From positions 173,363-237,362 of the forward strand of contig ONND01000006.1 of the NCBI GenBank assembly GCA_900319105.1: a stretch of 64,000 nucleotides of DNA, given 5' to 3'. Positions within the stretch are counted from its first letter, which is position 1; each line of letters starts with the position of its first letter. This DNA comes from an uncultured Bacteroidales bacterium (GTDB lineage: Bacteria; Bacteroidota; Bacteroidia; Bacteroidales; Paludibacteraceae). The notes below the pieces were generated by a model that worked only from the letters and a program-made list of their open reading frames with translations, had not been told where the DNA came from and did no database searches. Made by a program: the position numbers and the translations under genes. Positions 1 to 64,000 of this stretch are shown here, piece after piece.

Positions 1-412
1 CCGCATATCCTATCTCTGGAATTTGACAAAGAATCCAATAGTTCCATCCTCCAGTTTGCTCATTGGGCCGTGAACAATAGCAGACTACGTTCATAGGAAT
101 GGTAAAACGCTGCGAAAGCATCCTGACGTTTGTACCTTTTGCCACGGCTTCGCTGATGTCTTCAGTGTTTAATGGGATACCCAATTTTAATGCTACTTGC
201 ATAAATGCTTGAGTGTAAGCTGCATTACGTGCCTCTTGTTCTGTTTCTCCTACACCTTTTTCTCTATGATAGTAGAAAGTGGAGTTGCTTCGTTGCGGTT
301 TTTCAAAAACCCAATCTGGTAGAGGAGGCCGCCTTTTTGTTTGAGCTGTTACCTCTAAGCATAAAACACTAATAGTTAAAAGTGCGAAAAGCACAAAGAA
401 AAATTTGCGCAT
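1..412 (-). CDS. Partial secreted LPP20-like protein (3' end off the window)
   Basis: An open frame starts with ATG at 412 and stays open to base 1, so only the N-terminal 137 codons are seen. It begins MRKFFFVLFALL, a typical signal peptide, and the mature part starts near the Gln of VTAQ. The section reading PDWVFEKP followed by FYYHREKGVGET and Ala-rich helices closely resembles the next gene upstream (436-888), which has PQWVNKLPP and FYYRVTLGEGET. The two are therefore adjacent paralogues. The pattern fits LPP20-like envelope proteins, whose function is mostly unknown. It is the last visible gene of the operon that starts at 2323, 23 nt after its neighbour. The function is not known to me. 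Confidence 0.75.
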   Translation of the reverse strand, partial: MRKFFFVLFALLTISVLCLEVTAQTKRRPPLPDWVFEKPQRSNSTFYYHREKGVGETEQEARNAAYTQAFMQVALKLGIPLNTEDISEAVAKGTNVRMLSQRFTIPMNVVCYCSRPNEQTGGWNYWILCQIPEIGYA

Positions 413-435
413 AATAATGATAATTATTTTTTTTG

Positions 436-888
436 TCACTTACAATTGGTATAATCCTCAAATTGAGGTTCATAACGTCCGTCATCGGCAACCTGCCAAA
501 GTACATACAAACGTATTTGTCTTTTAGATGTGCCTAAATGATATTCTTCCCAATATTCACAAACTTTGTTAATAGGAATAGACATAGTTTGCCCCTGCAC
601 ATTAATAGCAGAAGTCACTTTTCCTTCCAGCGCTTCCAGATCATCAGAAACGTTAACGCGCACGCCTAATTTCCACCTAGCTTCCATCATGGCTTTAGCA
701 AAAGCATTTGCGTAAGCTTTGTCTAGTGTTTCGCCTTCGCCCAGCGTCACTCGATAGTAAAAATGCTTTTGAGAATTGGCCGGAGGTAGTTTGTTTACCC
801 ATTGTGGCATTTCGCGATCAATTTGCGCGAAAGCCACGATGGGTAAACAGATAATCAAAATAGATAAAATGTATTTATACATACTCAT
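436..888 (-). CDS. Small secreted LPP20-like protein
   Basis: This 150-residue protein has a signal peptide (residues 1-21, ending AFA) and a short mature domain beginning MPQWVNKLPP. The region FYYRVTLGEGETLDKAY is followed by an alanine-rich helix. This layout, an aromatic strand and then repeated Ala positions, is what I associate with the LPP20-like fold found in secreted envelope proteins. The start ATG overlaps the stop of the upstream gene by one base (TAATG), which indicates translational coupling. It is paralogous to the gene at 1-412 and more distantly to the one at 39089-40015. No catalytic motif is visible, and the family assignment rests on pattern only. Confidence 0.8.
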   Translation of the reverse strand: MSMYKYILSILIICLPIVAFAQIDREMPQWVNKLPPANSQKHFYYRVTLGEGETLDKAYANAFAKAMMEARWKLGVRVNVSDDLEALEGKVTSAINVQGQTMSIPINKVCEYWEEYHLGTSKRQIRLYVLWQVADDGRYEPQFEDYTNCK

Positions 889-1709
889 TATTCTTCAATT
901 TCTGCTCGTTGTTGTTGCAGCGATGCATTCTCTTTAGCAGCATTGGCATCTAACTCAGCCTGCATCCGTTTGCGGAATAGAGCTTTGTCAATATCTACTT
1001 TTTTGACAGCCTCATCCATAATTGCCTCTACCACTTCTTCTACAGGAACATATAAAGCCTCATAGCAAACATAGTTGTTATATCGATCTTTACCAAATTG
1101 GCGGCAGTCAACAACGAACAATTTATTGATGGCTTTCTCCCCGATAGACATAGCCAGACCTTCAAGTTGAGCCTCAACTGAACGTTGCTTATCGGGAGTG
1201 CTGGTATCTTTAGAGTACTGCTCTACGCCATTTTTAATAACACCCAACAAACGTGTGGTTAAGTCAGACAAACCTACTCGGTTAGCATTCAACTCTGCAG
1301 ATTCTTGTGTCGGTTGACCAGAAGAGATTCCTTGAGCTGCCATTTGACCTTTTACTTTGTTTAATGCAATGAATTCATCCATACACGGTGTATAAATAAG
1401 TTGGACACCACCTTCCATCACTTGCTCCATTTGGTTTTTGGATTTGATTTTTGCAAGTTGGCCTTCTCGCTTTTGGTTTTTGAGTTCTTTTTCCCATGCT
1501 TCGTCCTCTTCTCTTGCTTGCTTTGCTTTTTTTAAGCTGTCCATTTTGAGTTCATGAAGAAGAGCTGCTTCTTCCGCTTTCTGCTTTTGTTCCATTTCCC
1601 ACTGAGCTTTAGCAGCTGCCTTTTTTTCTTTACGACTCTGTGCCTGTGCAGGCATTGCTACTGCAATAGACATTGCTACGATTGTAGCGAATAACATGAT
1701 TTTTTTCAT
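888..1709 (-). CDS. Secreted coiled-coil protein with LPP20-like C-terminal half
   Basis: The protein has 273 residues and a signal peptide ending AQAQ near residue 24. Residues 25-95 are a highly charged Lys/Glu/Ala helix, probably a coiled coil. The rest is a compact domain with two cysteines (YTPCMDEF and VVDCRQF) and a regular Ala/Glu helical tail. The architecture recalls the 40060-40740 product, which also has a basic helix after the signal peptide and then an LPP20-like domain. It is the second gene of the 2323-to-1 operon. The 75-nt leader before it contains a GC stem (about 1727-1768). I do not recognise a specific family. Confidence 0.75.
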   Translation of the reverse strand: MKKIMLFATIVAMSIAVAMPAQAQSRKEKKAAAKAQWEMEQKQKAEEAALLHELKMDSLKKAKQAREEDEAWEKELKNQKREGQLAKIKSKNQMEQVMEGGVQLIYTPCMDEFIALNKVKGQMAAQGISSGQPTQESAELNANRVGLSDLTTRLLGVIKNGVEQYSKDTSTPDKQRSVEAQLEGLAMSIGEKAINKLFVVDCRQFGKDRYNNYVCYEALYVPVEEVVEAIMDEAVKKVDIDKALFRKRMQAELDANAAKENASLQQQRAEIEE

Positions 1710-1724
1710 GATGTTTGTTTTTTT

Positions 1725-1768
1725 TTAGTTATGCCGGCTACTTTAAGTTAAGTAACGGAGAGCCGGCT
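1725..1768. promoter_or_regulatory. GC-clamped stem-loop between genes
   Basis: Inverted copies of GCCGGC enclose an inner short palindrome (TACTT...AAGTA) in the gap between the 1784-2323 and 888-1709 genes. On the minus strand it is followed by an A-run, not a T-run, so it does not look like a terminator for this operon. It could be an RNA processing or stability element. On the plus strand it is followed by TTTT, but no plus-strand gene lies nearby. Confidence 0.4.
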
Positions 1769-1783
1769 TTTCCCGTTTATGGA

Positions 1784-2323
1784 TTATTCTTTTTTTATTG
1801 CTGTTTTAGATATTCTTACTGCCACAAAAGCCTCATAAAAACCAGTCGGTTTTTGCTTATAATTACAACAAATTATATTACATAAACTATTAATAATCTG
1901 TATCTGAGTCTCTGTGATGTGATTTTCTATCTTACTTTCCGTCTTATCCTTTGTCTCCACGTAATAATAAGATATCATCTCCGGATATATTTTTATGGCA
2001 AGTGACTCACATGCCAGACGAATAGCTTTTTCCTTTGCTTTTTGTTGAGTAGGCGCTTCTGCAATACCGATTTCTCCATATTCTGTCTCTGTATCATAGG
2101 CTTCCTCCATACATGGAACGTCTATGATGGGGGCGGCATCATTATATTCGGATGATGTTTTTACTACATCTTCCAATGCGCGAACACGATCAGTAAGACC
2201 TTCTATTTCTCTATGCAAACGAAGTAACTCTTTATAGATCTCCGCGTTTGAGTTCCCGCTGTAAGTATCCGAGTAAATAGTCCCACATACTATGGCAAGT
2301 ATTACTAATAATGACTTCCTCAT
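1784..2323 (-). CDS. Secreted LPP20-like protein, first gene of operon
   Basis: The 179-residue product has a signal peptide (residues 1-18) and a short helical stretch with a coiled-coil look (residues 28-58). It is followed by a domain beginning near VPCMEEAYDT, in which EIGIAEAPTQQKAKEKAIRLACESLA resembles the Ala-rich core of LPP20-like proteins. It is the first gene of a minus-strand operon with 888-1709, 436-888 and 1-412. The only recognisable promoter lies about 400 nt upstream (2732-2763), which gives a long leader containing a large inverted repeat. The role is unknown; a location in the periplasm or outer membrane is inferred from the signal peptide. Confidence 0.7.
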   Translation of the reverse strand: MRKSLLVILAIVCGTIYSDTYSGNSNAEIYKELLRLHREIEGLTDRVRALEDVVKTSSEYNDAAPIIDVPCMEEAYDTETEYGEIGIAEAPTQQKAKEKAIRLACESLAIKIYPEMISYYYVETKDKTESKIENHITETQIQIINSLCNIICCNYKQKPTGFYEAFVAVRISKTAIKKE

Positions 2324-2464
2324 TGTCTTTGTTGATTTTATTTTGGCCTACTCGCTTATGGCTTTTCGGCATGCTCCATTGAAAGATATGTTGTTTGTTT
2401 TATTCTTATCTTTGTCATATGTTATATACACACGAAAAAGCGCAGACTTCGCTATTGCTCATCT

Positions 2465-2645
2465 ACGCACAAGGGCCTTCGAACTTGCCCGCCTAGTCAA
2501 ATAAACAACAATGAAACCTACGCCGATATGACAAACCGTCTGTCAAGAAACGACAAACCGGCATGAATAGTCATACCCGTAGGCGTAATTGTTACTTTGA
2601 TTTTGACTAGGATTTACTAAAAAGTGTTCGAAGCTTTTTGTGCGT
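2465..2645. repeat. Long imperfect inverted repeat A
   Basis: Six sequence blocks on the left recur as reverse complements in the same order on the right: ACGCACAA (2465/2638), CTTCGAAC (2477/2626), CCTAGTCAAA (2492/2602), AACAAT (2507/2588), CCTACG (2517/2578) and TATGAC (2527/2570). Unpaired spacers of unequal length separate them. No gene overlaps it. It lies in the predicted leader of the 1784-2323 operon. Similar nested structures occur at 23575, 30635 and 47237. Confidence 0.65.
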
Positions 2646-2731
2646 CAAATACAAAGCGTCAATAAACGCCATCAATATGTAAAGAACCCACTCCTTCCGC
2701 CGTCAAAACGGCTTCGGCGTAAATTCGGCTG

Positions 2732-2763
2732 CAAATTTAGTATAAATTTTTGAATTGTGCAAA
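2732..2763 (-). promoter_or_regulatory. Bacteroidota-type promoter for the 2323-to-1 operon
   Basis: On the minus strand a TTTG (2760-2763) is followed after 20 nt by TAAATTTG (2732-2739), which matches the TTTG/TAnnTTTG consensus. Transcription would start near 2727 and run through inverted repeat A before the first gene. Confidence 0.55.
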
Positions 2764-2814
2764 TTTTTTTTGCATTTTGTATTTATTTTATGTGTTTTTG
2801 GTTGCGTTGGGGAA

Positions 2815-2842
2815 TAAAAAAAGCACACCTTTCGATGTGCTG
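2815..2842 (-). terminator. Intrinsic terminator after the coiled-coil protein gene
   Basis: Minus-strand hairpin AGCACA/TGTGCT followed by a run of seven T, 22 nt past the stop codon at 2864. It closes the long minus-strand block that includes murF and bamA. Confidence 0.75.
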
Positions 2843-2863
2843 GAATGAGGTAACCTTTCCCCT

Positions 2864-3751
2864 TTATTTCTTGAGCTGGAAGGGGAAGGAACCGATGAGG
2901 TTTCCGTCGCAGAAGAAATCAATGGTGTAGAAGCCTTTTTTGACTTCCTCCACGGGGCAGAAACAGGTGCCGTCATAGGCTTCTCCGGAGTACTCGAACT
3001 GCTGCGTAACAGAGTAGGGTATCTCCCCGCTCTCGAAAGCGAAGAGGCGGGTTTCGCTCTCGTTGAGGAGTGTTCCGTCAGGGTCGATGACGCGGACGAA
3101 CAGATCCTTGATTCCCGGCTGGCAAGTGATATTCTTCGCGATGGTGAAGTTCCATTGCAGTTTGCGTATATGCGATGCGATGCGTGTTTTCCTATCGTTC
3201 TTGTTGAGGGTGGTGAGGGTGCAGTTCGTAACCTCTAACATCGCTGCGCGAGTGACGGTCTCGGAGAGCTGCGTATTCGCCTGCGTAAGTTCCTCATTAC
3301 GAGTGCGGTACTGCCTGTTTTCCTGGCGAACCTGTATGTTCTCCTGCGTCAGTCTGGCATTAGTCGCATTGAGGGAGTCAATCTGGCGCACATAGTCCTT
3401 CATGACCTCCCGCACGGTCGCCAGTTCTTTCTTGAGTTCGGCTATGCGACGGGCATTGGATGCCTTGGTCTGACGCAGTTCCTCAAGCAGATCCTGCACG
3501 CGTTGCTGCTCTCTGGAGAGCAGATCCTGCAGGCTGTCGTTGCGTATATCAAGGCTTTGGTACCCATCGAACTGAATAGCGAGGTCTTCGTACTCCTCCT
3601 GCAGTTCTTCTTTCTCAATCGTCATCTGCTCTACCATCTCGGTCAACTCGGTATGTTGATTCCAATAGAGATAGGCCATCGCGCCGAGGGCGATGATCAA
3701 AATAGCAAATAGAAACCAGAGTAATGTGTTATTGTTTTTCTTTTCTGTCAT
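2864..3751 (-). CDS. Single-pass membrane coiled-coil protein
   Basis: The product has 295 residues: a charged N-terminus, one membrane helix at about 10-29, and a long Gln/Glu/Arg-rich coiled coil at about 32-165. The C-terminal globular part (about 170-295) is rich in beta-type sequence and contains VRVIDPDGTLL and CFCPVEEVKKGFYTI. The architecture is common in Bacteroidales proteins of unknown function, where the C-terminal domain is expected to face the periplasm. Its start codon overlaps the 3' end of murF by 4 nt, so it is coupled to murF. A role in the cell envelope is inferred from this context only. Confidence 0.85.
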   Translation of the reverse strand: MTEKKNNNTLLWFLFAILIIALGAMAYLYWNQHTELTEMVEQMTIEKEELQEEYEDLAIQFDGYQSLDIRNDSLQDLLSREQQRVQDLLEELRQTKASNARRIAELKKELATVREVMKDYVRQIDSLNATNARLTQENIQVRQENRQYRTRNEELTQANTQLSETVTRAAMLEVTNCTLTTLNKNDRKTRIASHIRKLQWNFTIAKNITCQPGIKDLFVRVIDPDGTLLNESETRLFAFESGEIPYSVTQQFEYSGEAYDGTCFCPVEEVKKGFYTIDFFCDGNLIGSFPFQLKK

Positions 3752-4932
3752 AGGAATGGAATTACTTTTTCAAGTTGGTTGGATCGGCTGCCTTTGAGCA
3801 GTATTCTATACCCGCTTATGGGTTCTTTTTTTAGCGCTTCGCAGAGTGCCTCCACGTTGTCAAAAACAGGGTACGGCGCGGTTGTCTCTTTGTACTCTTC
3901 GCCCACGAGCAGCACTTTGTCTGCTTTGCGCTCTAATAGCATATTGACGATGTTCTGATGCTCCAAATGCGAATATTCGCCCAGTTCGCGCATTGCACCT
4001 AAGATGTAGGCCTTCGGCATTTGAGATTTGACATTTGAGATTTGAGATTGGTCAAATGTTTCAATCGCCGCCTGCATGGAGGTGGGGTTGGCGTTGTAGG
4101 CATCGACGACAACGGTATTGCGCTCAGTCTGCATAAGTTGGGAGCGGTTATTGGTCGGCACATAGGCTCGGATGGCCTCCAAGGCCTCCTCAGGCGCGAT
4201 ACCAAAATGCTCACCTACACACATAGCCGCCGATACATTCTCCGCATTGTAAGCGCCCACAAGGTGCGTGCTAGAAGGCATAGTTCCTGTATGGTATGCC
4301 ACAGTTTTTAAGTCTCCTGCCATTTGCGCAAGGTAGGGGTTATCCATGTTTCGGAAACAGAGGCCATTGTGCGAGCGGAGCCAGTCATACAGTTCCGCTT
4401 TGGTGCGCATGACTCCTTCGAATGAACCGAAGCCCTGGAGGTGCGCCTTTCCTACGTTGGTAATGAGACCGCAGTTGGGTTCGGCTATTTCCACCAGTTC
4501 CCGGATATCGCCCGGATGGGAAGCACCCATCTCGACAATCGCTATCTCCTGTGCGCGTGTGATACTTAATAAGGTAAGAGGCACGCCAATCTGGTTATTA
4601 AGGTTGCCTTGCGTATAGCAGACCTTGTACTTCTTGCTCAGTACCGCCGCCGTCAGTTCCTTGGTCGTCGTTTTGCCATTTGTGCCGGTGATGGCGATAA
4701 TCGGAATCTTCAACTCGCGTCTCCATGCGCGGGCGAGGTCCTGTAACTCCCTCAACGCATTCTCCCCGCTGATAATATATTCGGCGCCGTCTGCTTTCGC
4801 TTGTTCCACGAAATCGTTGCCGTCGAAATGTTCGCCTTTGAGCGCTACAAAGATAGAGCCGGAAGTGACCTTCCGGCTATCTGTTGTAACATGGAGTGAT
4901 TCTTTATTTTTTATTAGGAAGCTCCAGTCCAT
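3748..4932 (-). CDS. murF: UDP-N-acetylmuramoyl-tripeptide--D-alanyl-D-alanine ligase
   Basis: MurF adds D-Ala-D-Ala to UDP-MurNAc-tripeptide in the cytoplasm, the last ligase step of peptidoglycan precursor synthesis. The Mur-ligase P-loop ITGTNGKTTTKEL is present near residue 90, with VTTDSR at the N-terminus and the C-terminal-domain motif AYNANPTSM. I chose the ATG at 4932 (MDWSFL), although an in-frame ATG at 4953 exists; either overlaps the end of the MFS gene by 29-50 nt. At about 394 residues it is short for the family (430-450). Between FDQ and KAYILGAMRE there is an insertion reading SQISNVKSQMP, encoded by tandem copies of an intergenic-type repeat (4018-4053). Confidence 0.95.
   Translation of the reverse strand: MDWSFLIKNKESLHVTTDSRKVTSGSIFVALKGEHFDGNDFVEQAKADGAEYIISGENALRELQDLARAWRRELKIPIIAITGTNGKTTTKELTAAVLSKKYKVCYTQGNLNNQIGVPLTLLSITRAQEIAIVEMGASHPGDIRELVEIAEPNCGLITNVGKAHLQGFGSFEGVMRTKAELYDWLRSHNGLCFRNMDNPYLAQMAGDLKTVAYHTGTMPSSTHLVGAYNAENVSAAMCVGEHFGIAPEEALEAIRAYVPTNNRSQLMQTERNTVVVDAYNANPTSMQAAIETFDQSQISNVKSQMPKAYILGAMRELGEYSHLEHQNIVNMLLERKADKVLLVGEEYKETTAPYPVFDNVEALCEALKKEPISGYRILLKGSRSNQLEKVIPFL
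4018..4053. repeat. In-frame short tandem repeat inside murF
   Basis: Near-identical units of the form (A)TTTGAGATTTGACA follow each other, and similar sequence occurs between genes at 12961-12985. It encodes about 11 residues that interrupt an otherwise conserved stretch of MurF. A related insertion is present in the methyltransferase at 28628-28662. Confidence 0.7.
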
Positions 4933-6274
4933 AACCTTTTCGTTTATCTTCAATCTTCAAAGCGAGACTCAGCAGGAATGCGAGTACGCCGAAAGATGCA
5001 AACACAATCATCGGTACAAGGTATCCGTTGGTAGCCACGCGCAGTTTGCCGATCAGCAGCGGCACGAGGCAAAGACCGATGTTCTGCACCCAGAAAATGA
5101 GGCAGTACGCCGAACCAAGCACTTTCTCGTCGATGATCTTCGGCACGGACGGCCACATGGATGCCGGCACGAGCGAGAAGCTGACGCCCAGTACCAAGAT
5201 GGTAATGAGTGCAAGTGCCTTACTCGGGTATGCAGGTAGCACGAACGCGAAGATACCATGGCACGCGATCATGATCACCGCACCTAACAACATCATCGAC
5301 GCTCCTTTGCCTTTATAATCGATGAATGCACCGAGGAAAGGTGTCAGTACCATGGCCAGGATCGGGAACCACTTGAACAAACCCGCAGCTTCTGCATTGG
5401 ATATATTCAGCGTCTCCTCCAGGAAGTTCGTAGCGAACCGCTGGAAGGGGAAGATGGCACTGTAGTACAGCACGCAAAGAAGCGCAATGATCCAGAACAT
5501 CTTGGACTTGAAGATCTGTCCGAGGTCGGACACATGGAACTCTTCCTCCGAGTCGCCTTCCATGGACACCTCTCCGATAGCGACGAGCTGGTTGTCAAAG
5601 CGTACATCCATGATCGTGAATACGAAGAAATTGAGCAAACCTACTACGAGCAGCAGTGACGCGAAGAGCAGCGGTGCCGTGACGGAGTTAACGCCGTTGA
5701 CGGCAAACTGCTCACTGAAGATCGGCGAGAGCCACATAGCGGCGAACACACCGATACGCGCGATCGCCATCTCCAGACCCATAGCAAGCGCCATCTCTTT
5801 ACCTTTGAACCACTTGGCAAGAACCTTACTCACCGTCGTACCTGCCATCTCACATCCGCAGCCGAAGATCATAAAACCGAACATTGCCAACTTGGCGCTA
5901 CCCGGCATCGACGGCCACCAGGCATTGAGCCACTCAACCGTATTGGCTTCGGACCATGAGATGCCCCAGTACTTGATACCCGCGCCGATCACCATGAGGC
6001 TGGCGGAGAGCAGACCCGTGAAACGGACTCCCATCTTGTCGAGGATGATACCTGCGAGGATGAGGAAACCGAATACGTTCAGCAGATACTCACCGGCCGC
6101 GTAGGTGCCGAACACGCCTTGATCCCAGCCGAGACTGTCGTTGAGCAACGAGGCTAAAGGCGAGAGGATATCGACGAACATATACGCGAAAAACATCATC
6201 GATGCCACGAGGACGAGCACCGTCCAACGGGCAGCGGCACTATCGCGAAGTGTTTGTTGAATTTTTTGTACCAT
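4904..6274 (-). CDS. Major facilitator superfamily transporter
   Basis: A 456-residue inner-membrane protein with about 12 hydrophobic helices and a cytoplasmic central loop around residues 225-260 (GEVSMEGDSEEEFHVSD). The loop GIILDKMGVRFTG after helix 2 is the classic MFS D-R/K-x-G-R/K type signature. It looks like the MFSD1-like MFS proteins of Bacteroidota. The substrate cannot be read from the sequence; amino acid or peptide transport would be a guess. The ATG at 6274 lies inside the 3' end of the small ORF at 6240-6359, and its own 3' end overlaps murF. It is therefore probably part of one transcript from the ompH genes to murF. Confidence 0.88.
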   Translation of the reverse strand: MVQKIQQTLRDSAAARWTVLVLVASMMFFAYMFVDILSPLASLLNDSLGWDQGVFGTYAAGEYLLNVFGFLILAGIILDKMGVRFTGLLSASLMVIGAGIKYWGISWSEANTVEWLNAWWPSMPGSAKLAMFGFMIFGCGCEMAGTTVSKVLAKWFKGKEMALAMGLEMAIARIGVFAAMWLSPIFSEQFAVNGVNSVTAPLLFASLLLVVGLLNFFVFTIMDVRFDNQLVAIGEVSMEGDSEEEFHVSDLGQIFKSKMFWIIALLCVLYYSAIFPFQRFATNFLEETLNISNAEAAGLFKWFPILAMVLTPFLGAFIDYKGKGASMMLLGAVIMIACHGIFAFVLPAYPSKALALITILVLGVSFSLVPASMWPSVPKIIDEKVLGSAYCLIFWVQNIGLCLVPLLIGKLRVATNGYLVPMIVFASFGVLAFLLSLALKIEDKRKGYGLELPNKK

Positions 6275-6359
6275 AACTAAACTTTTTTTTCTTTTTTAGC
6301 CACTCTGCTTTCTTCTTTTCGTACTCAGCATAGTGGGATTCTAAATAGCCGTCTGCCAT
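6240..6359 (-). CDS. Small basic protein, coupled to the second ompH gene
   Basis: This 39-codon ORF starts MADGYLESHY and continues with a Lys/Glu-rich helix (YEKKKAEWLKKKKK). Its ATG overlaps the stop codon of the ompH gene (TAATG), the arrangement expected for translational coupling. The N-terminal pattern resembles a group of roughly 40-residue Bacteroidales proteins that I recall, often wrongly named dehydrogenase in databases. An A-rich run (about 6281-6297) encodes the lysines and could favour slippage. The 3' end overlaps the MFS start by 35 nt in another frame. It is a probable real gene of unknown function. Confidence 0.58.
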   Translation of the reverse strand: MADGYLESHYAEYEKKKAEWLKKKKKFSYGTKNSTNTSR

Positions 6360-6850
6360 TATTTGATGCCGAGTTCTTTTTTAACTGCGGGAGTGGCATC
6401 GATAGCGTCGTTGCCGACATGTACCATAGCCTGGCTGTCGAAGATATAGGTGTAGCCTTCGCGCTCGCCAACGGCTTTGATAGCCTTTGCCATCTTCTCG
6501 TGGATCGGAGCTAACAGTTCCTGTTGTTTCTTCTGGATATCCTGCTCTGCGGTCTGGTAGAAGAGTTGGATACGCTGCTGCATCTCCTGCAGTTCCTGCT
6601 GACGGATCTGCTTTACCGCATCCGCCATGGTAGCTTCCTGGGACTGATAGTCCTGCATTTTCTTCTGGATCTCCTCGTTCATCGAAGCCAGTTGAGCTTC
6701 GTACTGACCTTGGATGGTGTCCATCTTGAGTTTTACTTGTGCCACTTCAGGCATCTGAGTGAACAGTTCCTGTGTGTTGATGTGACCGAATTTCTGTGCG
6801 CTGGCGAGCATAGGCAAGGCCAGCATGATAGTAATAATAATCTTTTTCAT
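6359..6850 (-). CDS. OmpH/Skp family periplasmic chaperone (second copy)
   Basis: With the start at MKKIIITIM (6850) the product has about 163 residues. It has a signal peptide ending ASAQ, a strand (FGHINTQELF), two long antiparallel helices rich in Gln/Glu (about 35-125), and a C-terminal strand region YTYIFDSQAMVHVG. This is the full OmpH/Skp layout: the protein trims into a tentacle-like trimer that carries unfolded outer-membrane proteins to the BAM complex. It follows another ompH gene and bamA, the usual Bacteroidota order. An upstream in-frame ATG at 6874 would spoil the signal peptide, so 6850 is preferred. Confidence 0.92.
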   Translation of the reverse strand: MKKIIITIMLALPMLASAQKFGHINTQELFTQMPEVAQVKLKMDTIQGQYEAQLASMNEEIQKKMQDYQSQEATMADAVKQIRQQELQEMQQRIQLFYQTAEQDIQKKQQELLAPIHEKMAKAIKAVGEREGYTYIFDSQAMVHVGNDAIDATPAVKKELGIK

Positions 6851-6898
6851 TGTTGTGTTATAAACTTTAAACATTAAACTTTCAACTTTTTACTTTAA

Positions 6899-7432
6899 CT
6901 ATTTAGCGCCAAGTTTGCGTAGCACTTGGTCGGAAATATCTAATTTAGAGGACATATAGATGAGTGCCGGGTCGGCAGAGCGGTCTTTGATGACCTCAAT
7001 GCGTTTCTCGTTCGCGATGTCCTGGATAGCCGTGTATATCTCATCCTGGATGGGTTTGATCAGCGCCTCGCGCTTCTTGTATAACTCGCCGTCCTGACCG
7101 AAATACTTACGCTTCATATCAAGCACTTCCTGCTCTTTCTTCACGATCTCCTGTTCGCGTTGAGTGCGCATGGTTTCGGAGAGGAAGATCTGCTCGGTCT
7201 GATAGTTCGTCGCCATGACGCGAGCCTCCTGTTGCGCCGCATCAATCTCTTTCTGCCATCGTTTGGAGAGCATCGTCAACTGTTCATTCGCCTGCTCATA
7301 CTGCGGCAGGTTCTTCAGGATATAGGACATATCGACATAGGCTATCGGTTGGTCCTTTGCAAAAGCTGTGCCAAAAAGCAGCAAAGCTGCAATAATTAAT
7401 AATGAATAATGATTAATGAATATTTTTTTCAT
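6899..7432 (-). CDS. OmpH/Skp family periplasmic chaperone (first copy)
   Basis: The 177-residue protein has a signal peptide (residues 1-25, ending AFA), the strand PIAYVDMSYILKNLPQY, and a long helical hairpin (about 40-130). The C-terminal section IEVIKDRSADPALIYMS is typical of OmpH. It probably works with BamA, encoded just upstream, in outer-membrane protein biogenesis. The hydrophobic part of its signal peptide (FINHYSLLII) is encoded by an AT-rich tandem repeat (7391-7423) of a type found between genes elsewhere in the window. It and the paralogue at 6359 differ in sequence, so they are not a recent duplication. Confidence 0.92.
   Translation of the reverse strand: MKKIFINHYSLLIIAALLLFGTAFAKDQPIAYVDMSYILKNLPQYEQANEQLTMLSKRWQKEIDAAQQEARVMATNYQTEQIFLSETMRTQREQEIVKKEQEVLDMKRKYFGQDGELYKKREALIKPIQDEIYTAIQDIANEKRIEVIKDRSADPALIYMSSKLDISDQVLRKLGAK
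7391..7423. repeat. AT-rich tandem repeat encoding part of a signal peptide
   Basis: ATTAATAATGA-like units are repeated in tandem and supply the hydrophobic core of the OmpH signal peptide. Similar low-complexity repeats occur between genes near 32467 and 35223. Confidence 0.5.
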
Positions 7433-7452
7433 ATATCTCTTTAAACTTTAAA

Positions 7453-7524
7453 CTTTACACCGTACACTTTACACCGTACACTTTACACCGTACACTTTAC
7501 ACCGTACACTTTACACCGTACACC
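7453..7524. repeat. 14-nt tandem repeat between bamA and ompH
   Basis: About five copies of CACCGTACACTTTA fill nearly the whole gap between the bamA stop codon and the ompH start. The same unit recurs at 13781-13831, and a variant at 63339-63389. It is a direct repeat without spacers, so it is not a CRISPR array. Confidence 0.85.
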
Positions 7525-7527
7525 GAA

Positions 7528-10110
7528 TCAAAGATCCTGTCCCAATACAAAGTGGAACTGACTTCCGCTATACTGCTTGGAGCCGTTGATGTCGTCGAAA
7601 CCCCAGCCCCAGTCCACACCGAGCAGACCGAACATAGGTAGGAAGACGCGTACGCCGACACCTGCGGACCGTTTGAGGTTGAACGGGTTGTACTCGCGTA
7701 TGTCCGCAAAACAGTTACCGGCCTCCAAGAATCCGAGCACCCAAATAGTTGCACTCTGCTCCAGGGTGATCGGGTAACGCAGCTCAACCGTATATTTATT
7801 ATACACGTAGCCCATGTTACGCCCGTACGTGAGATCATACGGAGTGAGCGAACCGGCGGAGTAACCACGCATTGCTACGTACTCGTTCGAGTAACCCGAC
7901 GAATAGCCCGACATCCCGTCACCACCCATATAGTAGGTCTCAAACGGAGACTTGGCGTACTTGTTGAAATAGCCCAAATAACCGAACTCGGCACGGGTCA
8001 TGAGAACCAGTTTGCTGTCCTTGGTTAGCGGCGTGAACACTTTACCGGATAGTTTCCATTTATGGTACTCGATTAACTTGTAGCGCTCGTTAGCCGGCAA
8101 CTCGGAGTAGTTCTTCTTGCTGAAAAGTGACCAGGGCGGCGTGATCTTCAGTCCTGCCACGAACTGCGAACCGCGACGGGTATAGATGGGGTTGTCGATA
8201 GACGAACGCGAGAGTTGCAACGACAGGGACAGGTTATGTGCCTTACCATTAGTAATCAGCAGGTATGGCCAGTCTTTCATCCAATAGAGCACATAACTCA
8301 ACTCGGTATAGAAACTGAAATAGTCATCCGGCCATTTGAGTCGTTTACCGTATCCGATTGACACACCGATCTGGCGGATGAACTTATCCTTATCCGCCTC
8401 GGCCTCTGCCAACTGCTCGTAATAATTGGAGTTGCCGGAGTAGTAGTAATAATTGGAGTACGAGTTATAGAGGTTCTGGTACGCGCGCTGGTAACGGCTC
8501 GACCAACCGGTCTGGTTGTAGAAGAAGAAGCTCGCGCTCAGCTGGTTCGGTCGCTTGCCGCCTAACCACGGTTCAAGGAAGGAGAGCGATACCTGGGTGG
8601 AGTAGATACCGTTGGTACGCAGGTTAATAGAGAACGTCTGTCCCTCGCCCTGCGGCACGATTCGATAGGCTTTCTTGTTGAATAGGTTCTGGATAGCGAA
8701 GTTCGTGAACTTGAATCCGATCGAACCCGTGATACCGGTTGCTCCCCAACCGAGCGAGAACTCCACCTGGTCGCTGGATTTGGTCTCCAGCTGATAAGTG
8801 ATGTCCACCGTTCCGTCTTCGGGGTTGGGCTGGATATCCGGCACGAGTTTCTCCTGATCGAAGTGACCCATCTGCGCTAACTCACGGAGCGAACGCATAA
8901 TATCCGACTGCGAGTAGAGCTGGCCGGGCTTGGTGTATAACTCACGGCGCACGACGTGCTCATAGACACGCGTGTTGCCGACGATATTGATCTGGTTGAT
9001 CGTCGCCGGTTTTCCTTCGTACATACGCATCTCAAAATCAATTGAGTCGTTTTCCACGTTTACCTCCACCGGCTCAACGTTGAAGAAGAGATAGCCGCGG
9101 TCGGTATAGAGCTTGCTGACCGCGTCGTCATCGGTCTGCAGACGGTCGTTCAAGGTCTTTAGGTTATATACATCGCCGGGTTTGACGCCGAGCGTAGCAT
9201 CCAGCAACTCGTACGGATAGACGGTGTTGCCCACCCATTTGATCGATCGGATGTAGTATTTGTCTCCTTCGCTGATGGTCATATAGACATCGACGCGGTT
9301 GGGGTTCTCGGGGTTCGGTACAACGCTGTCCGCTACGATATAGGCGTCGCGATAACCGTATTCGTTGTATTTCTCGATGACGGCTTGCTTGTCTTTCTCG
9401 TATTCGGAGGTGACGAATTTCTTGGTTCGGAAGAGATTGACGATATCGTTATCGTTGGTCTTCTTCATCGCCTTGTTGATCTGGCGGTGGGTCAGGGCAT
9501 GATTGCCGGTGATGTAGATCTTACCCACCTTGGTCTTTACTTTCTTATCTACCGCAACGAGCACGCGTACGTATCCCGGATGGTCCGGGTCGGGCTTCTG
9601 TACGATATGCACTTCGGCGTTATGGAAACCTTTGTCGGCGTAGTACTTCTTAATGACCGTCTTGGCGTGGTCTTCTACGTTAGGCGTCATCTGACTGCCC
9701 TGACGGATACCGGACTTGATCTCAATGTCCTCACGCTCGCTTTTCTTCATCCCCTCGAATCGCACCTCGCTGATACGTGGACGTTGCGCCAACTCGATCA
9801 CGAGCCAGACCTTGTTGCCTTCAAACTTGCTGGCCTTGATCTTGACATTGGAGAACAAACCCTGTTTCCAGAACCGTTTGATGGCTTTGGTGATCTGCGG
9901 ACCCGGTACTTCAATCTTATCGCCTACGGCCAAACCGGAGAAGCCGATGAGCACAAAATCCTCATAGCTCTCAGCCCCTTCTACCTTGATATCTGCTATC
10001 TCGTATGTCTTATGCGTCAAGCCATATTCGATGTCCTGCGCCCACACAGAACAAAAGACAGAGGACAAAAGACCAAAGACAAATATGTATATTAATCTCT
10101 TCACGTTCAA
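7528..10110 (-). CDS. bamA: Outer-membrane protein assembly factor BamA
   Basis: BamA folds and inserts beta-barrel proteins into the outer membrane. The 860-residue product has a signal peptide (1-25), about five POTRA domains (roughly 30-440, seen as repeated strands such as [36 protein letters not shown] and INQINIVGN), and a 16-strand barrel ending in FHFVLGQDL. The conserved loop-6 motif appears as MRGY. The barrel has a Tyr/Asn/Ser-rich extracellular stretch (about residues 545-575). The stop codon of uppS overlaps its start by 4 nt, and two ompH genes follow. The length is normal for Bacteroidota. Confidence 0.97.
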
Positions 10111-10850
10111 TGCTTTACTTGTTCACTCGTTTTGCCAAATCGACGTTCGCGTTTCTGATAGTCCACTATGGCTTTGTAGAACTCTTCTTCGCTGAATTCC
10201 GGCCATAAGCAGTCGGTAAAATATAACTCACTATAAGCCAGTTGCCAGAGCAGGAAATTGCTGATGCGATATTCTCCGCTGGTACGGATCAGCAGATCAG
10301 GATCCGGCATCTCGCGGGTCGTCATGAGCGACGAGACGAGCTGCTCATTGATGTCCTCTGCCCGCAAATCACCTGCCTGCGCGCGACGAACAGCCTCACG
10401 AACAGCTTCCGTGATTTCCCATCGGGCCGAATAACTCAGCGCGATAACCATCGTCAGACCCGTGTTATGGCTGGTCTCGGCGATACAGCCTAAGAATTTC
10501 TGACGCGTACCTTCCGGCAGACGCTCGATATCGCCGATAGTCTGCAGACGGACGTTGTTGTTCATCAGCGTCGGAGTCTCCTTCACGATCGTATCGACGA
10601 GCAGCGTCATCAGGGCATCTACTTCCTCTTTCGGTCGGTTCCAGTTCTCCGTAGAAAACGTGTATAGTGTCAGATATTCGATCCCTAACTTCGTGGCTGC
10701 AACCGTGATATTATGCACGGTTTGAACGCCTTGCTTATGGCCGAACATACGTGCCAGGCCTTGTTTCTTCGCCCACCGGCCATTACCGTCCATTATGATG
10801 GCGATATGTCGTGGCAAGCGCTCGCTGTCTATTTGTGACTTATAATCCAT
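10107..10850 (-). CDS. uppS: Isoprenyl transferase (undecaprenyl diphosphate synthase)
   Basis: UppS condenses isopentenyl units onto farnesyl diphosphate to make the C55 carrier lipid for peptidoglycan and glycan export. The diagnostic cis-prenyltransferase motifs are present: [17 protein letters not shown] (catalytic Asp), [11 protein letters not shown]-type sequence ([13 protein letters not shown]), and the C-terminal [19 protein letters not shown] with the substrate-binding Arg residues. At 247 residues the length is normal. It overlaps bamA by 4 nt and follows the DUF6089 gene by 9 nt, so it is co-transcribed with the envelope genes. Confidence 0.97.
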
Positions 10851-10859
10851 ATTCTGTTT

Positions 10860-11582
10860 TTAATAGGTGTTGCATACGCGGCAGGGGTTCTTCGCACGGG
10901 CGAACTCGAAGACGATACCTACGGTAAACATACCCGTCAGGTCGCAGTTCATCCAGTTCCAGCCGTTCAGCTGATGTTTGTTGTCCAACTCGTCACGCAG
11001 TTCCAGACGGTCGGTCATGTAGATATTATGCTGCCAGGCGATGTTGAGTCCCACCTGCTCGTGAAATTTCCATTTGAAGCCGATACCGAGGGGGATATAG
11101 GCTCCTGCGCGAAGACCGCTCTTCCCGACACCGATCGCACTGGCACCGATGCCTAAGAAGATATACGGCGTGTAGGGACGGATACGTTTGTCGAAGCGGT
11201 TGGCTGTTCCGAAGCGGAAGAAATTGAACTCCGCCATGACGTCCACGTTGATCAGTTGGGTCTGCCATTTGGTGGACAGTTTCTCGCCGCGGATCGTGTA
11301 ATCGTGACCCGTGATACGCTGACCCGACACTTTTGCTTGAATCGCCCAGCGCTTGGTGAATTTATACCGGAAATGGATGCCGTACGCCTCACGAGGGTTC
11401 ATGAAAATATGATGCGTAGCGTCACCGACGTAGTACCCGAAACCGCCCTGTAAACCGATTTCGCAGAGGTACGGCATACCATTCGTCTGCTGGCCGTAGA
11501 GTGGCGTGAGACGCAGGGTGAACGGCGCAAGAAGCACGATCCACAATCCGATTAGTCTGTATATGTTTCTTTCAATGTTCAT
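10860..11582 (-). CDS. DUF6089-like outer-membrane beta-barrel protein
   Basis: The 240-residue product has a signal peptide (about 1-30) and then alternating amphipathic strands with aromatic girdle residues, for example FGYYVGDATHHIFMNPREAYGIHFRYKF and VDVMAEFNFFRFG. This pattern predicts a small 8-stranded barrel. The position directly upstream of uppS and bamA is shared with the DUF6089 family in Bacteroidales. A Cys pair near the C-terminus (NPCRVCNTY) is unusual for an outer-membrane protein. A structural or assembly role in the outer membrane is inferred from context. Confidence 0.82.
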   Translation of the reverse strand: MNIERNIYRLIGLWIVLLAPFTLRLTPLYGQQTNGMPYLCEIGLQGGFGYYVGDATHHIFMNPREAYGIHFRYKFTKRWAIQAKVSGQRITGHDYTIRGEKLSTKWQTQLINVDVMAEFNFFRFGTANRFDKRIRPYTPYIFLGIGASAIGVGKSGLRAGAYIPLGIGFKWKFHEQVGLNIAWQHNIYMTDRLELRDELDNKHQLNGWNWMNCDLTGMFTVGIVFEFARAKNPCRVCNTY

Positions 11583-11592
11583 TTATCAATAT

Positions 11593-12960
11593 TCAATTGC
11601 CGGCTTTGATCAAAAGGCGAAATGCGTCCGTCACTCTTCTTACCGGTACGATAGTTATCGTAAACCGCTTGCTATCTACTTTGTTGTCCGCCGGAATAAG
11701 GATGCGTTGGAATCCGAGTTTCTGCGCTTCGGCGATACGTTGCTCAATGCGGTTGACCGGACGGATCTCACCCGCTAGTCCCACTTCGCCGCAAAGGCAC
11801 GTGGCGGCATCCAACGCGATATCCATGTTACTGCTCAGCACGGCCGCTAATACCGCAAGGTCGATAGCCGGATCTTGCACACGCAGACCGCCGGCGATAT
11901 TGAGGAACACATCTTTCTGCAGCAGTTTGAAACCCACGCGTTTCTCCAATACAGCGAGCAGCATATTGAGTCGTCTGCCGTCAAAACCGGTGGACGAACG
12001 TTGCGGTGTGCCGTAAGCGGCAGAGGATACCAGAGCTTGCACCTCAATCAGGAACGGACGAACGCCTTCTACTGCTGCCGCGATAGAGATGCCCGACAAC
12101 CCTTCGCGAGCCGTCGAGAGCAGTAACTCTGACGGATTAGTCACCTCGCGCAGACCGTTCTGCTGCATCTCATAAATGCCTAACTCGGCGGTCGAACCGA
12201 AACGGTTCTTCTGAGCCCGCAGGATGCGGTACATATTATGTTGGTCGCCTTCGAACTGAAGGACGGTATCTACGATATGCTCTAATACCTTCGGTCCGGC
12301 GAGCGAACCCTCCTTGTTGATATGACCGATGATGAAGAAGGGTATATTACGTGTCTTGGCGAACTCTAAGATCCGTGCAGCACACTCGCGCACTTGGCTG
12401 AGGCTGCCGATAGAAGCATCGATCGCTTCGGTGCCTATCGTCTGGATCGAATCGACCACAACGATCTCCGGCTCGATCTCTTTGACCTGATCTAAGATAC
12501 GTTCCAGCGAAGTCTCGGAAGAAATGAACAGGTTCTCTGCATTGCCTGCCAGGCGTTCCGCCCGTAGTTTGAGTTGCCGTACGCTTTCTTCGCCCGAGGC
12601 GTAGAACGTCTTCCGTTCGCCTTGCTGCATCAGCACTTGCAACGCTAAGGTCGATTTGCCGATTCCCGGTTCGCCGCCCAAGAGAACCAAACTGCCGGGC
12701 ACAAGTCCGCCGCCCAACACGCGGTTCAACTCTCCATTATGCATGTCGATTTGCATCTCTTCGCTTGCCACTACATCCTGCAGTTTTTGTGGGGCTGTGA
12801 CGCCGGAACGTAGCCCCCTCCCTTGTGGGGAGGGATGGGGAGAGGTTTTTATTTCCTCCTCATACGTACCCCATTCGCCACAGACCGGACAGCGACCTAA
12901 CATCTGCGGAGCTTTAGCGCCGCAGGACGAACATACATATTGAATCGTTGCCTTTGCCAT
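11593..12960 (-). CDS. radA: DNA repair protein RadA (Sms)
   Basis: RadA is a RecA-related, DnaB-like ATPase that drives branch migration during recombination. The N-terminal C4 zinc finger (CSSCG...CPVCGEWG), the Walker A motif GGEPGIGKST, the RadA-specific KNRFGS motif and a C-terminal Lon-like region (GLRVQDPAIDLAVL) are all present. I take the ATG at 12960; the in-frame TTG three bases upstream is less likely. Between the zinc finger and the ATPase there is an insertion reading SPHPSPQGRG, encoded by a GC-rich palindromic repeat (12812-12845) that also occurs between genes. It sits in a linker, so activity is probably kept. Confidence 0.96.
   Translation of the reverse strand: MAKATIQYVCSSCGAKAPQMLGRCPVCGEWGTYEEEIKTSPHPSPQGRGLRSGVTAPQKLQDVVASEEMQIDMHNGELNRVLGGGLVPGSLVLLGGEPGIGKSTLALQVLMQQGERKTFYASGEESVRQLKLRAERLAGNAENLFISSETSLERILDQVKEIEPEIVVVDSIQTIGTEAIDASIGSLSQVRECAARILEFAKTRNIPFFIIGHINKEGSLAGPKVLEHIVDTVLQFEGDQHNMYRILRAQKNRFGSTAELGIYEMQQNGLREVTNPSELLLSTAREGLSGISIAAAVEGVRPFLIEVQALVSSAAYGTPQRSSTGFDGRRLNMLLAVLEKRVGFKLLQKDVFLNIAGGLRVQDPAIDLAVLAAVLSSNMDIALDAATCLCGEVGLAGEIRPVNRIEQRIAEAQKLGFQRILIPADNKVDSKRFTITIVPVRRVTDAFRLLIKAGN
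12812..12845. repeat. GC-rich palindromic element inside radA
   Basis: CCCCTCCC and GGGGAGGG arms flank a short loop, followed by ATGGGGAGAGG. The element is in frame and adds SPHPSPQGRG-type residues. The same family appears in recF (two copies), in the signal region of the gene at 48253, and between genes at 15816 and 49490. Confidence 0.8.
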
Positions 12961-12966
12961 CAACTG

Positions 12967-13776
12967 TCAAATCTCAAATGTCAGATTCTCTTCCGCAAGA
13001 ACGCAGTTCTCGAAGATAGGCTTCGCTTCTTGCAGGAAAAGACTATGGTCTTCCACACGTGCCGAGTAGTGGCCGAGGATCAGTTTGCCTACGTTCGCCT
13101 TTTTGGCGATCGTAGCGGCATCGGCTGCCGTCGAGTGCTTCACCTCTTTGCTGCGTGCCGCCATCGACTGCAGGAACGTGGACTCGTGATACAGTGTATC
13201 GACGCCTTCGATGATAGGCACGATCTTCTCGCTATACATCGTGTCTGTGCAGTAAGCATAGCGTTTACGCGTCTCGTAATCAAACGAACCGTCTTCTCTC
13301 TTCACGCGGTGCGTCTCCTTGAATAGAAAACCGCAGGTCGGCACGCCGTGCTTGAGCGGAATAGTCTCCACACTCACCGTCCGGTCCTCAAAGATGACCT
13401 CGTGCTTGCGTGGGTTGATGGGGTGGAAAATGATCTCGTACTGCCTGTCGTTCGCGTGGTACTCCAACAGCGGAGTCAGCAGTTTCTCCAGATCCTTATG
13501 CGCATAGATATGCATCGGCTGCGTGCGCTTGAGCATTCCCAACGTCGTCAGCAGTCCGATCAGACCGAAACAGTGGTCACCATGCAAATGAGTAATGAAA
13601 ATGTTATACAGACGCGAGGTGTGAACCCCGAGTTTCTGCATCGTCAGAATCATTCCTTCTCCGCAGTCCACGAGAAACGACTTGTCGCACAACTCCACCA
13701 ACTGCCCCGAAGGGGAAGTGGTCTTTGTCGGCTTTGCGCTTCCGCAGCCTAATATGGTTACCTTTGCGTCACTCAC
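12967..13776 (-). CDS. rnz: Ribonuclease Z
   Basis: RNase Z is the metallo-beta-lactamase-fold endonuclease that matures tRNA 3' ends. The signature HLHGDHCFGL supplies metal ligands; an Asp-containing YCTDT motif and the late His in LILGHYSARVED are also present. At 269 residues it is shorter than the roughly 304 usual in Bacteroidales. The missing part appears to be the variable stretch between FLFKE and KYAYC, where most relatives carry 30-40 more residues. It lies 6 nt before radA on the same strand. The last residues and stop codon are encoded by a repeat-like TCAAATCTCAAATG sequence. Confidence 0.94.
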   Translation of the reverse strand: MSDAKVTILGCGSAKPTKTTSPSGQLVELCDKSFLVDCGEGMILTMQKLGVHTSRLYNIFITHLHGDHCFGLIGLLTTLGMLKRTQPMHIYAHKDLEKLLTPLLEYHANDRQYEIIFHPINPRKHEVIFEDRTVSVETIPLKHGVPTCGFLFKETHRVKREDGSFDYETRKRYAYCTDTMYSEKIVPIIEGVDTLYHESTFLQSMAARSKEVKHSTAADAATIAKKANVGKLILGHYSARVEDHSLFLQEAKPIFENCVLAEENLTFEI

Positions 13777-13780
13777 AATA

Positions 13781-13831
13781 CTTTACACTTTACACCGTAC
13801 ACCTTACACCGTACACCTTACACCGTACACA
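13781..13831. repeat. 14-nt tandem repeat overlapping the end of the DUF4954 gene
   Basis: Three to four copies of a TTACACCGTACACC unit match the repeat at 7453-7524. The stop codon and last residues (LCTV) of the DUF4954 protein lie inside it, so the repeat has become the end of the gene. Confidence 0.8.
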
Positions 13832-15797
13832 ACTTAGCCAATACTCGGTCGCCTAATTGAGTCTTTTTCTCGATGTGCTCAAGCACGGCTTTGACGAACG
13901 AGTTGGACTCAAAACTGCCGCGTACTTCTTCGAAATCAGCTTCCGCCTGTTCGCGGTCGCCATCTACGCCGAAGCCCGTCTGGCTGTTGAGGTCGAACTC
14001 CTTGCGCGCATCGTCATATACCATCTTGTCGAGGCTCACTACGGCGGTCTTCCATTCTTCAACAGCTCGGCGCACTTGTTCAATCGTTACCTCTTCGACC
14101 TTGCAACCCCATACCTGCTCTAATTTATCGCAAGCCCAGGTCCACTCGTACGAGTAGTAGTTGACGTGTATCTGTACCAGACGGTTCTGGATATCCTCCA
14201 GACTCATCTTCCCATCCTCGATATCGTTCAACAGAAGGGTCACTTCGTTCTTAGGCGCGATCAGTCCTGCCAGATCTACCCAATCGCCCAAACCGCTTTT
14301 TGTATCCGGACGCAGGACTGCGCGCATCTCCTCTACGTTCTTCCATTCGCGCTGTTCCAGACGGCTGATAAGACTGTTGCCGAGAAATTTCTGAATACCG
14401 ATAGTGTATAGCTGTACGCCGTGCTTGAGCGAACTGTTACGGATTTTGCAGTTCTTATAACCGTAGAACTCCGTGTTCTCGCCGCTCAGCGTCACTAACT
14501 CGTTCAAGATCTCACGTCCACGCCACATTTTTTGGACCGTATAAGGACTCAGCAGGTTGAAATTGATCTGGTCGAGCTTATGCGGATCTTTGCGGTTGTC
14601 ACGTTTCGGCCATTTCTGTGCGTCACGGATCGTTCCTACGGTACGTAGGTTAGCGCCCGGCACAACATACGTCTCCGAGTTGTTCTCAATCAAGTACGAG
14701 AACGGCAGATTAGACGTGTCCGCATGGTGGGTGTGACGACCCATTACCAGACTGAACGCACCGATCTTTGACGGCCATAACAAATAACTGTCGCTCGTCG
14801 TCTTCGAACCGCGTTCTGCGATGCCCTGGTGGATAGGACCAAGCTTGTACATGTGGTTCGACTGGTTCGAGCCCGAACCGGCATTCAGGAATGAGAACAT
14901 ACCGGCGATCAGAAGCGTGCTCTTGTGGTGGGTCACGGTGTACGGACCTGCGAAGATAGCACACGCCTCGCCGTGCATGCCTTGGCAATTCGAGAAGAAT
15001 AGACTCTCACCCGCCGAGTAGTGCTTGTCGAAGACGCAACCTTGGCCTACAAAGCACTTGTCCACCAGCGTTGAGTCGCCGATCTCTACTCCCGAAGCGA
15101 TGATGAAATCGCGGCATTTGACTCCGCTGCCCAGACGAACCGGAGCCGCTGCGTTCGAGTTGATCGAACCGTTCTTCAGACGGCTTACACCCTTCAACTC
15201 GGTGTAGTCGCCTATATATACGTTCTTGATACTTCCGCAGTTCAGAATATGCACATTATCACCGATATAACCATGGTCGGACGCATGTGCCTCTGCGTAC
15301 GCATCGATCTGACGCTCTAACTCATGAATCATCTTCGGACGATGACGATATAGCGTCAGGATATACGCCAGGCTGGCGCTCAACTCATTGAAAATAGGGA
15401 TCTCACGACCGCCGCCTTCGTTCATTACCGGCACACGAACACCGTTACCGAAAGACGTCTTCCCATCTACAAAGATGGAGTTGACGTTCTCGATGCAGGT
15501 GTTGTTGCCGATATGGTAGTTGGCGATATAGTTGTGGATGTTGTACAAGTGGCACTCGTCGCCCACCTCGCAGTTGTGCAACATGGCGTTGTAGATTCCC
15601 GTGTGCACTTTGATGCCGCCCGGCAATGTGATCTCGCGGCTGTACACTCCTAATCGGATGTGACCGGAGAAATTCGTGTGCCGCACGTAGCGGGCATCAA
15701 AAGCGTCGGCTACCTCAATCTCATTCCAATCGGTAGCCTTACACCCTTGCTCTTTCAGTTGCGCTATCTCCTGCTGCGTTAATTTACGGTAATTCAT
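13818..15797 (-). CDS. DUF4954 family protein (left-handed beta-helix)
   Basis: The 659-residue protein is closely similar in layout to the DUF4954 family of Bacteroidota. Residues about 60-330 show hexapeptide-type beta-helix spacing (CEVGDECHLYNIHNYIANYHIGNNTCIENV, written here as separate turns: CEVGDE, YHIGNN, YIGDNV, YIGDYT). The hallmark segments AIFAGPYTVTHHKSTLLIAG and SGSNQSNHMYKLGPIHQG follow. Beta-helix proteins of this sort are often sugar-nucleotide acyl- or nucleotidyltransferases, but no activity is established for this family to my knowledge. There is no signal peptide, so it is cytoplasmic. The gene is widely kept in the order, which suggests a core role. Confidence 0.9.
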   Translation of the reverse strand: MNYRKLTQQEIAQLKEQGCKATDWNEIEVADAFDARYVRHTNFSGHIRLGVYSREITLPGGIKVHTGIYNAMLHNCEVGDECHLYNIHNYIANYHIGNNTCIENVNSIFVDGKTSFGNGVRVPVMNEGGGREIPIFNELSASLAYILTLYRHRPKMIHELERQIDAYAEAHASDHGYIGDNVHILNCGSIKNVYIGDYTELKGVSRLKNGSINSNAAAPVRLGSGVKCRDFIIASGVEIGDSTLVDKCFVGQGCVFDKHYSAGESLFFSNCQGMHGEACAIFAGPYTVTHHKSTLLIAGMFSFLNAGSGSNQSNHMYKLGPIHQGIAERGSKTTSDSYLLWPSKIGAFSLVMGRHTHHADTSNLPFSYLIENNSETYVVPGANLRTVGTIRDAQKWPKRDNRKDPHKLDQINFNLLSPYTVQKMWRGREILNELVTLSGENTEFYGYKNCKIRNSSLKHGVQLYTIGIQKFLGNSLISRLEQREWKNVEEMRAVLRPDTKSGLGDWVDLAGLIAPKNEVTLLLNDIEDGKMSLEDIQNRLVQIHVNYYSYEWTWACDKLEQVWGCKVEEVTIEQVRRAVEEWKTAVVSLDKMVYDDARKEFDLNSQTGFGVDGDREQAEADFEEVRGSFESNSFVKAVLEHIEKKTQLGDRVLAKLCTV

Positions 15798-15815
15798 ACA
15801 CTTTGTCTTTTCTTC

Positions 15816-15847
15816 TCACCTCCATGGGGAGGTCGGGAGGGGGGCTT
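15816..15847. repeat. GC-rich palindromic element between dnaN and DUF4954 gene
   Basis: CACCTCCATGGGGAGG followed by a G-rich arm. It is an intergenic member of the family inserted in radA, recF and the 48253 gene; a near-identical copy lies at 49490-49522. Confidence 0.8.
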
Positions 15848-15848
15848 C

Positions 15849-16973
15849 TTAGTCGTTCAGCAGCATTGGCATCAATAGCATCAATACATCTTCGTTCTCC
15901 TCGTTCTCTGCCGGCAAAATGAGGCCTGCGCGAGCCGGGTCTGCGAGTTTCAGTTGTACCTCTGTGCTCTCGATAGAACTGAGCAGGTCAATCAGGAACG
16001 GTGCCTTGAAACCGATAGCCATCGGCGTACCTGCGTACTCGCAAGTGATCGTCTCCTCTGCGCTCGTTGAGAAATCAATATCTTGGGCGGAAATCTTAAT
16101 CTGGTTCTCGCTCAATGCCAGACGGAGCTGTGCGGTACCGTTATTGGCGAATACGGCTACACGCTTGCAGGCGTTGATAATCGTCTGACGATCAACTGTA
16201 ACGATGTTCTGGTTGCCCTGAGGAATAACAGCGTTGTAGTTCGGGAAACGGCCCTCGATCTGGCGGCAAACGATGATCGTGCTGCCGAACTCAAAACGGG
16301 CGTTCTTCTGACCAAACGTCACCTTCACTTCGCTCTCCTCTTTCGCCAACAGGTTCTTCAGCAAGCCGGCCGGTTTCTTCGGTAGGATGAAGCTGGCTGC
16401 GCTACCTGACTGAACACTCGTGTTCGTGTAACGAACCAGACGGTGAGCATCCGTCGCTACCATCGTCACTTTGTCCGCTGCGATATCAAAGAAAATACCG
16501 TTCATCACAGGACGCAGATCGTCATCCGCCGTACAGAAAATGGTCTTCTCAATAGCGCTCTGCAGCACGCTCGCCGGTAATGCTACCGTCTGTGCTCCTT
16601 CCTCCGTATTCGGCATTTCCGGATACTCGTTGCCGTTCACGCCTACAAACGAATAGGTACCGTTCTGACTAACCATGTTAACCGCAAAATTGCCCTCATC
16701 GATAGTGAAAGCCAGCGGCTGCTCACTGAACTCTTTCAGCGTTTCCAGCAACAATTTGGCTGCAGAAGCGACCTTGCCGGTTCCCTCTACGCCGTCCACC
16801 TCTATACTCGTGCGGATCGTCGTCTCGCCGTCCGAAGCGGTTAACTTCAACTCATTGCCTGCCAAATCAAACAACACGTCATCCAAGATAGGAAGCGCAT
16901 TCTTGTTGTTAATCACACGGCTTACTGCCTGTAATTGAGAAAAGAGTTTTGAACTCGATACATTAAATTTCAT
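15849..16973 (-). CDS. dnaN: DNA polymerase III sliding clamp (beta subunit)
   Basis: DnaN forms the ring-shaped dimer that tethers the replicative polymerase to DNA. The 374-residue length and the three-domain pattern fit the family: VSSSKLFSQLQAVSRVINNKNALPILDDVLF at the N-terminus (given as separate known blocks), ATDAHRLV near residue 175, and the C-terminal LLMPM tail that forms the clamp's ligand pocket. It has its own strong promoter at 17081-17112 with a leader of about 100 nt. It is not next to dnaA or recF here; recF is at 49.5 kb, so the classical dnaA-dnaN-recF cluster is absent. Confidence 0.97.
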   Translation of the reverse strand: MKFNVSSSKLFSQLQAVSRVINNKNALPILDDVLFDLAGNELKLTASDGETTIRTSIEVDGVEGTGKVASAAKLLLETLKEFSEQPLAFTIDEGNFAVNMVSQNGTYSFVGVNGNEYPEMPNTEEGAQTVALPASVLQSAIEKTIFCTADDDLRPVMNGIFFDIAADKVTMVATDAHRLVRYTNTSVQSGSAASFILPKKPAGLLKNLLAKEESEVKVTFGQKNARFEFGSTIIVCRQIEGRFPNYNAVIPQGNQNIVTVDRQTIINACKRVAVFANNGTAQLRLALSENQIKISAQDIDFSTSAEETITCEYAGTPMAIGFKAPFLIDLLSSIESTEVQLKLADPARAGLILPAENEENEDVLMLLMPMLLND

Positions 16974-17080
16974 ATACGTATATTTTTTTAGTTTTTATTT
17001 GCCACTTTTATTTGCCACCACTAGCGCGCGGAGCGCTTAATATTGCGTGCGCGCACTTACAATACGCACATTTTAGCGTG

Positions 17081-17112
17081 CAAAGATACTGCTTTTTTTC
17101 GACATATGCAAA
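17081..17112 (-). promoter_or_regulatory. Promoter of dnaN
   Basis: Minus-strand TTTG (17109-17112), 20-nt spacer with an A-tract, then TATCTTTG (17081-17088). The leader contains two direct copies of TGGCAAATAAAA just before the start codon. Confidence 0.8.
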
Positions 17113-17208
17113 TTTTATACCAAAAATCCGCGTTTTTTTCGCTTTTTTATACAAAAAAGCCCCCACGAACCTTTTTGACATCGAATCTTTTTACCTAACC
17201 GTACAAAC

Positions 17209-17249
17209 AAAAAAAATGACATACGCAAATATGTATGCCATTTTTTTTT
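17209..17249 (-). terminator. Intrinsic terminator after the 17267 gene
   Basis: The hairpin ATGGCATAC/GTATGTCAT is flanked by T-runs on both strands. It is 18 nt past the stop codon of the 17267-18313 gene. The stem is nearly identical to the terminator at 21143-21182. Confidence 0.85.
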
Positions 17250-17266
17250 CTTGATTTTAGTGCTTT

Positions 17267-18313
17267 TTATTTCACTTCCTGTCCGGACGGCGTATATACC
17301 TTCTCGCCGCGGAGAATATATAGTTGACCGTTTCGGAGCTGTTTGCCGGTATGGATTTCGGCTGAAGATGGGATAGGGGAGAAACCGGTAGGAGTATCCA
17401 TCGGACGAACGTACTTGTAAATGGGCATGTCGCTCTTGTCGTCACTCGTAGTATAGAACGTAGTGGAGTCCAGCCATGCCAGAGCTTCTCCTTGCGTTTC
17501 CTCCTGATAGGCGGCTATCTGAACGGGTTTGCGCAACGCTGTCTGGCTTAAGCTCTCTGTTCCCTTCCGCTCCCAAAGAAGCACATAAGGTTTGCTCTTG
17601 ATTGCCATCCACTTGCCGTCCGGCGTAATATCTCCGCCTGTGCAGTAGTTGAATTTTGATCCGTTACCCAATCCGGTCACTTTGGTCAGAGTCTGCATGG
17701 TAGTGCCGTAATCCGTGCGGAAAGGTATTTTATAGAGGGTGCAAACGGCCTTTTTGACCTTATCGACGATGTAGAACATCTGCTCAACAGGATCGTACAT
17801 GAGAGTCTCTGCATTGTGCGCGTTGCCGTCGGGAAAACCGAAACGGATATACTTCACGCTTGAGTTCTTCGTACCGGAAGCAATAGCCGGCTCTTCGAAA
17901 TAATAGATGTAATAGTTATCTTTGTACTCTCCGTTATTATCGCCGAAGGCTCCGATAAAAACATAGTTCTTGTTGTTATATACACCGGTAGCGATATCCT
18001 CCCAGTCGTCGCGTCCCGGATCGTCGGAAATGGTTACGGTCATAGCCAGCGTGCCATCCGGCTTAACCGCTACGATCATCTTGTTGGAGCCGGTGTTCTC
18101 ATCGCCGTGTGCCCATAAATAGCCGGGAGTCGTTCGCGAACAAGCCAAACCGCTTGTCTCCGGCATGACACTCTTCTTCATAGTACCGCACTCACTACGA
18201 GTGAATTCATTGTTCAGCTCAAGAGTTGTTCCATCATAATTGATGCCGGTAGCAGACCATGCTGCAACTGCCGTCATGAGCCCGCAAAAGAGCCATATAA
18301 ATCTTCTTTTCAT
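17267..18313 (-). CDS. Secreted beta-propeller-like protein with C-terminal sorting-like tail
   Basis: I start at ATG 18313 (MKRRFIWLFCG), because the promoter at 18338-18369 lies inside the longer frame. The roughly 348-residue product has a signal peptide (1-20) and a region with repeated strand motifs and Asp/Gly turns (AVKPDGTLAM, GAFGDNNGEY, TPDGKWMAIKS, AWLDSTTFYTT) that suggests a beta-propeller. It ends with GQLYILRGEKVYTPSGQEVK, a tail shared with the proteins at 52440 and 54838. I read that tail as a short type IX secretion-like or surface-sorting signal. The ligand or activity is unknown. Confidence 0.82.
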   Translation of the reverse strand: MKRRFIWLFCGLMTAVAAWSATGINYDGTTLELNNEFTRSECGTMKKSVMPETSGLACSRTTPGYLWAHGDENTGSNKMIVAVKPDGTLAMTVTISDDPGRDDWEDIATGVYNNKNYVFIGAFGDNNGEYKDNYYIYYFEEPAIASGTKNSSVKYIRFGFPDGNAHNAETLMYDPVEQMFYIVDKVKKAVCTLYKIPFRTDYGTTMQTLTKVTGLGNGSKFNYCTGGDITPDGKWMAIKSKPYVLLWERKGTESLSQTALRKPVQIAAYQEETQGEALAWLDSTTFYTTSDDKSDMPIYKYVRPMDTPTGFSPIPSSAEIHTGKQLRNGQLYILRGEKVYTPSGQEVK

Positions 18314-18337
18314 GTGTTTGGATTTAAAAAAATCGCA

Positions 18338-18369
18338 CAAAGATACAACTTTTTTTTGATAAGTGCAAA
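18338..18369 (-). promoter_or_regulatory. Promoter of the 17267-18313 gene
   Basis: Minus-strand TTTG (18366-18369), a 20-nt spacer, and TATCTTTG (18338-18345). The predicted start of transcription leaves a leader of about 20 nt before ATG 18313. Confidence 0.8.
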
Positions 18370-18380
18370 TATAAAAGCAA

Positions 18381-18412
18381 AATAAACCCCAAAAGTGTTT
18401 CACTTTCGGGGT
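18381..18412 (-). terminator. Intrinsic terminator after the FadL-type gene
   Basis: The minus-strand hairpin CCCCGAAAGTG/CACTTTTGGGG is followed by TTTATTTT and begins 9 nt past the stop codon. The promoter of the next gene follows directly. Confidence 0.85.
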
Positions 18413-18419
18413 CAATTCA

Positions 18420-19763
18420 TTAATAATGGAGGTTGACTGCGATTCCTACGACGTCATTCTTGCGCGAGTAGTTGACCGTGTAGTCCATGCCCGGAGCTAC
18501 CTCGGTCGTCACTTTGCGATGCCCATAGAACGAGTGCATGTAACCCAGATCAATATTCCAGTGGTCATTAATATTGACGCGGAAGCCCATCAGAATTGAA
18601 TAGCTGTTTACCTGGAAATCCAAATCCGACATCTCTTTGTCTCGCATGTTATAGAAACCGCTCTGGTATCCGCATGAGAAAGTGAGATATTTGATGATGT
18701 CCCATTCCAAACCGAAACAAGCCTCATGCGTGCCCGGGTTATCTTTATTGAGTTTATTTCCGGCAATATTCTCGCGCTCGGCGTGCTTCTCGTCGAAATA
18801 ACGATACGACAGAGCCAGACGCAAAGGTTGGATAGGTGCGTATTGCAGGCCGACCATGAAATAGCCCGGGATATCGCTGCGGAAAGACTCACCATCCTGT
18901 GCGTTCTTCAAGCGTTCTGCTATCTCGCCCGTGGATGCGGCGGGACTATTATGCGCTTTCGTCTTCATCTTCAGGTACGTCTGGAATTGCCAGCGGGCAC
19001 TAATGTTAAATTTCTCATTCAGGCGATAGTCGATACCAATAACAGGTGTTGCGCCAAAACCCTTCTGGGTGCAATCCAATAAAACATTCGGGATAACTTG
19101 CGGACCCAGAACGGTATTGATCTGAATATCACTCAACCCACCATCGTAACTGTTGGTCGCATATACGGCCTGCAAACCGAGTGCAACCGCCAAATGATCC
19201 TTAATAATCTCATAACTTGAACCCAAATAGATTCCGAACTGGTATGACTCTCCGGTAATATCGGAATACATACTGTACGATACCTTTTGACCGGTTTTCT
19301 GCATCGCCTGAGCTGCTTGTGCTGCTACTAACTGCTCCAACAGACCGATACCGTCACGGAATTTGCATTTACCGCCACCTCCAACGATATTAAACGACGC
19401 TTGGATATTCCAGCGATCCCAGTTGTAGGCTATGCGTGCACTCGGGATAACAGGAGCAAAGGCTTTTCCTTTATATTTGACCGTAGATTGACCTAAATGA
19501 TCTGCGTTCAAGGCAAAAAGCGAGAACGTGGACTCGGTGTTACGCTCCTGAATAGCGGTCTGCATACCTGCCGAGGCGTGAATACCGTTGGGCAGGAAAG
19601 CGGTTCCTGCCGGGTTGAAATAAATACCGTCAATGTCAATCGCACCTTCGCGAGCTGGGTTGCGCAAATAGGCTACTGACATGTTAGTGTTTGTTACTAA
19701 ACCTCCGGCGTAAGCCGTCATTGTACTTAGCATAAATGCTAAGATAGTGAAGAATTTTTTCAT
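18420..19763 (-). CDS. FadL/OmpP1-type outer-membrane transporter
   Basis: The 447-residue protein (from MKKFF at 19763) has a signal peptide ending AYA and begins its mature part with GGLVTNTNMSVAYLRNPAREGAIDIDGIYFNPAG. The NPA/NPAG pair in the N-terminal plug is typical of the FadL/toluene-transporter family. The rest consists of alternating barrel strands ending in VGIAVNLHY. Such porins bring hydrophobic compounds through the outer membrane; in Bacteroidota the ligand is usually unknown. It has a TACCTTTG box upstream (19792-19799) and its own terminator, so it is monocistronic. Confidence 0.9.
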   Translation of the reverse strand: MKKFFTILAFMLSTMTAYAGGLVTNTNMSVAYLRNPAREGAIDIDGIYFNPAGTAFLPNGIHASAGMQTAIQERNTESTFSLFALNADHLGQSTVKYKGKAFAPVIPSARIAYNWDRWNIQASFNIVGGGGKCKFRDGIGLLEQLVAAQAAQAMQKTGQKVSYSMYSDITGESYQFGIYLGSSYEIIKDHLAVALGLQAVYATNSYDGGLSDIQINTVLGPQVIPNVLLDCTQKGFGATPVIGIDYRLNEKFNISARWQFQTYLKMKTKAHNSPAASTGEIAERLKNAQDGESFRSDIPGYFMVGLQYAPIQPLRLALSYRYFDEKHAERENIAGNKLNKDNPGTHEACFGLEWDIIKYLTFSCGYQSGFYNMRDKEMSDLDFQVNSYSILMGFRVNINDHWNIDLGYMHSFYGHRKVTTEVAPGMDYTVNYSRKNDVVGIAVNLHY

Positions 19764-19791
19764 TTGCACTTTAATTTTTTAAAATTCGCCG

Positions 19792-19799
19792 CAAAGGTA
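19792..19799 (-). promoter_or_regulatory. -7 box upstream of the FadL-type gene
   Basis: TACCTTTG on the minus strand, 28 nt before the start codon. No good TTTG is seen at the usual 20-nt distance, so the -33 element is weak. Confidence 0.55.
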
Positions 19800-19860
19800 G
19801 TGCTTTGTTTTCGAATACGCGTTCGAAAAGTGATTTTTTTTGTGGAAAAGCGAAAAAATA

Positions 19861-19892
19861 TTTGCATATATGGCAAAAAAGCAGTACTTTTG
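19861..19892 (+). promoter_or_regulatory. Promoter of murI
   Basis: TTTG (19861-19864), a 20-nt spacer and TACTTTTG (19885-19892). The expected start of transcription is within a few bases of the ATG at 19902, so the mRNA would be almost leaderless. Confidence 0.85.
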
Positions 19893-19901
19893 CAAGCGGT
19901 T

Positions 19902-20903
19902 ATGGCAAAGATAGGTATTTTTGATAGCGGTTATGGCGGATTGACCATTTTGGATGCGATCCGTAAGGAACTTCCTCAGTACGATTATTTGTACTTGGGG
20001 GACAACGCGCGTGCGCCTTATGGCACGCACTCGTTCGATGTTATATACCGCTATACGCTGGAGGCTGTGAAGTATTTGTTTGAACAAGACTGTGCCCTCG
20101 TCATTCTGGCTTGCAATACCGCGAGTGCGAAAGCGTTGCGAACGATTCAGCAGCGCGACCTCCCGCTTCTTCGCTCTGTCGGTCCGAAGGACGGTCTGTC
20201 AGCAAAGCGGTCTGTGCTCTGTCAGTCCGAAGGACGATCTCTTAATGTCTTGGGCGTCATCCGCCCTACGGTAGAGGCCGTGCCGGCTATTACGAAGACA
20301 GGTCATGTGGGAATTTTAGCAACACCGGCTACCGTTTCTTCCGAGAGTTATGTACTGGAGTTGCAAAAAATGTATTATAGCGAGCCAAGCGAGCGGTCTA
20401 ACAGCGAAGCGGTCTGTCAGCGAAGCGGTCTGTCTTCTGTCAGCCCGCAGGGCGGTCTCTTCGTCACCCAACAGGCATGCCCAATGTGGGTGCCACTCAT
20501 TGAGGCTGGCGAACATAACGGACCCGGTGCAAAATATTTTATTGGTAAGTACCTCAGAGAACTTCTCGCCAAAGACCCGTTGATTGATACAATCGTGCTT
20601 GGATGTACCCACTATCCGCTCATGAAAGCGCGGATTGATGAATGGCTTGCTTTCCGTCATGAACTCGAAGAATCAGAGTTCCCGGTGCCGGTGGAGACCC
20701 CGAAAGTAACTACTATTGCGCAAGGCGAACTGGAGGCGAAGAGCCTCAAGGATTATCTGGTTCGCCATCCGGAATACACTTCCCAACTTTCTACAGGCGG
20801 TACATGCACCTATCTGACTACAGAAAATGCGGACCGCTTCTCGCAATCCGCATCTATCTTCCTGTCCTCTCCCGTCCAGGCGGAACACATTGATCTGGAG
20901 TAA
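19902..20903 (+). CDS. murI: Glutamate racemase with two repeat-encoded insertions
   Basis: MurI converts L- to D-glutamate for peptidoglycan. The product starts MAKIGIFDSGYGGLT; catalytic cysteines lie in ACNTASA (Cys71) and GCTHYPLM. I chose ATG 19902 because it follows the promoter directly; an upstream frame from 19764 would contain the promoter. The length is 333 residues against about 270-280 for relatives. The excess comes from two in-frame insertions: about 24 residues after LPLL (20171-20241) and about 27 after KMYYSE (20380-20460). Both are encoded by small palindromic units with the core GAAGCGGTCTGTC. Flanking sequence is well conserved, so the enzyme is probably functional. Confidence 0.94.
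   Translation: MAKIGIFDSGYGGLTILDAIRKELPQYDYLYLGDNARAPYGTHSFDVIYRYTLEAVKYLFEQDCALVILACNTASAKALRTIQQRDLPLLRSVGPKDGLSAKRSVLCQSEGRSLNVLGVIRPTVEAVPAITKTGHVGILATPATVSSESYVLELQKMYYSEPSERSNSEAVCQRSGLSSVSPQGGLFVTQQACPMWVPLIEAGEHNGPGAKYFIGKYLRELLAKDPLIDTIVLGCTHYPLMKARIDEWLAFRHELEESEFPVPVETPKVTTIAQGELEAKSLKDYLVRHPEYTSQLSTGGTCTYLTTENADRFSQSASIFLSSPVQAEHIDLE
20171..20241. repeat. Palindromic repeat cluster 1 inside murI
   Basis: Tandem units of the form GGTCTGTCAGC-AAAGC and CCGAAGGACGGTCTGTC are inserted in frame between LPLL and LNVLGVIRP of MurI. They encode about 24 residues not expected in the family. Confidence 0.8.
20380..20460. repeat. Palindromic repeat cluster 2 inside murI
   Basis: Three to four tandem units with the core AGCGAAGCGGTCTGTC, plus a variant with CCCGCAGGGCGG, separate KMYYSE from VTQQACPMWV in MurI. 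It belongs to the same repeat family as cluster 1. Confidence 0.8.
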
Positions 20904-20993
20904 TTTTTCGTAAATTTTAGTGTAAAAAAGCAGAATAACTGCGGGTACATGGGTCTGTAACCCTGTATAATCGTCCGCGTTTGGTCGTTGAAA

Positions 20994-21066
20994 TAACCTA
21001 CTAATCACCTACTAATCACCTACTAATAACCTACTAAATACATACTAATTATATACTAATCGCGTA
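20994..21066. repeat. CTACTAATCAC-type tandem repeat
   Basis: About six degenerate 10-11-nt units (CTACTAATCAC, then CTACTAATAAC, ATACTAATTAT) lie in the 328-nt gap after murI. The rest of the gap shows no gene, only a purine-rich stretch with a duplicated AATGAATGAAAAACAAAAAA and the terminator. Confidence 0.75.
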
Positions 21067-21142
21067 CTGTAGGACTGACATGGGGAAAAGGAGGAGACAA
21101 GGAGAAAAAATGAATGAAAAACAAAAAAGAATGAATGAAAAA

Positions 21143-21182
21143 CAAAAAAAATGACATACGCAAAATTGTATGCCATTTTTTT
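21143..21182. terminator. Bidirectional terminator between murI and the protease gene
   Basis: The stem ATGACATAC (21151-21159)/GTATGCCAT (21168-21176) has A/T runs on both sides. It can stop murI on the plus strand and the 21232-23452 operon on the minus strand. Confidence 0.85.
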
Positions 21183-21231
21183 GAGAAATTGATGGTTTTG
21201 AGGTTACCCAGTTCGGGTAAACAAGCCGATT

Positions 21232-22704
21232 TTACCAAGCGACACCCAGAGAGAGGCCGATGCCATGTTGGAGATATTGGTTGAAGGCTTTTTGGCTGGA
21301 TTGCTCCTTGAAGGGCGTGATTTTCAATTCATTCTTGGTCCACTGCCAATTCATGTTGTAATGAAGTCCCACTACAAAATCGGCAGATTTAAGAGGAATG
21401 TGCCAATCGAGTCCAACACGTGTGTCGGCGCTGATGGCAAAACCGCCATCGATGTTTCCGGTCTTCATGGGACCGGCTCCTGCGCTTTGAGTGATACGCG
21501 GTGCCAGTATGTGATTTCCTATTTGTATAGGCAACTGTCCTCCGACATAGAGCCCGAACATCGCTCCCGCGCGGGTTTTATAACCTAACTTGGTAGCGAA
21601 AATCTCGTCCTCGGTCATGGCTTCTTCGATAAGCGCGGTTATCTGCACGCCGGTAGCGATATAAAGGCCGACCTGTTGGTTCATACCCAAAAAGTTGTCG
21701 TAAATCAGGCGTACGTCTCTGATTCGATCCATATCCTTCACTACGTGCGAAGCAGAGGCTTCAAAATGCTTGCTCTTCGCCAGTTTGCCGGACACCAGGC
21801 TGTCGCGGACAGCGAGCGTTCGCAAGGCAGGATCGAAGGGCAAATGCCAATCTTCTTTCTTTATGTTCTGTTGGGTCGAATCCGGCAGATGGCGGAAGAC
21901 GAACAACCAATCTTCGCCGGAGAGGTTCTGAAGGGGTTTGAGTTCCGGATGGGCAACCGCTTTCGGCGAAGCCAAGGAAGCCAAGAAAGCCTGAACATCC
22001 TCTTTCCCGATAGCCAAGCCGACTCCTTCGCGGTAAAAAGCCTTCCAGGTGTTGATACCCAAGATTTCGTATTTGCCTTCGGCATTTTTGAGCAGTAGCG
22101 GTCCTCCGCTGCTACCGGGATCGATAGAGGCGGTATGCTGGATGATACGCGAAGCGCGCTCGTGACTATCGACATCCACGCGTGCGTTGGAGATGCTTCC
22201 GCGCGTGAGTTGCCAAGAGGGTTTGTCCGCCAACTCAGGGAAGCCCGCCGCCACGATAGAGACATCTTCCTCAATCTCACCGGCATAAAGCGGCAGAGGG
22301 ATCATCTCACATTCCGCAGGAAGGGCGATTGCCGCCAAGTCCGTTTCGCCGATATTCGCCACTTCGCAATGTTCGTAGCGGAGCGTTTTCTCGTGGAGCT
22401 GGAAGGTGAGGGTTGCTTTCTCGGCGTAGCCGATGACATGGAGGTTGGTGAGCACATATTTCTTACCGCCATGCTCCACCACAACGCCGGACCCAAAGGT
22501 TCCTTCGTTCTTATAGGCGGTCAGGGCCTGCGAGGCACTCCGCATACCGGCACGCGCCATGTACAAAGAGTAATCCGCCATCATCGCTCTTTCCGAGTCC
22601 GCAAACTCAGGAGAAACGATACATACGCTGTGCCGCAGTCCTTGCGCGGACGCCGACATCCATACACATAGCAGCAAAGCTGCCAAAGAGTAGAAACGTT
22701 TCAT
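21232..22704 (-). CDS. Secreted trypsin-like serine protease with C-terminal beta domain
   Basis: Starting at MKRFYSLAAL (22704), the 490-residue product has a signal peptide (1-20). Its trypsin/DegP-like protease domain (about 65-240) has His89 (LTNLHVIG), Asp122 (ETDLAAIAL) and Ser199 (DPGSSGGP). There is no PDZ domain. The middle (260-340) carries long helices. The last 120 residues read like outer-membrane strands (GAMFGLYVGGQLPIQIG, VGLDWHIPL, VVGLHYNMNWQW) and end GLSLGVAW with an aromatic terminus. This suggests a protease attached to or inserted in the outer membrane. It follows the 22715 gene by 10 nt and probably shares its promoter. Confidence 0.85.
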   Translation of the reverse strand: MKRFYSLAALLLCVWMSASAQGLRHSVCIVSPEFADSERAMMADYSLYMARAGMRSASQALTAYKNEGTFGSGVVVEHGGKKYVLTNLHVIGYAEKATLTFQLHEKTLRYEHCEVANIGETDLAAIALPAECEMIPLPLYAGEIEEDVSIVAAGFPELADKPSWQLTRGSISNARVDVDSHERASRIIQHTASIDPGSSGGPLLLKNAEGKYEILGINTWKAFYREGVGLAIGKEDVQAFLASLASPKAVAHPELKPLQNLSGEDWLFVFRHLPDSTQQNIKKEDWHLPFDPALRTLAVRDSLVSGKLAKSKHFEASASHVVKDMDRIRDVRLIYDNFLGMNQQVGLYIATGVQITALIEEAMTEDEIFATKLGYKTRAGAMFGLYVGGQLPIQIGNHILAPRITQSAGAGPMKTGNIDGGFAISADTRVGLDWHIPLKSADFVVGLHYNMNWQWTKNELKITPFKEQSSQKAFNQYLQHGIGLSLGVAW

Positions 22705-22714
22705 ATTGTAAGAA

Positions 22715-23452
22715 TTATTCATCGTCGCCAACTACGCCATTAGACACCGAATCCGTCTTAATCTCCGGAATGATTTTTGCAGGCTGTTCGGCTTTCTTGC
22801 CACCTGCCATTTCGTCCAAGATATACTGCATGTCCGAGCCTTTGAGTTTGCCTTTCTTGATAGCCGTAGCGATCTCTTCATTCTCAGCAAACAGTTTCGC
22901 TGCCGCTTTCTTCATTGCCATAAAACTGCCATTCACCATTGCCAATTCAGCCAGTTCCAACTCCGGGCGGACGAGATAATAGAGCGTGGGGGTATCCGGA
23001 GCGTTTCCACCGACGAATTTTATGAAATTCAGGTCGCCTGTTTTCTTATCCATCTGGTAGTTCTGCTCGCACTCGAAAATCACACCCCAGGCACTTCCCA
23101 TAACGGGATTTCCCCACTGGTGCTCGCTCTGCATGAATGATTTGCGGGCGTGGATATAATACAACACGTGCTTCTTGTCCGGGAAATCCTTATGCCAGAT
23201 TTTAATGCCAATAATATCCGCCGCCTCTATATTGATGTGTCCTTTATCCCCTGCATTCTTTTTTGCTCCGAGTTTGCTTTTGCCGACGCGGGGCAACTCC
23301 AGCTCCGCGAACTCTTCGGAATGTCCGTCCTTAAAGAACACCTCTCCCGGGTAGTAATGCGGGGTGAGCAAGCTCATTTGGGTAATAAACTGCGCCTGAA
23401 GCGCTACGCTGACAAAGACTGCTGCCAGAACAAGAAGAAATCTTTTTCTCAT
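22715..23452 (-). CDS. Secreted protein of unknown function, operon partner of the protease
   Basis: From MRKRFLLVL (23452) the product has 245 residues with a signal peptide ending LQAQ. It contains two regions: a beta-rich part (PGEVFFKDGHSEEFAELELPRVG, INIEAADIIGIKIWH, YYIHARKSFM) and a helical C-terminus (MKKAAAKLFAENEEIATAIKKG) ending in an acidic tail. The longer frame to 23536 would include the promoter, so the later ATG is preferred. It is probably periplasmic or surface-exposed. The protease gene follows after 10 nt, so this could be a partner or substrate of the protease; that is inference. Confidence 0.8.
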   Translation of the reverse strand: MRKRFLLVLAAVFVSVALQAQFITQMSLLTPHYYPGEVFFKDGHSEEFAELELPRVGKSKLGAKKNAGDKGHINIEAADIIGIKIWHKDFPDKKHVLYYIHARKSFMQSEHQWGNPVMGSAWGVIFECEQNYQMDKKTGDLNFIKFVGGNAPDTPTLYYLVRPELELAELAMVNGSFMAMKKAAAKLFAENEEIATAIKKGKLKGSDMQYILDEMAGGKKAEQPAKIIPEIKTDSVSNGVVGDDE

Positions 23453-23482
23453 AAATTTGAATGTTTTATTAACAATTCGCTG

Positions 23483-23514
23483 CAAAATTACAGCTTTTTC
23501 TTGAAATATGCAAT
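23483..23514 (-). promoter_or_regulatory. Promoter of the 22715-21232 operon
   Basis: Minus-strand ATTG (one mismatch to TTTG, 23511-23514), a 20-nt spacer and TAATTTTG (23483-23490), 30 nt before ATG 23452. Confidence 0.65.
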
Positions 23515-23574
23515 AGTTTATAACATTTTTTACCATAAATACACAAAAAGCGTGCGCTTTCGTTCGCTTTATCT

Positions 23575-23705
23575 GATTATCTGAGGTCTTCGACTACCTT
23601 AATGTTTCAAATAAATGCACGGAAAACTCACGCTACTACGTGAGCGTGCATAAACCGTACTTGAAACATTAATGATTTCTGAAGTTGTCGAAGTTCCAGA
23701 TAATC
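23575..23705. repeat. Long imperfect inverted repeat B with nested hairpins
   Basis: Outer arms GATTATCTG (23575/23697), TTCGAC (23589/23687) and TTAATGTTTCAA (23599/23661) pair in order. Inside are ATGCACG/CGTGCAT (23615/23645) and CTCACG/CGTGAG (23627/23639). It lies in the 361-nt gap between the 23814 gene and the 22715 gene, upstream of the latter's promoter. About 20 nt further on, GCGCAACGCTTTGCGC (23734-23749) is another short palindrome; a similar one follows element C at 47391. No ORF is credible here. Confidence 0.75.
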
Positions 23706-23813
23706 AAGTTGGGCTTATTACGCTTTATGATGGCGCAACGCTTTGCGCTTTTATATTTCTATATTTTATCCGCTTTTTACGCTGTCGGTGCCAGCGGTCA
23801 GACTTGGGTAAGT

Positions 23814-24275
23814 TTATAGATCTCCGGACCAGCCGTGCCCTAAGTCCCAGTGCTCGTCGTATTTGAACTCAAAATACGGCAGGGCGAAGTATTTTTCCAA
23901 CAATGCGGTCAACTCCTCCTCTATGTCCTTTGCCCACTGACCGACAAAGACCACAAAATGATCCACCGCCCAAGATACGCGCCCACGCGGGACTTGGGTG
24001 TAATCGCCACTAAACTTCGTAGGCTCGTGCTTTGCCAGAGCCTTAAAATACTGTTTTTGCCAAACCTGCCTGTGCAAAGTCTGGTAGTTGATATACGGAA
24101 GTCCTTTGTCTGCGGCATCCTCTACCATCTTTGGTGTCAGTTCTTTTTTGTACACACCGAAGAAATCGTGCTCCTCGGGGTCGTACCAGAAGATTCCCAC
24201 CGCCGGCATGGGCTCGTCGAAGGACTTCATATCCTTCATAATGGCTTCTTTTTCGCTATGTGTTAAAGTGGTCAT
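23814..24275 (-). CDS. Conserved hypothetical protein (about 153 residues)
   Basis: Taking MTTLTHSEKE at 24275 as the start (the longer frame covers the promoter) gives a soluble 153-residue protein without a signal peptide. Conserved-looking blocks are GIFWYDPEEHDFFGVYKKEL, HRQVWQKQYF and the C-terminal YDEHWDLGHGW. I recall close relatives across Bacteroides and Porphyromonadaceae, always as hypothetical proteins. The Asp/His/Trp-rich blocks could be an active or binding site, but I know no assigned activity. It has its own promoter fused to the upstream terminator. It lies next to inverted repeat B. Confidence 0.85.
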   Translation of the reverse strand: MTTLTHSEKEAIMKDMKSFDEPMPAVGIFWYDPEEHDFFGVYKKELTPKMVEDAADKGLPYINYQTLHRQVWQKQYFKALAKHEPTKFSGDYTQVPRGRVSWAVDHFVVFVGQWAKDIEEELTALLEKYFALPYFEFKYDEHWDLGHGWSGDL

Positions 24276-24300
24276 ACTGCTATCCAAACCTTTGCGGGTG

Positions 24301-24332
24301 CAAAGGTACACAAAAAAAATGACACTTGCAAA
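24301..24332 (-). promoter_or_regulatory. Promoter of the 23814-24275 gene, inside a terminator stem
   Basis: Minus-strand TTTG (24329-24332), a 20-nt spacer and TACCTTTG (24301-24308). The TTTG and spacer are also the 3' stem and T-run of the aquaporin terminator (24311-24352). Confidence 0.8.
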
Positions 24333-24352
24333 AAAAAGTGCCATTTTTTTTG
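24311..24352 (-). terminator. Terminator after the aquaporin gene, overlapping the next promoter
   Basis: Minus-strand stem ATGGCACTT (24336-24344) and AAGTGTCAT (24319-24327) followed by eight T. It belongs to the same stem family as those at 17209 and 21143. Confidence 0.8.
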
Positions 24353-24403
24353 AGAATTTTCGATAAATCGAGAAAGCGAGTTATCGAGAGATCGAAAGTA
24401 CTG

Positions 24404-25117
24404 TTATTTCTTGCAGTTGCCTTCGCAGGTGATGCACTTGTAGCAGAGGCCGGCGAGGGCAGCGCCAACGAGCGGCGCTACGATGAAGAGCCAAAGCTGC
24501 GGAAGAGCGAGTGCGTTCTCGGAGAAGAGTGCCTGCGAGATCGAACGAGCCGGGTTAACCGACGTGTTGGTCAACGGAATAGAGATCAAGTGGATGAGGG
24601 TCAGAGTCAGACCGATGGCGAGACCACCGAAAGCACCATTAGCGTGCTTGCTGTCCGTCACGCCGAGGATCACCATGAGGAAGACAAACGTCAGGACGCA
24701 CTCGGTAGCGAAAGCACCCCAAACATTCGTCTGGAGATAACCTGCCTCTACGTCAGCAGCGGAGAAGAAATCGCCGTAGCCGTTCGCAGCAAACGTACCG
24801 ATCTCCATGCCTGCAGATTTAGCGATACCGAAGAGGATTGCAGCCGCAGCGATAGCGCCGAGGATCTGTGCACACCAGTAGCAGAACATCTCTTTGGCGG
24901 ACATACGACCGTTCACAAAAACACCCAGGCTGACAGCCGGATTGAGATGTGCGCCACTGATATGACCGATGCCATATGCCGCAGCGACGATCGTCAGACC
25001 GAACGCAAGGGCTACGCCCAGAAAACCAACATGTCCAAACAGGGCTGTTCCACAACCGCCCAGAACCAAAACTGCCGTTCCGAAGAACTCTGCAGCGAAC
25101 TTATTACATAATTTCAT
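24404..25117 (-). CDS. aqpZ: Aquaporin (MIP family channel)
   Basis: The 237-residue inner-membrane channel has six membrane helices and both half-helix NPA motifs: HLNPAVS at about residue 57 and VNPARS at about 180. The selectivity filter positions look like those of water-specific AqpZ-type proteins (His in GIGHISGAHLNP), so water transport is more likely than glycerol. The C-terminus carries a Cys-rich tail (CYKCITCEGNCKK) of four cysteines that is not part of the usual channel. The gene follows sufB after 41 nt on the same strand, an unusual neighbour. A good terminator follows. Confidence 0.94.
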   Translation of the reverse strand: MKLCNKFAAEFFGTAVLVLGGCGTALFGHVGFLGVALAFGLTIVAAAYGIGHISGAHLNPAVSLGVFVNGRMSAKEMFCYWCAQILGAIAAAAILFGIAKSAGMEIGTFAANGYGDFFSAADVEAGYLQTNVWGAFATECVLTFVFLMVILGVTDSKHANGAFGGLAIGLTLTLIHLISIPLTNTSVNPARSISQALFSENALALPQLWLFIVAPLVGAALAGLCYKCITCEGNCKK

Positions 25118-25158
25118 TTTGTTTTATTATTTAAGGGTTAAACAATAAATAGCTTTTT

Positions 25159-26622
25159 TTAACCAACCGATCCTTCCAGCGATACCTGCAGGAGTTTCTG
25201 CGCTTCCACGGCAAACTCCATCGGCAGTTTGTCCATGACCTCTTTGGCATAGCCGTTGACGATGAGTCCGACGGCGTCTTCGAGGGATATACCCCGCTGC
25301 TGGCAGTAGAAGAGCTGGTCTTCGTTAATCTTGGAGGTCGTAGCTTCATGCTCCACAGTAGCCGTAGGATTGCTGATCTGCATGTCCGGGAACGTGTGCG
25401 CACCGCATTTATCGCCCAGCAAAAGGCTGTCACACTGGCTGTAGTTACGGGCGTTCTCGGCATGAATACCCATCTTGACAAGTCCGCGGTACGCGTTCTG
25501 GCTGTGTCCGGCAGAGATACCTTTGGAGATGATGCGGCTTCGCGTGTTCCTGCCGATATGAATCATCTTCGTGCCGGTATCTGCCTGTTGGTAGTTATTC
25601 GTTACCGCGACGGAGTAGAACTCGGCAGTGGAGTTATCGCCCTTGAGGATACACGACGGGTATTTCCAGGTGATTGCCGAGCCCGTCTCTACTTGTGTCC
25701 AAGAGAGCCGTGCGTTCTCGTGCGTAATACCGCGTTTAGTGACAAAATTATAGATACCTCCCTTACCATTCTTATCGCCCGGATACCAGTTCTGTACGGT
25801 CGAGTACTTGACTTCTGCGTCCTTGTGAACGACGATCTCTACGATCGCCGCGTGCAGTTGGTTCTCGTCTCTCATAGGTGCCGTACATCCCTCCAAATAA
25901 GAGAGATAGGCTGCCTCGTCAGCGATCAGTAATGTGCGCTCGAACTGACCTGTCTTGCCGGCGTTGATGCGGAAATAGGTACTCAGCTCCATCGGGCATC
26001 GCACGCCTTTCGGCACATAGACAAACGAACCATCGGAGAAGACCGCGGAGTTGAGCGCCGCATAGAAATTATCGGTCGGAGGAACGACCGAACCGAGGTA
26101 TTTCTGAACGAGTTCAGGGTACTCACGAACCGCCTCCGAGATTGAACAGAAGATAATTCCTTTCTCGGCGAGCGTGTCGCGGAAGGTCGTCTTGACACTC
26201 ACCGAGTCCATAACGGCATCGACAGCCATATTACCCGCTAACGCAGCCCGTTCCTCCAAAGGAATACCGAGCTTGTCGAAGGTCTTCATGATCTCCTCGT
26301 CGATCTCATCGACTGTTTGTGCGCCTTCGGCGGTTTGAGAGTTTGATGGTTTGGTTTTCGTTCTCGGGGCGGCGTAATAAGAGATGGCTTGGAAATCAAT
26401 CTCGGGGATGTCGAGGTGAGCCCAGGTCGGAACAGACATCGTCTGCCATTTACGGAAAGCCTTGAGCCGAAACTCCAAGAGCCATTCGGGTTCGTGCTTC
26501 TTCGCCGAAATCAGCCGAACGATATCTTCGTTCAGCCCTGCAGGTACGATATCGGTCTCCACGTCGGTCGTGAAACCGTACTTGTACTCTTGAGAAGTAA
26601 TATCTTGAATAATATCTTCCAT
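25159..26622 (-). CDS. sufB: Fe-S cluster assembly scaffold SufB
   Basis: SufB is the core of the SufBCD complex that builds Fe-S clusters in the cytoplasm. The 487-residue product has the full C-terminal beta-helix domain with the invariant blocks [19 protein letters not shown] (19 residues) and [19 protein letters not shown], including the essential Cys near residue 420. In Bacteroidota sufB is usually followed by sufC, sufD and sufS; here an aquaporin follows and no other suf gene lies in the window. Between RTKTKPSN and VDEIDEE a low-complexity stretch (SQTAEGAQT) looks like a repeat-derived insertion. The tRNA-Cys gene lies directly upstream. Confidence 0.96.
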
Positions 26623-26658
26623 CTAGAGATCGAGTATTCCAGTCATCTAGTTTTCTAC

Positions 26659-26694
26659 TAAAAAAATAAGAGCCACCCTTGGTCGGGCGGCTCT
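26659..26694 (-). terminator. Terminator after tRNA-Cys
   Basis: Minus-strand hairpin AGAGCCGCCC/GGGTGGCTCT with loop GACCAA, followed by a T-rich run. It separates the tRNA from sufB, 38 nt downstream. Confidence 0.9.
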
Positions 26695-26697
26695 ATG

Positions 26698-26769
26698 AGG
26701 CCGGTAGCGGAGTCAAACCGCTCTATACGGTTTTGCAGACCGCTGACTAAGTCGCTCATCCAACCGGCC
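26698..26769 (-). tRNA. tRNA-Cys (anticodon GCA)
   Basis: The cloverleaf is complete: acceptor GGCCGGT/ACCGGCC, D-arm, anticodon loop CTGCAAA with GCA, and a T-arm with GGTTTGACTCC. The base after the acceptor is U, the usual discriminator of tRNA-Cys. No CCA is encoded. It has its own promoter and terminator. Confidence 0.95.
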
Positions 26770-26808
26770 GGAGCGCGTTAGCGCGACTTCTCTTTCGAAA
26801 AGCGGGTG

Positions 26809-26840
26809 CAAAGGTACGACATTTTTTTGAATTGACCAAA
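26809..26840 (-). promoter_or_regulatory. Promoter of tRNA-Cys
   Basis: Minus-strand TTTG (26837-26840), a 20-nt spacer and TACCTTTG (26809-26816). Transcription would begin about 35 nt before the tRNA, with a short GC palindrome (GCGCTAACGCGC) in between. Confidence 0.85.
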
Positions 26841-26868
26841 TTTTTCTGCACTTTTTTGCTAAAAATAC

Positions 26869-27720
26869 TCAAAAAAGGCACAAATCGGCATCAGTTATGG
26901 TTCCTTTGGAGCGTTTTTTGCCCCGAGAGGAGGGTAAGAAGGGTGAGGTGTAGCGTCCTAAATGCGGGTTGATGATGTCGCGCGTTTGATCGTCCGTCCA
27001 TTTGCATTTATCGACGATCCACTCTAAATAACTGCGGTCGATACGCAGCATTGATTCGATAGATTCGCCTTTATGTGCTCCCTGGGTGAGGTAGTAATAA
27101 TTGCCTTTTTTCGTCAACCAGCGGTCGAAACAGATAAAACTGAACTCATCCCGCTCTACCCATTCCCATCCGTGTGCCGCTACTTGCGCCTTGAAGACCT
27201 CAATCGTCGCCATGACGTCGTCCAGCGAGTTATGGGCTCCTTCGAAGGGATGACCATAATAGCGGGTGTATGCCGAAGTGAGGTTGTTCTGTAGTTTCTC
27301 TCCGGTAACAGGGTCTGTTTGACCTGCTGTATGAATACGTTCCAGAAGGAGGGCGTCGTACCATGTACGGCCTTCAAACCGGAAGGAGAGACCGAGACGC
27401 GCGAGGTTGTAATGTAAGATGGGCGCATCGTAGCCGTTGCCGTTGTAGGAAAGGAAATCGCATCCATCGGTGAACGCAATGAAATCATCATAGATGCTAC
27501 GCAGCGAGACGCCATGCTCCAACAGAAAATCCTTGGATATATGATGTACTGCTTCGGCTTCGGCAGGAATAGTAAACTCCCCTTCGGGCAGGATGTACCA
27601 GTCGCGCTGGTCGAGCGTCTCCCAGGTGTTGGTGTCGAACTTAACCAACGAGAGTTGGATAATATGCTCTTTCTGCACGTCGAGACCCGTAGTCTCGGTA
27701 TCAAAACAGATTAATTTCAT
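26869..27720 (-). CDS. DEDDh 3'-5' exonuclease with C-terminal extra domain
   Basis: The N-terminal 175 residues are a DnaQ-type exonuclease: ExoI motif FDTETTGL, ExoII LSYNGNGYDAPIL and ExoIII-type HNSLDDVMAT. This family includes polymerase proofreading subunits, exonuclease X and RNase T. The C-terminal part (about 195-250) contains YYYLTQGAHKGESIES and SYLEWIVDK, the pattern of the small domain found behind ExoX-like nucleases. The tail (SSRGKKRSKG) is basic and may bind nucleic acid. It overlaps the methyltransferase gene by 4 nt, so it belongs to the operon 29486-to-26869. The exact substrate is not predictable. Confidence 0.9.
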   Translation of the reverse strand: MKLICFDTETTGLDVQKEHIIQLSLVKFDTNTWETLDQRDWYILPEGEFTIPAEAEAVHHISKDFLLEHGVSLRSIYDDFIAFTDGCDFLSYNGNGYDAPILHYNLARLGLSFRFEGRTWYDALLLERIHTAGQTDPVTGEKLQNNLTSAYTRYYGHPFEGAHNSLDDVMATIEVFKAQVAAHGWEWVERDEFSFICFDRWLTKKGNYYYLTQGAHKGESIESMLRIDRSYLEWIVDKCKWTDDQTRDIINPHLGRYTSPFLPSSRGKKRSKGTITDADLCLF

Positions 27721-28964
27721 TCTACATAAAGGACTAATCCCTTCAGGTATTCGCCTTCCGGGTGGTAAATATTAATAGGATGATCTTGGGGCTGATGCAG
27801 TTGATGGAGGATCCGCACTTTGCGTCCCACTTGTGCAGCTGCGCTGAACACGGCCAGCCGGAAAGCCTCTTTATCTACCGCCTGTGAGCAGGAGAAAGTG
27901 AACAGGATGCCGCCCGGTCGAATCATCTCAATCGCCTTGGCGTTGATACGCTGATAGCCGCGCAGAGCGTTCTTTACCGCATCGCGGTGCTTGGCAAAAG
28001 CGGGGGGATCAAGGATGATGAGATCGTACGTGCGCCCCTGCGCCTTCTGAGCGCTCAGGTACTCAAACGCGTCTGCTGCTACCGCGGTATGGTTGGTGGC
28101 TTCCGGAAAATTCTTCGCCACATTAACATTCACAAGGTCGATCGCTTTCTGGCTGACATCGACGGAGTCCACTGTTTTGGCGCCGCCGCGCAGGGCATAA
28201 AGCGAGAACCCGCCGGTATAGCAGAACATGTTCAGTACGTCTTTGCCCTTCGCGTAACGCTCTACCAGTGCGCGGTTTTCTCGCTGGTCAATGAAGAAGC
28301 CCGTTTTCTGTCCCCGCAACCAATCGATGCGGAACTGCAGTCCGTTCTCGATAGACCAGAACTCAGAATCATTTACCATTTGGTCATTTATAAGCCATCC
28401 CGTTTTCTCTCCTTCGACGGGCGCTTTGAAAGGCAAGGTGTCATCGGATTTGTAATAGATGTTTTTGACCTGCGGCACTTCGTCCAAAATAGCCTGCGCG
28501 ATCTCCTTCCGGTTCACGTGCATTCCGACCGAGTGCGCTTGAATAACTGCGGTCTCTGCATAGACATCAACAATCAATCCAGGCAGAAAATCTCCTTCGC
28601 CATGAACAAGCCGGAAGGTGTTGTTGAGGGATTGGTGATTTGTAATTTGTGATTGGTCATTTCTTACCAATCCCAATGATACGCGCATTTTGTATGCAGC
28701 GCGAATGCGTGAGAGCCAGAAATCAGCCGGTAAGGTCTCTTCGCCGAAGGCTAAAATACGCACAGCGATGGATCCTACTTGCCAGTGCCCGACGCCGAGC
28801 GTTTCGTTCGCAGCCGAGCGCACACAGACCAGTTCGCCTTCCTCGGGAGCTGCGGCTTTATGCGAAGCGTCCAAGACAACACGGGAGATAGCCCCGGAGA
28901 AAACCCAGGGATGGAATCGCTTGAGCGACTCTTCTTTATGCGGTTTGAGATAGATAGTGGTCAT
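27717..28964 (-). CDS. rlmI: Class I rRNA (cytosine) methyltransferase, RlmI family
   Basis: The protein (415 residues from MTTIYLKP, 28964) has an N-terminal PUA domain (RFHPWVFSGAI), a central domain and a Rossmann SAM-methyltransferase fold. Motifs include VLNMFCYTGGFSLYA, VDVSQKAIDLV, ILDPPAFAK and FTFSCSQAV. RlmI methylates a cytosine of 23S rRNA. Between SLGLVRNDQ and NTFRLVHGEGD an insertion reading SQITNHQSL is encoded by a tandem repeat (28628-28662) like the one in murF. The earlier in-frame ATG at 28976 lies in a TACCATTT repeat and is less likely. It is the second gene of a three-gene operon with the nucleosidase-like and exonuclease genes. Confidence 0.92.
   Translation of the reverse strand: MTTIYLKPHKEESLKRFHPWVFSGAISRVVLDASHKAAAPEEGELVCVRSAANETLGVGHWQVGSIAVRILAFGEETLPADFWLSRIRAAYKMRVSLGLVRNDQSQITNHQSLNNTFRLVHGEGDFLPGLIVDVYAETAVIQAHSVGMHVNRKEIAQAILDEVPQVKNIYYKSDDTLPFKAPVEGEKTGWLINDQMVNDSEFWSIENGLQFRIDWLRGQKTGFFIDQRENRALVERYAKGKDVLNMFCYTGGFSLYALRGGAKTVDSVDVSQKAIDLVNVNVAKNFPEATNHTAVAADAFEYLSAQKAQGRTYDLIILDPPAFAKHRDAVKNALRGYQRINAKAIEMIRPGGILFTFSCSQAVDKEAFRLAVFSAAAQVGRKVRILHQLHQPQDHPINIYHPEGEYLKGLVLYVE
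28628..28662. repeat. In-frame short tandem repeat inside rlmI
   Basis: Units of the form GATTTGTAATTTGTGATTGG are inserted in frame, giving the residues DQSQITNHQS. The first five match those produced by the murF insertion (DQSQI). Confidence 0.7.
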
Positions 28965-28991
28965 ACCATTTACCATTTGGTCATTTACTAT

Positions 28992-29486
28992 TTACTCGAC
29001 TCCGTGAGTTAGTTCGTGGTAGGCGTGCAGCGAGAGGTTGTCGCTCACGTATTTGAGGCTATGCAGATGCTTGAAACCCAAGGCAGCAATAAAAGCCAAC
29101 TCCATATCAAAAACGCAATCTTTATAATCAGAAGCCAGCACAAAATCCGTATTGGTATAGCAGATGCTCTGCCTGAGCCCTGATGACGAACAACCAAGGG
29201 CGGCTAATTTCAACTCCGGCTCCGCGTACGTCACATTCGGGTGGTTGAGACGCACTTCCGTTACCTCTGCCCATGTGCCCAAATCAAAATTTGCACTACC
29301 GGCATAGCCGATGTTGTATAGTTCAGCGGATCGGTCCAGATTCTGTAGCGTACGGATGATATTGATTGCTCCTACGCCGGTGAAAATAATTTCTTCCTTG
29401 CTTAAGTCAATCCCTGTACTCTCGCGAAGTTGGTCTATCAGCGTGCGCTCGCCTTCTTCCGCCATAATGACGTATTTCTTTTTCAT
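28992..29486 (-). CDS. Short nucleosidase-like protein (PNP/UDP phosphorylase fold)
   Basis: The 164-residue protein (from MKKKYVIMAEEG, 29486) carries the elements of MTA/SAH nucleosidase-type enzymes: FTGVGAINIIRTL, the central NIGYAGSANFDLG, the Glu-containing CVFDMELAFIAALG (like VDMEAAA in the family) and the late KYVSDN. It is shorter than classical members (about 230), and the N-terminal strand and middle loop are reduced. It may still be active, like other short nucleosidases in Bacteroidota. The substrate is uncertain. It is the first gene of the operon with rlmI and the exonuclease, with a strong promoter at 29505. Confidence 0.82.
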   Translation of the reverse strand: MKKKYVIMAEEGERTLIDQLRESTGIDLSKEEIIFTGVGAINIIRTLQNLDRSAELYNIGYAGSANFDLGTWAEVTEVRLNHPNVTYAEPELKLAALGCSSSGLRQSICYTNTDFVLASDYKDCVFDMELAFIAALGFKHLHSLKYVSDNLSLHAYHELTHGVE

Positions 29487-29504
29487 AAACACTTAAATTT
29501 GCTG

Positions 29505-29536
29505 CAAAGGTACAACTTTTTTTTGAAATATGCAAG
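29505..29536 (-). promoter_or_regulatory. Promoter of the nucleosidase-rlmI-exonuclease operon
   Basis: Minus-strand CTTG (29533-29536), a 20-nt spacer and TACCTTTG (29505-29512), about 18 nt before ATG 29486. Confidence 0.75.
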
Positions 29537-29709
29537 AAATCACACTTTTTTGATAGAAAAAGGATTTCTATTCCACCGTAATAAGCCGGAAAAACACAAA
29601 TTGGGCTGATTTATAAATACTTGAAAATGAGCACTTTCCGAACATGATGTAAGGGGCATCTCGGAGTAATCTCGGAGGCATCCCGAGGGCAACGAGGGTG
29701 TAATGGCTC

Positions 29710-29746
29710 GAAAAAGCCGCCACGTTTTGCAACGCAGCGGCCGGCT
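29710..29746 (-). terminator. Terminator after the RHS-like lipoprotein gene
   Basis: The minus-strand GC hairpin with AGCCG/CGGCT arms and an inner pairing is followed by TTTTTC. The rest of the gap to 29505 (about 170 nt) contains CTCGGAGTAATCTCGGAGGCATC-like short repeats in two to three copies and no gene. Confidence 0.65.
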
Positions 29747-29791
29747 TATGAAGAATGCACTACATGGGCAATGTAGCGGAAAGGTGGATAG

Positions 29792-30637
29792 TTAATAGAA
29801 ATAAACGTATTTCTCAGTGTATTTTCTATTTTCTTCTTTACTATCACCCTTTCCCCACCATTTAATGAGCATTTTCCCCTTTGCGTCATATTCATATTTA
29901 TTATACTCATATAATTGCACGGCATTGTTTTGATCGGATAAGGTAAACAAAGTAAGATTTCCATATCGATCGTATTCGTATATTGAAGTGCACCGCAGAT
30001 GTTTTTCTGCTGTACTGTCTCCGCTTACGTAATAAGAAATGGCTTTTTCCACCTTTCCGTTAGAATTGCACGTATATTCTATTTCTTCGCTTAGTCCCCA
30101 GGGATCTGTTTTGCTTGCGGTCCAGCCATACATATAACCCAAGCAGGAAGCATGCGTATCATCTATCCATGAAAAGCATATCTTTTTTGAAGGATTTTCC
30201 AGCGGACCTGAATATCCCAGATATATTGTCTCCACAGACAATTTATTCTTTGCATCGTATTCATACACATTGCGTTGCCCGTTTTCCCAAGATTCAGACC
30301 TTGGGTTATAAGAAGATCTTTGCTCTACAATCATATTCCCTTTTGCATCGTACTCCATTTCGATTTTTATTTTGGAAGCAGAATAGGGAGATTGAGGGGC
30401 AATAACACTATCGAATTCTAAAGTCATGTTTCCATTAGCGTCGTACGTAAAATACGTTAGTTGTACTAATGATTCAACACTATCCGCCTCTATCGAATAT
30501 ATATACGCGCTGTCCGGGCGGCTGATGAGAAGAGGCGAGGAGCCGTCGGGAGCAGAAGGGTCAGAACGATGCTCACACGAGGATAGAATAAAGATTCCGG
30601 TTAAAACCAGTGTCGGAAAATAATATTTGAAGTTCAT
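29792..30637 (-). CDS. RHS/YD-repeat-like lipoprotein
   Basis: The 281-residue protein has a lipoprotein signal (FILSSC, Cys at about residue 21), so it should be anchored in the outer membrane. The mature part has four to five YD-type repeats: TYDANGNMTLEFD, YDAKGNMIVEQ, YDAKNKLSVET, YDRYGNLTLFT and YDAKGKMLIKW, spaced about 40 residues apart. These are shorter and fewer than in RHS toxins, and there is no toxin domain, so a role in carbohydrate binding or surface structure is more likely. The start codon is in the stem of inverted repeat D. Codon use looks AT-richer than in neighbours, a possible sign of transfer. Confidence 0.85.
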   Translation of the reverse strand: MNFKYYFPTLVLTGIFILSSCEHRSDPSAPDGSSPLLISRPDSAYIYSIEADSVESLVQLTYFTYDANGNMTLEFDSVIAPQSPYSASKIKIEMEYDAKGNMIVEQRSSYNPRSESWENGQRNVYEYDAKNKLSVETIYLGYSGPLENPSKKICFSWIDDTHASCLGYMYGWTASKTDPWGLSEEIEYTCNSNGKVEKAISYYVSGDSTAEKHLRCTSIYEYDRYGNLTLFTLSDQNNAVQLYEYNKYEYDAKGKMLIKWWGKGDSKEENRKYTEKYVYFY

Positions 30638-30726
30638 AGTAATAAAACATATTTAGCCCTGCTCTAAAGCCTTTGCAGGTCTTGGCGTGAGAAAAACCAT
30701 TCTAAATATGTTTCATAGGCACTATG
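30635..30726 (-). promoter_or_regulatory. Structured leader D covering the lipoprotein start codon
   Basis: On the minus strand CATAGT (30721-30726) pairs with ACTATG (30635-30640), which includes the AUG. AAACATATTTAG (30702-30713) pairs with CTAAATATGTTT (30645-30656). Inside, CCTGC (30675-30679) pairs with GCAGG (30658-30662). The transcript starts near 30738, so the whole leader folds, and the start codon would be hidden. Confidence 0.6.
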
Positions 30727-30743
30727 TTTTACGAATCCCGGTG

Positions 30744-30775
30744 CAAAGGTACAACAAATTTTTGATATACGCAAA
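30744..30775 (-). promoter_or_regulatory. Promoter of the RHS-like lipoprotein gene
   Basis: Minus-strand TTTG (30772-30775), a 20-nt spacer and TACCTTTG (30744-30751), about 100 nt before the start codon. Confidence 0.8.
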
Positions 30776-30840
30776 TAAAATTGGAGATTTTTCGACAAAA
30801 GTAGAAAGACTAACGACCAACGACTAACGACTAATGACAC

Positions 30841-30876
30841 AAAAAAATCTCACGTACGGAAGGGTACATGAGATTT
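30841..30876 (-). terminator. Terminator after the initiator tRNA
   Basis: Minus-strand hairpin AAATCTCATGTAC/GTACGTGAGATTT with one wobble pair, followed by a T-run, 7 nt past the tRNA. Confidence 0.85.
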
Positions 30877-30882
30877 CTTTTG

Positions 30883-30954
<72 letters not shown>

Positions 30955-30984
30955 ATACAAACGCCTTTCTTTCAAAAGGGACTG

Positions 30985-31016
30985 CAAAATTACTGCTTTT
31001 TTTTTATATATGCAAA
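30985..31016 (-). promoter_or_regulatory. Promoter of the initiator tRNA
   Basis: Minus-strand TTTG (31013-31016), a 20-nt spacer and TAATTTTG (30985-30992). It is divergent from the promoter at 31032. Confidence 0.8.
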
Positions 31017-31031
31017 TATTTTGGCATTTTT

Positions 31032-31063
31032 TTTGCGTATGTCGAGATTTTTTTGTAATTTTG
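31032..31063 (+). promoter_or_regulatory. Promoter of the secreted nuclease gene
   Basis: TTTG (31032-31035), a 20-nt spacer and TAATTTTG (31056-31063), 21 nt before ATG 31085. Confidence 0.8.
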
Positions 31064-31084
31064 CAGCGTAAAACAACATTTAGT

Positions 31085-32359
31085 ATGCGAAAATCGGTAT
31101 TTTTCTTCTTATTGTGCTTTGCGTTCAGCCTGCATGCAGTGGAGCGTGTTTCGTTAGCAACATTGCAGTCAGACTGGGACCGTTATACCAATCGGATGGT
31201 CGAAGTGACGACGCCTTTGGTGGTGTGCGGTAGTTTTTACGACTCGTTGGTGTTGGCGCCCGAACGTATCTATTGTCCCGAAGAGCGGGCGGTCGGTTTG
31301 GCGGACGGGGATAGCACGGTTTATTGGCAGATCGTGGAGGCAAACCGTAAGGCGAGTATCGTCGTTCATTGCCGGAATAATTATTATAAGGTACGCACGG
31401 GCGATCGCGTGCGCTCGTTCAAGGCGCGCGTGACGAAAGAGCGGCATTTCGTAACCGGGCAAGGCGTGAAGACCTCTCATTCCAAGGCGGACAGATTAGC
31501 CAAACCGAAGAAAGGGACCTTACGAATCGTCGGCGCGAACATAGAGAATTATTTTGCGGACTTAGGAGGCTATGCCACCAAACGTACGACGCCTAAGCAG
31601 CAGGCCCTCAAGACGCAAAAAGTAGTAAAAGCCATGCGCGCAATGCGTCCGGACATCGTAGCGCTATGCGAGATACAGGTGGGCAATAAGGCTCCGCAAA
31701 TGCTCATTGAGGCCTTGAATAAAAAAGGTGCGCAGTATGCGTATGTCGCTATGCCACAAGCGGATAAGGACCGGATAGGCGGGTGTTTCCTCTATCGTAC
31801 GGATCACGTACGGCCGTATGAGCAACCGATGTCGGCTTATCGCGACACCACGGCTCATTATTACGGACGTATGTTCGCGATGGCTTTTGAGGAGATAGCC
31901 AGCGGCGAGCGATTGATAGTCAGCGTGAACCATCTCAAGTCCAAAAGACCCGGACGAACTCAGTACGACACCAATCTCAAGCGGATGGATAACACCGATT
32001 CGCTTCTGGTGATGCTTCCGAAAGCCGTAGAGACCTTCGGTGATGCCGATGTGCTGCTCTTGGGCGATTATAACTGCTATACGCAGGAGCAACCGATCCA
32101 GACGATCGTCCGCGCAGGTTATGAGGACCAGCTGATGCGTTTCTGTCCCGATAACTATTCGTATGTCTATAAGGGCGAAATGGGATACCTGGACCGCTGC
32201 TTTGCCAGCCCGTCCATGGCGACGCAGATCGTGCAAGTCCGGCCCTGGCATGTCAATGCCGATTGGTACTACCAGCACGGCGCCTTCAAGATGAAGGATA
32301 AGTCCTTACACCGCTACGCAGACCATGATCCGATTGTCGTAGATTTGCATCTACGATAA
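31085..32359 (+). CDS. Secreted endonuclease/exonuclease/phosphatase family protein
   Basis: The 424-residue protein starts at MRKSVFFFLLCF, after the promoter, and has a signal peptide ending LHA. Residues 20-150 form an OB-like domain (LATLQSDWDRYTNRMVEVTTP, GDRVRSFKARV). The EEP domain follows from about 165: IVGANIENYF, DIVALCEIQ (metal-binding Glu), VNHLKSK, LLGDYNCY (Asp/Asn pair) and YADHDPIVVDL with the catalytic His. This order matches ExeM-like extracellular DNases, which degrade extracellular DNA for nutrients or biofilm turnover. It is monocistronic and divergent from the initiator tRNA. The exact substrate (DNA or RNA) is inferred. Confidence 0.9.
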   Translation: MRKSVFFFLLCFAFSLHAVERVSLATLQSDWDRYTNRMVEVTTPLVVCGSFYDSLVLAPERIYCPEERAVGLADGDSTVYWQIVEANRKASIVVHCRNNYYKVRTGDRVRSFKARVTKERHFVTGQGVKTSHSKADRLAKPKKGTLRIVGANIENYFADLGGYATKRTTPKQQALKTQKVVKAMRAMRPDIVALCEIQVGNKAPQMLIEALNKKGAQYAYVAMPQADKDRIGGCFLYRTDHVRPYEQPMSAYRDTTAHYYGRMFAMAFEEIASGERLIVSVNHLKSKRPGRTQYDTNLKRMDNTDSLLVMLPKAVETFGDADVLLLGDYNCYTQEQPIQTIVRAGYEDQLMRFCPDNYSYVYKGEMGYLDRCFASPSMATQIVQVRPWHVNADWYYQHGAFKMKDKSLHRYADHDPIVVDLHLR

Positions 32360-32494
32360 TTCACAATGTACAATGTACAATTTACAAAGGGCTCTTGGGG
32401 TTTGGTACAACGTTTTAAGACACGTACTTTCTATCAAGTCCGTACTAAAGCCACCAGAACGCTTTGTTAATTGATAATTGATAATTATAAATTG

Positions 32495-32527
32495 AAAAAA
32501 CGGGCAACGTTGAATTGCTCGTTTTTT
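32495..32527. terminator. Bidirectional terminator between the nuclease gene and tRNA-Arg
   Basis: The stem ACGGGCAA/TTGCTCGT with one mismatch is flanked by A- and T-runs. It can end tRNA-Arg on the minus strand and the nuclease mRNA on the plus strand. Upstream, tandem TGATAATTGATAATTA and ACAATGTACAATGTAC repeats fill the gap. Confidence 0.75.
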
Positions 32528-32528
32528 G

Positions 32529-32602
32529 TGATCCCGCTGGGGCTCAAACCCAGAACCTTCAGAACCGGAATCTGACACTCTATTCAATTGAGCTACGGGA
32601 CC
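32529..32602 (-). tRNA. tRNA-Arg (anticodon CCG)
   Basis: Acceptor GGTCCCG/CGGGATC (one G-U pair), D-arm GCTC...GAGT, anticodon stem TCAGA/TCTGA with loop TTCCGGT, and T-arm CTGGG/CCCAG. The anticodon CCG reads CGG. No CCA is encoded. No separate promoter is obvious, so it may be co-transcribed with the metallopeptidase gene upstream. Confidence 0.94.
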
Positions 32603-32737
32603 GCGCTTGCATTAACACTGCGCGTGACTCGCGGTACTACCGCTCGATGACGCCTTCGTGTTATGCTACGCTTTTAGTTCGGCAAAAAACTTTTACCTCA
32701 CTATAAATTTATCAATTTCTTCTTCCGCCTAAGAGGG

Positions 32738-33424
32738 TTACCTGCGGTTTCCTCCTAAAAAGATCAGTATATAATATACTAATGTAGCGAGCGAGCTGAG
32801 CGCTGCAACCACATATGTATAAGCGGCACTTCGGAGCGCATCGGACGCCATGTCGGTCGTCTCCCGATTGGTGACTCCTGCTTCCTGCAACCAGTTCACA
32901 GCCCGTCTGCTGGCGTCTATCTCAACCGGTAAGGTGATGAACGAGAAGAGCGTGGTGGTGGCAAAAAGAGCGATGCCGATCAGCAATAACTGCGGGAAAG
33001 TCTCGACGGTAAGCATACCGATGAGTAAGATCCACGTCATCCATCGGCTGGCCGCGGAGACAACCGGAACCAGTGCGGAACGCATCTTCAGCGGTGCGTA
33101 TTCTTTCTCGTGTTGAACGGCATGTCCGCACTCATGTGCAGCAACGGCGGCTGCGGCTATGTTAGCCCCCTTATAGACCTCTTCCGAGAGGTTGACGGTC
33201 TTGGTGGCAGGATTATAATGGTCGGTCAACTGACCTTTAATGCACGTGATCTGCACATCGGTGATACCATGATCGCGTAACATCTTCTCGGCGATATCAC
33301 GACCGGTGAACGGCAGAGCCTCTTTGCTGTATTTCTTGAATTTGGACTCCAACGAAGCCGACACAATCCAACTGGCAAGGGCGATGCCGATGAATAAGAT
33401 CCAATATAGTGACAATGAACTCAT
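32738..33424 (-). CDS. Zinc metallopeptidase, YugP family
   Basis: The 228-residue integral membrane protein has an N-terminal helix (about 5-22), a soluble part with the zinc-binding HECGH motif (AAHECGHAVQHE, about residue 97), and three further hydrophobic helices toward the C-terminus. A short ASLESKFKKYSKE segment after helix 1 and FSFITLPVEIDASRRA are typical of the YugP (PF04298) family of predicted neutral zinc peptidases. Substrates are unknown; membrane protein quality control is a guess. It follows the Fur-type gene by 6 nt in the operon starting at 35022. Confidence 0.92.
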   Translation of the reverse strand: MSSLSLYWILFIGIALASWIVSASLESKFKKYSKEALPFTGRDIAEKMLRDHGITDVQITCIKGQLTDHYNPATKTVNLSEEVYKGANIAAAAVAAHECGHAVQHEKEYAPLKMRSALVPVVSAASRWMTWILLIGMLTVETFPQLLLIGIALFATTTLFSFITLPVEIDASRRAVNWLQEAGVTNRETTDMASDALRSAAYTYVVAALSSLATLVYYILIFLGGNRR

Positions 33425-33430
33425 AAGTAC

Positions 33431-33892
33431 TTATTGTTCCCGTTTCGGTTTTCTGCAGTGTTTGCATACTCCGTAGAGGGTCATGGAGATCCGATAGGGA
33501 GTAAAATTATAGTATTTATATTCCTTTATTTGTTCTTCTAATACCTTTTCGCGCACGTTCGTCACGCGTCCGCATTCCAGGCAAACGATCTGTATCTTGG
33601 AGTGAGAACCGAAAGTCAGTTCGTACTCTACTGCGGTTCGTCCCCGCTGCCGTTTAACGGCTTGCAAAATCTGTGCCGCAACGAACAGGTTCAATGCGTT
33701 GTATATGGTAGCATCAGATATAAACTCGTCTGCACACGCCTCTATCAGTTGCTCGGCCGTGAAAGGCTGCTTAAAGAGACATACTTTCTCCAAGATCGCC
33801 TTCCGAACCAAAGACACCCGCAATTTCTCCTGCTTGATATAGGCATTCAGCCTTGCCAGTGCTGTTTCATATGTCTTGCTTCTGCCCGCCAT
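33431..33892 (-). CDS. Fur-family transcriptional regulator
   Basis: The 153-residue protein has the Fur winged helix (RVSLVRKAILEKV, FTAEQLIEACADEFISDATIYNALNLF) and a C-terminal dimerisation part with the structural zinc cysteines (VCLECGRV and GVCKHCRK). The regulatory HHH motif is not visible; SHSKIQIVC retains one of its His residues, so the metal or signal sensed is unclear. It could sense iron, zinc or peroxide. It overlaps the stop codon of the upstream gene by one base (TGATG-type coupling). Whether it controls its own operon cannot be seen. Confidence 0.92.
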   Translation of the reverse strand: MAGRSKTYETALARLNAYIKQEKLRVSLVRKAILEKVCLFKQPFTAEQLIEACADEFISDATIYNALNLFVAAQILQAVKRQRGRTAVEYELTFGSHSKIQIVCLECGRVTNVREKVLEEQIKEYKYYNFTPYRISMTLYGVCKHCRKPKREQ

Positions 33893-35022
33893 CAGAGCGC
33901 TTTGATGTATGCGCGGTGTTTCTTATGCTGCTTGTGCTCAAACTGCGTAAAGAAAGACAGCACTTTGGTGTTGGTCTCCAGCATGCTCGTGGTCTCCAGT
34001 TTGCGAATACCGTATTGGTTGATGAGCGGTATCTGGTCTTGCAGGAAGAGGGCATTGATACCCTTGTCCTGATAATCCGGCCGCACGGCGATCAGCAGAA
34101 AACTGAATGATTCCATGTGCTTCGCTTTGAGGGCCTTGAGCAGGTGATACCATCCGAAGGGCAGTAACTTACCGCCGCATTTGCGCAGCGCAGGGGATAT
34201 ATCCGGCATTCCTAAGCCGACTCCCACCAACTCTTCCTTCTCATTCACTACCAAGGTCACAAAATCGAAGTTGAGGAACTGGAAATACATATCCTTGTAA
34301 TAGTTCTTCTGCTCGATGGTCATCGGCTGGAAGTTATACAACTTCTGGTATGCGGCGTCGATAACATCCATGTACTCAATGCCGAATCGCTTCACTAATT
34401 CCCGCGAGTTCTTCACCTTGACTACATGCACGTAGTAGCGCTGCTTGACCATCTCCGACAGACGCTCGATACGGTCGGGACATTTCTCCGGCGGGAAGAC
34501 CTGTAGTTCGATCCAGTCCGCCTCTTTCTCCATTCCATATGCCTCAATATGCCGTACATAGTACGGGTAGTTGTAGAGCGAAGCCATTACGGCAGGATAG
34601 TCAAATCCGTCAATGAGTAGTCCTTCGTGGTCAAAATCCGTGAACCCGACAGGACCGTTGAGCGCATTCATTCCTCGTGCTTTACCCCATTCGGCTACGG
34701 TGTCCAGCAACGCTTTGCTGACCTCCGTATCGTCGATAAAATCAAACCATCCGAAACGTACTTTCTTTACGTTCCACTTCTCATTGGCACGGCGGTTGAT
34801 GATACCGGCAACACGTCCGACGGGTTGGTTATCGCGATACGCCATCCATAACTGATACTCGCATACATCCAAGGCCGGGTTGGTCTTCGGATTGAAGCAA
34901 TTCATCTCATCGAAGAACAACGGCGGGCAGTAGTACGGACAATCCTTATAGAGTTCATTGGCGAACTCGATGAACTGCTCCAACTCCCGTTTGGTATGTA
35001 TTTCTCGTATCTCGATAGCCAT
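33892..35022 (-). CDS. GNAT-like acetyltransferase family protein
   Basis: The start MAIEIREIHTKRELEQF (35022) lies 21 nt after the promoter. The 376-residue protein contains the segments PVGRVAGIINRRANEKWNVK, WGKARGMNALNGPVGFTDFDHEG and the late acetyl-CoA-type SFLLIAVRPDYQDKGINALFL. This is the layout of a large conserved Bacteroidota family usually annotated as N-acetyltransferase. I infer a GNAT fold from the C-terminal V-x-P-x-Y-x-x-x-G-I-N-A-L region. The substrate is unknown. It is the first gene of the operon with the Fur-family and YugP-family genes. Confidence 0.85.
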   Translation of the reverse strand: MAIEIREIHTKRELEQFIEFANELYKDCPYYCPPLFFDEMNCFNPKTNPALDVCEYQLWMAYRDNQPVGRVAGIINRRANEKWNVKKVRFGWFDFIDDTEVSKALLDTVAEWGKARGMNALNGPVGFTDFDHEGLLIDGFDYPAVMASLYNYPYYVRHIEAYGMEKEADWIELQVFPPEKCPDRIERLSEMVKQRYYVHVVKVKNSRELVKRFGIEYMDVIDAAYQKLYNFQPMTIEQKNYYKDMYFQFLNFDFVTLVVNEKEELVGVGLGMPDISPALRKCGGKLLPFGWYHLLKALKAKHMESFSFLLIAVRPDYQDKGINALFLQDQIPLINQYGIRKLETTSMLETNTKVLSFFTQFEHKQHKKHRAYIKAL

Positions 35023-35042
35023 ACATCTTTCGAAATTGCGTG

Positions 35043-35074
35043 CAAAGGTACAACTTTTCTGCGAAATATGCAAA
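35043..35074 (-). promoter_or_regulatory. Promoter of the GNAT-Fur-YugP operon
   Basis: Minus-strand TTTG (35071-35074), a 20-nt spacer and TACCTTTG (35043-35050). Upstream, up to the terminator at 35189, there is about 110 nt of AT-rich sequence without visible features. Confidence 0.85.
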
Positions 35075-35188
35075 TATTTTATAAATAAAATGTTTTTTTA
35101 TTTTAAAATGAGTTTGGCACGATGTTTGTTATATAAGAGTAAACACTATTTGATTAGTGGATTATTAGAGATTGTTTGTTATATGTAA

Positions 35189-35221
35189 AAACGAGTTCGT
35201 CGGGATGACGAGCTCGTTTTA
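35189..35221. terminator. Bidirectional terminator at the end of the ten-gene operon
   Basis: The stem ACGAGTTCGTC (35191-35201)/GACGAGCTCGT (35207-35217) has flanking A/T runs. It is about 40 nt past the last stop codon of the operon that starts at 44494. Confidence 0.85.
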
Positions 35222-35222
35222 A

Positions 35223-35261
35223 ATTATCAATTATCAATTATCAATTATCAATTATCAATTA
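35223..35261. repeat. TTATCAA tandem repeat at the operon end
   Basis: Four to five copies of a nine-base ATTATCAAT unit lie between the terminator and the last gene and contribute the stop codon of the 35259 gene. Confidence 0.8.
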
Positions 35262-36281
35262 CTTAAACCATTTACCTTTCACTTGGTATTTGGGTTTAGC
35301 GGGAGCTTTTACTGCTTCATCGGATTGGTCTGCTACGGCATTCGTAGCTACCTGCAGCGCTTGTTTCTGCTGCGTAGCTACAGCGCGGGAATTGGTGGGC
35401 TGTTCCGCCGCCTGTTGTGCCTGAGCGGCCTGTTGGTCTTCGTACTGGCGCATTTTGAACTCCCATTCTTCGCGCTCTTTGGCGTCTAACTTGGCAGCGA
35501 TCTCATGCTTCAGTGCATTCGCATCCTTGACACAAGCGCCATCGGTCGGGATGAACTCCAGTGCCGCTGCAGCAGCCTTGGCGTCGCGTGTAGCCCAAGC
35601 AGCCTGCGCTTTATTGAGGGCCATCAGGCAAACCTCGTCGCGCCACGCCTGATAAGCTACCAGACTCTCGTCCTGTGCTCTGCGGTAACACGACTCACAA
35701 ACCATCGGTACGCTGGTCAGCAGGTCAATCGCACCGGAGAACTCATGCTTCTGCACCATGGTCTGCGCATCGGCAATGACAATATCGCAATAGGTGTTGT
35801 AATAAGCGATGATCTCCTTTTTACCCTTGTCCACCATTGCTTTGAAGCCCGGATCGTTCACGCGCACGTTCTTCAATGCGTTGATATATGCTTTGTCCGG
35901 CGTTTGACCGACCCCTGTACACTCAACGGTATAGGAGGAGAACAGACGTCCTTCCACACCGTCACCCACGTAGAAATTGAGGGCGATTGTATAGGCGTGC
36001 ATCGGTGGCGCTGTAGGAGTAATATCCTTGGTGAGCACGTCAGCGGAACAAGTAATGACGAAGCGACTGTTGCTGATTGCAGAGCATCCGCTCTTAGCCG
36101 CTATCTGCGTCATCTTATTCTCTAATTGCTTATGAGCTCCTGAAGGGATATTATCATCCAGTACGATAGGAGTCAAGGCAATGCGCTCTTGGTCGTTCAA
36201 CCGTCCTGCTTCGTCCTGTGCTGCTATGTAGCTAATAGCCAATAGCCAACAGCTAATAGCTAATAATGCTATTCTTTTCAT
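35259..36281 (-). CDS. Exported protein of unknown function (operon gene 10)
   Basis: The 340-residue product has a signal peptide (1-21). An N-terminal part (30-140) contains two Cys (SGCSAIS, VITCSADVL). A helical middle region with repeated Ala/Glu/Asp helices looks like TPR-type packing (IADAQTMVQKHEFSGAIDLLTS, ALNKAQAAWATRDAKAAAAAL). The C-terminus is Gln/Ala-rich, then Lys/Pro-rich. The N-terminal half partly resembles the LPP20-like pattern. Its signal peptide is built from a repeated LLAIS motif, encoded by an AGCTAATAGC-type repeat at 36225-36270. It follows the DUF6175-like gene by 1 nt. No function is known. Confidence 0.8.
   Translation of the reverse strand: MKRIALLAISCWLLAISYIAAQDEAGRLNDQERIALTPIVLDDNIPSGAHKQLENKMTQIAAKSGCSAISNSRFVITCSADVLTKDITPTAPPMHAYTIALNFYVGDGVEGRLFSSYTVECTGVGQTPDKAYINALKNVRVNDPGFKAMVDKGKKEIIAYYNTYCDIVIADAQTMVQKHEFSGAIDLLTSVPMVCESCYRRAQDESLVAYQAWRDEVCLMALNKAQAAWATRDAKAAAAALEFIPTDGACVKDANALKHEIAAKLDAKEREEWEFKMRQYEDQQAAQAQQAAEQPTNSRAVATQQKQALQVATNAVADQSDEAVKAPAKPKYQVKGKWFK
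36225..36270. repeat. AGCTAATAGC repeat encoding a signal peptide core
   Basis: Three to four copies of AGCTAATAGCC-type sequence encode the LLAIS-CWLLAIS signal-peptide core of the 35259-36281 product. Confidence 0.6.
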
Positions 36282-36282
36282 A

Positions 36283-37701
36283 TTATTTTCCTCCGATTAT
36301 GAATTGAAGTTGACCAAGTCCTTTCGAAGAAAGGTTACTCTCGATGGAATATTTATTCCGCAGCATTTTCTGCAGTCCTCGAGCCCAAGTACGTGCATCG
36401 AGATCGCGTCCTTTCTCGTTCTGCAGCGGAATACGAACCTGCTCAATGGTCATTCGGTTGCCCGACGGACTGATATCCGGCGAACCGAACTTACCATTCA
36501 CGGTATTGGCGGCTACCCAGTCTTCGATAATCTCGTGCAACTCGTCTCCGTCAAATTCAGCCATCAGACCGTCATCGAAACTATCCCATGTAAGGATACG
36601 CATCTTGATAGCGCGTCCCTGCTTGTTGAGTTGGTCGAAATAGGTCATCAGACTATTGCAGAACGGGTCGAACTGACCTCCGATAGCGCCGGACATAGCG
36701 GTCGGTAACTCGAACTTGGACGTGTACTCGGGTTGGCCTGTGGTAGGCGGAACACCGGCAACAACGACATCGGTATAGGCATCCAGCGCATTCATGCTAT
36801 AGGTCAGGCTCTGTTGGCTACCACCCTTGAGCGGTGTGGTGAACCATTCGATCTCAACCCATATATCCGCTTTCGCTACACGGCGGAGGATGTCTATCGG
36901 CGATTCAGCAATAGCGTCACCCATCTTGGAGGTCATCATCGCATCTTCCGCACTTTCGTTCTTGAGAGTCTTCAACGAAGCCTCCAGATCCTTGAGCGGG
37001 AAATTACGATTTGCCATGAGGGTGTTGATGGTGTTGATGGCTACCGAGAGATCGGTCGAGTTCAGCAGTGCTTTCTCGTAATCCGGTACATACTCTGTTT
37101 TGCCTTGATTATCAAAGGCCTGCATGTAACCGTTCTTATTACACCACATAGCACTCGGAACGACCATGATGGTCGGCATCTTTCCCTTAACGACCTCTTC
37201 CATTTTGGCGAGGATTCCTTCTTGCTCCATGCGCTTGCGTAACTCGTCCACCATGACGGTCACGAGGATAGGCACTTTATATTCCTTGCCGATCTTAAGC
37301 GGAGCTTGGTCGGGGATACCATTACCCATATAGGATACGTAGCGTTGGAACTCGCCGTTGTCAGCAAAGAATTTCTTGAAGAACTCCTCATATTGCTCTT
37401 CTTTCTCTCTGTCAGCAATAAGCGGATTGCGGCCCGGGATACGTTTGCCTTCCATTGAGGGAGGATAGCCCATGAACAGAATACCATGAACGGCATTCTT
37501 GCCGGCCTGCAACGTAGCTACATTGGCATTCTTGGAATAGGTCCATACGCGAACCAGGGCACATCCGTGAGGAGCCTGACCGACTGCGGCCTGCAGCTCA
37601 TAGCGCCAGTGATCCGTGTCTTTATTCGCTTTCTTCTGGGCTTGAGCAAAAAGCGGAAGACCGAGAACCAGCGATAAAGCGATAATTAAATAACGTTTCA
37701 T
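36283..37701 (-). CDS. Exported DUF6175-like protein (operon gene 9)
   Basis: The 472-residue product has a signal peptide (1-21, ending AQAQ). An N-terminal domain (25-150) contains CALVRVWTYSK, and a central block GKMPTIMVVPSAMWCNKNGY is what I recall as the signature of DUF6175 proteins in Bacteroidota. A C-terminal part holds strand pairs (ADIWVEIEWFT, MRILTWDSFDDGLM) and the closing LGQLQFIIGGK. The name rests on memory of the family; no reaction is known. It lies 6 nt behind the 37708 gene and 1 nt before the 35259 gene, so expression is tightly linked. Confidence 0.82.
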   Translation of the reverse strand: MKRYLIIALSLVLGLPLFAQAQKKANKDTDHWRYELQAAVGQAPHGCALVRVWTYSKNANVATLQAGKNAVHGILFMGYPPSMEGKRIPGRNPLIADREKEEQYEEFFKKFFADNGEFQRYVSYMGNGIPDQAPLKIGKEYKVPILVTVMVDELRKRMEQEGILAKMEEVVKGKMPTIMVVPSAMWCNKNGYMQAFDNQGKTEYVPDYEKALLNSTDLSVAINTINTLMANRNFPLKDLEASLKTLKNESAEDAMMTSKMGDAIAESPIDILRRVAKADIWVEIEWFTTPLKGGSQQSLTYSMNALDAYTDVVVAGVPPTTGQPEYTSKFELPTAMSGAIGGQFDPFCNSLMTYFDQLNKQGRAIKMRILTWDSFDDGLMAEFDGDELHEIIEDWVAANTVNGKFGSPDISPSGNRMTIEQVRIPLQNEKGRDLDARTWARGLQKMLRNKYSIESNLSSKGLGQLQFIIGGK

Positions 37702-37707
37702 TGTCTT

Positions 37708-39060
37708 TTATTTTTCAATCAGTAATAAACCTTTGTACAGGTTCGCTTTGTTGGTCTTGAAGACCGTACCGTTCAGAGCTTGTGCTTCTTTATCGGGCTC
37801 GTCCTCAGATGCGGCAAAGCGGTTGTCCCAAATAGGAGCGTTGGCTTTTACGTTCGTCACGTCTTTGTATTCGGTCTTACCGTTCTTGAGAACCATCTCG
37901 CGGATGACGTATTTCTTTTTCACCGTTACACCCTCTTTCATGCCGATATCCGCACGCACACCGATCGTCTTGCCTTTTGCATTCGTTACAACTTCAGCAA
38001 TCGGGGTGTAGACACGGAACTCCGGGAAACGGGCTTGCAGTGTATTGATGGCATCATCCATCGTACGGGAACAGGTAATGAAAATCTGCTCCGAAGGATC
38101 TTTTTGCGAATACGCACCGATATTGAAAGCAGTGCCGTTGTTCGTGATAGTAGGCATCATACCTACGTATTTTAGACGGAAAGTCTCTTTGTCTGCCAGG
38201 AAAGCATCAATCTTTGCTTTGTCACCCTCTTCGGTGTAGTACTTGGAGTAGAAAGCGTTTTGTACGTCTTCGTTCCAGTCTAATTGGTAGAGGTAGGTCA
38301 TTTCGCAGACAGCGAAACCCTTGATATCCAGTATTTCGTTAACGGTCTTCGACAGATCGCCTACCAGTTCGGTAGCTGCGCCGGCAATAGTGGCAGCTGT
38401 ACCGCCGATGTTGATGGCTGCGTCGAGAATGCCGAGGCCGGTCTTGGTATTGCTCAGTTCCTGACCGACACTCTGAATGTCCTTTCCGACAGCAGAGATA
38501 GCATCCATGACAGCGGATGCGTAAGCAGCACGCTCTGCATGGTTGATGTAACTGATATCGTTGACAAGCACGAAAGTCTTACCGATGAGTTCATCACCTG
38601 CATCAGCGAGGTTAACGACACCGGATATCGTTCCTTGCGCCAACTCTTTCTTTAACTCGGAAGCATCGTACATACCTTCCTCAGTCAGACGGTTGGTATT
38701 AAAACCTTTCTGCTCGTCGAAATTGAACCAGTACTTAACCATCGCTTTAGCGATCTGGTCGTTCGTGAGCACTTCGTCGAACATCTTATGACGAGCGGTA
38801 TCTTTAACGGACTTGTAATCGGCATGGTCGTTCAGACGAATGACTGTTGCCTTGGCTCCCTTGCGGGCGTCGTTGTAGCGGTTCGGGAACGGCATGTTCT
38901 CTGCCGCATAAAGGATTTCAGCGGCAAACGAGTCCTGCGAGTGAACGACAGGCATAATGAACAATGAACTGCGGTGATAACCGGTAGTGGAGGTGATCTC
39001 TTGCGCCGAAGCAGTCATCGCTATTACAAGCGCAACACCAAAGAATAGAATTTTTTTCAT
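37708..39060 (-). CDS. Exported protein of unknown function (operon gene 8)
   Basis: The 450-residue protein has a signal peptide (1-19). Its centre has a helical Gly/Ala-rich stretch (about 200-245: LGILDAAINIGGTAATIAGAATELVG, cited in parts), which could be a membrane-associated amphipathic helix. The flanking parts have mixed strands, including AKAMVKYWFNFDEQKGFNTNRL and QIFITCSRTMDDAINTLQ. The C-terminal section (KYVIREMVLKNGKTEYKDV) is basic. I recognise no family. By position it is one of five exported proteins in the operon and most likely periplasmic or outer-membrane associated. Confidence 0.82.
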   Translation of the reverse strand: MKKILFFGVALVIAMTASAQEITSTTGYHRSSLFIMPVVHSQDSFAAEILYAAENMPFPNRYNDARKGAKATVIRLNDHADYKSVKDTARHKMFDEVLTNDQIAKAMVKYWFNFDEQKGFNTNRLTEEGMYDASELKKELAQGTISGVVNLADAGDELIGKTFVLVNDISYINHAERAAYASAVMDAISAVGKDIQSVGQELSNTKTGLGILDAAINIGGTAATIAGAATELVGDLSKTVNEILDIKGFAVCEMTYLYQLDWNEDVQNAFYSKYYTEEGDKAKIDAFLADKETFRLKYVGMMPTITNNGTAFNIGAYSQKDPSEQIFITCSRTMDDAINTLQARFPEFRVYTPIAEVVTNAKGKTIGVRADIGMKEGVTVKKKYVIREMVLKNGKTEYKDVTNVKANAPIWDNRFAASEDEPDKEAQALNGTVFKTNKANLYKGLLLIEK

Positions 39061-39088
39061 CGTATTAAAAATGATTATTTGTTACATG

Positions 39089-40015
39089 TTATTTGATATA
39101 GCATCGGGTGTTGTATTTCTTACCCAATATAGTATAAACGATATCCAACCAGTTCTGCTCATCCTCATAGCATCCGGTGGAGAAATCATAGCGGATGACG
39201 GACGAACTGATGGCATTCTTGATTTCAATAGCCGTCAAGCAATTGCTTTTCACTTTCGGCACAAGCGTGCAGATTAGTTGCTTCTGACCATAGAAAAGCG
39301 CTACGCGCGTGCTCTCGCGATCAGATGAAATAGTCTCCACGCGCAGGTTACGGGATAACATCTGGTCATAGGACTGACGGATGGTCTCACATATACTGCG
39401 GCGCGAATCGCTCTCGCGAAGTGTACTGGTGAACTGCTTGAACTGGTTATAGTGCATCATCATCGCATCCAAATCGTCAAACTCCGCAAAATCCGTTGCG
39501 GCAAATCGTTGAAGCGTGTCGTTGATCAGTTTCTGGTGCTGGTCGTACTCGTCAACTAACATGCGCAACTGGGAGTTGGAGAACGGATATTTGACGTGGT
39601 AATGATAATACGTCGATTTGTCGTTTCTGCGAATCTGTGCCCAGTAATAATCAGAAGCGTGGGAAGGAGATACATCTGCCAAATAGGGTATATCTGCGGC
39701 TTCCACACTCAGTTGGCTCTTCATCTCTTTGAGCGAAACAATATCGCCGTTCGAGCTCGTCTCATGCATCGTGATCGAGGTTGCCGAATGAACGCGCGTA
39801 GCGATCGCCGAAACGATCTGCTCGCGTACCTGCGTCATCGCTTTCTGCTGTGCATCTTCCAATGACTCGGCCTGTGCCGAAACGATGAAGTAGCCCTTTT
39901 CCATTCCGCCTATCCATTTCGGCATGTGTTTGGCGGAGGACTGGATCACTTTCTCTCCGGCAACTGCCGCTCCGACGAGCAGCAGTGCCGAGATAAAAGT
40001 CAATAGACGTTTCAT
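39089..40015 (-). CDS. Exported LPP20-like protein (operon gene 7)
   Basis: The 308-residue product has a signal peptide ending AVAG (about 20). The region from residue 30 reads MPKWIGGMEKGYFIVSAQAESLEDAQQKAMTQVREQIVSAIATRV. Split into its elements (PKWI, then YFIVSAQAES, then an Ala-rich helix), it matches the LPP20-like pattern of the proteins at 436-888 and 1-412. A longer C-terminal region (150-308) has charged helices and a beta tail (STRVALFYGQKQLICTLV). It is the seventh gene of the operon. No enzyme motif is seen. Confidence 0.82.
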   Translation of the reverse strand: MKRLLTFISALLLVGAAVAGEKVIQSSAKHMPKWIGGMEKGYFIVSAQAESLEDAQQKAMTQVREQIVSAIATRVHSATSITMHETSSNGDIVSLKEMKSQLSVEAADIPYLADVSPSHASDYYWAQIRRNDKSTYYHYHVKYPFSNSQLRMLVDEYDQHQKLINDTLQRFAATDFAEFDDLDAMMMHYNQFKQFTSTLRESDSRRSICETIRQSYDQMLSRNLRVETISSDRESTRVALFYGQKQLICTLVPKVKSNCLTAIEIKNAISSSVIRYDFSTGCYEDEQNWLDIVYTILGKKYNTRCYIK

Positions 40016-40059
40016 ATATTTTTGTCTTTAGTCTGAGGTCTTTCGACTTTCGACTTCGA

Positions 40060-40740
40060 TTAGAAACCAAGCACTTTGTCCAATTGGTCGTGAAGGTTCT
40101 CACCTTTCTTCTCCAATTCGTTGCGTACGGCTTTCTTAACAGCGTCCTTAGCCATGTCGCCGTTGTAAGCGATACGAACCAGCACCTCTTTGTTGCCGCT
40201 CTTCTTAACCTCGCGATAGCACTCTACTACCGTGATCGTACGACCGATAGACTGCGAGATCAGGTTCTTGCTCGACATGATCGTCTCTACGATAGAAGCA
40301 GCCTCGTTAGCCTGCAGTTGCTTGTTGGCAACGGTGTTCTCAACGAGTGCGGTTACTTCGGTCTGGATCTGACCTGCGAGGTTGGTAATAGCAAGGCTGA
40401 GAGCCGAAGTCTTAGCTGCGTCGTAGTTCTCGCCGATCGATTGAGCATTAGCCATGATATACTTCGGATAGAGGTTCTCGTCATACTCCATCTCCATCAG
40501 ATACGAGCGATCCAGCTGTTTCTCCAGGGGTAATGTACCCGGGCTGACTACCCAACCTTCTTTTTTCAGACGCTTTGCCTCTTTCTTAGCGGCTTTCGTG
40601 CTTTTCTCATTCAGTTGTTTCTTGTCCAACTTGCGCAATTCTTTGCGCTCTTTGTAGATCTGCTTTGCGTCAGAGGTTTCTGCAAAACTTACACTGCATG
40701 CTACGATTAAGGCCATAGCTACCATCATCAGTTTTTTCAT
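40060..40740 (-). CDS. Exported LPP20-like protein with basic helix (operon gene 6)
   Basis: The 226-residue protein has a signal peptide (1-20), then a highly basic helix (about 25-65, KQIYKERKELRKLDKKQ and KKEAKRLKKEG). Its LPP20-like domain (90-220) contains IMANAQSIGENYDAAKTSAL and the conserved type of strand ITVVECYREVKKSGNKEVLV. The same basic-helix-plus-LPP20 layout occurs in the 888-1709 product. The basic helix could bind acidic lipids, lipopolysaccharide or nucleic acid. It is the most LPP20-like member of the operon. Confidence 0.84.
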   Translation of the reverse strand: MKKLMMVAMALIVACSVSFAETSDAKQIYKERKELRKLDKKQLNEKSTKAAKKEAKRLKKEGWVVSPGTLPLEKQLDRSYLMEMEYDENLYPKYIMANAQSIGENYDAAKTSALSLAITNLAGQIQTEVTALVENTVANKQLQANEAASIVETIMSSKNLISQSIGRTITVVECYREVKKSGNKEVLVRIAYNGDMAKDAVKKAVRNELEKKGENLHDQLDKVLGF

Positions 40741-40767
40741 AATTGTAGATATTTTAAGTGAATAAAT

Positions 40768-41106
40768 TTATTTTGCTATTGCATATGCAATCACTAACCA
40801 TAGAATCAATAATACACCGGTGGTGAGAGTGTATGTCGGCATCGTGACGGCCGAGAACGTGAATACGATCTGCAGCACGGTCATAACTGCGGCGCATAGA
40901 CCACTCAGCACTTTGTAATTGACATTACGTCCCCGATCGGGAATGGAAACAGCCAAAGTTCCCGCCCAGGTAAGGAAGATACTAACGCCGCCTAAGAGCG
41001 TGATCATCCATTTCAGTTCCTCGTTCTGGCAATACGAATAAAGCGCATAGGACACCAGAACGGCCAGGAGCAGGGAGATGAGGGTTAAAAACGGATTGAT
41101 TTTCAT
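40768..41106 (-). CDS. Four-helix membrane protein (operon gene 5)
   Basis: This 112-residue protein is almost entirely hydrophobic with four predicted membrane helices: about 5-25, 34-55, 66-88 and 92-111. The first loop contains CQNEELKW and the second SIPDRGRNVN. No family is recognised. It could be a membrane anchor or small transporter partner for the SPFH/GYF proteins encoded just upstream. It starts 43 nt after the 41150 gene, and the gap is filled by a TTTAACAATTTAACG-type repeat. Confidence 0.78.
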   Translation of the reverse strand: MKINPFLTLISLLLAVLVSYALYSYCQNEELKWMITLLGGVSIFLTWAGTLAVSIPDRGRNVNYKVLSGLCAAVMTVLQIVFTFSAVTMPTYTLTTGVLLILWLVIAYAIAK

Positions 41107-41149
41107 GTTTTAACAATTTAACGATTTAACACTTTAACGTTCTAACGCG

Positions 41150-41458
41150 TTAGCCGAAAATCGGCGCAAGGTCGGGCCGCGAAGATGCGGGTTCCCACGC
41201 GTTCATACCTTGACACCATACCAGCGTGTGGCCGTTGATCTGTCCTGTCGGAACAAACGGACGCAGTTGCTCTACGGTGAAAGGACCATATTGCTTGCCC
41301 TCGATGGCAAGGAAATAAGCCGTGGCTTTCGGAATAGGTGGCGGTGCAGGTTGATTAGCGGCCGTGTTGGCGGCATTCATCATCTGCGGAATCTGCTGGC
41401 AGACGGCCATGCCCATACCGAATTCCACTACTCTGTCAAACATTCCGGAGTCGCTCAT
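41150..41458 (-). CDS. GYF_2 (DUF4339)-type protein, short (operon gene 4)
   Basis: The 102-residue protein has a Met/Ala-rich N-terminal part and a GYF_2-type domain at about 48-95: YFLAIEGKQYGPFTVEQLRPFV and TLVWCQGMNAWEPA. This small domain, with its G-P-(F/L/C)-(T/N/D) turn and a W at the end, binds proline-rich peptides in eukaryotic GYF proteins. The bacterial role is less clear, but it is often fused to membrane proteins. A Pro-rich stretch (PAPPPIP) precedes the domain and could be an intra- or intermolecular ligand. It overlaps the 41455 gene by 4 nt. Confidence 0.84.
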   Translation of the reverse strand: MSDSGMFDRVVEFGMGMAVCQQIPQMMNAANTAANQPAPPPIPKATAYFLAIEGKQYGPFTVEQLRPFVPTGQINGHTLVWCQGMNAWEPASSRPDLAPIFG

Positions 41459-41823
41459 AATGAGATCTGTTTAAGAGTTGCCCATTCGGGTGTACCAACT
41501 TGCCATATAGGCGTGTCTGCATCAATGACATCAGCAATGGCGAGGCCCTTTAACTGCTCAATGTTCAGCGGTCCTTTCTGCTCGTTGTTGATGAGCACGA
41601 AGAACTGCGGCTGAGCGGCCTGTTGCTCTTTGGCCAGGCGATCAAACGTAGGCATCGTCGGTGCTGCCGGCGCATTGCCTAACGGAACCTGAGTCTGCAT
41701 GGCTTGCACGTTCTGAAGAGCCTGCTGAGTCATCTGATTATTGATGCCGGAATTAACCATTTGGTCCTGCGTATAGAAACCCTTTCCGGTTCCAACTAAC
41801 GCATCAAATTCTTTCGGATCCAT
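41455..41823 (-). CDS. GYF_2 (DUF4339)-type protein (operon gene 3)
   Basis: The 122-residue protein ends in a GYF_2-type domain (about 75-122: FFVLINNEQKGPLNIEQLKGL and DTPIWQVGTPEWATL). The N-terminal part (1-70) is Gln/Met-rich and includes FDALVGTGKGFYTQDQM. Its domain is clearly paralogous to those at 41150 and in the C-terminus of the SPFH protein at 41862. There is no signal peptide, so it is cytoplasmic. Three GYF-like domains in a row suggest a shared binding partner, perhaps the Pro-rich tail of the SPFH protein. Confidence 0.86.
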   Translation of the reverse strand: MDPKEFDALVGTGKGFYTQDQMVNSGINNQMTQQALQNVQAMQTQVPLGNAPAAPTMPTFDRLAKEQQAAQPQFFVLINNEQKGPLNIEQLKGLAIADVIDADTPIWQVGTPEWATLKQISL

Positions 41824-41861
41824 ATTACTTAACTTTAAACAGTGAACACTAAACTCTCAAC

Positions 41862-43433
41862 TTACATGGTGGGAGGCGGAGGCGGAACGCTACCCGGTGT
41901 CGGCGGTGTCGGCGGAGCCTGGAAGAGCTGCGCGAGTGCCGGAACGGTACCGGCTGCTGCCCATTGCGGCATGCCGTTTGCCCATACCATCGTCTGTGCG
42001 TTCATCTGGCCTGCACCGATCATCTGACGGATGGCGTTCATGTCGCACGGTCCCATCTGCTGGTTGTTGATGAGCACGAAATAAGCTGCGGCTTGCGGCG
42101 TCGGAGGAGCAGGGGGCGTCTGACCCGGCATAGGCGGAGGAGTGGGGGCACTGGCTTGAGCCACTTGATTGTTGAAGGCATTGCCCATGTTACCCATCAT
42201 CTGACCCATCTGACCTGCCATACCGGAAGCCATACCCATACCCATCATCATTCCTGCGGGGTTCATGCCGCCGCCGGAACCGAAGTCCATGTTGCCCATT
42301 TGGCCCATGCTCTCCATTCCTGTTTGCATAACGGAACCTTGTACATTGACGGTATGAGCACCGAGATAAGCGGTCTCGGAAGCAAGGTTGGTACGATGAG
42401 CGGTGGACTCGGTCTGCATGTGTTGTGCAAACTGAGCTTCTTCGCGCATACGGCCCAACATATCTTCCTGATGATCCATCTGGATATTCGCTTGGCGAAC
42501 CACCATACCATTACGAACAGCTGCGTCGGTAGCCAACTGGCTGAGGACGTTTTCTTCGTTCTGCAGGTTAATATGGAAAGATTGATCTTCGGTGACGCGT
42601 TTGAGTTTGAGATAACCCTGTGCGCCTTGATTGAAACGGATATCCGTGATATTGAGTTGTACGGGCCATATACCGAAACTACGGCGCAGTTGCGGGAACA
42701 TGTTCGCCAACATGAATTGTCCCCATTCCTTGCGCAGACGGTTGAGGTCCAGCGCAAAGACCTCAGGCGGCAGGTTGGCAAAACGGCTTGCTACTTCGGC
42801 GGTTACCATGCCTTCCATTCGTTTCTTGAGTTCGGCAATAGTGGTGTCGCTACCATCCCATTTCTCAAACAGACCTTTAAGCTGATCCTTGAGTTGGGCT
42901 TTACGGAACTGCTCGAAATCATCGGTACGTCCTGCTTGGTCGAACTGCCAGCGGTATTCCTCTCGGGAAGGAGCCGTAGCGAACATGAGGTTACCGTCAA
43001 CGGCTACCTCCAACTCGTACATCTTATATTCCGGTTGCGAAGGGAAGATAGAGAAGAACGGAATCGTGAAATCGAGGCTCATACCCTCCGAGAGGCTGAT
43101 GAAATAAACCTCTGTCTGGAAGGGCGTGCCACCGTCATAAGCGGCACCGATGATGCTCGCCAGAACAGGCATGTTGTCGGTCTTAATGACATCATTATAC
43201 GGTCCGATGATGACATCATAATCTCCGCCCGTATTCGGGTAAAGGAAGATAGCTGCCTGACCCGGACGTACATTAAGACTGCTGCCGGTACGGATAGAGT
43301 TCTCTTTCTTCGTTGAGTTGGCTTCTTGTCCCGCCGGACGCCATTTCCAGATCAGGAAATCTTTCTCGTCACAACGGATGGCGTCCATTAAGCCGCCTTC
43401 GTTCGTTTTTTTACCAAAACCAAAAAGTCCCAT
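41862..43433 (-). CDS. SPFH-domain protein with C-terminal GYF_2 domain (operon gene 2)
   Basis: The 523-residue protein begins MGLFGFGKK and contains an SPFH/Band-7-like part of the virion core/YdjI type (about 40-290: SLNVRPGQAAIFLYPN, YFISLSEGMSLDFTIPFFSI, WPVQLNITDIRFNQGAQGYL). There is no obvious N-terminal membrane helix, so it would be a peripheral scaffold. After a long Met/Gly-rich linker (about 370-440) comes a GYF_2 domain (YFVLINNQQMGPCDMNAIRQ) and a Pro-rich end (PPTPPTPGSVPPPPP). In Bacillus subtilis the related YdjI works with zinc-ribbon membrane protein YdjG and PspA in membrane stress; that link is by analogy. Confidence 0.9.
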   Translation of the reverse strand: MGLFGFGKKTNEGGLMDAIRCDEKDFLIWKWRPAGQEANSTKKENSIRTGSSLNVRPGQAAIFLYPNTGGDYDVIIGPYNDVIKTDNMPVLASIIGAAYDGGTPFQTEVYFISLSEGMSLDFTIPFFSIFPSQPEYKMYELEVAVDGNLMFATAPSREEYRWQFDQAGRTDDFEQFRKAQLKDQLKGLFEKWDGSDTTIAELKKRMEGMVTAEVASRFANLPPEVFALDLNRLRKEWGQFMLANMFPQLRRSFGIWPVQLNITDIRFNQGAQGYLKLKRVTEDQSFHINLQNEENVLSQLATDAAVRNGMVVRQANIQMDHQEDMLGRMREEAQFAQHMQTESTAHRTNLASETAYLGAHTVNVQGSVMQTGMESMGQMGNMDFGSGGGMNPAGMMMGMGMASGMAGQMGQMMGNMGNAFNNQVAQASAPTPPPMPGQTPPAPPTPQAAAYFVLINNQQMGPCDMNAIRQMIGAGQMNAQTMVWANGMPQWAAAGTVPALAQLFQAPPTPPTPGSVPPPPPTM

Positions 43434-43477
43434 ATTGTTTTACAATTTAACGGTTTAACAATTTAACAGTTTAACGC

Positions 43478-44494
43478 TTATTTGTATGCTGCAACGATTT
43501 TCTCCAAGCGGCTCTGCACCTGATCTTTGGTGTAATATCCCGAGCGGTTGGACGCGAAATGCAACGCTTTCTTGGCGATGAAAGTCTGTGCGGGACCGAG
43601 CAATCCGGCTTGGCACATGAGGTTAACGGCATCCTCCATATACTCGTAGTATTCACCGTCTGTCGGTTTGGCCTCTACATTGATGTAGTTCTCAGCCTGG
43701 TCATAATCGCCTGTGGACATGAGATAGTTGAACAAACCGCGGTTCAGATCACCTGTGTACTGGCCTTGACCGTAGAATTCTACTAAGGATTTGGCCTCTT
43801 CCCACATACCTTCGTCGAAATACTTGCTCAATAGCGTTACGTAACTCTCCATGATATCATCCTTGTCGTTCTTGTAGCCGACGATGAAATTACGGGCCTG
43901 CTTGAGGTTATCTTTATCGACCGCCTTGGTGACGGCAGTAATGCAGCGGTCTGCGTTATTGGCTGCGGTATCGCGGTAAGCGATGAGAACACCGCCGGTG
44001 ACGAGGAGTGCTACAACGATGAGTACAACGGTAATAAGCATCTTGGAGTGCTCTGCGAACCAATCGCTACGATCGGCTTTCTTCTGTTGCTCCATGATAG
44101 CGGCATGCAGCGCGGGGAACTCATCTGCAAAAGGCTTTAACTGCGGGTCGTTCGGGAATGATACTTTGATCTTCTCAATCAGCTCCTGATACTTGGTCAT
44201 ATAGGCCTCTGCGAGTGGGTCGTTCGCCTTCTTGATACGTGGTTTAAGCGCCGTGGCAAACTCGATGAGGTCTGCCTTGGAGTTCGGCAGAGGGAAGGTC
44301 TCAATGATCTGATATTTCTCATCGTAGTCATCGGTGGCGGCTAACAGGACGGCAAGATTGACAGAACTGGTGTTGGCTGCAATGTTGCTGAATTCATAAC
44401 CGCATTTAGGGCAAACGGAAGCGGACTCAGGTACTACTTCGCCACAGCGAGGGCAGTGCTGTAATTCACCTCCTTTTGTTTTGTACTCACTCAT
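43478..44494 (-). CDS. Zinc-ribbon membrane protein (operon gene 1)
   Basis: The 338-residue protein starts with a zinc ribbon (CPRCGEVVPESASVCPKCG; Cys14, 17, 28 and 31). It then has a helical cytoplasmic region, one membrane helix (about 150-172, MLITVVLIVVALLVTGG), and an outer part of 165 residues with TPR-like helices (FIVGYKNDKDDIMESYV, GMWEEAKSLVEFYGQGQY, GDYDQAENYIN). It is the first gene of the ten-gene operon behind the only recognisable promoter. The combination of a cytosolic zinc ribbon and periplasmic TPR-like repeats suggests transmission of a signal across the membrane. Function is unknown. Confidence 0.88.
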   Translation of the reverse strand: MSEYKTKGGELQHCPRCGEVVPESASVCPKCGYEFSNIAANTSSVNLAVLLAATDDYDEKYQIIETFPLPNSKADLIEFATALKPRIKKANDPLAEAYMTKYQELIEKIKVSFPNDPQLKPFADEFPALHAAIMEQQKKADRSDWFAEHSKMLITVVLIVVALLVTGGVLIAYRDTAANNADRCITAVTKAVDKDNLKQARNFIVGYKNDKDDIMESYVTLLSKYFDEGMWEEAKSLVEFYGQGQYTGDLNRGLFNYLMSTGDYDQAENYINVEAKPTDGEYYEYMEDAVNLMCQAGLLGPAQTFIAKKALHFASNRSGYYTKDQVQSRLEKIVAAYK

Positions 44495-44546
44495 AATAGT
44501 AGGATATTTTGTAGGTTAATAATAGAATATACTTTATATTCGGCGG

Positions 44547-44578
44547 CAAAGATACAACAATTTTTTGATATACACAAA
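44547..44578 (-). promoter_or_regulatory. Promoter of the ten-gene operon
   Basis: Minus-strand TTTG (44575-44578), a 20-nt spacer and TATCTTTG (44547-44554). No other matching promoter was seen down to 35259. Confidence 0.8.
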
Positions 44579-44605
44579 CATATTGTAAATTTTTCACATA
44601 AATAC

Positions 44606-44640
44606 GCAAAAAAAACACACATACCCGAAGATATATGTGC
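44606..44640 (-). terminator. Terminator after the GGGtGRT gene
   Basis: Minus-strand hairpin CACATATATC/GGTATGTGTG with a TTCG tetraloop and a T-run, about 36 nt past the stop codon. It lies just upstream of the ten-gene operon promoter. Confidence 0.85.
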
Positions 44641-44675
44641 TTTTGAATAGTAAAATGTTTTATATGGTTGTTCTT

Positions 44676-45686
44676 TTACTTGTTCAGAGCCAGTGCTACG
44701 TTTACGGCGCAAGCAACGGTGCAACCTACCATCGGGTTGTTACCGATGCCGAGGAAGCCCATCATCTCTACGTGTGCCGGAACGGAGCTGGAACCTGCAA
44801 ACTGTGCGTCGCTGTGCATTCGGCCGAGGGTATCGGTCATACCGTACGATGCAGGACCTGCAGCCATGTTATCCGGGTGCAACGTACGACCGGTACCACC
44901 GCCGGAAGCGACACTAAAGTACGGCTTGCCGGCAAGGATGCGCTCTTTCTTGTACGTACCTGCTACCGGGTGTTGGAAACGGGTCGGGTTCGTCGAGTTA
45001 CCGGTGATCGATACATCGACGTTCTCATGCCAGAGGATAGCTACACCCTCGCGTACGTCATCTGCTCCGTAGCAGTTCACTTTTGCACGCGGGCCGTCGC
45101 TGTAAGCTTTCTTACGAACGATCTTCAGCTCGCCCGTGAAATAGTCGAACTCGGTCTGTACATAGGTGAAACCGTTGATACGGCTGATGATCATAGCAGC
45201 GTCTTTGCCCAGACCGTTCAGGATGCAGCGGAGCGGGTTCTTACGAACCTTGTTCGCCATCTCAGCGATCTTGATAGCACCTTCCGCGGCAGCGAAAGAC
45301 TCGTGGCCTGCCAAGAAAGCAAAGCACTGGGTCTCCTCGCGGAGCAGACGGGCAGCGAGGTTACCGTGTCCGATACCTACCTTGCGGTCGTCAGCTACGG
45401 AACCCGGGATACAGAAGGACTGCAGACCGATACCGATTGCCTCGGCAGCGTCAGCGGCGTTCTTGCAGCCTTTCTTCAGCGCGATAGCGGTGCCTACTAC
45501 GTAAGCCCATTTCGCGTTCTCAAAACAAATACGCTGGGTCTCCTCGCAGGTCAGATAAGGATCGAGGCCGTATTGCTCGCAAATCTGGTTGGCCTCCTCG
45601 ATGGAAGCGATACCGTTAGCGTTCAGAGCGGCGAGAATCTGTTTCTCGCGGCGGTCTTGCGACTCAAATTTTACTTCACGAATCAT
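44676..45686 (-). CDS. GGGtGRT family protein
   Basis: The 336-residue cytoplasmic protein contains the motif that names the family, SVASGGGTGRTLHPD, near residue 267, as well as YVVGTAIALKKG, RLLREETQCFAFLAGHESFA and the C-terminal GFLGIGNNPMVGCTVACAVNVA. The family occurs in anaerobes and, in those I know, next to an Fe-S scaffold-like gene, as here (12 nt upstream). Multiple conserved Cys and His residues (CEQYGLDPYLTCEETQRICF) could bind a metal or cluster. No reaction has been assigned to my knowledge. Confidence 0.93.
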   Translation of the reverse strand: MIREVKFESQDRREKQILAALNANGIASIEEANQICEQYGLDPYLTCEETQRICFENAKWAYVVGTAIALKKGCKNAADAAEAIGIGLQSFCIPGSVADDRKVGIGHGNLAARLLREETQCFAFLAGHESFAAAEGAIKIAEMANKVRKNPLRCILNGLGKDAAMIISRINGFTYVQTEFDYFTGELKIVRKKAYSDGPRAKVNCYGADDVREGVAILWHENVDVSITGNSTNPTRFQHPVAGTYKKERILAGKPYFSVASGGGTGRTLHPDNMAAGPASYGMTDTLGRMHSDAQFAGSSSVPAHVEMMGFLGIGNNPMVGCTVACAVNVALALNK

Positions 45687-45698
45687 ACTCTCTCCTCC

Positions 45699-46400
45699 TT
45701 AGTTTTTGCGTGGATCAATCGATTTAACTGCACCTTGCTCTTTGGTCGTGCGGCCGTAAGTACCGGTAACGCTCTTCAGAGCCTCGTCTGCCGGAACACC
45801 TTTCTTCACAGCGTCCATGAACTTGCCCATGTGAACGTACTCGTATCCGCATACCTCATTGTCCTCGTCGAGGAACTCCTTGGTGATATAACCTTCGGTT
45901 AACTGCAGGTAACGAACGCCTTTAGCCTTGGTCGAGTAGAGCGTACCGCACTGGCTAACGAGACCCTTACCGAGGTCCTCAAGACCTGCGCCGATGGTCA
46001 GACCGCCCTCCGAGAACGCACTCTGCGTACGTCCGTAAACGATCTGCAGGAACAACTCGCGCATAGCGGTGTTGATAGCGTCGCAAACGAGGTCGGTGTT
46101 CAGCGCCTCCAGAATCGTCTTGCCCGGCAGGATCTCTGCTGCCATGGCAGCGGAGTGGGTCATACCCGAGCAACCGATGGTCTCAACGAGAGCCTCTTCG
46201 ATTACACCGTCTTTTACATTCAGACTCAGCTTGCAGCAACCCTGTTGAGGTGCACACCAGCCGATACCGTGCGTCATACCCGAGATGTCTTTGATCTCCG
46301 TAGCCTTCACCCATTTGCCCTCTTCAGGAATAGGAGCGGGACCATGCTTCGGACCCTTCGCTACAACGCACATTTCTTGTACTTCTTTCGAATAAATCAT
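45699..46400 (-). CDS. NifU/IscU-like Fe-S scaffold partner of GGGtGRT
   Basis: The 233-residue protein has NifU/IscU-like features: WCAPQQGCCKLSL, the ETIGCSGMTHSAAM block (the family's conserved Cys) and an Ala-rich helix ending in TDLVCDAINTAMRELF. This resembles a scaffold domain, but it is longer than IscU, with an additional C-terminal part (AFSEGGLTIGAGLEDLGKG and VCGYEYVHMGKFMDAVKK). It is the first gene of the two-gene operon with GGGtGRT. It may assemble or insert a cofactor for its partner; this is inferred from the constant pairing. Confidence 0.9.
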   Translation of the reverse strand: MIYSKEVQEMCVVAKGPKHGPAPIPEEGKWVKATEIKDISGMTHGIGWCAPQQGCCKLSLNVKDGVIEEALVETIGCSGMTHSAAMAAEILPGKTILEALNTDLVCDAINTAMRELFLQIVYGRTQSAFSEGGLTIGAGLEDLGKGLVSQCGTLYSTKAKGVRYLQLTEGYITKEFLDEDNEVCGYEYVHMGKFMDAVKKGVPADEALKSVTGTYGRTTKEQGAVKSIDPRKN

Positions 46401-46447
46401 GCTTGTTATAATTTGGTTTTAAATTGTGTTCACACCTTTTGCGACTG

Positions 46448-46479
46448 CAAAAGTACTGCTTTTTTTTGACATATGCAAG
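46448..46479 (-). promoter_or_regulatory. Promoter of the scaffold-GGGtGRT operon
   Basis: Minus-strand CTTG (46476-46479), a 20-nt spacer and TACTTTTG (46448-46455), 48 nt before the start codon. Confidence 0.75.
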
Positions 46480-46576
46480 TATTTCTGCATTTTTTTGCAT
46501 TTTATCTCTTTTTATATACTTTTTTAGTGGCCACTACTGGAATAGTATAATATTTGTCTCCGAAATACCATTTATA

Positions 46577-46611
46577 CAAAAAAAGGCGTACCCATCGTTA
46601 GGCACACCTTT
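46577..46611 (-). terminator. Terminator after the 46637 gene
   Basis: Minus-strand hairpin AGGTGTGCC/GGTACGCCT with G-U pairs, followed by seven T, about 26 nt past the stop codon. Confidence 0.8.
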
Positions 46612-46636
46612 GTAAATACCGAAAGTAAGATAGTAT

Positions 46637-47140
46637 TTATTTACCAGAGATTAACTTAATCATCTCGGTAACAACGCTAAGTTGAAAAGTTGCTTCTTTG
46701 GTGTCCAAACTAACTACATTAGAAGATTTGGAAATAACTTTGTTAGCAGTCATGAGTGCTTTTGGATTTTTAAGACCTTTTACGGCTTTTCCTGCGGGTT
46801 CTGCTTTTTTACTGGCCTCTTCAATCTTTTCTGCCTCTGCTTTCATTTGTACAGCTAATTCTGTCAGTTCAGCAAGAACATTCTGCTCGTTTTTCCACGC
46901 TGTATATAATTCGGCCATTTTCTCACCGCTTTTAATCACTTCTTCACTTGCCTCTGCTACAGCATCCTTGAAAGCATCAATGTCAGCAACGCCTGTTGAC
47001 GCTGTTGCTAACTCTTCCTTGGTAGTTTTGATTTTCTCTACTCTTTCTTTGCTCTCATTAATTTGAGCATCAGTGACTTCTGCGTTCATGTACGCGAAAG
47101 TGCTAACCAAGAGTCCTAAAGTTAACATTAACTTTTTCAT
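46637..47140 (-). CDS. Small exported helical protein
   Basis: The 167-residue protein has a signal peptide (1-20, ending MNA) and is then almost wholly alpha-helical: Glu/Lys/Ala-rich heptads at about 25-65 and 75-125. A C-terminal part (KALMTANKVISKSSNVVSLDTKE) is less charged. It resembles exported coiled-coil proteins in the 0-2 kb cluster (for example the 888-1709 product) but has no Cys. Its 300-nt upstream gap contains inverted repeat C and no clear promoter. Its function is unknown. Confidence 0.78.
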   Translation of the reverse strand: MKKLMLTLGLLVSTFAYMNAEVTDAQINESKERVEKIKTTKEELATASTGVADIDAFKDAVAEASEEVIKSGEKMAELYTAWKNEQNVLAELTELAVQMKAEAEKIEEASKKAEPAGKAVKGLKNPKALMTANKVISKSSNVVSLDTKEATFQLSVVTEMIKLISGK

Positions 47141-47236
47141 GTTCTTTCTCGGCAGTTATATCCCATCGCCTCGTCGGTTTTAAGTAATAAATTGTATATA
47201 GGTCACACAAAAACGTGGACTTTCTGCAATGATATT

Positions 47237-47358
47237 GGTTCATTCGGGCTACCACACCCTTTCGTATCCAAATATGCAGAAAGCTCACGCTACAAACGTG
47301 AGCGTTTCGCATTATTTTCGGAATACGAAATTCGCTTTGTGGTAGTTTGAATGAATCC
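47237..47358. repeat. Long imperfect inverted repeat C with nested hairpin
   Basis: Outer arms GGTTCATTC (47237/47349), CTACCACA (47249/47338) and TTTCGTATCC (47260/47320) pair in order, with short unpaired insertions. Inside are ATGC/GCAT (47274/47309) and GCTCACG/CGTGAGC (47283/47297). The inner hairpin is nearly the same as in element B (CTCACGCTAC...ACGTGAGCG). It is followed by GCGCAACGCCTTGCGC (47391-47406), also as in element B. It lies between the toxin gene and the 46637 gene. Confidence 0.75.
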
Positions 47359-47443
47359 TCAAATAAAGCAAACGCTTATTTTATCCATTAGCGCAACGCC
47401 TTGCGCTTGTCCTTGCTGTTTTACGTCGGCAAGCGACAATATT

Positions 47444-47761
47444 CTAATTATGATAGAGCAAACTATGACATGCATCAATCACGTATGCCACTAATTCTCC
47501 GGTTTCTTCTATCTTGTATATCCTATATGCAAAATGAAAATCTTCAGCAATAAACTCTTTGTAACCAGCGTCTATCCATGCTTGTTTATAGCGAGCGTTT
47601 GGATATATGGTTGCATATTTTTCGAGGGCACGAATAGCTTCGTATAAACGACTCTTTTTCTTTTCTACGGTTACCTCATCCAATGTTGGGTGCAAAGCCA
47701 TAGAAATAGCATAGAACTCGGCTATCTGCACATGTACATTTTTGTCTATACGAACGATCAT
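47444..47761 (-). CDS. ParE/RelE-family toxin
   Basis: The 105-residue protein has the beta-alpha-alpha-beta layout of the RelE/ParE superfamily: MIVRIDKNVHVQIAEFYA, two helices (EVTVEKKKSRLYEAIRALEKYATIYP) and strands YKEFIAEDFHFAYRIYKI and LVAYVIDACHSLLYH. The D-F-x-F-A-Y-R-I core and the C-terminal VxDACH match Bacteroidota ParE-like toxins. ParE-type toxins inhibit gyrase, RelE types cleave mRNA; which applies here cannot be told. The start overlaps the antitoxin gene by 4 nt, the normal type II arrangement. Confidence 0.85.
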   Translation of the reverse strand: MIVRIDKNVHVQIAEFYAISMALHPTLDEVTVEKKKSRLYEAIRALEKYATIYPNARYKQAWIDAGYKEFIAEDFHFAYRIYKIEETGELVAYVIDACHSLLYHN

Positions 47762-47931
47762 GCTTTCGGATGATAAAAGTCATGAATCATTTGAGAAATC
47801 CTTTGTTCCGATTCCTCAACGGATAGACTATTGTTATCCAATTCGGCAAGATGCATCGTTGGATAAGACGCACTCATTCCGAGGTCGTAATTTGGCATAT
47901 AACCGGTATTGGGTATAACTGAAGGTCTCAT
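47758..47931 (-). CDS. Small antitoxin-like protein
   Basis: With the start at MRPSVIPNTGYMPNYD (47931) the protein has 57 residues; the longer frame to 48066 would include the promoter. The acidic/polar sequence and the C-terminal helix (VEESEQRISQMIHDFYHP) are like the neutralising segment of short antitoxins. It lies directly upstream of the toxin with a 4-nt overlap and has its own promoter at 47962-47993. No DNA-binding fold is recognised, so autoregulation is not certain. Confidence 0.72.
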   Translation of the reverse strand: MRPSVIPNTGYMPNYDLGMSASYPTMHLAELDNNSLSVEESEQRISQMIHDFYHPKA

Positions 47932-47961
47932 AATTTGTATCCTTTCACACATTTTGCGGTG

Positions 47962-47993
47962 CAAAATTACTGCTTTTTTTTGACATATGCAAG
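47962..47993 (-). promoter_or_regulatory. Promoter of the toxin-antitoxin pair
   Basis: Minus-strand CTTG (47990-47993), a 20-nt spacer and TAATTTTG (47962-47969), 31 nt before ATG 47931. Confidence 0.75.
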
Positions 47994-48094
47994 AAAAAAA
48001 TGCAGAATGTTTATGCAAAGTACTTTTTTCTTTGATTTCTTTCGCTTTTTTTTGAAAACGGTTCATTTTCTTGCAAAACTAATGCAACATGCCA

Positions 48095-48119
48095 GTATTA
48101 TATACTATGTATATAATAC
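48095..48119. repeat. Perfect 11-bp palindrome
   Basis: GTATTATATAC, a TAT loop, then GTATATAATAC form a perfect inverted repeat in the 321-nt gap upstream of the toxin-antitoxin pair and beyond its promoter. It could be a protein-binding site or an AT-rich cruciform. Confidence 0.6.
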
Positions 48120-48141
48120 CAACGTGTTAACTCTCTAAATT

Positions 48142-48190
48142 TAGTGCGTGATAAGTGCGTGATAAGTGCGTGATTAGTGCGTGATAAGTC
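48142..48190. repeat. GTGCGTGATAA tandem repeat
   Basis: Four 11-nt units (GTGCGTGATAA, with one G-A-T-T-A variant) lie upstream of the antitoxin promoter and downstream of the GH10-like gene. No gene is visible here. Confidence 0.75.
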
Positions 48191-48252
48191 CGAGATTATT
48201 GGTCTAATCATTAGGGCAATAAGCAATCAACGAGGGTAATGTAGGAGTTCTT

Positions 48253-49476
48253 CTATTCCCAAGGTAGGAAATCAGAGCGTTTCTGCGCGTTGTCCTTTCT
48301 ATAGATGCTTTGGATCGTGTCGCACACGCCGCGAGGGTTTCTTAGCAACGGACGGGTGGAGTAGAAGCACTCGCCGCTAATCTCCGGGATAGTGCGGTTG
48401 AGACGCATCTGTCGCGAGATTTCGTTGCCGACACCCCATGTCGTTTTGGGAGAAGCGTTCTCCAGACGGTAAGGCGCCATGCCGATATAGAGTTTGCAGT
48501 TGGTGCCACGCACTTCGTTTGCCCACCAATGGGCAAGAATCTCGTAATCCGCCACTTTCTTGCCGATCTCCCAATATAACTGCGGCAGGACATAGTCTAT
48601 CCATCCTTTTTGTATCCAAAGCCGGATGTCCGCATACAGATCATCGTAATTGGTAATGCCTGCCTTGGTGGCAGAACCGGTACTGTCCACATCAGCGTTG
48701 CGCCAGACGCCAAAAGGCGAGATGCCGAACTCGACCGAATCCTTACATTCATGGATGGTCTCGCTAATCGCCTGAATAGCCAGATTGACATTATCCCTTC
48801 TCCAGTCTCGGATATCTTCGAAGCCCCGCGGATACTTGGCAAAAGTCTCTGAATCAGGTATCGGCTTGCCTCCTGCCGGATAAGGGTAGAAATAGTCGTC
48901 CATGTGAATAGCCTGCACGTCGTAGCGCTCGATGATGTCTTGCACGATCGTACAAATCCACTCACGCGTTACATCCAACCCCGGGTCGAAATACCATTGT
49001 TTATTGTACTCCCAGAACCATTCGGGGTGTTGACGGAACACATGTTCCGCTGCCAAGATTGAGGTGTCTGTTGTTGCCAGATTGACTCGATACGGATTGA
49101 GCCATACATGCACCTCCATTCCCCGCAAATGCGCCTCTCGGATCGTCCACTCCAGCGGATCCCAACTAAGGCTGTCACCCTGTTTGCCGGTGAGCCAGTG
49201 AGAAGCAGGTTCGTACTCGCTATAATAGAGTGCATCAGCTGTCGGGCGCACTTGGAAGATGATGGCATTGATGCCGATGGACTCCAGCGAATCCAGGATC
49301 CAAATCATCTCTTCCTGCTGCTTCTCCGTATCTCCCACCGCTTCTTTCGAAGGCCAATCGATATTCGCCACCGTCGCTATCCATGCACCGCGGAAAGAAG
49401 GGTAAAACCCCTCTCCGGCTCTCCCTTTAAGGGAGAGAGACAGAATTGCTACTAATATAGTAAAATACTTCTTCAT
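48253..49476 (-). CDS. Secreted GH10-like hydrolase (GHL10/DUF187)
   Basis: The 407-residue protein has the GHL10 layout: FYPSFRGAWIATVANIDWPS after the signal region, NAIIFQVRPTADALY, LRGMEVHVWLNPYR, the VQAIHMDDYFYPYP block with catalytic-type Asp residues, and IDYVLPQLYWEIG. It is related to bacterial enzymes acting on polysaccharides or peptidoglycan-type glycans, but this subfamily's substrate is unknown. The signal sequence is altered: after MKKYFTILVAILSLS the residues LKGRAGEG come from the GC-rich palindromic repeat (49409-49441). The signal may still work because the hydrophobic core remains. Confidence 0.9.
   Translation of the reverse strand: MKKYFTILVAILSLSLKGRAGEGFYPSFRGAWIATVANIDWPSKEAVGDTEKQQEEMIWILDSLESIGINAIIFQVRPTADALYYSEYEPASHWLTGKQGDSLSWDPLEWTIREAHLRGMEVHVWLNPYRVNLATTDTSILAAEHVFRQHPEWFWEYNKQWYFDPGLDVTREWICTIVQDIIERYDVQAIHMDDYFYPYPAGGKPIPDSETFAKYPRGFEDIRDWRRDNVNLAIQAISETIHECKDSVEFGISPFGVWRNADVDSTGSATKAGITNYDDLYADIRLWIQKGWIDYVLPQLYWEIGKKVADYEILAHWWANEVRGTNCKLYIGMAPYRLENASPKTTWGVGNEISRQMRLNRTIPEISGECFYSTRPLLRNPRGVCDTIQSIYRKDNAQKRSDFLPWE
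49409..49441. repeat. Palindromic element in the signal region of the GH10-like gene
   Basis: CTCTCCGGCTCTCCCTTTAA and GGGAGAGAG arms form a hairpin in frame, encoding LSLKGRAGEG. It belongs to the family in radA and recF. Confidence 0.7.
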
Positions 49477-49489
49477 TATTGCTTTTTAT

Positions 49490-49522
49490 CTCCTCCCCTC
49501 CATGGGGAGGTCGGGTGGGGCC
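49490..49522. repeat. GC-rich palindromic element between recF and the GH10-like gene
   Basis: CTCCCCTCCATGGGGAGG followed by TCGGGTGGGG. It is nearly identical to the intergenic copy at 15816-15847. Confidence 0.8.
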
Positions 49523-50730
49523 TATTCAACTTTCCCTCCTTCTACGTGGAAGATCTTGGCGTTGGCGTTGGGTTTGAGTATCTCTGTCAGGTGTTGTCTA
49601 TCTGTGTCCGTAATAAAGATTTGTCCGAACTCATCGCCCTGTACCATCTCCACAATCCGTTCCACCCGTTCGCTATCCAGCCTGTCAAAAATATCATCGA
49701 GCAATAGAATAGGCTTCCTTTGTACATTGTCCTTTGTCCCTTTGTCCCTTCCTAAATACAAAGCCTGTGCCAATTTCATCGCCAGAACGAAAGTGCGTTG
49801 CTGTCCTTGGGAACCTACTTGCTTGAGCGGCCACTCGCCCAACTTCATCTCCAAATCATCTTTGTGCACTCCTTGACTCGTCCAGCCGAGTATCAGATCC
49901 CGCTGTCTCGTTCGCACGTACGCTTCCCGAAGATCGCGGTCTTGCAACTGACTCACATACCGCAATACCGGTACTTCCGGAGTGTCAGGATACTCTGGAT
50001 TGCCCGTTTCGGTCGCATTTTTGCGACCGGAGATACGCTGGTAAACTTCTTGGAAATACGGTTCAAACGCCTCAAAGAACTCCGTCCTTTTCGTAAAAAT
50101 ATACTGCGCCGGCTCAACCATCTGCCATTCAAGTACTTCCAATAGATCAAACCCCACTTCGTTCCTTCCTTCAAGGGAGGAGGGTTGTTCGTCCGCTATC
50201 TTTTTGAGGAGCGCATTGCGTTGTTTGAGGAGCGCGTTATAGGTCGTCAGACAATCCAGATACTTGCGATCTAATTGACTGATAACCACATCCATAAACC
50301 GTCTCCGTTCATCCGATCCTTCGTCAATCAGTTGCTGGTCGGAAGGCGAGATCATGACGAGCGGAATGAGTCCTATATGATCAATCAGCCGCTGATAATC
50401 TTTCTTGTCCTTCCGGAACTGCTTCTTCACGCCCTTGCGTAGCCCACAAGAGATTGTGAAGGAAAAATCTCCCTTCCCTTCAGGGGAGGGTTGGGGAGAG
50501 GCCTCTCTATACACCCCTTGCACCATCGCCATTTCTTCGCCGTGGGTGATATTCAGGCTGTCCTGAGCCGTAAAAGCCGACTTGGCAAAACTCAGCAGAT
50601 AGATTGCGTCTAATACATTCGTCTTACCTTGTCCGTTCAATCCCACGAAGCAGTTGAGCTTGTCTCCAAACTCCAAATTCGCCTCGCGTATATTGCGATA
50701 GTTTAATATGTTGCTCGATTGTAGAATCAC
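49522..50730 (-). CDS. recF: DNA replication and repair protein RecF, with two insertions
   Basis: RecF is an SMC-like ATPase that loads RecA at gaps. The Walker A motif GLNGQGKTNVLDA is near residue 33, with the ABC-type signature in the SQGQQRTFVLAMKLAQ stretch and Walker B LLLDDIFDRLD before VERIVEMV. The protein is 402 residues, longer than the usual 360-370. Two in-frame insertions account for part of this: REASPQPSPEGKG near residue 80 (50469-50502) and EQPSSLEGRNEVG near residue 180 (50155-50190). Both are encoded by the GC-rich palindromic repeat. The core motifs are intact, so it should be active. Confidence 0.94.
   Translation of the reverse strand: MILQSSNILNYRNIREANLEFGDKLNCFVGLNGQGKTNVLDAIYLLSFAKSAFTAQDSLNITHGEEMAMVQGVYREASPQPSPEGKGDFSFTISCGLRKGVKKQFRKDKKDYQRLIDHIGLIPLVMISPSDQQLIDEGSDERRRFMDVVISQLDRKYLDCLTTYNALLKQRNALLKKIADEQPSSLEGRNEVGFDLLEVLEWQMVEPAQYIFTKRTEFFEAFEPYFQEVYQRISGRKNATETGNPEYPDTPEVPVLRYVSQLQDRDLREAYVRTRQRDLILGWTSQGVHKDDLEMKLGEWPLKQVGSQGQQRTFVLAMKLAQALYLGRDKGTKDNVQRKPILLLDDIFDRLDSERVERIVEMVQGDEFGQIFITDTDRQHLTEILKPNANAKIFHVEGGKVE
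50155..50190. repeat. Palindromic element 2 inside recF
   Basis: CCTTCCTTCAAGGGAGG-type arms in frame. It encodes EQPSSLEGRNEVG. Confidence 0.7.
50469..50502. repeat. Palindromic element 1 inside recF
   Basis: CTCCCTTCCCTTCAGGGGAGG arms (shortened here) in frame, followed by GTTGGGGAGAGG as in radA. It encodes ASPQPSPEGKG. Confidence 0.75.
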
Positions 50731-51021
50731 TTATTTCTTCTTCGCCCAAGTGTTAGCTAATATAGAACAACAGACAGCTAAAGAAATTACAACAACTACA
50801 AAAACTAAGACCCGTATTAAGTTGTCGCCAAGTATGAACAATAAAGGAGCCACTATAAGCAGAAACAAACCAACAATAAACCGTAATCTCTTGATATTGA
50901 CCTGTTCTTTTTCTTTCTTAGAGGCTGTGTTGTAGCCGGCAATCAACCAGTCGCCCTTTCCTGCGAGAATGACAATCGCCATTATAACAAGGAATGCTGC
51001 TAAAACAATTTGAGTCGTCAT
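50731..51021 (-). CDS. DUF3784 family small membrane protein
   Basis: The 96-residue protein has three hydrophobic helices (about 3-20, 46-63 and 67-88) and the family signature GKGDWLIAGYNTASKKEKEQ after the first helix. DUF3784 proteins are widespread small membrane proteins of unknown function in Firmicutes and Bacteroidota. It ends directly before the recF start codon (adjacent bases) and lies downstream of the response regulator, so it is probably transcribed with both. Confidence 0.9.
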   Translation of the reverse strand: MTTQIVLAAFLVIMAIVILAGKGDWLIAGYNTASKKEKEQVNIKRLRFIVGLFLLIVAPLLFILGDNLIRVLVFVVVVISLAVCCSILANTWAKKK

Positions 51022-51051
51022 GGTAATTAATGTTTTTTTCTTAAAAGGCTA

Positions 51052-52236
51052 CTACGCATACATCTCTACATCCTCTTTGGTAATCTTCGCCCCGGCGAGG
51101 ATGATGAGTCGCTCGACGACATTACGCAACTGCCGTATATTTCCCGTCCATTGCTTGGATTGCAGCGCTTTGATAGCGGAGGCATCGAACGTCTTGGGCG
51201 CGATACCTTGTTCCTCGCATATCTTCGCCGTAAAATAATCGACGAGCAGCGGAATATCTTCGATTCGCTCATTGAGCGCTGGCACCGCGATAGGAATCAC
51301 ATTCAACCGATGGAAAAGGTCCTCGCGGAAATTGCCCTTTGCTATTTCTGCGGCAAGATCTTTGTTGGTGGCGGCGAGCACACGCACATTCACTTTGATG
51401 GCTTTGTCGGAGCCTACGCGTGTGATCTCGCTCTCTTGTAGCGCACGCAGCACTTTGGTCTGAGCCGCCAGGCTCATATCGCCTATCTCATCTAAAAACA
51501 GCGTTCCTCCGTCGGCCTGTTCGAACTTACCGGCACGATCCTTAACTGCTCCCGTAAACGATCCTTTCATATGTCCGAACAACTCGCTCTCGATCAACTC
51601 ACTCGGAATAGCAGCGCAGTTCACCTCTACCATCGGACCGTTTGCGCGGGCGGAGTTCTCGTGGATCATATGTGCCACTACTTCTTTTCCGGTACCGTTC
51701 GGCCCTGTGATGAGCACGCGTGCTTCGGTCGGCGCTACCTTACTTATTATCTCGCGTACGCGCATAATTGCCGGCGACTCACCTACCATCTGCATCCCTT
51801 TAGCTGCTACGCGTTTGCGTAACTGCTTGGTCTCTTGTTTGAGATTCTTGGACTCCAAAGCATTTTTGGTGGTGATCAATATACGATTGAGGTCGAGCGG
51901 CTTAAGCAAAAAATCATAAGCACCCATCTTGAGTGCCTGAACAGCCGTTTCTACATCTCCATGACCCGAAATCATGACAATAGGTGCTTCACCATTAAGC
52001 GAAGCGTCACCATTTTCATCATTTTCACCATTCTTCAGTGCCTTGAGCAGTTCCATCCCGTCCATCTCCGGCATTTTGATGTCGGAGAAGATGAGATCGT
52101 AGGTCTTAGCTTGCGCCATTTCGAGGCCCTGCTTGCCGTTTTCTGCTACATCTACTTCGTGTCCTTCGTCCGCAAGGATCTCCTTGAGCGTGTTACGAAT
52201 ACCTCGTTCGTCGTCAATAATCAATAATTTTGCCAT
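51052..52236 (-). CDS. Sigma-54-type response regulator lacking a DNA-binding domain
   Basis: From MAKLLIIDDE (52236) the protein has 394 residues. The receiver domain has the phosphorylation site Asp in LIFSDIKMPEMDG and the AAA+ domain has the Walker A GPNGTGKE, the sigma-54 contact loop GSFTGA (GAFTGA in most relatives), Walker B GGTLFLDEIGD and WTGNIRQLRNVVERL. It stops right after KITKEDVEMYA, so the usual C-terminal HTH domain is absent. An insertion NGENDENGDASLNGE in the receiver is encoded by a tandem repeat (51987-52033). It probably activates sigma-54 without binding DNA itself, or from solution. Confidence 0.92.
   Translation of the reverse strand: MAKLLIIDDERGIRNTLKEILADEGHEVDVAENGKQGLEMAQAKTYDLIFSDIKMPEMDGMELLKALKNGENDENGDASLNGEAPIVMISGHGDVETAVQALKMGAYDFLLKPLDLNRILITTKNALESKNLKQETKQLRKRVAAKGMQMVGESPAIMRVREIISKVAPTEARVLITGPNGTGKEVVAHMIHENSARANGPMVEVNCAAIPSELIESELFGHMKGSFTGAVKDRAGKFEQADGGTLFLDEIGDMSLAAQTKVLRALQESEITRVGSDKAIKVNVRVLAATNKDLAAEIAKGNFREDLFHRLNVIPIAVPALNERIEDIPLLVDYFTAKICEEQGIAPKTFDASAIKALQSKQWTGNIRQLRNVVERLIILAGAKITKEDVEMYA
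51987..52033. repeat. In-frame tandem repeat inside the response regulator
   Basis: TTCACCATT and TTCATCATT-type units, repeated with an AAGCGAAGCGTCACC insert, encode the Asn/Gly/Glu-rich residues between LLKALK and APIVMISG, where relatives have only a few residues. Confidence 0.65.
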
Positions 52237-52253
52237 AAAACTCAATTTGGGCG

Positions 52254-52285
52254 CAAAATTACAAAAAAAAAATAATATATACAAA
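52254..52285 (-). promoter_or_regulatory. Promoter of the response regulator operon
   Basis: Minus-strand TTTG (52282-52285), a 20-nt spacer and TAATTTTG (52254-52261), 18 nt before ATG 52236. It is divergent from the promoter at 52320. Confidence 0.8.
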
Positions 52286-52319
52286 TTTTTTATAAAAAAG
52301 TAAAAAAATCTATTTTTTA

Positions 52320-52351
52320 TTTGCGTATATCAAAAAAAATGCCTACCTTTG
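52320..52351 (+). promoter_or_regulatory. Promoter of the 52440-56631 genes
   Basis: TTTG (52320-52323), a 20-nt spacer with an A-tract, and TACCTTTG (52344-52351), about 88 nt before ATG 52440. Confidence 0.85.
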
Positions 52352-52439
52352 CACCGTCATTATGGGCAAATCTGTATATTTATGTTATACAACATATATA
52401 GTTAACAAAATCAACATTTAATCATTAAAAATTACAATC

Positions 52440-54767
52440 ATGAGAAAAATCTTTTCTTTTGTTGCTGCGGCCCTCTTCGCTGGTAGTATGATGGCAGCAG
52501 ATCTACTGAGCATCGATTTTACGAAAGGTCAAGGCGACTGGACGATAAACGATGTTAACAAAGACACGCTGAGTTACGTGTGGAAACAAGATTCTCAGTA
52601 TGGTATGAAGGCGACGGCTTATGTCAAAGCTGCTCATGCTACCGAGAGTTGGCTGATTTCTCCGGCTATCGACTTGACCGGAGTAACGGCTTCTAAACTT
52701 GCGTTCTCACAGGCTCTTAACAAAGGTGAGGTTTCATCTGTTTCTGTTAAGGCGAAAGCCGGTAGTGGCGAATGGGCTGATCTTACTGTAGCTCCGCTGC
52801 CCGCAGGAAATAGTTGGACCTTTATTGATTCGGAGGCCGACTTAGCTGCATATGTGGGCAAGGCTAACGTTCAAATCGCATTTGTTTACACCTCGACCAC
52901 CACGAGTGCTGCCACATGGGAAATCAAAACTGTTACGGTTGATGACGGTGTGGCTCCAGTTCCGGCAGATGCCGTATTTACCGGCGAGGATTTCTTGGGT
53001 CAGGGTACGTCTGGCACAGGTAGCGCAGTTACTGCTACTAAGAACGGCGTTACTTTCTCTTGCGATAAGGGCTATAGCGATGATGCTAATAAAACGCTCC
53101 GCTGCTACAAGAATGGTGTGATCACGATCACTTCTGAGACCGAGCAGATTGGTATGCTGAAATTCAAATTCTACAGCACCTATACTGGCGATTTGGCTAA
53201 TGAGGTAGTAGTGAATACCAAATCATGGACTTATACTCTTACCAATCAGGCTCGTATCGAGAAACTCGAGGTGTACTTTGGTATTTATGATACCATTCCG
53301 ACTCCCCCTGTTGAGACTCCGGATACCATTAACGTAGCTAAGGCTCTGGAGATTGGTCAGGCTCTGGCAGACAAACAGGTGTCTGAGAAGGAGTATGTAA
53401 TCAAGGGTTATTCTTGCGACATCGCTCAGAAGTATGACACTACTTTCAAAAACGAGACTTTCTGGATTTCGGATACAAAGGGTACACGTACCAGTGACAA
53501 GACCAAAGCATTTGAGGTATATCGCTGCAAACCGAATACTGAGGCGGAAATAGGTCTGGATGCTCTGATTCAAATCAAATGTAAGATTAAGAACTACGGC
53601 GGCACAATCGAGAATGATGGTACTAATATCGTATTCGAGGTGCTTGAACAAGGTATTATCGAAATTCCTGATACGATTACGGTAGCTGCAGCTCTTGAAA
53701 TTGCTAAGAACTTGACGGTATCTGATCAAAATAACAAATATCCGTCTGAGAAGAGTTACGCTATCAAGGGTTATGTGTCGAGCATTGTAGATTACTATGA
53801 CGCGCAATACAAGAACGAGACCTTCTGGATTACGGATAGTCTTGGAGCACGTACCAGCGATAAGAATATTGCCTTTGAGGTATATCGCGGCAAACCGAAT
53901 CCTGCTGGTGAGGTAGGTATGGACGCTTATGTACTGATAACCTGTAAGATTATTAACTTTAATGGTACCGCAGAGAACTTCGAGAGCGGACCTACGGTAG
54001 AAGTGCTGGAGCCGGGTAAACCTGTCGTTGTTGATACCATTTCTGTAGCTCAGGCGCTGGAGATTGGTCAGGCTCTGCCGGATAATGGCTATACGGATAA
54101 TCCTTATGTAATTATCGGTTATGTTACCAAGGCTTACGAACCGGATTCAGGTTATACCAGCCAGAATTTCTATATGGCGGACGATCCTGACGCACGTGGC
54201 GATTTCTATGCTTACAGAGCGAAACCGGACGCAAAAATCTTCACCGGCGACTATGTAGAGTTGTTTGGTAAGATCCAGAAATATGTTGGTACGAAGGGAA
54301 CTACAATTGAGCTGAGCAATGGTAGCGTTAAGCACCTTGAGGCTCCGAAGTTAGATACATTGACGGTTGCTGAGGTACAGGCTCTTGATCTCGCTGAAGA
54401 AGCAACGACCGTGGAGCGCTTTGTAGTAATCGGTTATGTAGCTGCTATCACCGCTGATTTCGAGGAGGATCTCCAGTCCTTCAACCTTAGCGATGATGCA
54501 ACGGCTACCACAGGTGAGTTCGCTTGCCTCGATGCTTTCATCGCGGAACCGGGTGCTAATCTCCACGACCAAGTGAAGATCATCGGTAAAATCCAGAAAG
54601 TGGGCGGCAAATTCCGCATGGTTAGCGGTAAAGCAACTGTCCTCAATGGACAAGGTCTCGAGAATATCGTGCTGACCGAGAAGGCTCAGAAGGTGATGAT
54701 GGACGGTGTGGTTTATATCATCCGTGACAACAAGATCTTCAACCTCCAGGGAACGCAAGTTCGCTAA
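52440..54767 (+). CDS. Large secreted protein: MAM-like domain plus OB-fold-like repeats
   Basis: The 775-residue protein has a signal peptide (1-19) and an N-terminal choice-of-anchor/MAM-like jelly-roll (about 20-170: WLISPAIDLTG). A middle domain (180-285) follows, then four tandem repeats of about 110 residues starting near 293, 410, 520 and 640. Each opens with D-T-I-x-V-A-x-A-L-E-I and continues YVIKGYV, ending with a KI-x-N/K-x-x-G-T strand. The pattern is that of OB-fold-like repeats in Bacteroidota surface proteins. The tail MDGVVYIIRDNKIFNLQGTQVR (19-residue core) is shared with two other secreted proteins. Binding of DNA is inferred from the endonuclease gene behind it. Confidence 0.85.
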   Translation: MRKIFSFVAAALFAGSMMAADLLSIDFTKGQGDWTINDVNKDTLSYVWKQDSQYGMKATAYVKAAHATESWLISPAIDLTGVTASKLAFSQALNKGEVSSVSVKAKAGSGEWADLTVAPLPAGNSWTFIDSEADLAAYVGKANVQIAFVYTSTTTSAATWEIKTVTVDDGVAPVPADAVFTGEDFLGQGTSGTGSAVTATKNGVTFSCDKGYSDDANKTLRCYKNGVITITSETEQIGMLKFKFYSTYTGDLANEVVVNTKSWTYTLTNQARIEKLEVYFGIYDTIPTPPVETPDTINVAKALEIGQALADKQVSEKEYVIKGYSCDIAQKYDTTFKNETFWISDTKGTRTSDKTKAFEVYRCKPNTEAEIGLDALIQIKCKIKNYGGTIENDGTNIVFEVLEQGIIEIPDTITVAAALEIAKNLTVSDQNNKYPSEKSYAIKGYVSSIVDYYDAQYKNETFWITDSLGARTSDKNIAFEVYRGKPNPAGEVGMDAYVLITCKIINFNGTAENFESGPTVEVLEPGKPVVVDTISVAQALEIGQALPDNGYTDNPYVIIGYVTKAYEPDSGYTSQNFYMADDPDARGDFYAYRAKPDAKIFTGDYVELFGKIQKYVGTKGTTIELSNGSVKHLEAPKLDTLTVAEVQALDLAEEATTVERFVVIGYVAAITADFEEDLQSFNLSDDATATTGEFACLDAFIAEPGANLHDQVKIIGKIQKVGGKFRMVSGKATVLNGQGLENIVLTEKAQKVMMDGVVYIIRDNKIFNLQGTQVR

Positions 54768-54788
54768 TACGATCTATCGTTAGAAAGT

Positions 54789-54817
54789 GGGGAGTGCGTA
54801 TTGCGCTCCCCCTTTTT
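54789..54817 (+). terminator. Terminator or attenuator between the secreted protein and endonuclease genes
   Basis: Stem GGGGAGTGC (54789-54797)/GCGCTCCCC (54803-54811), loop GTATT, then five T. It is 22 nt past the stop codon. Since the endonuclease gene has no obvious promoter of its own, some read-through is likely. Confidence 0.8.
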
Positions 54818-54837
54818 GGCGACTAACAATAATTATC

Positions 54838-56631
54838 ATGAAAAAACACATCTTTTCTTTTATCGCGCTCCTCTTCGTAGCGCACCTGTCTTGGGCTAAG
54901 GATGTAACTCCACCTGCCGACATTCCTGCTTATTGGGCTTCTGTGGATGGTAAGGCAAGTGAGGAATTATGGAATGCCATTAGTTCCCGCACCAATTATG
55001 GATTTGCTACCTTAGGTTATAACGGCCTTTGGACGGCGTACAAGAAGACCGATGTCTATCCTGCAGATTCCGTAGGCAAAGCCGGTAAGATCTGGGATAT
55101 GTACGGCGAGTGCGATTTTACGTACAGTTCTGACCAATGTGGTACCTATAATGGCGTTTGCGACTGCTATAACCGCGAGCACTCGATCCCCAAATCCTGG
55201 TTTGGTGGTGGTACTTCCGGTATAGGTTGTGATATCTTCCATCTCGTTCCGACGGACGGTAAGATCAACGGCACGCGCTCCAACGATGAGTTTGGTAATG
55301 TAGCTGGGACTAAGAGTTACTACGGTAACGGAACAGGCTCGGCAGGTGCATGGTCCACGGACAAAAAGACCATCGCCTCTTCAGCAGGTGAAGAGATCCA
55401 AGGTTCGGGAAATGTCTTTGAACCCAAAGACCAATACAAAGGTGATTTCGCACGCGGGTACATGGGTACCATCATCAAATGGCAATTGTCGAATATGACT
55501 TCCGGCAATAATTTCTTTACCGGAACCTATACGCCTTCCGGCAATTTCGGCTTCACCAAGAAAGCAGTGGTGCTGATGATGAAATGGCATCGCGAGGACC
55601 CTGTTTCCCAGAAAGAGATCGATCGTAATAATGGTATTCAGGAGACCCAAGGTAACCGCAATCCTTTCATCGACTATCCTTACCTCGCCGAATATATCTG
55701 GGGTGAGCACGCAGGTGAGACGGTCGATATGACAAAACTCATGGCCTCTACCGATCCGGATTTTATTCCCGGTGAAAGTGACGGATGGCGCACGGATACC
55801 ATACCTCCGACGCCTCCTACTCCTGTCGTTAAATACGGCGTTACTTGGTCGGCGAACGGCGAGGAACTGCAAACCGACTCCGTAGAGGAGAATAAACCGA
55901 TCGCAGCACTGCCGCAAGAACCGCTTTCCTGCTCCACCGAGAGTAACATCTTCATGGGATGGACCGATGCACCGATAAGCGGAACGATGGAAGAGGCTCC
56001 CGAACCGCTCTATCACGCCCTTTCCGATTTCCCCGAGGTAACGGAAGATGTGACCTATTATGCGGTCTTCGCGCAAGAGGCTCAAATGGGACCTTCGCTA
56101 CCGGCTACCTATATCTTTGATGTGGATAATCAGGAAGGATGGACATGTACGGCGAACCGGGTAAATAACTCCTATTGGCTCTTAGACCAAGGTAAGACCC
56201 TTGTCTCCCCGGCTATCGATCTGATGGGGCTCGAGTCTATCGTAGTGAAGATGCGTACCTATGGCGGTACTCAGTACGATATGCTGCAGATCTCGGAGGA
56301 AACAGGTGTACTCACTTCCATCCAGGCTACTGCCGGTTCTACCATCACCGAATATACCTGGAATAACAATCTCTATATCGCAGGAACCTCTACGCTTACT
56401 TTCGCTTGTTCCAATGCTGCGGCTAACAAGGGTATCGGTATCCAGTCTGTGGTTATCAACGCAACCGGTTCTTCTACTGCCTATTGCCGTTATATAACGA
56501 GCTGCCAGGAGCCGACCGAACTGGAATGGGTCGAGACCGAAGCACCGGTGCGTAAGATCCTCGTCGGAGGACATATGCTCATCCTCCGCGATGGACATAT
56601 CTATAACGTACACGGAGTACGCGTCCACTAA
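54838..56631 (+). CDS. Secreted endonuclease I with C-terminal accessory domains
   Basis: I take MKKHIFSFIALL (54838) as the start because it gives a clean signal peptide; the earlier start at 54787 would lie within the terminator. The 597-residue protein has an endonuclease I (PF04231) domain at about 20-300 with NREHSIPKSWFGG, FHLVPTDGKINGTRSN and a late NPFIDYPYLAEYIWG. The His/Arg/Asn metal sites are in place. A beta-sandwich-type linker (WSANGEELQTD, MGWTDAPISGT), a MAM-like domain and the tail GHMLILRDGHIYNVHG follow. It probably degrades extracellular DNA at the cell surface. Confidence 0.9.
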   Translation: MKKHIFSFIALLFVAHLSWAKDVTPPADIPAYWASVDGKASEELWNAISSRTNYGFATLGYNGLWTAYKKTDVYPADSVGKAGKIWDMYGECDFTYSSDQCGTYNGVCDCYNREHSIPKSWFGGGTSGIGCDIFHLVPTDGKINGTRSNDEFGNVAGTKSYYGNGTGSAGAWSTDKKTIASSAGEEIQGSGNVFEPKDQYKGDFARGYMGTIIKWQLSNMTSGNNFFTGTYTPSGNFGFTKKAVVLMMKWHREDPVSQKEIDRNNGIQETQGNRNPFIDYPYLAEYIWGEHAGETVDMTKLMASTDPDFIPGESDGWRTDTIPPTPPTPVVKYGVTWSANGEELQTDSVEENKPIAALPQEPLSCSTESNIFMGWTDAPISGTMEEAPEPLYHALSDFPEVTEDVTYYAVFAQEAQMGPSLPATYIFDVDNQEGWTCTANRVNNSYWLLDQGKTLVSPAIDLMGLESIVVKMRTYGGTQYDMLQISEETGVLTSIQATAGSTITEYTWNNNLYIAGTSTLTFACSNAAANKGIGIQSVVINATGSSTAYCRYITSCQEPTELEWVETEAPVRKILVGGHMLILRDGHIYNVHGVRVH

Positions 56632-56675
56632 TAATACGATGTAGCAAAACGTCGATTTTGCAAACTCTACTTTAC

Positions 56676-56711
56676 AAGGAAACTTTTTCAGTGCAAAAAG
56701 TTTCCTTTTTT
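56676..56711 (+). terminator. Terminator after the endonuclease gene
   Basis: Stem AAGGAAACTTTTT (56676-56688)/AAAAAGTTTCCTT (56695-56707) followed by a T-run that runs into the CTTG of the next promoter (56712). Confidence 0.9.
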
Positions 56712-56743
56712 CTTGCATATCTCATGAAAAAGCAGTACCTTTG
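56712..56743 (+). promoter_or_regulatory. Promoter of the efflux operon
   Basis: CTTG (56712-56715), a 20-nt spacer and TACCTTTG (56736-56743). The leader that follows contains ATCATCAATCATAAATC-type repeats up to the TTG start codon. Confidence 0.8.
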
Positions 56744-56789
56744 TGCCCGTTTTGAGAAAAATCATCAATCATAAATCATCAATCATCAA

Positions 56790-57395
56790 TTGAGCGATCA
56801 GCGAAACCATATTATTAAGACGGCAGGCGAACTCTTCTTTCGCCTTGGTATTCGTTCGGTTTCGATAGATGATATCTGTCACGAACTGGGCATGTCCAAG
56901 AAAACGTTCTACGTCTATTTTGCCTCGAAGGATGAGTTGATTGAGCAGATGTTGCAGGCAAACCTTGCCTATATCGACGGTAAGATGGAGGAGTTGCTGC
57001 TGGTCAAGGACTTCCGCCAAATCGTCAAACTTTTCTTGAAACGCCAGGAAACGGAGAAGAACGATGTGCGCCGCGTGCCGCAGTTGGTCTATGATCTCAA
57101 GAAGTACTACCCCCGTCAGTTTGCAGAATTCCAAGAAGGCTGTCTCGAGATGCAGCAGCGCTACCTGGAGCAATACCTCGAAATGGGTGTCTCGCAGGGC
57201 CTCGTGCGCGCGGACCTTAATATTAAAATAACGGCTTTCCTTTTTGCCGGCCTGCATAGCGCCGCTATACGCGATTTTGAGGAACTGGAGGCCCATAATC
57301 ATAATATGCATCAACTCGGCTATACTACCATGGATATTCTTGTGCGTGGTATCCTCTCCGAGGAAGGATTGAAACTATATACATCAACGATATGA
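56790..57395 (+). CDS. TetR/AcrR family transcriptional regulator
   Basis: The 201-residue protein has an N-terminal TetR helix-turn-helix (IRSVSIDDICHELGMSKKTFYVYFASKDEL) and a helical ligand-binding C-terminal domain. It is the first gene of an RND efflux operon, so it most likely represses that operon and is released by a pump substrate. The start codon is TTG at 56790 (MSDQRNHII); I see no in-frame ATG upstream, because the leader is a TCAATCA-type repeat. It overlaps the TolC gene by 4 nt. The operator is not visible with confidence. Confidence 0.93.
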   Translation: MSDQRNHIIKTAGELFFRLGIRSVSIDDICHELGMSKKTFYVYFASKDELIEQMLQANLAYIDGKMEELLLVKDFRQIVKLFLKRQETEKNDVRRVPQLVYDLKKYYPRQFAEFQEGCLEMQQRYLEQYLEMGVSQGLVRADLNIKITAFLFAGLHSAAIRDFEELEAHNHNMHQLGYTTMDILVRGILSEEGLKLYTSTI

Positions 57396-58732
57396 AAAAG
57401 CTAATCTATTTAATGTCGGCGCTTGTGATGAGCGCCTCGGTGATGGCCGAAGATCATGTGATGGCTGCTACGCGCAGTGCGAAAGCATCGGATCAGGCCG
57501 CACCCAAAGTGTTGAGCGTCAATATCAAAGAGGCTCAGGACTATGCAGTCAAGCAGAACCGCAGTCTGAAAAATGCCTCCTTGGCAGTACAGGAAGCTTA
57601 TGCGCAACGCTGGCAAACAATCGCAGCGATGTTGCCCCAGGTGGACGCGTCCTATTCGTATAGCGATTATCTCGGCTATAGCGCTACGCTGTCTATGGCA
57701 GGAATACCGATTGAGATCGAGATGCCGAACGTGGGAGCATTCGCAATCACCGCTTCGGTGGGCATCAACGGACAAGCTGTCGTAGGAGCACTGCTCAATA
57801 ACATCGCGATTGAGATGAAGAAACTGGCGCTCGAGAAATCCGAAAGCGAACTGCGAGGAAGCGTCATGAGCGCTTATGTATCGTTACAGGCTCTCAAAAG
57901 CATCTCTAATCTGCTGGATTCCAGTTTGAATAATATCCAGGAACTGGAAGCCATGACACGCCATGCCGTAGAGGCAGGAGCAGCGGAACAGACATCTGCA
58001 GACCAGATCCGCGTGAGAGTCAATGCGCTCAAGAATAACATCAATACCCAGCAACGTAGCATCGAGTTGGCTACCAATAGCCTCAAGGTACTCCTCGATG
58101 TACCTGTCGAGACAGAGCTGATTCTTACCGAGTCGATGGATGAAGTGCTTTCGCCCGCTCGCGTACTGGATCTGCTCGGACAGAATTTCGCTATTGAGAA
58201 CAACCTCAATTATCAGTTGCTCTCCAAGCAAGTAGAGCTCGCGAAGAAGAACGTGCACATGGCGGGGTGGGCGTACGGACCGACAATCGGCGTAGGATAT
58301 AATTATACCAATCAGAAATACTACGGCGAAGGCGGTATGCGCATGACACCGCCGAACGTCGTGCAACTCTCCGTCAAGATGCCGCTATGGTCGTCCGGTA
58401 AACGGGCCGCGGGAGTAGTAGAGAAAAAGATCGCACTCGAGGAGGCAAAGAATAACCTCTCCGAGACGACCGATAACCTCGAGATACAGTACCGCCAGTT
58501 GTGCTATAATCTGACTAGCGCCTATGAGACCTACGTCACTGAGAAGGAAAACCTCGAGGTGTCGCAGCGTGTCTTTACTTCCGCTACCAATAAGTATAAA
58601 TACGGAGCCAGTTCCAACCTGGAGTTGACCAACGCCTCCAATGATTTGATCAGTGTGCAATCGACGTATATCCAATCTATCTTGGCGCTCGTCAATGCGC
58701 AAGTCGAACTGGAAACCTTCCTGAATAACTAA
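57392..58732 (+). CDS. TolC-family outer-membrane efflux protein
   Basis: The 446-residue protein has a signal peptide (1-19) and two OEP repeats typical of TolC, with long helical hairpins (residues 55-110 and 175-245; then 265-330 and 345-435). NLSETTDNLEIQYRQLCYNLTSAYETY and YKYGASSNLELTNASNDLISVQ are characteristic. It forms the outer-membrane channel of the RND pump encoded downstream. It has no lipobox. Gene order TetR-TolC-MFP-RND is common in Bacteroidota. Confidence 0.94.
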   Translation: MKKLIYLMSALVMSASVMAEDHVMAATRSAKASDQAAPKVLSVNIKEAQDYAVKQNRSLKNASLAVQEAYAQRWQTIAAMLPQVDASYSYSDYLGYSATLSMAGIPIEIEMPNVGAFAITASVGINGQAVVGALLNNIAIEMKKLALEKSESELRGSVMSAYVSLQALKSISNLLDSSLNNIQELEAMTRHAVEAGAAEQTSADQIRVRVNALKNNINTQQRSIELATNSLKVLLDVPVETELILTESMDEVLSPARVLDLLGQNFAIENNLNYQLLSKQVELAKKNVHMAGWAYGPTIGVGYNYTNQKYYGEGGMRMTPPNVVQLSVKMPLWSSGKRAAGVVEKKIALEEAKNNLSETTDNLEIQYRQLCYNLTSAYETYVTEKENLEVSQRVFTSATNKYKYGASSNLELTNASNDLISVQSTYIQSILALVNAQVELETFLNN

Positions 58733-58776
58733 TCCTCGAAATATCGACATATCGAAATAACGAAAAAAATCCAAAT

Positions 58777-59796
58777 ATGAAAAAGTTTATTTTTTACTCA
58801 CTCGCTGCGCTGGCCTTGGTAGGTTGCAGCAAAACCGTAGAAGAGACAACCGAAGAACGCGTGGAACAAGTGTGCACGACCGTGTTGCATGAGCAACAGA
58901 TAGAGCGCGTCATTACCGTCTCAACCAATTTGCAGGGATACAAAACCCAGAACGTGGCTCCTTCCCTTACCGGTAAAATCGAGCATATCTACTGCGAAGT
59001 AGGCGATCACGTGCATGCCGGGCAGGACCTCGTTCGCATGGACCAGACCCAGTACAAGACCACCAAGATCGCCTTCGCGACCCTCGGTATAGAGAAGAAC
59101 CGCGTAGAGATGTTGCTCAAGACAGGTTCGGCTACCCAGCAGCAGTACGACCAACTCGAGTCGCAGTATAACTCCACCAAGGAGCAACTGGATTTTCTGC
59201 AGACCAATACCTACGTCAAGGCTCCTTTTGCGGGTGTCATCGCGGCGAAGATCTACGAGGACGGCGAACTCTATGCAGGACAGCCTATTTTAGTCTTGAC
59301 CCAGATAGACAAACTCAAAGCACTCGTGGCTATCCCAGAGACCTATTTCCCGCGTTTCAAAGAAGGAATGAAACTGAGCCTTACCTCGGAGATATATCCG
59401 GACAAGGTCTTTCCTGCTACGGTGGAAATTGTGTATCCTACGATTGACCCTTCTACGCATACCTTCCAATGCAAGATTGTGATTCCGAATACCAAAAATC
59501 TCCTTCGTCCGGGTATGTATGTTACCACCACTATCGGTTTGGGAAAAGCGGACGCACTCGTCATCCCCTACCAGGCGGTGGAGAAACTCGTCGGTGCTAA
59601 TGACCGCTATGTCTTCATTGTGGAGAACGGACGTGCCAAACGTGTGGCAGTTACCCTCGGACAGCGTTTTGATCAGGATATAGAAATCATCGCTCCGGAG
59701 ATAGTTCCCGGCGTCGAGGTCGTTACCACCGGCCAGCATAAGCTCGTCGATGGAGTCAAAGTCAATGTAGTTAGATTAACTAGTTCAACTAGATAA
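58777..59796 (+). CDS. RND efflux membrane-fusion lipoprotein
   Basis: The 339-residue protein carries a lipobox (LALVGCSK, Cys at about residue 18) and the MFP order: barrel-sandwich strand HIYCEVGDHVHAGQDLVRMD, helical hairpin KTTKIAFATLGIEKNRV, second lipoyl half APFAGVIAAKIYEDGELYAGQ, and beta-barrel domain (LSLTSEIYPDKVFPATVEIVYPTIDPSTHTF, given here in parts) plus membrane-proximal part. It links the inner-membrane pump to TolC. The hairpin is short, as usual for Bacteroidota. The gap to the next gene is 13 nt. Confidence 0.93.
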   Translation: MKKFIFYSLAALALVGCSKTVEETTEERVEQVCTTVLHEQQIERVITVSTNLQGYKTQNVAPSLTGKIEHIYCEVGDHVHAGQDLVRMDQTQYKTTKIAFATLGIEKNRVEMLLKTGSATQQQYDQLESQYNSTKEQLDFLQTNTYVKAPFAGVIAAKIYEDGELYAGQPILVLTQIDKLKALVAIPETYFPRFKEGMKLSLTSEIYPDKVFPATVEIVYPTIDPSTHTFQCKIVIPNTKNLLRPGMYVTTTIGLGKADALVIPYQAVEKLVGANDRYVFIVENGRAKRVAVTLGQRFDQDIEIIAPEIVPGVEVVTTGQHKLVDGVKVNVVRLTSSTR

Positions 59797-59809
59797 ACTA
59801 GGAAATCCT

Positions 59810-62800
59810 ATGTCAATTTATAAATCAGCAATCGAAAAACCGGTAACCACCGCCTTGATCTTTATCGCGGTGATCATTATCGGTATCTATAGCTTCCTCA
59901 AGCTGCCGATTGACCAGTTCCCGGAGATGGACCCGCCGTATATTACGGTGATGACCACCTATCCGGGTGCATCGGCTTCCGAGATCGAGACCAACGTCAC
60001 CAAGTACATGGAGAATGCCCTGACTTCGGTCGATCACCTCAAGCATATCACTTCGCAGTCCAAGGATAATATCTCCATGGTAACCCTCCAGCTCGAGTGG
60101 GGTAGTAACATGGATGAGGCGGTGAACGACGTGCGTTCGTTCGTCGATATGACCAAGAATAATCTGCCGGATAACTGCGGTACGCCGATGATCTTCAAGC
60201 TCTCGACGTCTTCTATGCCGGTTTGTATGTATTCGATCACGGCGGATGAGACCTACCCGGGCCTCGATAAGATCCTGAATGATGAGGTGATCCCGCAGCT
60301 CAACCAGGTGGACGGAATAGGTAATATATCCCTTTCCGGTTCGCCGGACCGTTATGTCTATATTGACATCGACCAGCAGAAACTCGATGCCTATGGCCTG
60401 ACGCTCGAGCAGGTCGGACAGGTCGTACAGGCGAATAACCTCAACCTCTCTTCGGGTACAATCAAGATGCCCCAAGAGCAGTACCAGATGCAGGTGCGTT
60501 CCGAGTATCTCGAGTCCTCCGAGATCAATAATCTGATGGTCACGATGACGGCGCAAGGACAACAGGTCTTCATCCGCGATATAGCTACCGTCAAGGATAC
60601 GATCAAGGACCTTACCCTCGATGAGAAAACCAACGGACGTGAGTCCGTGCGTCTTGTCGTCTCCAAACAGACAGGTGCGAACACGGTGAAGGTTTGCCGC
60701 GATATTCGTGCCGAACTGGATAAGATAGAGAAACAGTTGCCGGCGGATGTTAAGATCGAGGAGATCTTCGAGAGTTCGGAGAATATCCAGAACTCCATCA
60801 ACTCCCTCGAGGAGTCCATCGGCTATGCCCTTCTCTTCGTTGTACTCGTCGTGCTCTTCTTCCTCGGCAAATGGCGTGCTACCCTCATCATCGGTGTCAC
60901 GATTCCTATCGCCCTCATCGTGGCGTTTATCTACCTCGGTGTGGCGGATTCGTCTATCAATATTATCTCCCTCTGTTCGCTGACCATCGCTATCGGTATG
61001 GTGGTCGATGATGCGATCGTGGTCTTGGAGAATATCACGCGTCACGTCGAGCGTGGCGAAGATCCGCATGAGGCCTCTATCTATGCTACGAACGAGGTAT
61101 GGGTGTCCGTTATCGCAACGACCCTCGTTCTTGTAGCGGTGTTCGTGCCGATGACCATGCTGCCCGGTATGGCGGGTATCATGTTTAAGGAACTGGGATG
61201 GATCGTTACCATCGTCTGCTGTACCTCAACCCTAGTCGCTATTACCCTTACCCCGATGCTCTGCTCTAAACTCCTCAAAGCGAAGAAAGTGCACGTCGAT
61301 GAGAATGGTAGCCTCGTCGAGGATGAGGCAGGAAAGAAGAGCTGGTACGATCGTACGGTCGTTCATTTCCTTGATAAGGTCGATGATGCGTACGCGAAAG
61401 CCCTGGGATGGTGTCTGAATAACAAAGTCATCACCATCATCGCCCTGATGGGACTCTTCGTCTTCTCGCTCGTCCCTGTCTTTGCCGGTAAGATCGGTAC
61501 GGACTTTATGCAAGAGCAGGATAACGCACGTCTGACAGTCAAAGTGAAGGTACAGCGCGGTACGCGTATTGAGGAGACACTTAAGACCGCACGCAAACTG
61601 GAGGCACGCTTCATCGAACTTGTGCCCTGTATCCAGCTCATTAATACCTCCGCCGGTTCGAACGACGAGGCTACTATCTCCGCCATGTTCTCCCAGACAA
61701 TGAATAATACCATCCAGATGACCATTCGTCTGCCCCGTAAGTGGCGTCGTGATCAAACGGTATGGGAGATCGCCGAGACCCTCCGTCAGGAGATGGCGCG
61801 CTATCCGGAGATCATTGAGTATCAGTGTACTACGGCTGGATTCGGAGGTATGGGTAATAACTCCGTTGATATAGAGATCTATGGTTATGACTTCGACCTT
61901 ACTTCCCAACTGGCGGATCAGTGTCGTGTGCTCTCTTCGGCACTGCCGGGAGCACGTGACGTCAAGATAAGCCGTGAGGATGATCGCCCGGATATCAAGA
62001 TCACCGTCGATAAGGAGAAAGCGTCCCGACTCGGACTAACCTCCGCTACGATCTCTGCATATCTCCGTAACCGCGTCTCCGGTATGGCCTGCGGATACCT
62101 CAAGGAGGACGGATCGGAGTACGATATCCTTGTCCGCTTGCAGGAGGAGAACCGTAACTCGATCTCCGATGTCATGGATATGACGATCCCGACACCGCTG
62201 GGAAAGAAAGTCAAACTCTCCGAAGTGGCGCAGATCGGTGAATACTGGGCGCCGCCTACCATCGAGCGTAAGGCGCGTCAGCGTATCGTCACCGTCAGTG
62301 TCACGCCGTATAAGACTTCGCTCGGCGAACTCGCTAAACAAGTGCAAGCTAACGTGCTGCCGAACCTCAATCTGCCTGCCGGTTATACTGTAATGCTCGG
62401 CGGTAGCTACGAGGATCAGCAGGATACGTTCGATGATCTGATGTTGCTGGGTATCCTTATCTTCCTGCTCGTCTATATTGTGATGGCGTCGCAGTTTGAG
62501 TCTCTCCGAATGCCGGCGATCATTATGTTCTCCGTGCCGTTTGCTATCTCCGGTGTCATCCTCGCTCTATGGATCGCAGGACGTTCGCTCGATATGGTCG
62601 GCGCACTCGGTGTCGTTTTGTTGATCGGTATTGTGGTGAAGAACGGTATCGTGCTCGTCGATTATATCAACCTCATGCGTGAGCGCGGCTACGCCCTCAA
62701 TGAGGCTATCCAGATGTCCGGACGTTCACGTTTACGCCCTGTCCTCATGACGGCCTTCACTACTATCCTCGGTATGATCCCGATGGCTGTCAGCAAAGGT

Positions 62801-62992
62801 GAAGGTGCCGAGATGTGGCAACCGCTCGGTATCGTCGTTATCGGAGGTCTGACGATCTCCACCTTCCTTACGCTCTTCATCGTTCCTATTCTCTATGGCT
62901 CGATGACCAAGCATGGCGATCGCAATAAACAGGAAGCACTCAGAAAGAAGTTTATATTCATGGATCTTAAAGTAAAGGAGGAAAAGAAATGA
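59810..62992 (+). CDS. RND family efflux pump permease
   Basis: This 1060-residue inner-membrane protein has the RND layout: helix 1 (11-30), a large periplasmic loop, helices 2-6 (about 335-470) with the proton-relay Asp pair in IGMVVDDAIVVLENI, a second loop (555-860), and helices 7-12. GGSYEDQQDTFDDLM, VLLIGIVVKNGIVLVDYINLMRERG and SRLRPVLMTAFTTILGMIP are hallmark HAE1/HAEF1 segments (shortened here). It exports drugs, bile salts or other amphiphiles by proton motive force; the substrate is not known. It overlaps the PG0541 gene by 4 nt. Confidence 0.95.
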   Translation: MSIYKSAIEKPVTTALIFIAVIIIGIYSFLKLPIDQFPEMDPPYITVMTTYPGASASEIETNVTKYMENALTSVDHLKHITSQSKDNISMVTLQLEWGSNMDEAVNDVRSFVDMTKNNLPDNCGTPMIFKLSTSSMPVCMYSITADETYPGLDKILNDEVIPQLNQVDGIGNISLSGSPDRYVYIDIDQQKLDAYGLTLEQVGQVVQANNLNLSSGTIKMPQEQYQMQVRSEYLESSEINNLMVTMTAQGQQVFIRDIATVKDTIKDLTLDEKTNGRESVRLVVSKQTGANTVKVCRDIRAELDKIEKQLPADVKIEEIFESSENIQNSINSLEESIGYALLFVVLVVLFFLGKWRATLIIGVTIPIALIVAFIYLGVADSSINIISLCSLTIAIGMVVDDAIVVLENITRHVERGEDPHEASIYATNEVWVSVIATTLVLVAVFVPMTMLPGMAGIMFKELGWIVTIVCCTSTLVAITLTPMLCSKLLKAKKVHVDENGSLVEDEAGKKSWYDRTVVHFLDKVDDAYAKALGWCLNNKVITIIALMGLFVFSLVPVFAGKIGTDFMQEQDNARLTVKVKVQRGTRIEETLKTARKLEARFIELVPCIQLINTSAGSNDEATISAMFSQTMNNTIQMTIRLPRKWRRDQTVWEIAETLRQEMARYPEIIEYQCTTAGFGGMGNNSVDIEIYGYDFDLTSQLADQCRVLSSALPGARDVKISREDDRPDIKITVDKEKASRLGLTSATISAYLRNRVSGMACGYLKEDGSEYDILVRLQEENRNSISDVMDMTIPTPLGKKVKLSEVAQIGEYWAPPTIERKARQRIVTVSVTPYKTSLGELAKQVQANVLPNLNLPAGYTVMLGGSYEDQQDTFDDLMLLGILIFLLVYIVMASQFESLRMPAIIMFSVPFAISGVILALWIAGRSLDMVGALGVVLLIGIVVKNGIVLVDYINLMRERGYALNEAIQMSGRSRLRPVLMTAFTTILGMIPMAVSKGEGAEMWQPLGIVVIGGLTISTFLTLFIVPILYGSMTKHGDRNKQEALRKKFIFMDLKVKEEKK

Positions 62993-63282
62993 AATCTGTA
63001 ATGATTGTTTTTAACCAGGCTAATACAGACCGTGTCGAATATATGTTGGATGTATTGGGCATCAAAGGTTTTACCTTCTTTGAGCAAGTCCAAGGTCGAG
63101 GTACGAACGGAGGCGAACCCCGTCGTGGAACGCACACTTGGCCGGAGATGAACTCCTGTGTCATCACTATTATCGAAGATGAACAGCTCCCGTCCCTGCT
63201 CGAGTCCGTCAAAAAACTCGACCTTCGAAACCCCGAAGTGGGTGTCAGAGCCTTCGTCTGGCCCATCGAAGCTACCGTTTAG
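62989..63282 (+). CDS. PG0541 family PII-like transporter-associated protein
   Basis: The 97-residue protein is a small alpha/beta PII-like protein. It begins KSVMIVFNQANTDRVEYML and has a central loop (FEQVQGRGTNGGEPRRGTHTWPEMN) and a late ITIIEDEQLPSLLESV. It fits the PG0541 family, which lies next to RND pumps in Bacteroidota. PII-like proteins often bind nucleotides or metal and regulate a partner transporter; regulation of this pump is an inference. Its 3' end is followed by partial repeats of its own tail (GAAGCTACCGTTTA, 63268-63310). Confidence 0.92.
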   Translation: MKSVMIVFNQANTDRVEYMLDVLGIKGFTFFEQVQGRGTNGGEPRRGTHTWPEMNSCVITIIEDEQLPSLLESVKKLDLRNPEVGVRAFVWPIEATV

Positions 63283-63310
63283 AAGCTCTTGTTTAGAAGC
63301 TACCGTTTAT
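63268..63310 (+). repeat. Tail duplication after the PG0541 gene
   Basis: GAAGCTACCGTTTA occurs three times in slightly changed form, the first inside the last codons (EATV and stop) and two after the stop codon. It looks like a local tandem duplication. Confidence 0.7.
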
Positions 63311-63340
63311 CAAAAAAGCGTCCTCGGACGCTTTTTTTTA
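63311..63340 (+). terminator. Terminator of the efflux operon
   Basis: AAAAAAGCGTC-CTCG-GACGCTTTTTTTT, with a tetraloop and a long T-run, 29 nt past the PG0541 stop codon. Confidence 0.9.
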
Positions 63341-63389
63341 CACCCTACACCCTACACTGTACACCCTACACCGTACACTGTACACCCTT
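63339..63389. repeat. CACCCTACAC/CACCGTACAC tandem repeat
   Basis: Several units related to the 14-nt repeats at 7453 and 13781. The 220 nt that follow contain three TACCCCAAA units but no gene. Confidence 0.7.
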
Positions 63390-63580
63390 ATCACGCGCGC
63401 ACACGCGTTCCTTATATATACGCGTAGCGCACACGTATAGGATGGACCAAATCCCTACTTTTGCCCGTTTACCCCAAATACCCCAAAAATACCCCAAAAA
63501 TAATGCATTTTTTAATTTACACATTTTCAGCACTTTAACCAACAAAATGCATTTTAGGTGTATTTTTTTTGCAAAAATAT

Positions 63581-63612
63581 TTGGTCATATCAAAAAAAAG
63601 CTGTACCTTTGC
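63581..63612 (+). promoter_or_regulatory. Promoter of the rRNA operon
   Basis: TTTG (63581-63584), a 20-nt spacer with an A-tract and TACCTTTG (63605-63612). This leaves a leader of about 300 nt before 16S. The leader contains repeated GGTTAGC and CTAATCC units (63776-63836) but no recognised box A. Confidence 0.85.
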
Positions 63613-63775
63613 ACTCGCTTTTGAGAAACAAGTGTGTTTCGATTTTCTACCGGAGGCCCGGACATTAAAATTCAGATTCACCTACGTGGACCTAATTTTT
63701 TTGCGCCAAACCGAAGGATAGACGAAGCAAATTGAAAGATTGATACAATTAGTGTAGTACAAGAACTGAAATAAC

Positions 63776-63836
63776 CGGTTAGCGGTTAGCGGTTAGTGTT
63801 TAGCGGTTCGCCCCTAATCCCTAATCCCCTAATCCA
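63776..63836. repeat. GGTTAGC and CTAATCC repeats in the rRNA leader
   Basis: Three GGTTAGC-type units are followed by three CTAATCCC-type units of roughly complementary sequence, so a weak hairpin is possible. It precedes the 16S gene by about 80 nt. Confidence 0.55.
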
Positions 63837-63916
63837 CTAAACGGAACAATGGTTCCCGAAAAAATTCTACACTTGATAAATTCGATTATTCTGAGCTATC
63901 TTATAAATTTCTTTTT

Positions 63917-64000
63917 ACAACGAAGAGTTTGATCCTGGCTCAGGATGAACGCTAGCGACAGGCCTAACACATGCAAGTCGAGGGGCAGCGCGGGAGAAGC
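63917..64000 (+). rRNA. 16S ribosomal RNA (5' end only)
   Basis: The universal GAGTTTGATCCTGGCTCAG starts at 63925, so base 1 of the rRNA is near 63917. The following GATGAACGCTAGCGACAGGC and CACATGCAAGTCGAGGGGCA are of the Bacteroidales type. The gene continues beyond the window. Confidence 0.97.

Follow-up and report, generated by a model that had tools for sequence, protein, structure and literature searches.

A conserved ten-gene operon of gut bacteria that joins an SPFH cassette to a set of exported proteins

SPFH proteins are universal, and YdjI of Bacillus subtilis is assigned to the Pfam family PF13421. In two papers (PMC8581546; PMC11237479), the B. subtilis SPFH gene is placed beside a gene for a zinc-ribbon membrane protein in the operon pspA(ydjF)-ydjG-ydjH-ydjI, which the second of these sources also writes as ydjFGHL. 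SPFH proteins of the stomatin family are reported to act on ion channels (PMC3390797, PMC12344292). The window analyzed here, a stretch of 64,000 nucleotides from an uncultured Bacteroidales bacterium, contains ten genes in which an SPFH protein and a zinc-ribbon membrane protein are joined to GYF-domain proteins and to exported proteins (Table 1). The first-pass annotation of the window knew of no described system with this gene set, and no paper on it was found in the literature searched, where no mention of DUF6175 was found either.

Table 1. Features of the ten-gene locus, with positions counted from the first base of the window
Feature	Positions	Strand	Remark
A: zinc ribbon aa 13-36, FPLPNSK-type region, one TM helix 153-171	43478..44494	-	
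B: SPFH/band-7 (PF13421), Met/Gly-rich linker, Pro-rich segments, C-terminal GYF_2 domain	41862..43433	-	
C: small, GYF_2 domain at C-terminus	41455..41823	-	
D: small GYF_2 protein	41150..41458	-	
E: small four-TM protein, closes the SPFH cassette	40768..41106	-	
F: LPP20-like, exported	40060..40740	-	
G: LPP20-like, exported	39089..40015	-	
H: exported, 450 aa	37708..39060	-	
I: DUF6175, exported	36283..37701	-	
J: exported, 340 aa, without known family	35259..36281	-	
Promoter, Bacteroidales type, TTTG-N20-TAnnTTTG, 5' of A	44547..44578	-	conserved TAnnTTTG part
Intrinsic terminator	35188..35220	-	

The ten ORFs were verified at these coordinates. All run in the same direction and are tightly packed, with spacings between ORF coordinates of 44 (A-B), 38 (B-C), 43 (D-E), 27 (E-F), 44 (F-G), 28 (G-H), 6 (H-I) and 1 (I-J) bases and an overlap of 4 bases between C and D. 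Together with a promoter of the Bacteroidales type and a terminator stem, this packing upholds the earlier description of one operon with one promoter and one terminator. The promoter reads TTTG-N20-TATCTTTG (44578-44547), and its pattern occurs 16 times across both strands of the window vs about 0.9 expected from base composition. The TAnnTTTG part begins 57-68 bases 5' of A in nine of the ten ten-gene loci, L134 being the one without it. Between labelled genes, the eight loci tested contain this word just two times, and in the window it occurs once inside the operon, within C. The terminator stem has 13 pairs (-15.8 kcal/mol, z -5.8); a generic scan for sigma-70 promoters and terminators was not above shuffles (18 vs 17.1; 13 vs 14.4).

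The zinc ribbon of A (UPF0547/zinc ribbon) lies above the Pfam cut-off, and hydropathy indicates one TM helix, followed by a C-terminal region of 167 aa that is presumably extracytoplasmic. The description of A as a zinc-ribbon/TPR membrane protein stands for the zinc ribbon and the membrane helix but not for the TPR, which is a sub-threshold match (E 0.062). The periplasmic region of A had been considered a hallmark of loci that join the SPFH genes to exported genes and was dropped as not special to them, because A has at least 100 aa past its last TM segment in 18 other loci (hand count). The match of B to the PF13421 SPFH family (E 3.4e-11, 43.6 bits vs a cut-off of 24, best stretch aa 43-114) and to GYF_2 (E 2e-17), the GYF_2 matches of C and D, along with the absence of TM segments from B, C and D and the presence of four in E, agree with B as an SPFH-GYF protein, C and D as GYF proteins and E as a four-helix protein. 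PPG-type GYF ligand motifs were found in none of A, B, C and D. In one relative of the locus (L111), the counterpart of D carries zinc ribbons instead of GYF.

Hydropathy also indicates a signal-like N-terminal segment on each of F-J, consistent with the five exported proteins first proposed. The proposal that F and G are LPP20-like is supported by profile-profile comparison with 11 Bacteroidales proteins above the LPP20 model cut-off (G 96%, 2.9e-9; F 91%, 1.1e-6), but both proteins fall below the Pfam cut-off for LPP20 (PF02169), where G scores 13.9 bits vs 25.9 and F has no match. The best PDB match of F is the Helicobacter pylori LPP20 structure 5ok8 (E 0.051). Protein I matches DUF6175 (PF19672) above the Pfam cut-off over the whole profile (E 7.6e-94, 1-293 of 293), and many relatives encode its N-terminal part as a gene of its own. 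PDB profile searches with G, H, I and J gave no convincing match; matches between G and alpha-actinin (best E 0.0011) fall on a helical stretch and were read as coiled-coil noise. A CsgG-like fold for H, I and J (PF03783), suggested by eye, was rejected with hhalign probabilities of 0.5-6.9% against two CsgG alignments. Comparison of J with I indicated no relation, and a PHROGs search of the ten proteins returned nothing useful. In longer relatives of H, the C-terminal part resembles by eye an outer-membrane barrel with a terminal Phe.

The order of all ten genes is identical in ten genomes, namely that of the window and nine others (L131-L137, L327 and L329), with J off the contig in L136. 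As nine other genomes keep the order, the neighborhood is conserved, and the objection foreseen in the first-pass annotation, loss of the grouping in related genomes, does not hold; the locus is a real, conserved ten-gene operon of gut bacteria. The two genes upstream of the operon in the window are also present in L131, L136 and L137, along with an extra small gene 5' of A, and recent mobility of the locus is therefore not favored. These results bear on the proposal that the locus is a biological-conflict or anti-phage system, a reading prompted by TerB, zinc-ribbon, GYF and SPFH parts reminiscent of such systems. The A relative in L111 does have a TerB-like N-terminus (20.9 bits, short of the 24.4 cut-off), and the spread of the cassette is patchy. 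Yet the kept order and the common upstream genes argue against such a role, five signal-bearing proteins are unusual for defence, and a PADLOC search of the ten proteins at E 0.1 returned a sole match, of the A zinc ribbon to Cas12f (14.6 bits), making this explanation highly improbable.

Judged from gene neighborhoods, A-B-(C)-D-E is a compact recurrent cassette (module 1) made up of a zinc-ribbon membrane protein, an SPFH protein with a Met/Pro-rich linker and a GYF tail, small GYF or zinc-ribbon adaptors, and a four-TM protein. The loci were found with a two-sequence B alignment and the peptide patterns MNPAGMM and EGGLM, a search that misses B proteins lacking these patterns; gene calling used a simple ORF script that overlooks any gene lying under an opposing ORF, and family labels were taken from six-frame ORFs. 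Among the best 80 of 170 confirmed loci, mostly from Bacteroidota and Spirochaetota, A and E flank B in 60 of the 74 uncut loci, and the GYF tail is present in 72 of 80 by a test that overlooks at least one plain GYF, that of L131. A strong B match is carried by 5 of 247 genomes of the order; a further 64 hold either weaker SPFH-GYF relatives or GYF matches on their own, whose surroundings were inspected for a few and which were left out of the cassette counts.

The neighbors of the cassette vary widely, with each unlabelled neighbor cluster in at most four loci. This variety, with no unlabelled cluster in more than four loci, argues against a PSP-like membrane repair system, in which B, like YdjI, would bring an effector to the damaged inner membrane and the exported proteins would be extra stress outputs. 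The pairing of a PF13421 SPFH protein with an adjoining zinc-ribbon membrane protein is indeed that of YdjI and YdjG as presented in PMC8581546 and PMC11237479, and this part of the likeness drawn in the first-pass annotation holds. The PspA and the TPM-domain partner are missing: PspA (PF04012) has no match in the whole genome of the window (90.8% complete; 9 of 14 control genomes positive), extending the initial claim that it is absent, and the ten proteins have no TPM match at E ≤ 1. Repair of this kind is consequently an unlikely function for the locus.

Five loci have channel genes at the cassette or close to it, encoding an Ion_trans protein (L194), a Lig_chan protein (L199) and Castor-type channels (L183, L196 and L200), with the L183 channel falling outside the neighbor rule as the third gene 5' of A. 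The channel test covered neighbors of L138-L210 after the near-copies L149 and L160 were dropped, with L142, L193 (B missed by the gene caller) and similar loci contributing zero neighbors. It scanned 11 of 16 multi-TM near genes (the five omitted are at most 101 aa) and 18 of 18 multi-TM far genes, with single-TM and soluble genes mostly outside it. In the reciprocal test, none of seven full-length Castor-type channels in the phylum sample was near a cassette.

The remaining genes form an exported Bacteroidales set (module 2), H-I-J plus the LPP20-like F and G, that usually occurs alone. The recurrent set centers on I-J, with H as a usual member and G and F as occasional ones, and I-J was found without SPFH genes in the other fetched stretches. 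A DUF6175 gene is present within the stretch fetched in 9 of the 80 cassette loci (best 80 of 170). Of the 247 genomes sampled from the order, 58 contain it and three of these carry the SPFH subfamily of the window; it lies beside a B-subfamily SPFH gene in just one of the 58, the window's own. Two of the five order genomes with the B subfamily lack a DUF6175 match, and in two more the gene sits on a different contig; within the family, 11 of 19 genomes with B have no F-J in the fetched stretch (two of these stretches being about 4 kb). On the B tree, joining amounts to three changes, three also being forced by the starred branches, and 0 of 500 shuffles were as low. The Rikenellaceae locus L150 has the order H-I-J-A-B-D-E with gaps of 9-74 bases and an F-like gene (F') 48 bases past E, and DUF6175 neighbors occur at two of the loci L138-L210 vs 0.085 expected by chance (P 0.0034). 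The tree and these layouts indicate that the two modules came together on more than one occasion, the joined form being present on at least two distant SPFH branches, and that each also occurs alone.

Whether joining reflects contact is less certain. Two envelope-stress modules needed under the same condition could share one promoter without touching, and this co-regulation has an appreciable, if minority, probability. Each module mostly occurs without the other, and the order at the junction differs among lineages (E-F in the ten-gene operon; J-A and E-F' in L150), as co-regulation would predict; the recurrence of close joining in distant lineages, where the gaps measure tens of bases, is also expected from contact and is not decisive. 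The ten genes were originally proposed to be a machine spanning the inner membrane. Scaffold and exported parts do share one operon, but they form two separable modules and not an indivisible unit; from the joint operon structure and the repeated joining, we infer that the locus may span the envelope as a machine.

The reading preferred here, held at somewhat under an even chance, is that A-E are a PspA-less SPFH scaffold cassette whose client in this operon is an exported LPP20/DUF6175 envelope complex of F-J. B would oligomerize on the cytoplasmic face, like other SPFH proteins, held at the inner membrane by A and E, with the zinc ribbon of A inside and its C-terminal region outside. Through their GYF domains, B, C and D would bind Pro-rich stretches of B (aa 430-446 and 507-521) and D (aa 37-43), giving a scaffold beneath the membrane with multivalent contacts. 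The exported proteins would be touched by the outer part of A and perhaps by E, and the scaffold would place, assemble or survey F-J in the periplasmic space or at the outer membrane. Elsewhere, the cassette would serve other membrane clients, perhaps including ion channels. A broader, rather doubtful proposal makes A-B-D-E a general, hitherto undescribed bacterial SPFH platform with swappable clients (Castor/Pollux-type, voltage-gated or glutamate-receptor-like ion channels in some lineages, an exported LPP20/DUF6175 complex linked to the outer membrane in others) and exchanging GYF/zinc-ribbon adaptors, the ten-gene operon then being a PspA-less trans-envelope machine driven or organized from the cytoplasmic face.

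The locus suggests that a Gram-negative SPFH platform can be linked, without PspA, to proteins of the periplasm or outer membrane, and DUF6175 gains testable neighbors. Furthermore, since both the adaptors, with GYF or zinc-ribbon domains, and the clients linked to the cassette, channels or exported complexes, change between species, natural swap experiments are available. Among known systems, Myxococcus GltJ/AglX (NCBIfam NF033761; PDB 7z3c) has the GYF domain in common with this locus (7z3c match 1.4e-4); scores of 23.6-42.1 bits, mainly over the GYF region, lie far below the equivalog cut-off of 450 bits, and gliding is not implied. The LPP20 lipoproteins (PF02169; H. pylori 5ok8) are related to F and G by profile, below the Pfam cut-off and with different partners. 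The SPFH gene is close to channel genes in some species, which likens the locus to the stomatin family at the level of gene neighborhood; unlike that family, B has neither the PF01145 match nor the TM segment (hydropathy) of classical band-7 stomatin/flotillin proteins. Another close counterpart is B. subtilis YdjFGHI, in which, as here, a PF13421 SPFH protein adjoins a zinc-ribbon membrane protein and the operon encodes further membrane proteins. In contrast to that system, the present locus has no PspA or TPM-domain YdjH, carries GYF domains and GYF adaptors in place of a zinc-ribbon tail, and adds the four-TM protein E and the joined exported LPP20/DUF6175 set.

The proposal of the first-pass annotation that ten genes (A-J) form one system was partly supported by a neighbourhood search with the SPFH-GYF protein B as bait, which recovered the order A-B-C-D-E-F-G-H-I-J in ten genomes, the window's included. 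Scanned with B and one relative, the genome_contigs collection yielded 170 confirmed loci, and among the best 80, which were kept, seven (L131-L137) have this order; their hosts are Paludibacteraceae and other Bacteroidales, with sheep abomasum and roe deer rumen named for two. In addition, 300 genomes of the window's family were searched, and 19 had a B match with an E value of 1e-40 or below: the window's own, five taken as the same genomes as L133-L137, G522, G479 and 11 others. All ten genes also occur in G522 and G479 (loci L327 and L329), while the stretches fetched around B contain none of the F-J genes in 11 of the 19, two of these stretches being only ~4 kb. The contig of L136 ends at I, leaving J out of view. 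Gene I is single in seven of the ten loci and two adjacent ORFs in L131, L135 and L136. Furthermore, the G-H spacing is ~1.2 kb longer in L132-L134, L327 and L329; it holds a collagen-like gene in L132 and L133 (see table) and a 398-aa ORF in L134; for L327 and L329 it is seen as a gap of similar size.

The ten ORFs lie where they had been annotated, all on the minus strand and spaced by -4 to 44 bases, and Pfam reproduces the domain calls: a zinc ribbon in A, SPFH (PF13421) in B, GYF_2 in each of B, C and D, and DUF6175 in I. Hydropathy predicts one transmembrane helix in A, four in E and none in B-D, as well as an N-terminal signal-like segment on all five of F-J. The designation of F and G as LPP20-like held in part, as both match Bacteroidales LPP20 proteins by profile (F 91%, G 96%) but fall under the Pfam cut-off; the two share a common LPP20-like core (95% by profile comparison). 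No nameable relative of J was found. The expected promoter is present before A as TTTG, 20 bases, TAnnTTTG, which we take to be the Bacteroidales promoter form; it ends 52 bases ahead of the start codon and recurs in nine of the ten ten-gene loci (not L134). The word TAnnTTTG also appears in published papers. Across eight loci (L131-L137 and L150) only two copies of this shorter word fall between labelled genes, one where H meets I in L131 and one within the extra gene of L133, and the interior of the window operon has one, within C. For the terminator the folding energy is -15.8 kcal/mol (z -5.8), and none of 200 shuffles is equally good.

The first module, the cassette A-B-(C)-D-E, extends well outside the ten-gene operon: among the best 80 of the 170 loci its hosts are Bacteroidota, Spirochaetota and a few Bacillota. 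A is directly ahead of B in 66 of these 80 (six within 6 kb, five without A, three cut), E is at most 2.5 kb past B in 74 (three without E, three cut), and both are at B in 60 of 74 uncut loci. Of the 74 loci that have E, 44 carry one small GYF-family gene between B and E and 14 carry two. The B model matched 69 of 247 genomes of the order, only five at 400 bits or more, a line of our own choice drawn on that result. In G048 (locus L111) the genes A, B, D and E can be identified in that order, and A has a TerB-like N-terminus that is under the Pfam cut-off. Because B and D of this locus carry zinc-ribbon tails where the window's carry GYF, the predicted GYF and zinc-ribbon domains interchange on the same scaffold.

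Ion channels near the cassette (see table) are a lead to another kind of cassette client. By our own near/far rule, and with genes scanned in part, channels are 4 of 137 near genes vs 0 of 151 far genes (one-sided Fisher ~0.05, our own calculation). Ion_trans is common (95 of 148 phylum genomes), but the background of Castor-type channels that we read as full-length is low, at seven of the 148 (any match 20, above cut-off 10). The reciprocal test speaks against the client reading: none of these seven is near a cassette, and thus the channels do not need it.

The second module also stands on its own, with DUF6175 in 58 and H in 39 of 247 order genomes. The stretches fetched outside joined loci contain a compact set centred on I-J; H is usually part of it, G and F in some cases, and these stretches have no SPFH gene. 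H is ahead of I, or past J in L091, L095, L096 and L130; a zinc-ribbon A-like gene is near the lone set in L108 and, weakly, L311. I is often split into two or three genes (N-terminal part ~170 aa, C-terminal part ~320 aa). In long H relatives (544-585 aa) the C-terminal stretch resembles by eye, in five sequences, an outer-membrane barrel with terminal Phe; three of the five were scanned and gave no barrel domain match. Within 20 kb fetched around two H paralogues of the window's own genome there is no DUF6175 gene.

Features near the two modules and related side observations
Locus	Position	Feature	Setting
L132	7250-8446	exported Gly-rich collagen-like protein, 398-400 aa	between G and H
L133	14528-15730	as L132	between G and H
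L194	8323-9147	voltage-gated-type channel	directly ahead of A
L199	11378-12460	glutamate-receptor-like channel	directly past E
L196	12521-14425	Castor/Pollux-type channel	past E
L200	7159-9099	Castor/Pollux-type channel	ahead of A
L183	5018-6916	Castor/Pollux-type channel	third gene ahead of A
L138	6651-8726	DnaJ-type cysteine-rich-repeat protein (cluster n1), under DnaJ cut-off	upstream of cassette
L194	6830-8317	as L138	upstream of cassette
L183	7477-9207	DnaJ-type cysteine-rich-repeat protein (cluster n1)	upstream of cassette
L109	9524-10804	H paralogue, 38% identical	own genome, contig C20
L110	9988-11244	H paralogue, 36% identical	own genome, contig C19
window	2-2323, minus	four small ORFs in a row, signal-like starts, two weakly F-like (E 9.3e-5, 6.5e-4); probably another LPP20-like set	
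window	888-1709; 1784-2323	no Pfam match at E 0.01	
L302	3084-5842	~455-aa LPP20 + ~460-aa weakly J-like protein; perhaps a distant cousin of G-J	separate Bacteroidales pair
L304	7439-10200	as L302	separate Bacteroidales pair
L095	7554-9248	exported-looking repeat protein, 556-564 aa	between J and H
L096	8716-10386	as L095	between J and H
L139	5189-6877	562-aa protein, weak LPP20 match (E 0.0052)	upstream of I-J

The two modules were joined by more than one chance event. When 85 B proteins were placed on a tree, with bootstrap not fully settled, three changes were needed to explain the 10 rows labelled 'DUF6175 set adjacent', three being forced by well-supported branches; 500 label shuffles averaged 9.6 changes and none was as low as 3. 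The ten-gene clade and L139 are in one half of the tree, where one joining followed by several losses could account for them, and L150 (Rikenellaceae) is in the other. L150 has the order H-I-J-A-B-D-E with gaps of 9-74 bases, and a 209-aa exported F-like protein 48 bases past E (hhalign 76.6%, E 2.2e-5; HMM only E 0.094). L139 has the order I-J-154 aa-B-GYF-GYF-E, with A ~7.6 kb off. Among L138-L210, two DUF6175 neighbours were seen vs 0.085 expected by chance (P 0.0034), a value calculated for a genome size of 3.5 Mb and a rate of 66 matches in 247 genomes, both assumed.

The layout of one transcription unit, the domain make-up, the predicted membrane topology, the recurrence and the repeated joining can be read from the DNA itself. 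In the mechanism proposed here, B would be a scaffold on the inner face, held together by GYF domains via Pro-rich stretches (B 430-446, B 507-521, D 37-43). A and E would anchor this scaffold; contact with F-J may be made by the outer portion of either one. The classical GYF ligand form is PPG; it is absent from the cassette proteins searched, and the GYF ligand is consequently uncertain.

No description of the cassette or ten-gene set was found in the openly licensed literature, judged by titles and abstract starts, on SPFH with GYF and Bacteroidetes, DUF6175, YdjI/YdjG, the partners of PSP, and SPFH combined with zinc ribbon, GYF and gene neighbourhood. We rate the domain families as already known, and the assembly and partners as new. 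Band-7 proteins are proposed to be helpers in the assembly of membrane complexes (PMC11237479). In the membrane-stress system of B. subtilis, YdjI, with the membrane proteins YdjG/H, is required for bringing PspA to the membrane, and YdjI loss lowers membrane fluidity (PMC8581546). PspA and the TPM partner, two defining features of that system, are both missing from the ten-gene system, which is therefore not classed as a PSP system; YdjGHI is the system that the ten-gene operon works most like.
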